This document shows, piece after piece, positions 1 through 21,672 of a DNA stretch of 21,672 nucleotides. Every line of letters begins with the position of its first letter. Position 1 is the first letter of the stretch. The position numbers and the translations under genes were made by a program. The DNA lies in the IMG/VR virus record IMGVR_UViG_3300020159_000414, positions 1 to 21,672 of that record. One strand, given 5' to 3'. The notes under the pieces were generated by a model, which saw nothing but the letters and a program-made list of their open reading frames with translations, was not told the origin of the DNA and searched no databases. This stretch comes from a virus.

Positions 1-143
1 AGAACGTGTGTCGCAATCCAGCGATAAACCATTCCGGGTTCAGGTGTCGGGTCGGGCAGTGCGCTCGCAGGTGTATACACGTAGCGAGTAGTTTTTTCGC
101 GTGCCTCAAGTGCACGGGGGTTCCGGTTAGTTGTTTCAGCCAT
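1..143 (-). CDS. Partial gene downstream of scaffold gene, probable virion protein (3' end missing)
   Basis: An ATG at 143-141 on the minus strand opens a frame that runs to the left edge without a stop, giving 47 complete codons that begin MAETTNRNPRALEARE. It overlaps the end of the scaffold-like gene by 8 bases (the ATG lies inside that gene's last codons, AATGGCTGA), so translation is probably coupled. The visible part is basic, then proline-rich (about residues 29-36), then GMVYRWIATHV, which looks like the entry to a folded domain. I do not recognise a named family. Its place at the end of a packaging-portal-scaffold operon suggests a head or virion protein, but that is inference from position only. 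A major capsid protein is expected nearby to the left; this fragment does not show capsid features itself. Confidence 0.7.
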   Translation of the reverse strand, partial: MAETTNRNPRALEAREKTTRYVYTPASALPDPTPEPGMVYRWIATHV

Positions 144-1086
144 TCGATCTCTCCAGTTTTGCTACTTCAGCAGCATATTGCTGCGGGGTTAATCCGTACT
201 TTTTCGCCAACGCGGCTTGCGTAGGTGTAAGTTGAATTTTTCTTGCTCCAGTCGAACGAGTCGCTGGCGCAACAACCGAGGTAGGTCGTCGGGAGCCATC
301 GCCGGATTTCGGCCTGTCTTCAGTCCCACCGAAAACTTCAGGGAACGTGGACTTCATGCGAGCATCAATGCGCTCGAAATAATCATCAGAGCGGGGATCA
401 ACCCCGGAGTTGACTAGTTTTTGGTGCAGCCCTAGTGCAAAGCTGGTGACTTCCTCGTACCCCGGTGAACCGAACCACTGGTTTTTTGCCTGCCAGCGAG
501 CAGTCTTTTCGTCCAGTTCTTGACGGGGTGCTTGGTTTTGTTGTGTTTGTACATCACTTTCATCAACCTGTAAAGGGGTTGGCCTGAAATTTTTTGCTGC
601 CTGTACTTTCATCTTGGCATCCATCAGCGCATCTTGTGCTGCGATGACGGCGTCAGTGTCAAAAGCCTCTGTCGCTTCCTTGAGCTGACGCTTGGCTTTC
701 TCGACCTCGGTCTCGGCCAGTGACAACTGGGACGCAGCGTACTGCTCGGTGCCAGTGTTAACGTACTGCTTGAGACGGTTGTTCTCTGAGACCATGTGCT
801 GGGCAAGGCGCTCGAGCTCCTGCTTCTCACGTATCAGTGCTTCTTTAGCCCGGCGCTCGTCGTGACGTGCATGGGTCAACTCTTTGATGCGCTTTTTAAC
901 GCCGTCAGAGTACGACTCAATCTCTTCGTCAGTAGGGTCAGCTACTTCACGATCCAGCGGCTTGCGGCCACGGTCTTTCTCAGGGGTGTCGTCAACGATT
1001 TCAACTTCGACATCGTTGTCGGTAGAGACTTCTAGCTCGACGTTTTTATCGTCGTCCAGTTCGTCCGGGAACTTGTATTCACTCAT
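136..1086 (-). CDS. Scaffold-like head assembly protein
   Basis: A 316-residue protein that probably helps the capsid shell assemble. The first 55 residues are strongly acidic (DELDDDKNVELEVSTDNDVE and after). Residues about 60-165 form a long charged, coiled-coil-like stretch (VKKRIKELTHARHDERRAKEALIREK, then LSLAETEVEKAKRQLKEATEAF). The C-terminus is basic and low in structure (about 255-316, with RKIQLTPTQAALAKKYGLTPQQYAAEVAKLE). An acidic head, a helical middle and a basic helical tail that can dock on coat protein are typical of phage scaffolding proteins. The location downstream of portal agrees. The start ATG at 1086 has AAGGAG seven bases upstream. The function is assigned by composition, architecture and gene order, not by a catalytic motif. 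Confidence 0.65.
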   Translation of the reverse strand: MSEYKFPDELDDDKNVELEVSTDNDVEVEIVDDTPEKDRGRKPLDREVADPTDEEIESYSDGVKKRIKELTHARHDERRAKEALIREKQELERLAQHMVSENNRLKQYVNTGTEQYAASQLSLAETEVEKAKRQLKEATEAFDTDAVIAAQDALMDAKMKVQAAKNFRPTPLQVDESDVQTQQNQAPRQELDEKTARWQAKNQWFGSPGYEEVTSFALGLHQKLVNSGVDPRSDDYFERIDARMKSTFPEVFGGTEDRPKSGDGSRRPTSVVAPATRSTGARKIQLTPTQAALAKKYGLTPQQYAAEVAKLERSNG

Positions 1087-1095
1087 TTCTGCTCC

Positions 1096-1530
1096 TTATG
1101 CGCGGGTATAACCGCGGGGGTCTTGCACAACACATTCAATTTGGTCGTCGTTCAGTACTCTGAACTCCTTGCCAAACACCTTGAAACGCGTACCTGTGTA
1201 GGTGCGCACGAGAACAAAGTCCCCCTCTTTGCACCAAGCGCCTGAAGGGAACTTGGCAGGGTCTTTGTAAGCGTCTGGTCCGACCCGCATAACGAACAAT
1301 ACCGTGGTGGCATGTTCTTCCGCACGCATGGTCGCAGCATCTCGAATTAAATCGAGACTTGTGCCAGCGATTTTTTCATCGACCTCTGGCACGATGCACA
1401 GCAGCTTGTATCCCGTAGGGATAGGTAGCGCTGAGGCTTTGGTTTCGCTATCCGCTTCGGCCTCGGGGGCTTCAAGCGGTTGGATGTGTTTGGGCAGTGT
1501 GATGCCCGGAGGCAGAATGATTTCACTCAT
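1096..1530 (-). CDS. Phage GroES-like co-chaperonin (Cpn10 family)
   Basis: A 144-residue protein whose residues about 36-136 follow the GroES beta-barrel pattern: PTGYKLLCIVPEVDEKIAGTS, then VLFVMRVGPDAY (matching GEVLAVGNG of E. coli GroES), then CKEGDFVLVRTYTGTRF (matching VKVGDIVIF) and EFRVLNDDQIECVV (matching EEVLIMSESDILAIV). Phage co-chaperonins such as T4 gp31 cap host GroEL so that it can fold the phage capsid protein. The gene sits between portal and scaffold, which suits that job. Odd points are a 35-residue acidic N-terminal extension and a mobile-loop region (about residues 54-70, AGTSLDLIRDAATMRAE) without the GGIVL-type motif that binds GroEL. No GroEL gene is visible here, so it would act with the host chaperonin. 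It overlaps the 64-residue gene upstream by 8 bases and lies 9 bases before the scaffold gene. Confidence 0.8.
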   Translation of the reverse strand: MSEIILPPGITLPKHIQPLEAPEAEADSETKASALPIPTGYKLLCIVPEVDEKIAGTSLDLIRDAATMRAEEHATTVLFVMRVGPDAYKDPAKFPSGAWCKEGDFVLVRTYTGTRFKVFGKEFRVLNDDQIECVVQDPRGYTRA

Positions 1531-1717
1531 CTGATTGCTCTACTTTCTGTGCAAGGTCAATTAAATAACGCTCTGCAAGGGCTAGACCCTGAATAATCCC
1601 GCAGAGTTTTTGGTAATCGTCAAAAGAGCGACACGCCCCACCCGCCAAGTCATCGGCGTAGTTGTTCATGTCGGTGCGTAATTTTTCGCGCAATACGCTT
1701 GCGAAGTCGGAGATCAT
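1523..1717 (-). CDS. Small protein of unknown function between portal and co-chaperonin
   Basis: A 64-residue protein, MISDFASVLREKLRTD and on, predicted largely helical (residues about 3-20 and 32-62), with an acidic end (QKVEQSDE). Its start overlaps the portal stop codon (ATGA type, shared bases 1714-1717) and its end overlaps the co-chaperonin start by 8 bases, so it is embedded in a translationally coupled late operon. I recognise no domain. Small helical proteins next to portal are common in phages of this kind, and this one may be a minor virion or assembly factor, but nothing in the sequence shows that directly. Confidence 0.7.
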   Translation of the reverse strand: MISDFASVLREKLRTDMNNYADDLAGGACRSFDDYQKLCGIIQGLALAERYLIDLAQKVEQSDE

Positions 1718-4215
1718 TGGTTACCGGGACCTTTCCTTTGGTTTTGGGTAGCAGCCTGTTGTCTGCTTCTTGCGATGTCAATACCCATACGGGCACCGTC
1801 ACGTTCTTGGTCAGCCTCAAGCTTGTCGGCCTTGTAGGCAGCGTCAACCTGTAGTTGCTTTTCCTTAAGCTCCAGCTCATCAGCTTTGGTAGCGGCATCA
1901 ACCTGCAGTTGCTTTTCCTTGAGTGCCATCTCTTGTGCAGCGCGTTGCTGGTCAGCCTGAACCTTTTGCTGTTTGATCTGCAACTCGCCTTGTCTGATCT
2001 GCAACTCTTGCTGTTGCATTTGTACAACAGGATCTTGTTGTTGCTGCTGGGCTTGTTGCTGAGCGGCTTGCGCTTGGTTTTGCTGCAACACTTGCTGCGC
2101 GGCTTGAGCCATCATGCCGGACAGGGCGATCTCGATCTGCGGCGGCAACTGCTCGTCTTCGGGCGGCAGAGGCATACCCAACTGCTGCTCAATTTTTTGG
2201 CGGTAACCAAAGCCAACGTGCTCGGCAATGTGTGCCTGCATCGCCGCCATGATCTGCGGAGCTCTGGGGTTTTGGCCAATCAACTGAGCAATGATTGGGT
2301 CTTGCATGGCAGACATGTGCACTTGGATATGTGCCTGATGGTCTTGATACTGGAACGCCTTGACTGGTTTACCTTTCAGCACGTTCATGTTCTCAGACAC
2401 AGGGTTGGTTGGCTTTTGGTCTTCCTCTAGCGGCACAAGCTTGTCTGCGTTCTTGATGCCCAGCACCTCAAGCATGCCTCGGTGCAGTTTGGGTAAGTCG
2501 TAGATGTCAGGCGCGGACTGCGCCAACTGGATCACCGCTTGGTACTGCACAACACGCTGGGAGAGGGTTGCCGCGTTGGGGTCGCTCACGGGCAGGATGT
2601 CCACGTGACGGTAGTCGCTCTTCTTAGCGCGGGGTCCTTGCTCGCCGTCCGGCTCGTATGTGTACTTGTCGTCTGTGTAGTCGCGGATGATGACAGCCAA
2701 AAGCTGGAGCTCTTGCTTCAAAGCAAAGTGCACACGGGCCTGAACAGCCGTCATGACTTTGAGCTGGCGCTCAAGCAGAGCAAGTGTGGAGCCCACAGGT
2801 GCGTTGGCACCCATGTCGCTGACTTTCATGTCCGCTGTTGCAGCAAACCGGCGGCCTTCTTCAACGACTGTGTTGAGCAACTGATACAGCGTCTGTGATG
2901 GGTCTTTGTATGGCAGCGGCAAGATGTTGTCGCGGATCGTGCCCGAGCCAACGTCCACGTCACGGAACTCACCCGGAGCGATCGGCGTATCGTCGCCCTT
3001 GATACGCAGACCACGGGACTTCAAACCACCGGGCAAATTAGACAACGTACCAGCATCAATCAACTGACGCATGAGGGACGTTGCAGAATTGGCAAACCCA
3101 CCGATCAAGTGGAACAGACCGAAGCCATATGCGCCAAAGCCGGGGATGTACTGGTAGTGCACGAAATGCTGGCGCTTTAAGTGAAGGCTGTCGTCCTCGT
3201 TCCAGTTGCGGCGAATGGCCAGCACTGTGTTTGATCCTCTGATGTACGTAACTACGTACGGCAGCGCGATTCCGACAGGCTCGTCGTCTTCATCTTTTTC
3301 ACACAGGGGATCTTCCTTGAGCACCAAGTCCACGTGGCTCTCGCACAACGTGAAGCGCTCATCGTTCAGATCAGCAAAACCTGTCTCTTTATCCTTGGCC
3401 TTGTTGATATCGTCAATCGCCTTGTCAGGAGAGCCGATGTCTACATCGCAGTAGAACCCCGCCTGCTGGAGCTTGATGATCTCATTCTCGGTCTTGCGCA
3501 TAATGTGCGTGACGCGGTAGCAAGTCTGAATGTCTGAAGTGCCGTAAGGCAGCAGGATGTCTTCGGCAGGGATAAACACCGATGTCTGACGCCCAAAGTT
3601 GGGATCGAAATACACCTTCTTGAATGCTGAACCCGTAGCAGGCAAGCTCCACAACATGCGCTCATGCTCTGGACGGAACTCCTGCATGACTTCCGTGAGC
3701 TGAAAATTCATGTCATCTTGCACACGCATGGCAGCGTCTTTTTTCTCAGGCGTTTCTTTACCAATGATCTTGGTACGCACTGGCCCCATGGCTGGGAAAG
3801 TCTCGGTAATGGTCTCTGACTGGAACCTAACAACCGCTTCGGTAATCATCGGGTGGAACACGCCAGACGCTCCGTCCCATGGTTCTGTGCGCTCTTCAAT
3901 CTGCAGGCCCAAGAGTTTCAAGCCCGTGACGTAGGCTTTCTCCCACTCTTTGCGTGAGTTGCGGTCGTTCTCAATGTCTGCGACCAGCTCATCAATCATC
4001 AAAGCCAAAACACTTTCGTCTATGAACTCAGCCAAGTTGGCATCAAAGTCGTCGATGCTAGGCTCGCCCTTCTCAATGCTGATCTCCATATCACCCATGT
4101 CAATATTGACCGCCTCCGGGTCAATGATCTCAATCTCGATTGGCTCTTCCATCGCGCCTGCGGCTTCGATGCCTGTGGGTTGCTGAAAGAGTGCTTTGTC
4201 AATGTTCGTTGCCAT
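1714..4215 (-). CDS. Portal protein, large P22-like type with glutamine-rich C-terminal coiled coil
   Basis: An 833-residue protein that would form the dodecameric ring at the capsid vertex through which DNA enters. The core (about residues 70-600) has the look of large podovirus-type portals: EWEKAYVTGLKLLGLQIEER, EPWDGASGVFHPMITEAVVR, then FKKVYFDPNFGRQTSVFIPAEDILLPY, and a long HFVHYQYIPGFGAYGFGLFHLIG stretch. The last 150 residues are exceptionally rich in Gln and Ala (residues about 700-760) and then form a charged helix that includes two tandem 18-residue repeats. A long C-terminal helical barrel is known from P22 portal. The start has AGGAACACAA before the ATG, and the gene follows the large terminase stop after 8 bases. 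The acidic N-terminal 60 residues are probably disordered. The portal identity is based on length, gene order and overall pattern. Confidence 0.88.
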   Translation of the reverse strand: MATNIDKALFQQPTGIEAAGAMEEPIEIEIIDPEAVNIDMGDMEISIEKGEPSIDDFDANLAEFIDESVLALMIDELVADIENDRNSRKEWEKAYVTGLKLLGLQIEERTEPWDGASGVFHPMITEAVVRFQSETITETFPAMGPVRTKIIGKETPEKKDAAMRVQDDMNFQLTEVMQEFRPEHERMLWSLPATGSAFKKVYFDPNFGRQTSVFIPAEDILLPYGTSDIQTCYRVTHIMRKTENEIIKLQQAGFYCDVDIGSPDKAIDDINKAKDKETGFADLNDERFTLCESHVDLVLKEDPLCEKDEDDEPVGIALPYVVTYIRGSNTVLAIRRNWNEDDSLHLKRQHFVHYQYIPGFGAYGFGLFHLIGGFANSATSLMRQLIDAGTLSNLPGGLKSRGLRIKGDDTPIAPGEFRDVDVGSGTIRDNILPLPYKDPSQTLYQLLNTVVEEGRRFAATADMKVSDMGANAPVGSTLALLERQLKVMTAVQARVHFALKQELQLLAVIIRDYTDDKYTYEPDGEQGPRAKKSDYRHVDILPVSDPNAATLSQRVVQYQAVIQLAQSAPDIYDLPKLHRGMLEVLGIKNADKLVPLEEDQKPTNPVSENMNVLKGKPVKAFQYQDHQAHIQVHMSAMQDPIIAQLIGQNPRAPQIMAAMQAHIAEHVGFGYRQKIEQQLGMPLPPEDEQLPPQIEIALSGMMAQAAQQVLQQNQAQAAQQQAQQQQQDPVVQMQQQELQIRQGELQIKQQKVQADQQRAAQEMALKEKQLQVDAATKADELELKEKQLQVDAAYKADKLEADQERDGARMGIDIARSRQQAATQNQRKGPGNQ
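1816..1923 (-). repeat. Two tandem 54-bp repeats inside the portal gene
   Basis: Two adjacent 18-codon units encode LKEKQLQVDAATKADELE and LKEKQLQVDAAYKADKLE (portal residues 765-782 and 783-800). The nucleotide copies are nearly identical over the first half, so a recent duplication is likely. The unit is strongly helical and adds five helical turns per copy to the C-terminal barrel, so copy number could set barrel length. Confidence 0.85.
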
Positions 4216-4223
4216 TTGTGTTC

Positions 4224-5774
4224 CTAGTAGTAAGCCGCCCTGCGGCGCATGAATGTGCGGTCTTCCTGCTCGTCTGAGTCAAGGGGTATAAACCCGCCTC
4301 GGCGAAAGCGTAACAGTGCTTGCGATGTGGTGTCAACGTAGTCGTCGTTCTCTCCGTTGGGAAAAGACGCAACCTCCTCAATCACCTCACGAGCCCAGCG
4401 CGTGTCCGGTGCCCAGACCACGCCAGAGGCAAAAAGGTCCGACACGGCGTTGAGCCGTACTATTTTATCGTTACCTCTGCTGGGGCTAAATTCTTCAACC
4501 GGTATGCCTACGGCTCGCAGCTCTTGGATCAGCGGCGCACCAGCGGCCTTCTTCTCCACGATGAACGCATCCGGCGTCCACTCTTTGTAGTGCTTAAGCG
4601 CAATAGCCTTTAACTCTGGGAACGCCATCCGGTCCTTGAACGCATCGAGCAAGATCACCTGCGCCTGATCGCGCTCTTCCTCGTTGTAGAACACGCCCCA
4701 TGTTGTGCACGCAGAATAGTCGGCTGTGTTGGTTGTCTCAAACGCCGTGTCCCAACTCTGGATGACGTAGTCACACCGTGGCGGGTCATCAGGCTCCCAC
4801 ACACGCCAAGACTTGCGCGAGATGATCGCCGCACTATTGCTGGTGGGCTGCTGCATGTACTGCGCGTTCCAATACTGCGGGTCAATACTGGCTTTAGTCG
4901 CCTTAAGGGTGGCCAGCGGCCACTGCTCTGGCCAAAGAGACTTCTCGTTCTCCTCGTCCTCGTTCAAAATGGCTGGCAGCTCAACGATTTCCCACGGCTC
5001 AGCCTCAGGATTCTTGGCTTGGTAGTCAATCAAACGCCCAGTTAAGTCCAACTTGCCCCAGCGTGTCATCACAATAATGATCGCACCACCCGGCATCAAG
5101 CGTTGTAGCGGTCCCGTCTGAAACCACGACCATGCGGTATCAAAAGCCAGCCTAGAGTTTGATTTAACGTCTTGCTCGGAATGAGGATCATCAATAACGA
5201 ACAAATCAGCACCACGACCAGCAAGAGCGCCGCCGACACCAGCAGCATAGTACTGACCGCCAGCACTTGTAGACCACTTACCAGCAGCCTTTTGGTCGTC
5301 AGCAACCAGAGTTTGGGGGAAAACTTCACGGTACTCCTCCGAATCAATCAAATTACGCACCCGACGACCAAAGTCTTCCGACAGACCCGCAGTGTGCGTG
5401 CCCATGATGATCTTCTTATTAGGGTATTTACCTAGAAAGTACGCAGGGAACAGGTAGCTGGAGAATTCCGATTTACCCATACGCGGCGCGATGTTGATAA
5501 TCACGCGCTTTTTCTTGCCTTCGACCACATCTGTGAAGATTTTTGTCAGTTTCCTGTGGTGCGGACCAATCTTAAACCCCGGATATACGCTCTCTGCGAA
5601 CCCCAGCATGTTGGTTTTGGCCGCTTGCAGCTTGGCGCGGCGCTCACGAACATCTAAATCATCAAGCAGTTCAAGCTTGTCATGCAGCGCCATGTGCGGG
5701 AGCACTTTTTTAATCGCTTCGAGCTCCATCCTGCTGATGGATGTGAACTGTTCAATGTTCATCTGGCCCATCAT
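4224..5774 (-). CDS. terL: Terminase large subunit (packaging ATPase and nuclease)
   Basis: A 516-residue motor that pumps DNA into the procapsid and cuts it. The N-terminal ATPase has a terminase-type Walker A (APRMGKS, residues 96-102), Walker B with catalytic acid (LFVIDDPH, 191-198) and a coupling motif MTRW (236-239). The C-terminal RNase H-like nuclease has its acidic residues in WDTAFETT (D342), VEKKAAG (E407) and DDYVDTTSQAL (D478/D481). The set is complete and the length is normal, so the enzyme should be active. The small terminase gene overlaps its start by 23 bases. Three in-frame starts exist: ATG at 5774, 5771 and 5762. The last gives MNIEQFTSISRM and is equally plausible. The portal gene follows 8 bases after its stop. 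Confidence 0.96.
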   Translation of the reverse strand: MMGQMNIEQFTSISRMELEAIKKVLPHMALHDKLELLDDLDVRERRAKLQAAKTNMLGFAESVYPGFKIGPHHRKLTKIFTDVVEGKKKRVIINIAPRMGKSEFSSYLFPAYFLGKYPNKKIIMGTHTAGLSEDFGRRVRNLIDSEEYREVFPQTLVADDQKAAGKWSTSAGGQYYAAGVGGALAGRGADLFVIDDPHSEQDVKSNSRLAFDTAWSWFQTGPLQRLMPGGAIIIVMTRWGKLDLTGRLIDYQAKNPEAEPWEIVELPAILNEDEENEKSLWPEQWPLATLKATKASIDPQYWNAQYMQQPTSNSAAIISRKSWRVWEPDDPPRCDYVIQSWDTAFETTNTADYSACTTWGVFYNEEERDQAQVILLDAFKDRMAFPELKAIALKHYKEWTPDAFIVEKKAAGAPLIQELRAVGIPVEEFSPSRGNDKIVRLNAVSDLFASGVVWAPDTRWAREVIEEVASFPNGENDDYVDTTSQALLRFRRGGFIPLDSDEQEDRTFMRRRAAYY

Positions 5775-6354
5775 TCTTCTGTGCTGGGCTATCGTCTGGA
5801 CGCTCGGAAACGTCCACCACGTCTATCACTCCCATGAACTTGGCCAGCTTATCTTTGATGCGTTGCTCAACTTCAGCATCCGTCATCTCCGTCTTCTTAA
5901 TCTCAATTTGCTCAGTAAACAGGCCCACTTCCGTGACCTTGCCTAGCGCGATCAAGGCTTTTAAACGAACATTGGCGTTGGAAGATTTTGTTTCTTCCAG
6001 TATTTTTGCAACTGTGTAGCCGCGCAATTGCTGCGCCATCTCAATAAATTCCCAGTCGTAGGCGGCCAACATTCCTGTCAGATGCCTTACAGCTGCGGGA
6101 GACTTCAGTTCCGCAAGACTGGCTTTTTGTTCAGTGGTGTCGGCGTTGGTTGTCAGGGATCCAAACGCTTTTCGCGCTGCCTCTGTTTGATGTTGGTCCG
6201 CTACAACAGAGTCGTCATCAACGCCTAACTCTGCTAACCATTGCTCCGTGGCAACTTGCGCAGACAGCAACGCTTCTGGCTCCGCGTCGTCCAGCTTTAC
6301 AAAATTTTCCCGAGAAGTGACTTCGGGTTCAAAATGCACCAAGTGATCTAACAT
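5752..6354 (-). CDS. terS: Terminase small subunit (DNA recognition)
   Basis: A 200-residue protein from the ATG at 6354. I chose this start because AAAGGA lies nine bases upstream; an earlier in-frame ATG at 6426 would include a perfect palindrome and has no good binding site. The conserved part is residues about 108-172: QQLRGYTVAKILEETKSSN, then VRLKALIALGKVTEVGLFTE, then a charged helix ending IKDKLAKFM. This 'RLKAL-x-LGK-x-t-x-VGLF' pattern is one I associate with phage small terminases and similar head-packaging regulators, which mark the packaging site and hand DNA to the large subunit. The N-terminal 85 residues are acidic and probably flexible. It directly precedes and overlaps the large terminase, the usual arrangement. 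The role is well supported by position and moderately by sequence. Confidence 0.75.
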   Translation of the reverse strand: MLDHLVHFEPEVTSRENFVKLDDAEPEALLSAQVATEQWLAELGVDDDSVVADQHQTEAARKAFGSLTTNADTTEQKASLAELKSPAAVRHLTGMLAAYDWEFIEMAQQLRGYTVAKILEETKSSNANVRLKALIALGKVTEVGLFTEQIEIKKTEMTDAEVEQRIKDKLAKFMGVIDVVDVSERPDDSPAQKNDGPDEH

Positions 6355-6390
6355 GCGTAGGAGTCCTTTTCGGTTGCTTCCTCGTTGGCG

Positions 6391-6404
6391 GGAGTGTACA
6401 CTCC
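6391..6404. promoter_or_regulatory. Perfect 14-bp palindrome upstream of the terminase operon
   Basis: GGAGTGTACACTCC reads the same on both strands and lies 37 bases before the small terminase start. It is a good candidate for a dimeric regulator site or for a structure in the 5' leader of the late transcript. On the minus strand it is preceded by CCGAAAAGGAG, and a near copy (CCGAAAAGGAC) recurs between it and the start codon. No -10/-35 pair of good quality was seen on the minus strand nearby. Confidence 0.5.
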
Positions 6405-6460
6405 TTTTCGGCAAGTGTGCAAGCATTTGCTTCTCCTCGATGGTTCAGTTGCCATCTTTG

Positions 6461-6492
6461 CCCCACTAGTTCGCGCTGGTGGGGTTTTTTTT
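6461..6492 (+). terminator. Intrinsic terminator for rightward transcripts
   Basis: A 9-bp stem, CCCCACTAG paired with CTGGTGGGG (one G-U pair), a 6-base loop and a run of eight T residues directly after the stem. It works only in the rightward direction; the leftward side has no T tract. No rightward gene lies upstream in the window, so it would stop RNA that is antisense to the terminase operon. Confidence 0.8.
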
Positions 6493-6708
6493 CGTCCCTC
6501 GGTTTTTCCAAATTTTTATAAAATTTTATGGGAGTACTGTAGTTTTGTACAGTGGGGGTACTTCGGATTTTTTAAAATTAGATTTGCGGCTGCGGAACAG
6601 TGTTCACACCATGACGGCACAGCTCGGCCCAAAAGGGGACATGGGGGTATGGTGGGGTTCGGCTATGGGGAATTCTCCCTGCTGTCAAGGGTATTCTGAA
6701 AGCTGTTG

Positions 6709-6717
6709 TGGTATACT
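6709..6717 (+). promoter_or_regulatory. Extended -10 promoter for the first rightward genes
   Basis: TGGTATACT is a TGn extended -10 with hexamer TATACT at 6712-6717. No good -35 lies 16-18 bases upstream, which extended -10 promoters can tolerate. Transcription should start near 6723-6725 and run through a short leader into the gene at 6798. The better promoter at 11703-11711 uses the same extended -10 design. Confidence 0.6.
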
Positions 6718-6755
6718 AGATGCATCGGTTGGGGATTGCCTAGCCGATTCGGTTT

Positions 6756-6780
6756 GCCTCGCCCGTCTGCGAGGCTTTTT
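6756..6780 (+). terminator. Intrinsic terminator or attenuator in the leader of the first early gene
   Basis: GCCTCGC and GCGAGGC form a perfect 7-bp stem with a 6-base loop, followed at once by TTTTTCTTTT. It lies after the predicted transcription start (about 6724) and before the start codon at 6798. A second, earlier stem (ATCGGTT 6724-6730 with AGCCGAT 6742-6748) lies at the very 5' end. The layout fits an attenuator, or a short RNA of about 55 bases. Confidence 0.7.
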
Positions 6781-6797
6781 CTTTTGGAGATTCAATC

Positions 6798-7172
6798 ATG
6801 ACTAAGTCATTCAATCGTGTTGCTGTGTTCGCTGTGTTCAATGATGCGGACAACGAGTCCGCCAGTTTTGCCGAGCAGTTGCTTGCGCTTGGCATCGGGT
6901 CACGTGCAGACGCTAGGCCACTTGCAATGGAGTGGGCATCTAAGAAGTACAACGTGGCAATCAAAGAGGGACAGCGCGGGATGACGTTTGTGAAGCGCGA
7001 CACAGACGCAGAGAAAGCAATGAACCGCGTGCTTCAAGTGTGCTACCCAAGCGCGGACAAACCCAAGTCTGGTAAACAGACAGCCAACAAGGTTGACGCT
7101 GTTGACGCGGTGCTCAAGAAGTACCAAGCACTCACCGCAAGTGAGAAGCGCCGCTTCTTGAAGTCGATCTGA
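6798..7172 (+). CDS. Conserved-looking small phage protein of unknown function, first gene of right arm
   Basis: A 124-residue protein, MTKSFNRVAVFAVFNDADNE and on. The middle (residues about 34-65, SRADARPLAMEWASKKYNVAIKEG then RGMTFVKRDTDAEKA) is compact and mixed alpha/beta in appearance. The C-terminus (about 85-124) is basic and helical, ending LTASEKRRFLKSI. There are no cysteine motifs, membrane segments or recognisable catalytic residues. The start has TTGGAG ten bases upstream. It is the first gene after the early promoter and leader terminator, so it is probably made first in infection, and such genes often act on the host. That is position-based inference; the family is not recognised. 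Confidence 0.8.
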   Translation: MTKSFNRVAVFAVFNDADNESASFAEQLLALGIGSRADARPLAMEWASKKYNVAIKEGQRGMTFVKRDTDAEKAMNRVLQVCYPSADKPKSGKQTANKVDAVDAVLKKYQALTASEKRRFLKSI

Positions 7173-7195
7173 CGGACAAGTTGTCCGTGAGTTTT
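7172..7195 (+). terminator. GGACA-type hairpin followed by T run (repeat family copy 1)
   Basis: ACGGACAA and TTGTCCGT form an inverted repeat with its centre at 7180; in RNA this would be ACGGACA closed by a 3-base loop. GAG and TTTTT follow. It starts on the stop codon of the gene before it and can act as an intrinsic terminator. The core matches two more copies at 7470 and 9123. Confidence 0.65.
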
Positions 7196-7201
7196 TCGTA
7201 G

Positions 7202-7226
7202 ACGCAAGAGAGCGAGCCCCTTGCGT
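7202..7226 (+). terminator. Second hairpin of the 7173-7259 spacer
   Basis: ACGCAAG (7202-7208) pairs perfectly with CTTGCGT (7220-7226) across an 11-base loop, and TGTTCCTTTT follows. It may be a weak terminator or an RNA stability element. It forms a tandem pair with the GGACA hairpin 14 bases upstream. Confidence 0.5.
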
Positions 7227-7259
7227 TGTTCCTTTTAATGTCCAACTGGAGTATTCATC

Positions 7260-7466
7260 ATGAGCAAATCATCTAAGAACAAACACTACGCTTTAAGCCA
7301 ACTCAAAGAGTTGAGGGAACACTTTGTTTCCATGCGCGACCAATGGGAGAAAGACCCCCGCGCAGTCATGCAACGTAAGGCACAGCTACGGGCGCAACTC
7401 GCGCAGGAATCCATGCAGGAGTGGGAATCCATCAAGCGGGAATCCAAGCAACTGCGCCTCCTCTAA
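7260..7466 (+). CDS. Small charged helical protein of unknown function
   Basis: A 68-residue protein beginning MSKSSKNKHYALSQLKE. It is almost entirely charged and helical, with coiled-coil potential over residues about 12-66 (LKELREHFVSMRDQWEKD, later QAQLAQ-like and EWESIKRESK segments). The net charge is positive. There are no cysteines or membrane segments. TGGAG lies 10 bases before the ATG. It sits alone between two spacers that each hold a pair of hairpins, so its expression may be set separately from its neighbours. No family is recognised. Confidence 0.7.
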   Translation: MSKSSKNKHYALSQLKELREHFVSMRDQWEKDPRAVMQRKAQLRAQLAQESMQEWESIKRESKQLRLL

Positions 7467-7469
7467 CTC

Positions 7470-7486
7470 GCGGACAAAGTGTCCGC
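7470..7486 (+). repeat. GGACA-type hairpin (repeat family copy 2)
   Basis: GCGGACA and TGTCCGC form a perfect 7-bp stem with loop AAG, four bases after the stop codon at 7466. There is no T run behind it (AACTATCTC), so termination is not certain. The stem is identical to the copy at 9123-9139. Confidence 0.8.
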
Positions 7487-7493
7487 AACTATC

Positions 7494-7515
7494 TCTCCAC
7501 AACGTATTGTGGAGA
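7494..7515 (+). repeat. Second hairpin of the 7467-7879 spacer
   Basis: TCTCCACAA and TTGTGGAGA form a perfect 9-bp stem with a 4-base loop (CGTA), 7 bases after the GGACA hairpin. It is strong enough to fold as RNA, and the bases behind it are not T-rich. Confidence 0.7.
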
Positions 7516-7879
7516 AGTGAGGTAAAAGTGTTGTTTTTTCGCACATACCCACCACTTGACACAACTGGACACACACACGGGCATCGCGTAACCCGCATGG
7601 ATACTAGCGATTGCGATGTCCACGTCCACAATACCTATATATAAATACATTTTTCATTTAGATATATATATCTGTATGTTAGTGGGTGTGTCTTTTTGTT
7701 CTTGTTTTCAAGTTAGCCTTAGTGTTCTTGAAAAATGGTGGGTATTGTGGTCAACTACCAGTCAACCCCTGTGTTCATGCGCCTTTCAGGTGGTCATAAT
7801 TTTTTGGACCACCTTGGAGAATGGTGGGCCAGTTCCAAAACCAAGTGGGCCAGTTAGCCCCAATCTATAAGGCTTTAGT
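7516..7879. other. Gene-free spacer with AT-rich island and repeats
   Basis: About 360 bases with no credible gene; frames that cross it have unlikely composition (runs of Cys, Trp, Phe and Ile) and no ribosome binding sites. It holds an AT-rich island (about 7628-7690) with a perfect 14-bp palindrome AGATATATATATCT (7660-7673), an inverted repeat at 7788-7814 and two direct repeats at 7824-7855. A promoter for the gene at 7880 is likely here, but no clear -10/-35 pair stands out. Easily melted DNA of this kind could also be a replication start site; no iterons were seen to support that. Confidence 0.5.
7788..7855. promoter_or_regulatory. Inverted repeat and two in-phase direct repeats before the zinc-motif gene
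   Basis: AGGTGGTC (7788-7795) and GACCACCT (7807-7814) form an 8-bp inverted repeat around a T-rich 11-base loop. Just downstream GTGGGCCAGTT occurs twice, at 7824-7834 and 7845-7855. The 21-base period places both copies on the same face of the helix. The second copy ends 24 bases before the ATG at 7880. This looks like an operator or enhancer cluster. Confidence 0.5.
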
Positions 7880-8578
7880 ATGCAAATCAAAACGTGCGCT
7901 AAATGTGGAGAGTCGCACCCTCTCAATCAATTCACGTACCTCGCTACGTATGCACAGTCAAAAGCATGGGGCAGAGCAGGCAACGTGCGTATGTCGCTCG
8001 AGTCCAAAAACTGCAAAGCCTGCCGTCCCAAGCGCAAACCAACGAGCAAGCTGACCAAGAAAGACCTGCACAACAAGGTGCAGACAGGCGACCTCAACGC
8101 CTACCTCGCACAAAACCTGCTCATCATCAAGCAACGCACAGCGCACAACAAGCAGGGCATGGCATCCCGCAAGCGATGGCTCAAGGTGTGGAAGGCAGAG
8201 TTAGCCGAGGCACTCAAGCCCATCACCAAAGAGATAGTCAGCGCAAGGAACGCCCATCTGTACGCCAAGGACAAGGGCTACGTCGACAAGGCAGAGTTCT
8301 ACTTTAGATACCACGCGATTCTCAAGCACGAGAAAGCTCACATTGAACTGAGCTACGCCACAAACCCGCGCCGACCACACAGCGCAAGGTGGGCTGACTA
8401 CCTAGCCGACAACGTGTTCACCATAGTGCGCGAGATGTGGGCGGCACTACCGCCTGTATACAAACACAGCAGGATACCTCTGCTGATAGCGTACCGCGAT
8501 GCGTTCACGCAGGTGAACAAAGACAGCAAGTTCGTACCGCCAAGATCATTGGCATATTTAAAAGGAGAAAGCAAATGA
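7880..8578 (+). CDS. Zinc-motif protein of unknown function
   Basis: A 232-residue basic protein. The N-terminus holds two CxxC pairs, C6/C9 (KTCAKCGE) and C45/C48 (NCKACRP), able to bind one zinc ion in a zinc-ribbon-like fold. A lysine-rich linker (KRKPTSKLTKKDLHNK) follows. Residues about 70-232 are helical with many basic and aromatic residues (RKRWLKVWKAELAEALK, KAEFYFRYHAILKHEKAH). This pattern suggests nucleic acid binding. No nuclease motif of the HNH type is visible. AAGG lies 7 bases before the ATG. The stop overlaps the next start (ATGA), so it is coupled to the gene at 8575. Confidence 0.75.
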   Translation: MQIKTCAKCGESHPLNQFTYLATYAQSKAWGRAGNVRMSLESKNCKACRPKRKPTSKLTKKDLHNKVQTGDLNAYLAQNLLIIKQRTAHNKQGMASRKRWLKVWKAELAEALKPITKEIVSARNAHLYAKDKGYVDKAEFYFRYHAILKHEKAHIELSYATNPRRPHSARWADYLADNVFTIVREMWAALPPVYKHSRIPLLIAYRDAFTQVNKDSKFVPPRSLAYLKGESK

Positions 8579-8976
8579 GATATGAAACACTAATGGAAGC
8601 CCAACTGGGTGCGTTCCCCGACAGCATCGTGCTATCCGATGACGAGATGTACTACGCCCTGCGAGCAACAGTTCCCGACTGGCTTGTCGATCACCAGATA
8701 GAGAATTGGGATAAGTTCAGCGCCCACTATGAGATGGGCGTGTTCACAGACTGGTACTACTACGAGTGGAAGCAGAAAGAAACTGAGATGGCACGAGCGC
8801 AATGGGCTCGCAGTGCGTTCTTGTACAAGTCACAACACCCACAAGGATTCTTTTATGCGTGCGGCAAACGCCCCGATGGTACGTACAGATACGTAGGCTA
8901 CCGATTCGGGCTAGAGGACTGCGAGTATGCATCAGGCTTTATAGGTATGGAATACAAACCACAAGGAGAGAAGTAA
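8575..8976 (+). CDS. Small protein of unknown function, aromatic-rich
   Basis: A 133-residue protein. I place the start at 8575, where AAAGGAG precedes the ATG by 8 bases and the ATG overlaps the previous stop; an extension to 8437 in the same frame has no binding site and overlaps the upstream gene. The protein is rich in Tyr, Trp and acidic residues (WDKFSAHYEMGVFTDWYYYE and FFYACGKRPDGTYRYVGYRFG). It has two isolated cysteines and no membrane segment. No family is recognised. The stop shares an A with the start of the 30-residue membrane protein (TAATG). Confidence 0.75.
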   Translation: MRYETLMEAQLGAFPDSIVLSDDEMYYALRATVPDWLVDHQIENWDKFSAHYEMGVFTDWYYYEWKQKETEMARAQWARSAFLYKSQHPQGFFYACGKRPDGTYRYVGYRFGLEDCEYASGFIGMEYKPQGEK

Positions 8977-9068
8977 TGCTAACTGGATGGGAAAAACTTG
9001 AACGCGTCGTGGTGGTGCTAGCCATCATTGTCTTAATACTGGACTTGTTCTACTGGAGAGGAGGGTAA
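8976..9068 (+). CDS. 30-residue single-span membrane protein
   Basis: ATG at 8976 overlaps the stop of the gene before (TAATG) and has AAGGAGAG 7 bases upstream. The product has a charged start (MLTGWEKLER), one hydrophobic span of about 16-18 residues (VVVVLAIIVLILDLFYW) and ends RGG. The ribosome site, the coupling and a pure membrane composition make it a likely real gene despite its size. Possible roles are a membrane-bound regulator or an inhibitor of a host membrane process. A holin is less likely because the gene is in the early arm and has only one short span. The function is unknown. Confidence 0.65.
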   Translation: MLTGWEKLERVVVVLAIIVLILDLFYWRGG

Positions 9069-9096
9069 CTACGAGAGAACGGTCATTCTTGCTTCT

Positions 9097-9117
9097 GTGG
9101 CATCCCGCCACGTTTTT
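9097..9117 (+). terminator. Intrinsic terminator after the small membrane protein gene
   Basis: GTGGC and GCCAC form a 5-bp stem with loop ATCCC, then G and TTTTT. The stem is short but the T run is right behind it. It is the first hairpin of a tandem pair in this spacer. Confidence 0.6.
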
Positions 9118-9122
9118 AACTC

Positions 9123-9139
9123 GCGGACAAACTGTCCGC
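9123..9139 (+). repeat. GGACA-type hairpin (repeat family copy 3)
   Basis: GCGGACA and TGTCCGC with loop AAC, followed by AACTTTTTGG. The stem and its CTCGCGG / GCAACT surroundings match the copy at 7470-7486. It lies 19 bases before the ATG at 9159, so it also sits just upstream of that gene's ribosome site (TTGGAG). Confidence 0.8.
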
Positions 9140-9158
9140 AACTTTTTGGAGATTTATC

Positions 9159-9593
9159 ATGGAACAAACTAATCAAACCACACAACCCGCTCAAACCTTT
9201 GAGCAACCTACTCAACCATCAATGCCAACAACGGCGCTGATGACCACGCTCATGGCGCTCGTTGAGAACTACATCAAAGACATTGTGTCCGCGCAAGTCA
9301 ACGAGATACTGCTCAATCACTCTACCCTGCGACTCATGGACAACGGCTTCGAGAACAAGATACGCGAGATAGCTCAAGAGGTTGTCGATGACGCGATCAG
9401 TACGCACAACGATGACGAGTACCACATCAGTGAGTCAGACATAGACGACACAGTAAGTACGGCGATCAATGACTTCGACTTCGACGACAAGATCAACGAG
9501 GCAGTCAACGATGCGATCAACGACTTCGACTTCACAGATGTCATCACAGCGTCCATCAAGGACAACATCACGTTCTCTGTAACAGTAGACTAA
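9159..9593 (+). CDS. Highly acidic repetitive protein of unknown function
   Basis: A 144-residue protein. The first 25 residues are Gln/Thr/Pro-rich (TNQTTQPAQTFEQPTQPS). A helical part follows (about 27-75), then a very acidic repetitive half with INDFDFDDKINEAVNDAINDF-like segments; the motif AINDFDF occurs twice, 17 residues apart. There is no cysteine or membrane span. TTGGAG lies 10 bases before the ATG. Acidic proteins made early by phages are sometimes DNA mimics that block host nucleases or polymerases; composition alone cannot show that here. It is followed after 10 bases by the gene at 9604. Confidence 0.75.
   Translation: MEQTNQTTQPAQTFEQPTQPSMPTTALMTTLMALVENYIKDIVSAQVNEILLNHSTLRLMDNGFENKIREIAQEVVDDAISTHNDDEYHISESDIDDTVSTAINDFDFDDKINEAVNDAINDFDFTDVITASIKDNITFSVTVD
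9462..9533 (+). repeat. Internal 51-bp periodic repeat in the acidic protein gene
   Basis: GCGATCAAYGACTTCGACTT begins at 9462 and again at 9513, a 51-base (17-codon) period. The codons for Asp and Asn match in both copies, so this is a nucleotide duplication as well as a protein repeat. Confidence 0.7.
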
Positions 9594-9603
9594 TGGAGGC
9601 AAC

Positions 9604-10263
9604 ATGGAAACAACAACGGAAACCTTTTCGTTCGATGAACTCACCAATTATGGCAAGCAACACGCCATACAAGAGTACGGCCAACCGCCTGACGATTGGC
9701 ACGAAGACATCTACGCACGAGCTATGGAGGAGGGCCCCGCAAGGGGTTTTCATCTAGCAGAGATTCAGTTCAATGGCTTTCACTCACAAGGTGATGGCGC
9801 GTCATGGACTGGGCATGTGTGGCTACCTGACTTTATTGAGTACCACAGCAAACCAGAGGACGCTGACTACGCACAGCACGTTGTGTTGCGTGAACTAATA
9901 AAAGATGGTTGGTGTGAGGAAAGCGTGACCATCAGTAGGAATGGCTTTTACTACAACCACAGCGGCACGATGCGTAGCTCGGGTGTGGACGATCGTCTTT
10001 ACTACGCAGACGAGAACTCAGTCATGGACAGAGGTATCTTGGAGGGCGCGAACGTGCGAGAGTTAGCCAAGTCCATCGACTACGAGTATCTGCTCAACCA
10101 ACTCGACGAGTGGTTACTAGGCAAGGCGCAAGCTTATGCCGATGACATATTCAAACAACTACGCGAGGACTACGACGCGTACACAGAAGAACAGTACTTC
10201 AAAGAACTGTGCGACATCAACGGGTGGCGCTTCGATCAACGCGGTAATTTAATAGAGGAGTAA
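9604..10263 (+). CDS. Phage protein of unknown function with SQGDGASW motif
   Basis: A 219-residue acidic protein. Residues 8-25 (FSFDELTNYGKQHAIQEYG) and the segment FNGFHSQGDGASWTGHVWL (about residues 57-75) match a pattern I know from many uncharacterised phage proteins, in which an F-x-G-F-x-SQGDGA-[SC]-[WF] core follows an N-terminal 'F-x-ELS-x-x-A-x-x-x-AI' helix. The biochemical role of that group is not known to me. The C-terminal half is helical and acidic (YLLNQLDEWLLGKAQAYADD). GGAGG lies 4 bases before the ATG. The stop codon sits inside the ribosome site region of the next gene (GAGGAGTAA), so the two are tightly linked. Confidence 0.75.
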   Translation: METTTETFSFDELTNYGKQHAIQEYGQPPDDWHEDIYARAMEEGPARGFHLAEIQFNGFHSQGDGASWTGHVWLPDFIEYHSKPEDADYAQHVVLRELIKDGWCEESVTISRNGFYYNHSGTMRSSGVDDRLYYADENSVMDRGILEGANVRELAKSIDYEYLLNQLDEWLLGKAQAYADDIFKQLREDYDAYTEEQYFKELCDINGWRFDQRGNLIEE

Positions 10264-10266
10264 ATC

Positions 10267-10668
10267 ATGGGATACAGATCAGACGTAGCGTATGTCATCA
10301 AGTTCGATGACATTGAGACACGCGACAACTTCGTAACGCTTATGCTTGCGAAGAACGACAAGTGGATAACACAAGCGCTCGATGAGTGCGAGTACCGCTA
10401 TGAGGAAGACCCAGTCATCACGTTCGAGGCGGATAGTGTGAAGTGGTACGACAGCTTCGATGATGTGAAAGCGCATCGTGCATTGATGCACAGTGCAGTA
10501 GAAATTTATAAAGAGAAAGGAGGCAGGTACAGGTTCGTCAGCGTAGGTGAGGATGGCGCTGAGGACTTCGATGAAGACGATGACGATGGTGATTTGTATG
10601 ACTACATCACAACAAGACACGAGGTACAAACGTACTTCCCATTAATCACAGTAACAATACAGGAGTAA
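10267..10668 (+). CDS. Small acidic phage protein with GYRSDV start, unknown function
   Basis: A 133-residue protein beginning MGYRSDVAYVIKFDD. This start, followed by a beta-alpha-beta-like first half and later YRFVSVGEDGAEDFDEDDDD (about residues 91-112), is familiar from many phage hypothetical proteins, so the gene is likely to be conserved. The acidic run is at residues 101-112. There is no catalytic motif. GAGGAG lies 9 bases before the ATG and overlaps the previous stop. Its role is unknown. It belongs to the same cluster of acidic proteins as its two upstream neighbours. Confidence 0.78.
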   Translation: MGYRSDVAYVIKFDDIETRDNFVTLMLAKNDKWITQALDECEYRYEEDPVITFEADSVKWYDSFDDVKAHRALMHSAVEIYKEKGGRYRFVSVGEDGAEDFDEDDDDGDLYDYITTRHEVQTYFPLITVTIQE

Positions 10669-10673
10669 ACATC

Positions 10674-11657
10674 ATGGCATATGTATGCAGAAATTATGAA
10701 GAAGCGCTAGGCACATTCGCATTTCGCGGTGCAGTACGTAGTAAAGCGTGGCAACCCAACGAGCGACCGCTTGACCCCAAGCCACGCGTAGAACACAAGC
10801 TCATCGAGGGCAGTAACGAGTATGGCAAGTACTTCGACGTCAAGCTGTATCAGACTGTGATGGCGCGGTTCTACGAGCCCAAAGTAGAGAACGGCAAACG
10901 CGTTGAGCGTAGGCTGTACATGGGCCACTCATCACAGACCAGTCAGCAGTTCATGCGTCACACGCTGTGTGTTGACCTTGGTTTGAACATCAAGTGGACA
11001 GCAGAGCATAGAGAGGAGCAGACTGTCTGGCCGATCTACACCAAAGCATTCATGTACGATGGTGATAACGATACGCCATTCAGTCTTGACGCTGTGTATG
11101 TCGATGGCGTGTTGGATACTGTGCAGTCTGAGCACACCAAGCACTACCGACTAGTCGCGGACACCGATGTCCGCAAGTTCAAGCAACGTGTTGCCGCACA
11201 CTTCGAGCCCTACATCATGCTTGCACAGATGCGTATGCCAGAGTTCAAAGAGATGTGCGACATCGACCATCGCCTCGGTCGCAAGTTCGGTGGTGAGGGA
11301 TTCAATCGTGCCTACTACATGGCGATGCAGGAATTGTGGGAGTCGCCCGAGCCACGGCAACAAGACATCGACGTGTTCTTTGCGATGTGTCAGAAAGCCT
11401 ACGACATCATTGCGTCCAAGCGCGGTATGGAACAACCTGACTTCCGCGTCAGCGGTACATGGTGGAGTAGATCGCAAAGCCCCAAGCAAGATAGCACAGT
11501 CGACGACTTAGCCAAGCCCATTGAGATGGCTGAGTTCAGGCGTGCCATCCTTGACAGGATACACAAATACGTTGGTAGCAACTCGCTTAAGAAACCAGAG
11601 GAGGTGAAACAATTCCCTAAGTATTCTGAATACCCACGCTCTAACATTCACACCTGA
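10674..11657 (+). CDS. Protein of unknown function, last gene before the 11.7-kb promoter
   Basis: A 327-residue protein, MAYVCRNYEEALGTFAFRG and on. It is soluble and mixed in structure, with basic and aromatic stretches (FYEPKVENGKRVERRLYMGH, WWSRSQSPKQDSTVDDL) and a near-central helical region (RKFKQRVAAHFEPYIMLAQM). I recognise no domain and see no metal or nucleotide site. AGGAG lies 10 bases before the ATG. The stop is followed at once by a 6-bp stem (CCTGAT/ATCAGG, 11653-11668) with only GTTTCC behind it, so termination there is likely weak at best. It probably ends the transcript that begins near 9159 or earlier. Confidence 0.72.
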   Translation: MAYVCRNYEEALGTFAFRGAVRSKAWQPNERPLDPKPRVEHKLIEGSNEYGKYFDVKLYQTVMARFYEPKVENGKRVERRLYMGHSSQTSQQFMRHTLCVDLGLNIKWTAEHREEQTVWPIYTKAFMYDGDNDTPFSLDAVYVDGVLDTVQSEHTKHYRLVADTDVRKFKQRVAAHFEPYIMLAQMRMPEFKEMCDIDHRLGRKFGGEGFNRAYYMAMQELWESPEPRQQDIDVFFAMCQKAYDIIASKRGMEQPDFRVSGTWWSRSQSPKQDSTVDDLAKPIEMAEFRRAILDRIHKYVGSNSLKKPEEVKQFPKYSEYPRSNIHT

Positions 11658-11675
11658 TACACATCAGGGTTTCCG

Positions 11676-11703
11676 ATAGGTTGTCAAGTCTTTGACAACC
11701 TAT
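11676..11703. promoter_or_regulatory. 12-bp inverted repeat, putative operator
   Basis: ATAGGTTGTCAA (11676-11687) and TTGACAACCTAT (11692-11703) are perfect reverse complements separated by GTCT. The repeat covers the -35 zone and ends two bases before the -10 hexamer at 11706. A bound repressor dimer would block the promoter. The lack of a T run behind it argues against a terminator. Confidence 0.7.
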
Positions 11704-11711
11704 GCTATAAT
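11681..11711 (+). promoter_or_regulatory. Promoter for the ATPase-VWA gene block
   Basis: TATAAT at 11706-11711 is a perfect -10 with TG at 11703-11704 (extended -10, TGCTATAAT). TTGTCA at 11681-11686 is a fair -35 with a long 19-base spacer. Transcription should start near 11718, giving a leader of about 20 bases that carries AGGAG before the ATG at 11739. It is overlapped by the inverted repeat at 11676-11703. Confidence 0.75.
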
Positions 11712-11738
11712 TTCTTTAAACAAAACAGGAGAAGCACT

Positions 11739-12941
11739 ATGAGCTATGAGAAGATGACTCTCAATCAGAGAGTACAAGCCGCCAACATTGACTGTATGCG
11801 GCACCCTAAGTTCGCCTTGCTGTCAGGCGTCATCATGCTAGGTAAGAGCGAGGTGTCCGACAAGATACCAACAGCCGCTACCAACGGGCGTGACAAGAAG
11901 TATGGCGCTGAGTTCATCAAGCCACTCAACCGCAAGCAGATGCGCTACTTAGTTCTGCACGAGAACTTTCACGTAGCCCTCAAGCATTGCATCTTGTTCA
12001 AGCAGTACACACGCAAGATGCCTAAGCTCACCAACATAGCACACGACTATGTGGTCAACGCATTGATCGAGGAGATGGACCCCGAGTTCAAGTTTGTCGA
12101 GCGTCCTACCGAGTCGCTGTGCATTGACCGCAAGTACTTCGGTTGGTCATTCCCTCAGGTACTCAATGACCTCATCAAGAGTGGCCGCAAGGAACCTGAG
12201 AAGGGTGACAAGGGCGATGGTGATGGCGGTGACTTCGATGAGCCCCTCGATGCACACGAGGATGGTGAGTTCGATGACAACCCAGTCGAGCAAGACAAGC
12301 TAGGCAAGCAGATCGACGATGCCAATCGTCAAGGCGAGATACTTGCACGTAAGCTTGCGGGTAAGGAAGGTGGTGGTCGTGACATCTTAGGCACAGCCAA
12401 GGAACGCACGACTGATTGGAAGCAAGCATTGCAAGAGTGGATTAGTTCTATCTCTGCGGGCGACGACAACTCACGCTTCTGTCCTCCCAACAAGCGCCTG
12501 CTTGCATCGGGCTTCGTTATGCCATCACACTTCACAGAGTCAGTCGGTGAGTTGATTCTCGCTGTCGATACATCAGGCTCTATGTATCCGTACTACCGCT
12601 TGTTGTTCGGTGAGATTGCTCGCATCTGCAACATCACTAAGCCTGCGGGTGTGCGTGTGCTGTGGTGGGATACCGCCGTGTGTGGTGACCAATCATTCAA
12701 GCCTGCTGACTACGAGCAGATCACATCACTCATGAGTCCCAAGGGTGGTGGCGGCACAACTCCCGATGTTGTCGTTGACTACATCCGCGAACACAAGATC
12801 GACGCTAAGGCAATCGTCTGGTTAACAGATGGCTACCTTGGTTGCGATACCCCGAATACCCCAATGCCATCTCTGTGGGGTGTGGTAGAGAACGAGTCCT
12901 TCGTTCCTACTCATGGCAAAGTCCTGCGTATTTCTGTTTAA
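11739..12941 (+). CDS. Metallopeptidase-like plus VWA domain protein (DUF2201/CobT-like)
   Basis: A 400-residue two-domain protein. The N-terminal domain has a zinc-metallopeptidase HExxH motif (LHENFHVALKH, H74-E75-H78) and the segment NIAHDYVVNALI (99-110), which matches the putative metallopeptidase part of DUF2201 proteins. An acidic, glycine-rich linker follows (about 155-185). The C-terminal VWA-like domain has a complete metal-ion adhesion site: DTSGS (277-281), a threonine in GGGGTTPD (340/341) and LTDG (D364). VWA proteins of this class work with a MoxR/CobS-type AAA+ ATPase, which is exactly the next gene. The pair probably remodels or inserts a cofactor into a target protein. Start: AGGAG before the ATG, just downstream of a strong promoter. 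Whether the HExxH site is catalytic cannot be told from the sequence. Confidence 0.88.
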   Translation: MSYEKMTLNQRVQAANIDCMRHPKFALLSGVIMLGKSEVSDKIPTAATNGRDKKYGAEFIKPLNRKQMRYLVLHENFHVALKHCILFKQYTRKMPKLTNIAHDYVVNALIEEMDPEFKFVERPTESLCIDRKYFGWSFPQVLNDLIKSGRKEPEKGDKGDGDGGDFDEPLDAHEDGEFDDNPVEQDKLGKQIDDANRQGEILARKLAGKEGGGRDILGTAKERTTDWKQALQEWISSISAGDDNSRFCPPNKRLLASGFVMPSHFTESVGELILAVDTSGSMYPYYRLLFGEIARICNITKPAGVRVLWWDTAVCGDQSFKPADYEQITSLMSPKGGGGTTPDVVVDYIREHKIDAKAIVWLTDGYLGCDTPNTPMPSLWGVVENESFVPTHGKVLRISV

Positions 12942-12966
12942 TCAATAACCTTTGGAGAAAATTATC

Positions 12967-14091
12967 ATGAATCAATTCTTATCTGCATCTCAAGTTGTTT
13001 CCCTCGTTGCCGCTGTCGGTGACAAGCGCACAGTAATTGTGGAGGGCGAGAACGGCATCGGCAAGACTGCCCTCTTCCACGCACTACGCAAGCTACCCAA
13101 GTTTGCTGACCACATCGCTGTGCAACCTATTGACTGCACTCAGTTGTCTGACGGCTCTGTGTGGATGCCTGACCTCGATCGTGAGAATGGCGTGTCTCGT
13201 GAGTTACCCAACGAGCGCTTCGGTGTCAGCGCGTTCAATCAACTCGGTGTCAACAACTCCAAGCCTATCCTCGTAGGTCTTGATGAGATCGCCAAGGCAC
13301 CGCAGTTCATCAAGAATGTATTGGCTCCGATCATCTATGAGCGCAGAGTCGGCAACCTAAGCATGCCTGAGGGTAGCGTTGTTGTGTGCTTTACCAATCT
13401 ATCTGTCGAGGGTCTTGGTGATTCCATTCAGGCTCACCTACGCAATCGTCTTGTGTTCGTCAAGATGCGTAAGCCTAACTGTGATGAGTGGGTCAAGTGG
13501 GCTACTGACAATGGCGTCAACCCAATGATTATTGCTTTCGTTAGCAACGAGCCACGCGTTATGCAATCGTTCCTTGACTACGAGAAGGGCGGTATGTTCG
13601 AGGGCAAGGACTTGTCCAAGGACAACGGCTTCATCTTCAACCCCAAGTCTATGCAACTTGCATACGCTACACCTCGCTCATTGGTTGCCGCTAGTGACAT
13701 CCTCGATGCGGGTCTTGGTGTTCTTGATGATGACACTATCGAGGCGGCTCTCGTTGGTACTGTTGGTGCTACTACGGCACAGGCATTGTCATCGTTCATT
13801 CGCTTCGGTCGTGAGATCTGCGAGTACTCTCGCGTTATCAAATCACCTGACACAGCGCCGCTGTCTGACAACCCTACGGCGCAGTTGATTCAGGTATTCC
13901 AGTTCGTTACTCGCGTAGCGGACAGGGCAGAGGCAGAAGCCATCGTCAAGTACGTATGGCGTATGCGTGCAGAGATGCAGTCGATCTTCTGCAACACAGT
14001 AGCAACAAGTCAGCGTGTGGCTTTGTTCGCTACGATCAATGAGTTCGGTCGCATGTTAGCCGAGCACAAAATCTTTTTCTCAACCAAGTAA
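12967..14091 (+). CDS. MoxR/CobS-like AAA+ ATPase
   Basis: A 374-residue ATPase. The start is the ATG at 12967, preceded by TTTGGAG at a 9-base distance; an in-frame TTG at 12952 would put that ribosome site inside the gene. Motifs in order are Walker A GENGIGKT (27-34), Walker B ILVGLDEI (101-108), a sensor-1 Asn in CFTN (N144), a likely arginine finger in HLRNRLVF (R159/R161) and a sensor-2 segment ATPRSL (R237). A MoxR-like order of motifs, and the partner VWA gene 25 bases upstream, point to a hexameric chaperone-like ring. Phage genes of this type are often named cobS, but no cobalamin pathway gene is near, so cobalt chelation is unlikely to be its role. Confidence 0.9.
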   Translation: MNQFLSASQVVSLVAAVGDKRTVIVEGENGIGKTALFHALRKLPKFADHIAVQPIDCTQLSDGSVWMPDLDRENGVSRELPNERFGVSAFNQLGVNNSKPILVGLDEIAKAPQFIKNVLAPIIYERRVGNLSMPEGSVVVCFTNLSVEGLGDSIQAHLRNRLVFVKMRKPNCDEWVKWATDNGVNPMIIAFVSNEPRVMQSFLDYEKGGMFEGKDLSKDNGFIFNPKSMQLAYATPRSLVAASDILDAGLGVLDDDTIEAALVGTVGATTAQALSSFIRFGREICEYSRVIKSPDTAPLSDNPTAQLIQVFQFVTRVADRAEAEAIVKYVWRMRAEMQSIFCNTVATSQRVALFATINEFGRMLAEHKIFFSTK

Positions 14092-14109
14092 TCACAAGGA
14101 GTTCTTATC

Positions 14110-15000
14110 ATGACTACAACTAACACTACACCCCGCCACAACATCGACACATGCGCTATGCTTGTGGAGTTCAACGCTTCTGTGTGGACAGCACGTAAGC
14201 TAGACAAGACTACTACCGATGAGGTAGTGGCAAGCAAGAACGCGGGGGCAAAGGATGCCGCCCGTGTGAACAAGCACCTGCTCGCAGGTCGCACCGAGTT
14301 GGATGTTATTCAACAAGCGGTCAGTCGTGCGCGTCAATTCGTATACGACAACACAGCGCCTTGGTCTGACTCAGGTCTGCGCCTCTTACCTACTGTCAAC
14401 TTCATGAAGTTCACCGAGCGCATGAATGACTTCGAGGAAGAGATGGAGGCCATCGTCAAGTCCTTTGTGGCTATCTACCCTACTCTTATCACAGCACAGG
14501 CCTTGGCTCTTGGCGATATGTTCAAGAGAGATGACTACCCCACAGCCAATGAGATCATGACCAAGTTCTCATTCCGCGTTAACTACATGCCTGTCCCCTC
14601 ATCGGGTGACTTCCGTGTGGATGTGGGCAACCAAGCACAGGCAGAACTCAAGGCTCGCCTTGAATCTCTGACACAAGAACGCATCGACTCTGCGATGGCA
14701 GATGTGCGCGAGAGACTTAGCACTCACCTCAAACGTATGTCAGACAGACTGACTACTGACTATGTGAATGGTGAAGCTAAGCAAAGGCGTTTCCACGACA
14801 CGCTTGTCGATGGTGCGCTTGAGTTGTGTGACCTCACCAAGTCATTGAACGTGACGAACGATGTGGCTTTAGAGGAAGCACGTAAGCAGTTGGAACAGCT
14901 ACTCGTTGGCGTGTCCCCTGCTGATCTGCGTAAGAACGAGGCCATCCGCCAAGACGTCAAGAAGAACGTCGATGCCATCCTCGACAAGTTCAACTTCTAA
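14110..15000 (+). CDS. Helical protein resembling DUF3150, third member of the ATPase-VWA block
   Basis: A 296-residue, mostly helical protein. The order of segments (ASVWTARKLDK at 23-33, RVNKHLLAG at 52-60, a PWSDSGLRLLP turn at 84-94, then long helices with ALGDMF and a short VPSSGDFRVDV strand, then coiled coil to the end) resembles DUF3150 proteins, which I associate with CobS/CobT-like gene pairs in mobile elements. That match is from memory of the pattern and is not certain. AAGGAG precedes the ATG. It follows the ATPase by 18 bases, and all three genes appear to be one operon. It may be an adaptor or a substrate of the ATPase-VWA machine. Confidence 0.75.
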   Translation: MTTTNTTPRHNIDTCAMLVEFNASVWTARKLDKTTTDEVVASKNAGAKDAARVNKHLLAGRTELDVIQQAVSRARQFVYDNTAPWSDSGLRLLPTVNFMKFTERMNDFEEEMEAIVKSFVAIYPTLITAQALALGDMFKRDDYPTANEIMTKFSFRVNYMPVPSSGDFRVDVGNQAQAELKARLESLTQERIDSAMADVRERLSTHLKRMSDRLTTDYVNGEAKQRRFHDTLVDGALELCDLTKSLNVTNDVALEEARKQLEQLLVGVSPADLRKNEAIRQDVKKNVDAILDKFNF

Positions 15001-15010
15001 GGAGAAACAA

Positions 15011-15169
15011 ATGAACACTAAATACCTGACACACGTGCGTAGCTTGTTTGCAACATACGATGCACCGCCCTCTACCATCCGCCGTTACCAACGCCAATGG
15101 GTGCAGTCTATCCGTAGGCTTGGTGACAAGTGGTTGCTAGCACATCACGTACAACGATTGGATGCGTGA
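15011..15169 (+). CDS. 52-residue basic protein of unknown function
   Basis: ATG at 15011 has AAGGAG eight bases upstream; the binding site touches the stop of the gene before it (TAAGGAG). The product, MNTKYLTHVRSLFATYDAPP and on, is basic and helical with a Trp/Arg-rich middle (RRYQRQWVQSIRRLGDKW). It could bind nucleic acid, but no fold is recognised. The stop overlaps the next start (TGATG), which supports both gene calls. It is short but has better initiation signals than many longer frames here. Confidence 0.72.
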   Translation: MNTKYLTHVRSLFATYDAPPSTIRRYQRQWVQSIRRLGDKWLLAHHVQRLDA

Positions 15170-15906
15170 TGCGGTTCCGCCGTCATGCTACACCTAAGAA
15201 GTATCTGACTCAGGGGGAGGTAGAGAGTCGTCTGTATGGCGCACCTCTACCTGACCTGCATAAGAGCACACGCCCCCTCAGTGGGGGTGCGTTGGAAGCA
15301 AAAGAAATTATCAACAAACTACAAGGCACAAACAGAAAGGGAACGGTCATGCCTGATCTTCAATCAGCACTTCAAAACGCAATCGAATCGTGGGAACCCA
15401 CCCCCACCAACAAACCAGTTCAACAACCCGAGGAGAAAACCATGTCTAAAAGACCAGCATTTGAAATTAAGAACAACGTCACACGCGTAACATTTGATTA
15501 CGTGAAACTCCACCCCGGCACTACCGCCGCCGCCGCATGCAGAGACTTAGTAAAGCAGGGCTACAAAGAGTCATCAGTCACAGCACTCATGGCTCAGTTT
15601 GTCAGATCAGGTCTGGCCGTGCGAGATAACAACCACGGCTACCGCGCAGTGGTAGATGAGTACATCCCAATGAAAGCCGCGCAGAAGTACACAAAGAAGC
15701 CTGCTGTCAAGGCGAAGCCTACGCCCAAGGCATCAACTCCCGCGCCACAGAATTCAGGCATTGCCGCCCTGCAACCCGAAGCTACCGCCAAGCGTGTGAC
15801 CAATATACTGGTGTTTGGAAAGACTCCAGAAGAAGTTATCAAGAACATGACTGTCTTACAAGCACGCGAGTTGTATGACTTCCTCAAGAAAATCTTTGGA
15901 GGTTAA
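15169..15906 (+). CDS. Winged-helix-like protein with variable N-terminus
   Basis: A 245-residue protein if the ATG at 15169 is used (it overlaps the stop before it, TGATG, but has a poor binding site). Two internal in-frame ATGs have better sites: 15349 (AAAGGGAAC upstream) and 15442 (GAGGAGAAAACC upstream, the best). From 15442 the product is MSKRPAFEIKNNVTRVTFDY and on, and its first 75 residues look like a winged helix (HPGTTAAAACRDLVKQGYKE, SSVTALMAQFVRSGLAVRDN, HGYRAV wing). A Pro/Lys/Ala-rich linker follows, then a short helical end (VLQARELYDFLKKIFGG). It is probably a DNA-binding regulator or replication accessory. Two products from one frame are possible. Confidence 0.72.
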   Translation: MRFRRHATPKKYLTQGEVESRLYGAPLPDLHKSTRPLSGGALEAKEIINKLQGTNRKGTVMPDLQSALQNAIESWEPTPTNKPVQQPEEKTMSKRPAFEIKNNVTRVTFDYVKLHPGTTAAAACRDLVKQGYKESSVTALMAQFVRSGLAVRDNNHGYRAVVDEYIPMKAAQKYTKKPAVKAKPTPKASTPAPQNSGIAALQPEATAKRVTNILVFGKTPEEVIKNMTVLQARELYDFLKKIFGG

Positions 15907-15912
15907 GATGAC

Positions 15913-16140
15913 ATGGCCCTTCCCCTCATTCCCAAACCCACAGGACAAGGGCAACCGAGTCCCGAAGTTCAACCCAGAAAACCACGAAGACGCCCCCTTG
16001 GTGAAAGCACAGCAAGGCAGACCATTGCCATGATGCGTTCAATAGCAAGCCACAAACCGATTACACCGTTTCACCTAATGGCGGCTGACCAGATGCAGAT
16101 GTTGTTAGAGGAAGTCTTAGAGTACAGGAGAAAGAAATGA
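15913..16140 (+). CDS. Small protein of unknown function (alternative frame possible)
   Basis: A 75-residue protein starting MALPLIPKPTGQGQP: Pro/Arg-rich first half, helical second half (HLMAADQMQMLLEEVLEYRRKK). GGAGG lies 10 bases before the ATG, and the stop overlaps the next start (ATGA). A competing reading uses the ATG at 15908, only 5 bases after the GGAGG, and gives a 41-residue product (MTWPFPSFPNPQDKG and on) ending at 16033. That stop overlaps an ATG at 16030 that re-enters the 75-residue frame at its residue 40. The C-terminal half is therefore safe and the N-terminal half is ambiguous. Confidence 0.55.
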   Translation: MALPLIPKPTGQGQPSPEVQPRKPRRRPLGESTARQTIAMMRSIASHKPITPFHLMAADQMQMLLEEVLEYRRKK

Positions 16141-16349
16141 TTCAAACAGCAGAAGACGACGAGTTCGACCGCATCGAACACGAGAACGAAATGAAGTCAG
16201 GACAGCCGTATCACTACGATGTGTACGTATCACCATCACAACGCAACCAAGTGCTAGAAGAAGTGGCGAAAGAAATCGAGAAGTTCAAAGCATTTGGGCC
16301 GGACACGATAGGCAGTTTTTCCGCTTACATCAGGGGTATGAAAACGTGA
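16137..16349 (+). CDS. 70-residue acidic protein of unknown function
   Basis: The product starts MIQTAEDDEFDRIEHENEMK: acidic N-terminus, then a Tyr-rich short segment (YHYDVYVSPSQ) and a helix (RNQVLEEVAKEIEKFKAF). AGGAG lies 8 bases before the ATG, and the start overlaps the stop before it. The last codons overlap the GTG start of the next gene. No domain is recognised. Confidence 0.7.
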   Translation: MIQTAEDDEFDRIEHENEMKSGQPYHYDVYVSPSQRNQVLEEVAKEIEKFKAFGPDTIGSFSAYIRGMKT

Positions 16350-16546
16350 GTGGATTTGTAAAGCGACAGCTTCAGCTTGGTGATAAACAACCACTACACA
16401 AGTACAAATTGTGTAACAAGTGTGAGGAGTTACGCCCCCCTGAGGGGGGCGTACAGATGAATCCCTCCAAGTGGCATTGTGCCGCTTGTTGGACAAGACG
16501 AGTAATAGGAAGGAGTCTGATAGATGCCAAGACCAAAACCAATTGA
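16346..16546 (+). CDS. Small zinc-ribbon-like protein, GTG start
   Basis: A 66-residue protein with C23/C26 (LCNKC) and C45/C48 (CAAC), the spacing of a small zinc ribbon, and basic residues around both (KYK, TRRVIGR). It probably binds nucleic acid or protein; the partner is unknown. The start is a GTG at 16346 that overlaps the stop of the gene before (GTGA). A very strong GC hairpin (16431-16453) falls inside the coding sequence between the two cysteine pairs. Confidence 0.7.
   Translation: MSGFVKRQLQLGDKQPLHKYKLCNKCEELRPPEGGVQMNPSKWHCAACWTRRVIGRSLIDAKTKTN
16431..16453 (+). repeat. 10-bp perfect hairpin inside the zinc-ribbon gene
   Basis: TACGCCCCCC and GGGGGGCGTA are perfect complements with only TGA between them. 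Few coding sequences hold so stable a structure by chance. A related but weaker hairpin (CCCCC-TCAGT-GGGGG) lies at 15273-15287 inside the winged-helix-like gene. Confidence 0.75.
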
Positions 16547-16703
16547 GCCACTTGTTAAGAACATGCAAGTGCGATTGAACGCCAGACACGCACTCATATA
16601 CAAACAACTAGGCGGCGTGAAGTGGGTGCGTGCGATGCTTGACAAGCATGCGCCCATGCCCAAGAAGTATTACGAAAAGAATTCAGAGGGCTGGCATTTA
16701 TGA
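16524..16703 (+). CDS. 59-residue protein, possible ribbon-helix-helix DNA-binding type
   Basis: ATG at 16524 has AAGGAG nine bases upstream, inside the end of the zinc-ribbon gene (23-base overlap). The product begins MPRPKPIEPLVKNMQVRLNA and continues through RHALIYKQLGGVKWVRAMLD to a basic end. A short beta segment (MQVRLN) followed by two helices around 'LGG-x-x-W-[VL]R' fits small ribbon-helix-helix-like phage proteins, so a repressor role is possible. Confidence in the gene is good; confidence in the fold is low. Confidence 0.65.
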   Translation: MPRPKPIEPLVKNMQVRLNARHALIYKQLGGVKWVRAMLDKHAPMPKKYYEKNSEGWHL

Positions 16704-16748
16704 TGAAGATAATTTGTGCGAGCCTAGTAGATGCGACCACACTTTGTC

Positions 16749-16840
16749 GGTAGTAGTTGTTGTCTGCCCTTTGATAAATGACCAACTACTACCACTCCTT
16801 ACCGCGATACGAGGGGGCGCGGAATCTACTTAACCCCCTC
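16749..16840 (+). promoter_or_regulatory. Spacer with two large inverted repeats
   Basis: GGTAGTAGTTG (16749-16759) pairs perfectly with CAACTACTACC (16783-16793) across a 23-base loop. Then GAGGGGG (16811-16817) pairs with CCCCCTC (16834-16840) across 16 bases. No T run follows either. They fill most of the 160-base gap 16704-16863, the longest gap in this part of the operon. A paired-hairpin spacer also occurs three times in the early arm. Confidence 0.6.
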
Positions 16841-16863
16841 ACTTAACTAACTGGAGAAACAAC

Positions 16864-17067
16864 ATGAAAAACATTACCGAACTAAACAACCAACTGACCA
16901 CACTGTACGCCGCTCTCAGAGACGGCACGATTGATGTCAAGACAGCGGCTGAGATGAACAACACAGCAGGTAAGATCATCAACGTGCAAAGAGTACAGCT
17001 TGAGTACGCATCTTTGAGAAACGAGGCACCCAACATCGACTTCTTAGGGGGCGGTGATGGACACTAA
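16864..17067 (+). CDS. Small conserved phage protein of unknown function
   Basis: A 67-residue protein, MKNITELNNQLTTLYAALRD and on, with the central segment DGTIDVKTAAEMNNTAGKII. I have the impression that this 'LRDGTIDVKTA-x-E-x-NNTAGKIIN-x-x-x-VQLEYA' pattern recurs in phage genomes; its role is not known to me. It is all-helical and near neutral. TGGAG lies 10 bases before the ATG. Its stop lies just inside the next gene's start (overlap of 11 bases). Confidence 0.78.
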   Translation: MKNITELNNQLTTLYAALRDGTIDVKTAAEMNNTAGKIINVQRVQLEYASLRNEAPNIDFLGGGDGH

Positions 17068-17644
17068 GAAGTGTTGCAGATGTGCTGTGGTCAAGCCCAT
17101 GTCTGACTACTATGCGTGTGGGGGTGCTTGTAAGCTGTGTACCGCCGCACGTAGCAGGGAAAGGTATGCGGTGCGACCGCCAGAGCAAGTCGAGAGAAAA
17201 CGTAACAACTTAAAATCGTGGGCTCAAAGAAACAGGCCTCGGCTTAACGAACTCGCCGCTATCCAACGCGCTAAGCCACAGTTTAAAGAGTGGCGTGAAG
17301 ACTACCGTGAACGAACCAAGGAACAACAAAAAGCGCGTATGCGGAAGTACTACGTTAAAAATCGTGAGCGAATAGTGGAGTATCAAGCTGAGTGGCAACG
17401 GGCTAATGTTGATAAATGCTGGGAGTATTATCAAAGGTACATGTCAAAGCCCGGAAACCGCGAGCGTGACAGGGCGCATGCTAAACGTGAACGTGACAAT
17501 TTAACCGACGGGTATATTCGCACAATACTAAGCATGCGTACGCCTTTGAAATCGGAAGTCATACCTCAAGCTATGGTTGAAGCCAAGCGTGTTCAACTAC
17601 AAATTACGAGGAGAATTAAAGATGTCGCAAACACCAGAAGCTAG
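17057..17644 (+). CDS. Zinc-finger protein with basic coiled region (HNH-associated type, no HNH core)
   Basis: A 195-residue, very basic protein. C6/C9 (KKCCRC) and C25/C28 (CKLC) form the zinc-binding start often seen at the head of phage HNH-type proteins. A long Arg/Lys/Glu helix follows (about 30-150; REDYRERTKEQQKARMRKYY, EWQRANVDKCWEYYQRYM). It ends VEAKRVQLQITRRIK. I see no His-Asn-His catalytic core, so nuclease activity is not supported. The start could be GTG at 17054 or ATG at 17057; I prefer the ATG, with AGGGGGCGG upstream. Codon use looks more AT-leaning than in its neighbours, which fits a late arrival between two replication genes. It overlaps the VRR-NUC gene by 23 bases. 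Confidence 0.75.
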   Translation: MDTKKCCRCAVVKPMSDYYACGGACKLCTAARSRERYAVRPPEQVERKRNNLKSWAQRNRPRLNELAAIQRAKPQFKEWREDYRERTKEQQKARMRKYYVKNRERIVEYQAEWQRANVDKCWEYYQRYMSKPGNRERDRAHAKRERDNLTDGYIRTILSMRTPLKSEVIPQAMVEAKRVQLQITRRIKDVANTRS

Positions 17645-17906
17645 AGTAAAGTTAAAGATTAGAAAGATACTTGATGAAGCAGGCGCGTACTACGCTATGC
17701 CCATCGGAACAGGATACGGAAACTCAGGGGTGCCTGACTTTCTTGTATGTGCTGGCGGCAAGTTCGTCGGCATCGAAGCGAAGGCGGGGAAGGGTAAGAC
17801 CACCGCGCTACAAGAGTCCCATCTAAGCCGCATACGTGGCGCAGGGGGGGTAGCCGTTGTCATTAACGAAGACAACTTACACACTTTGAAGGAGGTATTA
17901 TCATGA
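17622..17906 (+). CDS. VRR-NUC domain nuclease
   Basis: A 94-residue stand-alone VRR-NUC protein (PD-(D/E)XK superfamily). Catalytic residues lie in GVPDFLV (D39), FVGIEAKAGKG (E52, K54) and a following Gln (Q64 in TTALQESH); a GTGYGNSG loop precedes them. Members cut branched or junction DNA, and phage versions are expected to process recombination or replication intermediates before packaging. The start at 17622 has GAGGAG 8 bases upstream; an in-frame TTG at 17577 is less likely. It is followed by an overlapping small gene and then the DNA polymerase region. Confidence 0.9.
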   Translation: MSQTPEARVKLKIRKILDEAGAYYAMPIGTGYGNSGVPDFLVCAGGKFVGIEAKAGKGKTTALQESHLSRIRGAGGVAVVINEDNLHTLKEVLS

Positions 17907-18184
17907 GCGAAGCAATGTCACAAGAAGAGTTAGAGCATCGAATTAGCAAGATGTCAGACGAGGAACAACACCACTTCAAGCTACTCATACACAAGCTGGT
18001 GATGTGTTATGGAGAAGGCAAAGCACAAGGCGTGGTCATTGTTGGCCGCGCTGAAGACAACATCGCAGGAGTCGTCACCCTAAACTGTGATGAGATGGAG
18101 GCGTCGCAACTCATGTTGGCGGCAAACGATTTTTTCGGCTTTCTAAACGTCCTCGACGCACCGCCAAAAGAAAACTTTAATTAA
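17903..18184 (+). CDS. Small protein of unknown function upstream of DNA polymerase
   Basis: A 93-residue protein, MSEAMSQEELEHRISKMSDE and on: an acidic helical N-terminus, then KLVMCYGEGKAQGVVIVGRA and a compact beta-like middle, ending DAPPKENFN. AAGGAGG lies 8 bases before the ATG, and the start overlaps the nuclease stop by 4 bases. No catalytic motif is seen. Placed between VRR-NUC and polymerase genes, it may be a replication accessory. Confidence 0.72.
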   Translation: MSEAMSQEELEHRISKMSDEEQHHFKLLIHKLVMCYGEGKAQGVVIVGRAEDNIAGVVTLNCDEMEASQLMLAANDFFGFLNVLDAPPKENFN

Positions 18185-18194
18185 GGAGAAAGCA

Positions 18195-18467
18195 ATGACA
18201 AGTAAAGAAATTTATAAACTGATTGAGGCCAACGGCCTGACCCTGCATGGTGACATTGAGCACTTTGCCGCCCTTGTTGCCGATCATGTGTACGCAAAGT
18301 ATTTGGAAACACCTGAACCCAAACAAGCAGGTACGATTTCAATAACTACGCCTGTGCCCATTGGCTACCTTTGTGAGAACGCTGTGGGACACAAGTACTT
18401 TAGATGGAAGAAGCCGCCTAGCACATACAAACCAATTCCACTTTACACAAAGGAGAAGAACAGTTGA
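18195..18467 (+). CDS. Small protein of unknown function, coupled to DNA polymerase
   Basis: A 90-residue protein, MTSKEIYKLIEANGLTLHGD and on. The first half is helical (ALVADHVYAKYLE); the second half (ISITTPVPIGYLCENAVGHK, then YFRWKKPPSTYKPIPLYTKE) resembles short strands common in phage hypothetical proteins. AAGGAG lies 8 bases before the ATG. Its stop overlaps the TTG start of the polymerase (TTGA), so polymerase translation probably depends on it. Confidence 0.75.
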   Translation: MTSKEIYKLIEANGLTLHGDIEHFAALVADHVYAKYLETPEPKQAGTISITTPVPIGYLCENAVGHKYFRWKKPPSTYKPIPLYTKEKNS

Positions 18468-20431
18468 CCAAACCATTCGACAAAATAATAACCATCGACT
18501 TTGAGACGTACTGGGACAGCAAAGAGTACACGCTCAGCAAGATGACAACCGAGGAGTACATACGACATGACCTATTTCACGCGTTTGGATGCTGCGTTCA
18601 TGAGTTCGGAACTGACAGCCCAATTACTTGGGTTAGAGGAGAGGGACTACGTGAATACTTTTCTGGAATCGACTGGGGACGAACCGCTGTGCTTGCGCAC
18701 AACGCACAGTTCGATGTATCCATTATGGAGTGGAGATACAACGCCCGACCATGTTTCATCTTCGACACCCTATCAATGGCGCGAGCTTTACGCGGTGTGG
18801 AAGTTGGTAACAGTCTTGCCAAGCTTGCCAACGACTTTGGACTTGCCCCAAAAGGTAACGCTGTTTACTCGACAAACGGATTGTCCGAACTTACCCCTGT
18901 TGTTGAGGAAGAACTTGCGAGCTACTGCAAACATGATGTGTATCTGTGCGAGGAAATTTTCAAACGACTTGTTGTTAACTACCCCGCAAAAGAGCTACGG
19001 CTCATCGACATGACGCTCAAGATGTACACGCGTCCGCTGTTACTACTAGACCAACCAATGTTAATCAAGGCCTTGGCCGAGGAAGGAAACGCTCGTGAAC
19101 AACTATTACAGAGGCTCGGCGTGGAAGATGCTGAGTTGGCATCGAACCCAAAGTTTGCTGAACTACTTACGAAACTCGGAGTTGTTCCGCCAACCAAGAC
19201 AAGCAAGACCACAGGCAAGACGACCCTCGCGCTTGCAAAGAACGACGCCCTTTTTCAAACGCTTCTCAATAGTGAACGTGAAGACGTTGCCCTACTTTGT
19301 CAAGCGCGTCTTAAGGTTAAATCAACCACTGAGCGTACCCGAGCGCAAAGGTTTCTCGACATTAGCAAACGGGGCGCTCTACCGGTGCCGCTCTCTTACT
19401 ACGGCGCACAAACAGGGCGGTGGACGGCGGCCAAAGGCAGTGCCATTAACATGCAGAACCTCAAGCGAGGTTCGTTCCTCCGCAAAGCAATTATGGCTCC
19501 CGAAGGGTATCAGTTGGTCGTTGGGGACTTATCTCAGATTGAACCGCGAGTTCTCGCGTGGCTTTCGGATTACGAAGATATGCTCGACATCTTCAAAGGA
19601 GGTGGTGACCCTTACGCGGCTTTCGGGGCTCAGATGTTTAACATTCCGAACCTCACCAAAGAAACTCACCCAGACCTGCGCCAATCTGCGAAGTCTGCGT
19701 TACTTGGGTGCGGTTACGGCCTCGGTTGGGCGTCGTTTGCCTCTCAGCTACTCGTCGGTTTCCTCGGTGCACCACCAGTCAGGTACTCGAAAGACTTTGC
19801 AAAGAAGCTAGGCGTTGACTCTGAGTACGCACAGGCGTTTGTCAAGTGGGATGGCAACGATGAGAAGCTATTCGACATCCCGCACACATGTTCTACGCAA
19901 GAACTTCTCCATCACGTACTGGCGGCAAAGGCAATCATCGACACGTATAGGAGAACCGCGTACCCTGTTGTAGCGTTCTGGAGTCTCTGTGAAACAGCTT
20001 TACACAGGTCGCTTGTCAATGGTGAAGAACTGGTGTATAAATGCATTACGTTCCGCAAAGGCGAGATAGAATTGCCAAACGGAATGAAGTTGTTGTACCC
20101 TGATCTTCGCTATGAGAAGGACGACAAAGGTAGGAGCCAAGCTGTTTATGGGCCACACGCTACCAAGTTGTATGCAGGGAAGATAACGAACAACATCACG
20201 CAAGCTTTGGCTCGCATTGTGATGACGGATGGTATGTTGAGGGTAGCAAAGAAATACCCGATCGCAGGCACAGTGCATGATGAACTGATTGCTGTTGTAC
20301 CTGACGATGAAGTGGTTGACGCTAAGACTTGGGTCTTGGCGCAAATGACTATGGAGCCGCCCTACATGAAGGGTATTCCATTGGACGCTGACGGTGGCGC
20401 ACACCGTAGGTATGGGTTAGCAAAAAACTAG
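18464..20431 (+). CDS. Family A DNA polymerase with 3'-5' proofreading domain
   Basis: A 655-residue replicative polymerase without the 5'-3' exonuclease of Pol I. Exonuclease motifs are IDFETYW (D12/E14), LAHNAQFD (N80, D84) and YCKHD (Y154, D158). Polymerase motifs are TGRW (317-320), motif A DLSQIEPR (D355), motif B RQSAKSALLGCGYG (R406, K410, Y418) and motif C VHDE (H605-D606-E607). All catalytic residues are present. The residue that aligns with Phe762 of E. coli Pol I is Leu414, a known viral variant. The start is a TTG at 18464 with a perfect AAAGGAG eight to nine bases upstream, overlapping the previous stop. No ATG with a comparable site lies near. Confidence 0.96.
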   Translation: MTKPFDKIITIDFETYWDSKEYTLSKMTTEEYIRHDLFHAFGCCVHEFGTDSPITWVRGEGLREYFSGIDWGRTAVLAHNAQFDVSIMEWRYNARPCFIFDTLSMARALRGVEVGNSLAKLANDFGLAPKGNAVYSTNGLSELTPVVEEELASYCKHDVYLCEEIFKRLVVNYPAKELRLIDMTLKMYTRPLLLLDQPMLIKALAEEGNAREQLLQRLGVEDAELASNPKFAELLTKLGVVPPTKTSKTTGKTTLALAKNDALFQTLLNSEREDVALLCQARLKVKSTTERTRAQRFLDISKRGALPVPLSYYGAQTGRWTAAKGSAINMQNLKRGSFLRKAIMAPEGYQLVVGDLSQIEPRVLAWLSDYEDMLDIFKGGGDPYAAFGAQMFNIPNLTKETHPDLRQSAKSALLGCGYGLGWASFASQLLVGFLGAPPVRYSKDFAKKLGVDSEYAQAFVKWDGNDEKLFDIPHTCSTQELLHHVLAAKAIIDTYRRTAYPVVAFWSLCETALHRSLVNGEELVYKCITFRKGEIELPNGMKLLYPDLRYEKDDKGRSQAVYGPHATKLYAGKITNNITQALARIVMTDGMLRVAKKYPIAGTVHDELIAVVPDDEVVDAKTWVLAQMTMEPPYMKGIPLDADGGAHRRYGLAKN

Positions 20432-20439
20432 GAGAAGCA

Positions 20440-20736
20440 ATGCAGATACCAAAGAAAATTACTGTGGGCAGGAAGACCTACGCGGTCATCAAAGTCAAGA
20501 AAGCAAAGACAAAGAACATCCTTGCCACAATTGACTATACACACGGCATCATATGGATGGCAACACACGACATGCAGGGCAACAAGCTTGGCAAAGAAGA
20601 AATGTCTGACACGTTCTGGCACGAGCTGACACACGCTGTGCTACATGACATGAACCACGATCTGTGTAGTGACGAGAAGTTTGTCAACGCTTTTGCCAAC
20701 CGCCTGTCCCTTGCCGTGGACTCAGCCCAACTATGA
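20440..20736 (+). CDS. Small HExxH zinc metalloprotein
   Basis: A 98-residue protein with a zinc-binding FWHELTHAVLHD segment (H61, E62, H65) and a likely third ligand E79 in DEKFVNAFANRLS. The arrangement is like a minimal gluzincin or an ImmA/IrrE-type fold, of which this would be a short form. The first 40 residues form a beta-rich lead (GRKTYAVIKVK). It might cleave a repressor or another phage or host protein; the substrate is unknown. AGGAG lies 8 bases before the ATG, and the nuclease gene overlaps its stop (ATGA). Confidence 0.82.
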   Translation: MQIPKKITVGRKTYAVIKVKKAKTKNILATIDYTHGIIWMATHDMQGNKLGKEEMSDTFWHELTHAVLHDMNHDLCSDEKFVNAFANRLSLAVDSAQL

Positions 20737-21398
20737 AACAACCCGCATGGTCACACTCTTCCCTCAAAGACTACGAGGGATGCCAACGCCGATACCAAGA
20801 GGTCAAGGTCTTGAAGAACTACCCGTTCACCGAGACTGAGGCAACGCGCTACGGCAATCAGGTACATGAAGCCATTGAGTTTTACATCCGGGACGGAAAA
20901 CCAATCCCTCCTGAGTACTCACAGTTTCAGCCTGTGGTGGACGCCATGCTTAAAAAGAATGGGCGCAAGCTTGCTGAGTATGAGATGGCGCTGACTGTCG
21001 ACCTCAAGCCAACTGGTTGGAAAGACAAAGACGTATGGGTGCGCGGCATTGCTGACATTCTTGTCGTTGACGACGACAACCTTACGGCGTGGGTGGGCGA
21101 CTGGAAAACTGGCAACAACAAGTATCCAGACAGAGATCAGCTAGTGCTCATGTCGCTCATGGTGTTTGCCCACTTCCCGCACATCCGCAAGGTCAACTCT
21201 GCGTTGCTGTTCATTGTCAAGAACGACATGGTCAAGATGTCGATGGCGCGAGAAGATGCCGACAAGCACTGGTGGGACTATCGTGAGCGTACAGCGCGGC
21301 TTGAAGCGAGCTTTGCCAACGATGTGTGGAACCCAAACCAAACGCCACTATGCGGTTGGTGCCCAGTAAAGACTTGCGAATTTAACAAAAAACACTAG
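20733..21398 (+). CDS. Cas4/RecB-like PD-(D/E)XK nuclease with iron-sulphur cysteines
   Basis: A 221-residue nuclease. Motifs in order: YEGCQRRYQ (C17), GNQVHEAIE (H45), GIADIL (D108), GDWKTG (D123, K125) and DQLVLMSL (Q136), the QhxxY-like helix. The end holds C207, C210 and C215 (PLCGWCPVKTC). C17 plus these three make the four-cysteine [4Fe-4S] clasp seen in Cas4 and AddB. It probably resects DNA ends with a single-strand recombination role. Cas4-like proteins are common in phages and do not imply a CRISPR system; none is visible here. Its ATG overlaps the metalloprotein stop, so these two are translated together. Confidence 0.92.
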   Translation: MKQPAWSHSSLKDYEGCQRRYQEVKVLKNYPFTETEATRYGNQVHEAIEFYIRDGKPIPPEYSQFQPVVDAMLKKNGRKLAEYEMALTVDLKPTGWKDKDVWVRGIADILVVDDDNLTAWVGDWKTGNNKYPDRDQLVLMSLMVFAHFPHIRKVNSALLFIVKNDMVKMSMAREDADKHWWDYRERTARLEASFANDVWNPNQTPLCGWCPVKTCEFNKKH

Positions 21399-21407
21399 GA
21401 GAAACAA

Positions 21408-21672
21408 ATGGCCGTACATCCCGCAAACGAATTCACAATGACCCCATGCAAATGCCACATCTGCCATGGAGAAATTAGAGAAGACCAACCCGCCATCGAG
21501 CACTCAGACCACGGCGTGCTAACGCAAAGCAAAGACCCTCGCGTGGCAAATATTCACGACCACATTGAGGGTTATGTATCGTTGTGGTTTCACCCAGAAT
21601 GTGCGACGATTATGGCGTTGCGCCTTGCACATGATGTGATGCGCATCAAAATGGACAAAGACCAACCCGCCC
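21408..21672 (+). CDS. Partial cysteine- and histidine-rich protein (cut by right edge)
   Basis: ATG at 21408 has AGGAG 8 bases upstream and follows the nuclease gene after 9 bases. The frame is open to the right edge for 88 codons: MAVHPANEFTMTPCKCHICH and on. C14, C16 and C19 (CKCHIC) and a later HPEC pair suggest one zinc site with CxxC and HxxC halves. The remaining residues are helical at the visible end (IMALRLAHDVMRIKM). No named family is recognised. Confidence 0.75.
   Translation, partial: MAVHPANEFTMTPCKCHICHGEIREDQPAIEHSDHGVLTQSKDPRVANIHDHIEGYVSLWFHPECATIMALRLAHDVMRIKMDKDQPA

Follow-up and report, generated by a model that had tools for sequence, protein, structure and literature searches.

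Palindromic site families in the early regions of aquatic phages change together with the N-terminal domain of a candidate regulator

The early regions of a large family of aquatic phages contain dispersed palindromic sites that share one word within a genome and carry different words in different lineages. The word changes together with the N-terminal domain of the protein encoded by the first early gene, while the C-terminal domains are shuffled among words. This pattern suggests a regulatory switch whose target code, carried by the N-terminal half of the protein and the site set, is exchanged as one unit. We think it probable that the sites are operators bound by a homodimer of this protein, which would turn early transcription down.

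Results

The window (the whole stretch of 21,672 nucleotides analyzed here) is a virus fragment, IMG/VR record IMGVR_UViG_3300020159_000414. It encodes a terminase, a portal and a DNA polymerase recognized by PHROGs, and no named phage is closely related to it at the nucleotide level. A preliminary description had reported a common stem at 7172, 7470 and 9123, placed between small early genes, and had proposed that it was a shared control signal. The exact sequence GGACA-N3-TGTCC occurs at three places in the whole window (starts at 7174, 7472 and 9125) and at no others, and the copies extend to 7-bp arms (7172-7188, 7470-7486 and 9123-9139). With one mismatch allowed, we found six matches, compared to 0.75 expected, and no shuffle reached six. 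The three copies are real and far above chance. Comparison with gene boundaries likewise bears out their placement: all three are intergenic, between plus-strand genes on the right-hand side of the terminase.

Site 1 (ACGGACA-AGT-TGTCCGT, 7172-7188) overlaps the stop codon of a plus-strand gene at 6798-7172, the first early gene, whose 124-residue product we propose as the cognate regulator. This protein is predicted to consist of an N-terminal domain, a linker and a two-helix C-terminal domain. Site 2 (GCGGACA-AAG-TGTCCGC, 7470-7486) lies 3 nt past the stop of a 68-residue plus-strand early gene of unassigned function (7260-7466), which occupies the interval between sites 1 and 2. Site 3 (GCGGACA-AAC-TGTCCGC, 9123-9139) lies shortly ahead of the ribosome-binding site that serves another plus-strand early gene without an assigned function (9159-9593, 144 residues), with 19 nt separating the copy from the ATG at 9159. 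Sites 2 and 3 have a longer repeat in common, TAACTCGCGGACAAA-N-TGTCCGCAACT. The preliminary description overlooked a near-copy, GCGGAC-AACGA-GTCCGC, at 6846-6862, within the 5′-terminal part of the regulator gene. This near-palindrome is probably an autoregulatory site. It is kept in relatives with the CGGACA word and is missing from L092, a relative in which an exact site lies 42 nt ahead of the start of the regulator gene.

Each copy has a second hairpin within 20 bases, as originally described. Beside copy 1, on its 3′ side, it can be read from the sequence at 7202-7226. The 3′ side of site 2 is adjoined by CTCCACAA-CGTA-TTGTGGAG (7495-7514), a separate hairpin outside the site family that is nearly invariant in 11 aligned relatives, whichever site word they carry. 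Just upstream of site 3 on the plus strand is a terminator-like hairpin (TGTGGC-ATCCC-GCCACG, 9096-9112) followed by TTTTT; it is not a constant part of the arrangement, because it is missing from some relatives (L010 and L015). Few sigma-70-like promoters are seen in the early region, and most sites lie away from recognizable promoters.

We fetched related contigs by terminase similarity and by motif and searched them for repeated perfect inverted repeats, without fixing the sequence beforehand. Most had a family of three to eight copies. Over all contigs with enough early DNA, the held-out set below included, 66 of 73 have their own palindrome family of at least three copies (typically three to seven), with arms of 6-8 bp and a center of 2-5 bp, located in the early region. 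The exceptions include L033 and L125, which have imperfect families, and L064, which has two copies with a 2-bp center. Arm words differ by lineage, and within one genome all sites switch together. The words include GCGGACA-N3, GGGGACA-N3, GGGGAGA-N3, CGATTCA-N3, GGGTCA-N3, TGTGGAG-N4, TGTGGTC-N4, GGGGAG-N4, GGGGAA-N4, GTGAGAC-N5 and GGTGATAC-N5, among others. At homologous places, the word is swapped between relatives while the flanks still align, as in the alignment of site 2. Likewise, the homologous position 2 nt past the regulator gene bears GTGGAG, GTGGTC or GGGGAG in relatives. In the window's relatives, the sites are restricted to the early region.

A held-out set, retrieved with a second terminase as query and without motif selection, was limited to contigs that offer 2.5 kb or more of the early region. 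Families of at least three were present in 26 of 29 early sides, compared to 0 of 15 structural sides, and arose in 0 of 145 dinucleotide shuffles. These contigs added the words GGGGTA, GTGTCA, TGGGAC, GTGGAC, GTGCAG, GTTGAC, GGAGAG and GGGGTC. The preliminary description had taken absence from relatives as the test of its control signal; the recurrence of palindrome families in related contigs strongly upholds a shared signal between early genes. We found no family of at least three perfect copies in the parts searched of HTVC023P, HTVC027P and DSL-LC04, whose terminases are about 50% identical, or in the genome parts searched of marine relatives of the phage Pag-Yong1 described below.

The same description had offered three forms of this signal, all acting in RNA: a common terminator, an RNase processing site, or a site for one RNA-binding protein. 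The centers of the sites point elsewhere. Among pairs of centers within the same arms, 174 are identical and 153 are reverse complements, compared to 20 that are reversed and 16 that are complemented. In 30 of 60 contigs, a center and its own reverse complement are both present, compared to 3 for the reversal control. Centers that are kept up to reverse complement favor double-stranded DNA, as an RNA loop gives no reason for this pattern. At the outer stem positions, read on the transcribed strand, A-C mismatches outnumber G-U (224 compared to 149), contrary to what selection for RNA pairing would produce. Dyad symmetry extends to the flanks, which are A-rich on the 5′ side and T-rich on the 3′ side in about equal numbers. 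The T runs that had been noted after two of the three copies are indeed present 3′ of copies 1 and 3 only, and they are half of this symmetric flank. Furthermore, the half-sites in L125 are degenerate (GTRCGACA) and occur in either order, with the single degenerate position varying independently between the two sides.

Reading the sites as RNA hairpins, whether intrinsic terminators or targets of an RNase or RNA-binding protein, would account for the stability of the predicted hairpins (mean -10.3 kcal/mol), the T runs at two of three window copies, and the excess of T-tracts in the direction of transcription (61 of 307 sites forward, 30 of 307 reverse). However, about 80% of sites lack a forward T-tract, G-U does not exceed A-C, and reverse-complement centers are as common as identical ones. 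The arms are also fixed in sequence, which a terminator does not require. Predicted hairpins of GATTCA words are weak (-5.0 kcal/mol), and the sites match no Rfam family, the sole match being sub-threshold and elsewhere. Such a reading is therefore very improbable, and these sequence patterns indicate that the sites are almost certainly recognized as double-stranded DNA. Given the scarcity of T-tracts (about 20% of sites), the symmetric flanks, the missing G-U excess and the strand-symmetric centers, neither a common terminator nor RNase processing is supported. From the third suggestion we keep the single protein but not its RNA target. We also considered N4-type virion-RNA-polymerase hairpin promoters, which have 3-nt loops; these are not favored, because in our sites the stems are invariant, whereas the loops are variable and strand-symmetric.

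Which protein reads the sites? Its source is very probably the gene at 6798-7172, and it is highly likely, from the covariation described here, that the candidate regulator itself binds them. Homologues of 120-156 residues with the same two-domain arrangement are present in 64 of the 66 family-bearing contigs; L157, with 10 sites, was left out as the gene chosen by position is not homologous. In complete-length relatives, the regulator is 69-84% identical in same-word pairs and unalignable across words, and the neighboring genes are mostly 70-100% identical. In predicting whether two contigs share a word, the overall AUC is 0.93 for the N-terminal domain, 0.82 for the C-terminal domain and 0.59 for the terminase, and within the window clade it is 0.99 for the N-terminal domain and 0.45-0.74 for other early genes, with AUC tallying pairs rather than independent evolutionary events. 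The effect of the N-terminal domain remains after correcting for the C-terminal domain and terminase (0 of 2,000 permutations). Clustering gives the same picture: N-terminal classes match word classes, and C-terminal classes are mixed (C0 occurs with N2, N3, N4 and N6). One word, GGGGAA-N4, is used by two N-terminal classes, one in L031 and L073 and the other in L065, L137 and L138. Their centers differ (AAGT/ACCT-like in the first and CAAG/CTTG in the second), consistent with two proteins that recognize similar arms.

Physical linkage could produce some of this covariation if another gene product read the word and the 6798 gene hitchhiked as its nearest neighbor, and our scan covered part of each genome's genes. 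Nevertheless, the next genes to the right follow the word poorly, with the low AUC values given above, and inside one gene the N-terminal half tracks the word while the C-terminal half does so much less. We consider hitchhiking improbable. A host regulator as the reader is not favored, since the word changes along with the phage protein.

The sites also bracket the regulator gene. Of 78 contigs, 73 have a site within -200 to +120 of the gene start, compared to 13% of random windows; adjacency to a site played a part in picking this gene, although the comparison of gene similarity with the word had singled it out without adjacency. A further site lies 0-8 nt 3′ of its stop. In the window, the start-side site is the near-palindrome at 6846-6862.

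The regulator belongs to no known family in Pfam or PHROGs. Its members gave only sub-threshold Pfam matches, all to unrelated models, and HTH_3 (PF01381) was found in 0 of 14 records. The structure model of the window protein (mean pLDDT of 79) contains three helices, a beta hairpin, a helix, a disordered linker and two helices. The predicted order of elements in the N-terminal domain (H-H-H-beta-beta-H) is that of winged-helix proteins, a weak likeness of topology. A fold search returned no PDB match at E<0.001 and no significant viral match, the best being an unrelated chain at Z 4.1; the case for DNA binding by this domain thus rests on covariation. In the model of a GGGGAG-type protein, the N-terminal domain is all-helical and is followed by a similar two-helix tail; fold comparison again gave no significant match. 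Both models were built on shallow alignments, and the absence of either protein from fold-match lists is no evidence of a new fold. Because the GGGGAG-type domain is predicted to be all-helical, the exchanged N-terminal domains of different words may lack a common fold.

An isolated phage has a similar arrangement. Within the 50 kb examined, Planktothrix phage Pag-Yong1 (OL906435) contains 29 GGTTCA-N3-TGAACC sites, allowing up to one mismatch. Of these, 18 fall in intergenic DNA, which makes up 10% of the sequence (p about 1e-11). Their commonest spot is 4 nt past a stop and 22-23 nt ahead of the next start. The sites are spread across the whole genome, some within genes, and the first leftward early gene (UMO76074.1) has the C-terminal domain of the regulator (E = 5e-8).

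We found no integrase (PF00589) in 14 records, whose completeness is uncertain. Species genomes of bacteria yielded no close terminase relative, and hence no prophage. Given the lack of PF00589, HTH_3 and a close terminase in bacterial genomes, phages with these site families do not appear to be obviously temperate.

Discussion

We propose that a homodimer of the 6798-7172 product would occupy each double-stranded operator in the early region. The N-terminal domain would read a half-site (GCGGACA in the window), and the two-helix C-terminal domain probably dimerizes the protein or contacts a partner. A dimer is suggested by the symmetry of the sites, and autorepression at the regulator's own promoter by their bracketing of its gene. 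Because sites both bracket this gene and occupy spacers of the early operon, early transcription would most likely be turned down once the first minutes of infection have passed. The spacer sites lie just upstream of ribosome-binding sites and away from recognizable promoters, which points either to a block or to a DNA role outside transcription. In the first case, elongating RNA polymerase would be stopped at symmetric sites in the manner of a stoperator. When the N-terminal domain changed between lineages, the entire site set would change along with it. Repression of the early operon by the candidate regulator is the reading we favor, with some reservation.

The same protein and sites could instead organize, protect, replicate or package the DNA, or mark self versus co-infecting DNA. 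The sites are symmetric and mostly away from recognizable promoters, those of Pag-Yong1 extend genome-wide and into genes, and similar sites in Cluster O were argued by their authors to serve something besides initiation (PMC4351075). However, the sites in the window's relatives are confined to the early region and bracket the regulator gene, a layout typical of gene control; a role of this kind is possible but rather unlikely. We see only a slim chance that the protein works at the sites as an activator or antiterminator, raising early or middle expression. It is encoded first, hence available early, and the sites often adjoin terminator-like hairpins, yet positions directly before starts and just past stops are blocking positions relative to the visible promoters.

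One can speculate, tentatively, that these are virulent phages with an immunity-like modular code, made up of a protein that is expressed first and has exchangeable DNA-reading domains, and of symmetric roadblock sites that switch with them. Such a code would silence early genes both in the phage that encodes it and in any co-infecting phage that shares its word, and selection to escape this exclusion would drive repeated rewriting of the whole set. Palindromic arrays in non-lysogenic phages had been reported by 2015 at the latest (Cluster O), and we found no partner protein for them in the literature; a candidate can now be named for such arrays in a large aquatic phage family. Over 20 natural word-protein pairs are provided. 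They make up a natural library of putative DNA-binding domains that seem to span two or more folds and whose target words, 17-19 bp long, can be read from the sequence. Turnover of whole operator sets can also be traced between close relatives.

In appearance, the sites come closest to the 17-bp dyad of Cluster O (Corndog and relatives), TGTTCGG-N3-CCGAACA, which is present in more than 30 copies and has no known function (PMC4351075). It shares the 7-3-7 palindrome with invariant arms, a variable and strand-neutral center, and many intergenic copies; the Cluster O phages have no integrase and no reported lysogens (PMC4351075). Unlike the sites described here, the dyad has a single word, is found genome-wide with one third of copies within genes, and has no proposed partner protein. 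Its word is absent among those we found, and some of our lineages have 2-, 4- or 5-bp centers. Because Firecracker (Corndogvirus), used as a stand-in for Corndog, had no match to the regulator profiles, we do not claim kinship.

Cluster K phages also have repeats without a known function near start codons, and their ESAS elements are inverted repeats (PMC3203893). In contrast to our symmetric sites, SAS are 13-mers that lack symmetry and sit at translation starts, and ESAS form pairs in which each member is an imperfect inverted repeat of 17 bp with a variable spacer (PMC3203893). Lambda CI and Cro resemble the proposed system in their two-fold symmetric operators, N-terminal specificity, C-terminal oligomerization and immunity-type diversification. 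However, their operators cluster at two promoters rather than being dispersed through an operon, their sequences are unrelated to the regulator, and we found no lysogeny module in these phages.

The stoperators of Cluster A (L5, Bxb1) are likewise dispersed in short spacers, with a site near the repressor gene and a word that coevolves with one phage protein (PMC9283540, PMC6550527). They are 13-bp, asymmetric and orientation-dependent (PMC9283540, PMC6550527), whereas the sites here are symmetric, orientation-neutral and few. Orientation matters in true stoperators (PMC9283540), and symmetric sites cannot be orientation-specific. The Cluster A repressor is also a monomer with two DNA-binding domains, from temperate phages, while the phages here show no integrase or HTH_3 repressor. 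Despite these differences, the concerted change of the word resembles the evolution of immunity specificity in Cluster A (PMC6550527, PMC9283540).

The region between the divergent operons (6432-6805) is kept in many relatives and holds two strong terminator-like hairpins, one at 6460-6485 with a T8 run and the other at 6756-6775 with T5. Strong conservation among relatives also marks a non-coding stretch of about 390 nt at 7490-7880, a candidate early promoter or replication origin. A hairpin inside it, at 7495-7514, hardly varies between relatives, and the stretch also includes an AT-rich block, TATATATAAATAC...TAGATATATATAT.

In L157, a related contig, the dispersed palindrome reads GTTGAC-N5-GTCAAC and occurs in 10 copies. 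No homologue of the regulator, the proposed site-reading protein, is recognisable in this contig, and its partner protein may be unrelated or highly diverged.

The gene block at 11739-15000, comprising a phrog_1314-like gene, a phrog_1297 ATPase and a 296-aa protein, is also present in the isolated Planktothrix phage Pag-Yong1 (OL906435), where the same genes are annotated as VWA-like and ATPase; the block possibly encodes an ATPase and VWA pair. An identical regulator protein is encoded by OL906435, OQ594354 and PP438419 in the phages collection. Each record is exactly 65,014 bp, and their attributed hosts are three different cyanobacteria. They look like one and the same phage, whose true host may be misassigned. 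Pag-Yong1 carries a second gene with the regulator's C-terminal domain (L122:16988-17896, L122 being its sequence; E = 1.5e-4), and a site adjoins this gene too.

Follow-up and report, generated by a model that had tools for sequence, protein, structure and literature searches.

The operon and its flanking elements

The window analyzed in this study is a whole IMG/VR virus record of 21.7 kb (IMGVR_UViG_3300020159_000414; 21,672 nucleotides), which is a fragment and for which a megablast search of phage records yielded no match. Three open reading frames occupy positions 11739-12941, 12967-14091 and 14110-15000 of the plus strand, with intergenic gaps of 25 and 18 nucleotides and with GGAG ahead of each ATG. 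This layout matches an earlier examination of the DNA letters (hereafter the sequence-only reading), which had described adjacent genes with short gaps. The operon shares its strand with genes for a family A DNA polymerase, a PD-(D/E)XK exonuclease and a resolvase-like protein, and is opposite to the terminase and portal genes on the minus strand. With regard to the large subunit of a CobNST-like chelatase, the longest open reading frames of this fragment encode the portal (833 amino acids) and the DNA polymerase (655 amino acids).

Upstream of the first gene, a promoter-like element spans positions 11681 to 11711 of the plus strand and consists of TTGTCA (11681-11686) and TATAAT (11706-11711) separated by 19 nucleotides. 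The element includes a dyad core of the form TGTC-N8-GACA (11682-11697) that is embedded in a longer inverted repeat (11676-11703). The sequence-only reading had proposed that the operon carries its own promoter and a putative operator, and relatives lend this proposal partial support. In 59 of 64 distinct loci, the arrangement TGTC-N8-GACA-N5-9-TANNNT is found close to where the first gene begins, regardless of whether the VWA or the ATPase gene comes first. Of ten long relatives, eight carry a stricter form of this arrangement once, one carries it twice and one lacks it, and in all nine that carry it one match is located at the start of this operon. However, a sigma-70 scan of the window with 16-18 nucleotide spacing does not list the element and returns fewer sites (six) than in shuffled sequence (mean of 11.5), and the dyad is also picked up as a terminator-like hairpin. 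We regard the dyad together with TATAAT as promoter-like, and hence as a putative promoter.

A possible small gene of 52 amino acids (15011..15169, plus strand) begins 10 nucleotides past gene 3 and is likewise preceded by GGAG. Among 83 distinct viral loci with at least 600 nucleotides after gene 3, 35 contain a relative of this open reading frame, at a median distance of 14 nucleotides and with no in-frame stop in the matches. Because conservation is not seen in the remaining loci, its product would be accessory at most.

Features of the three proteins

Gene 1 (11739..12941, plus strand) encodes a protein of 400 amino acids with an N-terminal metallopeptidase-like domain and a C-terminal VWA domain. 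Both DUF2201 domains exceed their gathering scores, with 48.6 bits for PF13203 (DUF2201_N, ‘putative metallopeptidase’; cut-off 23.2) and 42 bits for PF09967 (DUF2201, VWA-like; cut-off 26.4), and the Pfam scan reveals a VWA protein without effector domains. The HExxH motif is HENFH at residues 74-78, and the MIDAS comprises DTSGS (277-281), T340 and D364. Residues H74, E75, H78, D277, S279, S281, T340 and D364 are invariant in all 29 rows of the alignment, as expected from the sequence-only reading, which had noted an HExxH motif combined with an intact MIDAS. In a wider set of 10 phage and plasmid relatives, all retain the MIDAS residues and nine retain HExxH. The HExxH residues are lost in plasmid protein L319, as are those at the D103 and N107 positions. 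Since D103 is invariant in 29/29 rows and disappears alongside HExxH in L319, it may serve as the third zinc ligand of what we consider a putative zinc protease site.

A PDB sequence search with gene 1 found nothing. Its structure model (mean pLDDT of 77.8) matches VWA folds with a Z score of 12.1 and an rmsd of 2.5 over 133 aligned residues, and the VWA domain fills the match list. With Foldseek, the top rows are TROVE/Ro60 proteins, followed by MIDAS-UBL complexes of midasin (E = 9e-5; TM 0.24/0.37). Given this ranking and these values, the likeness of the modeled protein to midasin is only suggestive.

The name attached to phrog_1314, HNH endonuclease, was considered for gene 1 and rejected, as Pfam at an E value of 0.1 reports DUF2201_N and DUF2201 and no HNH family. 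The same label is found on gp25-type proteins in many database records, though no HNH domain is seen here. The Pfam result thus corrects a misleading name.

Gene 2 (12967..14091, plus strand) encodes an AAA+ ATPase of 374 amino acids that matches the ATPase family phrog_1297 (E = 5.8e-39). Its score against Pfam AAA_5 (14.7 bits) is under the cut-off of 22, which its relative from cyanophage MinM2 surpasses (23.6 bits). Residues G27, G30, G32, K33, T34, D106, E107, N144, R159 and R161 are kept in 24 of 24 rows. We take these to be the residues of Walker A, Walker B, sensor 1 and the arginine positions, and on this assignment the ATPase would be complete, as had been claimed. A PDB sequence search yielded only chance-level P-loop matches. 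The profile of the gene 2 family aligns with RavA (94.8%, E = 5.5e-8) over 112 columns of the P-loop region, a result that any AAA+ protein could give. The protein appears MoxR-like by context and distant similarity.

Gene 3 (14110..15000, plus strand) encodes a protein of 296 amino acids for which DUF3150 is the sole family shown by the Pfam scan. The match to PF11348 reaches 19.7 bits (E = 5.6e-4), below the gathering score of 24.9, and we therefore call the protein ‘DUF3150-like’. PF11348 detects only one of six records of gene 3 relatives, and that one below the cut-off. By tblastn, gene 3 matches the DUF3150 protein of phage MinM2 (E = 2e-24) and also plasmid relatives. A bridge is provided by a Candidatus Manganitrophus DUF3150 protein, which is over the PF11348 cut-off (35.3 bits) and is 28% identical to gene 3. 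Comparison with canonical DUF3150 gives 88.6% (E = 2.7e-6) with four plasmid proteins, 30.2% (E = 5.4e-4) when the profile is weighted toward phages and 4% (E = 0.01) with the pCAR1 DUF3150 protein alone, which suggests a distant likeness.

A PDB sequence search with gene 3 found nothing. The model of this protein (mean pLDDT of 75.1, pTM of 0.42) is mainly helical with short strands, in keeping with the helical third partner that had been predicted. For the model-covered parts, a PDB fold search recovers helical bundles only, the best of which is a designed protein (Z = 9.7), and a BFVD fold search gives eight matches at E ≤ 0.001, one of them named DUF3150.

Linkage in viruses and carriage by plasmids

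All three genes occur together in 29/29, 30/30 and 15/15 viral loci from three overlapping query sets, counted on related viral contigs that extend 4 kb or more to each side, many of them close relatives. One set of relatives comprised the best 80 of 145, and two others (the best 80 of 343 and of 361) lie outside the linkage count. Every shortfall in linkage is a contig end or a stub match of 17-19 amino acids. The genes are thus linked beyond chance. A comparison of gene order across phages had been suggested by the sequence-only reading, for which unlinked genes would have spoken against an operon; instead, the trio is complete in all evaluable viral loci, and the third gene accompanies the other two, as proposed.

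Numerous viral contigs are almost the same as one another, at identities of up to 99%, and this might indicate that unrelated neighbors are held together merely by the synteny of close phages. However, gene order varies while linkage stays intact. Viral contigs exhibit both VWA-ATPase-DUF3150 and ATPase-VWA-DUF3150 orders, and cyanophage MinM2 has a third, in which ATPase, DUF3150 and VWA genes are interspersed with small genes, as is likewise seen in plasmids. Small genes inserted inside the trio of some relatives have no common theme. Moreover, plasmids with the same trio have different other genes. The arrangements in plasmids and in MinM2 run counter to simple synteny, which was rejected on these grounds and is in our estimation exceedingly improbable.

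On plasmids, the VWA gene adjoins the DUF3150-like gene on the same strand and within less than 200 bp in 40 of 43 cases, as judged by eye from the coordinates of two sets of matches, among the matches listed (60 of 116 records in the second). The three plasmid records that lack a paired VWA gene were checked by profile search. In three Candidatus Manganitrophus plasmids, the DUF3150 gene is accompanied by DUF1257, DUF2997 and an AAA protein of another kind, and such a VWA gene is absent. An ATPase gene is upstream in all eight of the paired plasmid regions examined. Among 239 protein clusters present in at least two of 23 neighborhoods, four join phage to plasmid or chromosome, and these are the three genes plus minus-strand open reading frames that run across the plasmid ATPase gene. 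The only real genes linking phage and plasmid neighborhoods are therefore these three. DUF3150 genes reside on 1139 of 72,556 plasmid records, of which 983 are typed conjugative. The description of the trio as a phage operon, although correct in that it is conserved in phages, was narrower than reality and missed this plasmid distribution.

A second flavor of the block, with the order AAA (CbbQ-like), DUF3150 and HExxH/VWA (CobT-like), is carried by pCAR1, by an IncC plasmid and by two further plasmids, in each case beside or near ssb, RecT-bet or exonuclease genes. From the gene order in the IncC plasmid, SXT s067 would correspond to DUF3150 and s068 to the VWA protein. On eight of 11 plasmid records with PRTRC cassettes (Prok_Ub, E2, JAB, ThiF), the ThiF gene is 4-20 kb from a DUF3150-type gene, a proximity that a shared plasmid backbone may explain. 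Prok_Ub gave no match in 11 phage records, but the control gave none either, and this negative carries no weight.

A search of genome contigs with one plasmid protein returned four loci, and chromosomal carriage is rare among the genomes sampled (three of 399 Burkholderiales genomes, seed genome included). This rarity, the trio common to phages and plasmids, and the conserved promoter-like element of the operon would all suit a role in counter-defense or host take-over, wherein a host defense or regulatory complex encountered by incoming DNA would be dismantled or cleaved. PADLOC, whose library covers defense rather than counter-defense, matches none of the other window proteins and returns only weak P-loop matches (E = 0.006-0.008) for the ATPase, and we judge this role to be unlikely.

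A putative remodeling machine and its target

We lean modestly toward the view that the three genes encode one three-part, ATP-driven ATPase/VWA remodeling machine whose target is more likely to be a non-virion component; here we infer complex formation, ATP-driven remodeling, timing and the nature of the target. An AAA+ ring formed by gene 2 would be powered by ATP. The HExxH-VWA protein would act as a co-chaperone whose MIDAS grips the target, as is thought for NorD with NorQ (PMC13036017 and PMC9976466), and ATV p618/p892 offer another analogy of mechanism (PMC4124505). The DUF3150-like protein might be a third dedicated subunit or adaptor in some lineages of the machine only. Because lytic phages and conjugative plasmids both keep the trio, the target is more likely to reflect a cell-level need than a virion part, and could be DNA complexes of replication or recombination, or else some host factor that is encountered on entry.

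A virion target had also been suggested by the sequence-only reading, and the metallopeptidase-vWA/MoxR pair found in group 2.2 jumbo phages has been proposed to be a virion assembly chaperone with peptidolytic processing (PMC7824862). In keeping with such a role, ATV p618/p892 contribute to the development of tails (PMC4124505), the structural module of RPP1 is near its gp24/gp25 homologues (PMC4193335), and the PA5oct ATPase record is noted ‘ESI-MS/MS’, as are structural proteins there, a hint of a virion link. In contrast, the trio of the window is apart from the head genes, and N4 gp24/gp25 are middle genes (PMC4193335). A virion-protein target fits badly with the trio on plasmids, which make no virions, and this carriage lowers the standing of a virion-only chaperone, which we keep as a serious rival but regard as somewhat unlikely.

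Metal or cofactor insertion in the manner of CbbQO, NorQD or CobST would draw on the same two-component build, and the MIDAS and ATPase motifs are intact. The second flavor has CbbQ_C and CobT domains, and a MoaE gene is located ~6 kb upstream of the MinM2 module. However, carriers share no common metalloenzyme cluster, and, as had been stated earlier, no cofactor enzyme or pathway gene is found among the proteins scanned in this fragment, where a distant target gene is possible. Such a function is in our view improbable.

The preferred reading, a three-part machine with a non-virion target, implies through its shared carriage a task that is probably common to several kinds of mobile DNA, phages and plasmids among them. 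Should the phage trio and the plasmid block prove to be a single type of machine, a lytic phage would provide a fast and simple system for finding the target. More tentatively, and with clear reservation, it is possible that DUF3150 and its relatives serve generally as the third subunit in AAA+ machines of mobile DNA, with a single HExxH-VWA/AAA+/DUF3150 architecture common to lytic phages, Burkholderiales plasmids and the IncC, IncP-7 and probably SXT/R391 backbones. These could be ATP-driven zinc proteases or unfoldases that clear a host or nucleoprotein obstacle during the establishment of foreign DNA.

Comparison with known systems

The ATPase/VWA pair is already known from jumbo phages (PMC7824862), from N4 gp24/gp25 and from conjugative plasmids (PMC2642839). 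A full-text search of open-license PMC articles found no paper that uses the name DUF3150, names a DUF3150 partner or joins the phage and plasmid versions. Group 2.2 jumbo phages resemble the window in having an AAA+ ATPase plus a vWA protein that bears a metallopeptidase domain at its N terminus (PMC7824862). By tblastn, gene 1 is related to the PA5oct protein (30.7% over 81%). N4 gp24/gp25, a homologous pair, are both middle and core genes (PMC4193335), and Schitoviridae (N4-like phages) have adjacent or near-adjacent genes for the gp24 ATPase and the DUF2201-type gp25 vWFA protein. In Presley, HExxH and MIDAS are both kept, as in gene 1.

Unlike the window, N4, Presley and VBP47 (N4-like comparisons), the jumbo phages PA5oct and phage G, and also KpS8 lack a DUF3150-like gene by profile search. 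Because it is absent from these six pair- or ATPase-bearing phages, the third protein would be a partner in some lineages only, and the ATPase/VWA pair works without it elsewhere. The trio therefore stands as a conserved unit among relatives of this phage, although the pair also exists in N4-like phages, jumbo phages and plasmids.

Burkholderiales and Rhodovastum plasmids possess all three families, in the different order ATPase, DUF3150-like and VWA, with tblastn identities of ~21-25% for gene 1 and ~26-34% for gene 3; HExxH is kept in three of four aligned VWA proteins and MIDAS in four of four. The ORF100-103 block of pCAR1, which is reported to be conserved in R478, Rts1, SXT and R391 (PMC2642839), also combines AAA+, DUF3150 and HExxH+VWA proteins in the order AAA-DUF3150-VWA, from which ORF102 would be the DUF3150 gene. 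It differs in its CobT/NorD-like VWA protein without a DUF2201 Pfam match, in its ATPase with CbbQ_C, and in its distant homology to gene 3.

RavA-ViaA and NorQ-NorD, among the systems with which the operon had aptly been compared, likewise pair an AAA+ protein with a VWA co-chaperone, and our profiles match the P-loop region of RavA and the VWA domain of ViaA. ViaA, unlike gene 1, has no match to the HExxH domain, and the literature consulted on these pairs does not mention a third subunit of the DUF3150 kind. In the vWA-MoxR ternary conflict systems, the third partner is VMAP, iSTAND, FtsH or a beta-propeller protein (PMC7159879), whereas that of the window is DUF3150-like and its VWA protein is free of effector domains in the Pfam scan. 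What these systems share with the operon is the combination of MoxR, vWA and a third conserved protein.

The three-gene operon and its conservation in viral contigs

The window spans an entire virus record of 21,672 bases. The operon comprises three plus-strand genes whose order is that of their numbers. Gene 1 (11739-12941) encodes a 400 aa protein with two Pfam domains, DUF2201_N (metallopeptidase-like) and DUF2201 (VWA), gene 2 (12967-14091) encodes a 374 aa AAA+ ATPase, and gene 3 (14110-15000) encodes a 296 aa protein with a match to DUF3150 that falls under the Pfam cut-off. Gaps of 25 and 18 nt separate successive genes, and GGAG precedes every ATG. An ORF of 52 aa (15011-15169) starts 10 nt past gene 3, and relatives of it were found in 35 of the 83 distinct viral loci that extend 600 nt or more beyond gene 3. 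The PHROG 1314 name for gene 1, ‘HNH endonuclease’, was rejected because Pfam shows DUF2201_N and DUF2201 only. This misleading name is spreading through the records of phrog_1314 relatives (N4 gp25, Presley_33, PA5oct gp144 and others). Elsewhere in the window, another small HExxH protein (98 aa, HELTH; 20440-20736, plus strand; phrog_1233, E 1.7e-13) adjoins the DNA polymerase, and a GroES-like co-chaperonin (1096-1530, minus strand; phrog_3188, E 6e-7) is flanked by a scaffold-side gene and the portal gene.

Viral contigs were fetched with each protein singly, and profiles built from alignments found the complete trio in 58 of 68 loci for gene 1, 74 of 80 for gene 2 (the best 80 of 145) and 39 of 49 for gene 3, in sets that overlap and include numerous close relatives. 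Contig ends explain the shortfall, except for two loci (L184 and L185) that are stub matches of 17-19 aa. The sequence-only reading had proposed a three-gene unit in which gene 3 co-occurs with the other two, and this is borne out by every viral locus having at least 4 kb on both sides of the query gene (29/29, 30/30 and 15/15). The phage trio is a real, conserved three-gene set.

Two gene orders occur in the viral contigs, VWA-ATPase-D3150 and ATPase-VWA-D3150. A further order is found in cyanophage MinM2, where one small gene separates the ATPase from DUF3150 and three small genes separate DUF3150 from the VWA gene. MinM2 also carries a gene for MoaE (molybdenum cofactor; L186 533-847) about 6 kb upstream of this module.

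Of 64 distinct loci, 59 (37 VWA-first, 22 ATPase-first) have TGTC-N8-GACA followed by TANNNT near the start of the first operon gene; in arbitrary windows of these loci the frequency is 150/9610, true sites counted in. Across ten relatives of 63-67 kb, a stricter motif yields one match in eight, two in one and none in one, and the operon start carries one match in all nine relatives that have any. A standard-spacing promoter scan of the window did not list the dyad element among its sites, and the element resembles a hairpin terminator too. We consider the dyad and TANNNT a putative operon-specific promoter with operator. A hairpin (GCGGACA-aac-TGTCCGC) followed by a T-run also lies at 9123-9139 (plus strand), ahead of a gene at 9159, and a similar one occurs in the ATPase gene leader of ATPase-first relatives (e.g. 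loci L141, L172, L125 and L050).

Relatives on plasmids and chromosomes

Using tblastn, gene 3 relatives were found on 43 plasmid records, for the most part from Burkholderiales. When the coordinates of the two match listings were paired by eye, 40 of these records had a VWA relative on the same strand less than 200 bp away. An ATPase gene is upstream in all eight plasmid regions opened, adjoining gene 3 in seven and lying ~3.6 kb off in Simplicispira. The three exceptions among the 43 are Candidatus Manganitrophus plasmids, where DUF3150 accompanies another AAA protein, DUF1257 and DUF2997, and where a profile search found no VWA gene of the gene 1 family. On these plasmids (L337 3857-6879, L338 and L339), the AAA ATPase, DUF1257, DUF2997 and DUF3150 genes are consecutive, with JAB upstream and Fic downstream; the DUF3150 gene of L338 and L339 is annotated as two overlapping pieces.

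A comparison of 23 neighbourhoods from phages, plasmids and chromosomes gave 239 protein clusters with members in at least two records. Four clusters bridge phages to plasmids or chromosomes, and three of these are the trio genes; the fourth consists of one PA5oct ORF together with minus-strand ORFs that overlap the ATPase gene of the plasmids. Opened bacterial loci also contain the other two trio genes, given enough contig. Gene 3 occurs in 3 of 399 sampled Burkholderiales genomes, the seed genome among them, which fits mobile carriage. A PRTRC cassette on a Robbsia plasmid (L345 41500-47000) encodes Prok_Ub, Prok-E2_D, Prok-JAB and ThiF domains, and its ThiF gene is 4 kb from the trio; on 8 of 11 tested DUF3150-type plasmids, ThiF lies at a distance of 4-20 kb.

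In pCAR1, genes for a CbbQ-like AAA protein, DUF3150 and a CobT/NorD-like VWA protein are consecutive; a transcript study describes ORF100-103 (MoxR-like and VWA protein) as conserved in R478, Rts1, SXT and R391 (PMC2642839). The same three families lie within ~8 kb on one IncC, one Providencia and one Aeromonas plasmid, with ssb, bet/RecT or a lambda-type exonuclease beside or between them. The gene 3 profile matches the four plasmid DUF3150 proteins at 88.6% (E 2.7e-6), or at 95.8% with the Manganitrophus bridge, whereas controls (reversed or unrelated) reach ≤1%. The match falls, however, to only 30.2% when the profile is phage-weighted and to 4% against pCAR1 alone. Given such mixed scores, a tie between phage gene 3 and the plasmid DUF3150 family is likely, though less than secure. 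In SXT, deletion of bet, exo, s067, s068 or s070 is reported to reduce transfer up to 10-fold, and deletion of s063 ~100-fold (PMC2791158); judging only from gene order, some of the deleted genes may be trio members.

Conserved sites and a candidate function

In an alignment of 29 gene 1 rows with identity to the window protein down to 44%, H74, E75, H78, H83, D103 and N107 are invariant, as are the MIDAS residues D277, S279, S281, T340 and D364. A wider set of ten phage and plasmid proteins retains the MIDAS residues in 10/10 and HExxH in 9/10. The one protein without HExxH, L319 from a Paraburkholderia plasmid, has also lost the D103/N107 positions, and this joint loss fits HExxH and D103/N107 forming what may be one site. 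HExxH is invariant in all four CobT-like plasmid VWA proteins too, and the profile match between these proteins and gene 1 falls at this motif (78.8%, E 1.6e-5, 68 columns). Nucleotide-site residues of gene 2 are kept in 24/24 rows, and G30, G32, K33, D106 and N144 in 16/16 of a wider set.

By analogy, the best model for the trio is probably NorQ-NorD. Gene 2 would form an AAA+ ring, the gene 1 VWA domain would act as a co-chaperone that grips the target via its MIDAS, and gene 3 would be a third, dedicated subunit. The HExxH site might additionally give this machine protease activity. Cryo-EM of NorQ-NorD places a finger of the VWA domain in the ring pore (PMC13036017), and NorD MIDAS mutations are reported to retain NorQ binding and abolish target activity (PMC9976466). 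In the archaeal virus ATV, the MoxR ATPase p618 is bound by the VWA protein p892, which raises its activity (PMC4124505).

A role in assembling and processing virions has been proposed in print for the jumbo-phage pair (PMC7824862), and the PA5oct ATPase record carries an ‘ESI-MS/MS’ note. However, the window operon sits among replication and recombination genes, apart from terminase and portal, and the N4 homologues of the pair are described as middle genes (PMC4193335). Plasmids, moreover, carry the trio, and its distribution over both phages and plasmids argues for a shared, non-virion task. For these reasons, a non-virion part is the more likely target.

The trio is probably a variant of the known MoxR-VWA kind, with an additional partner of which we found no description in the literature searched.
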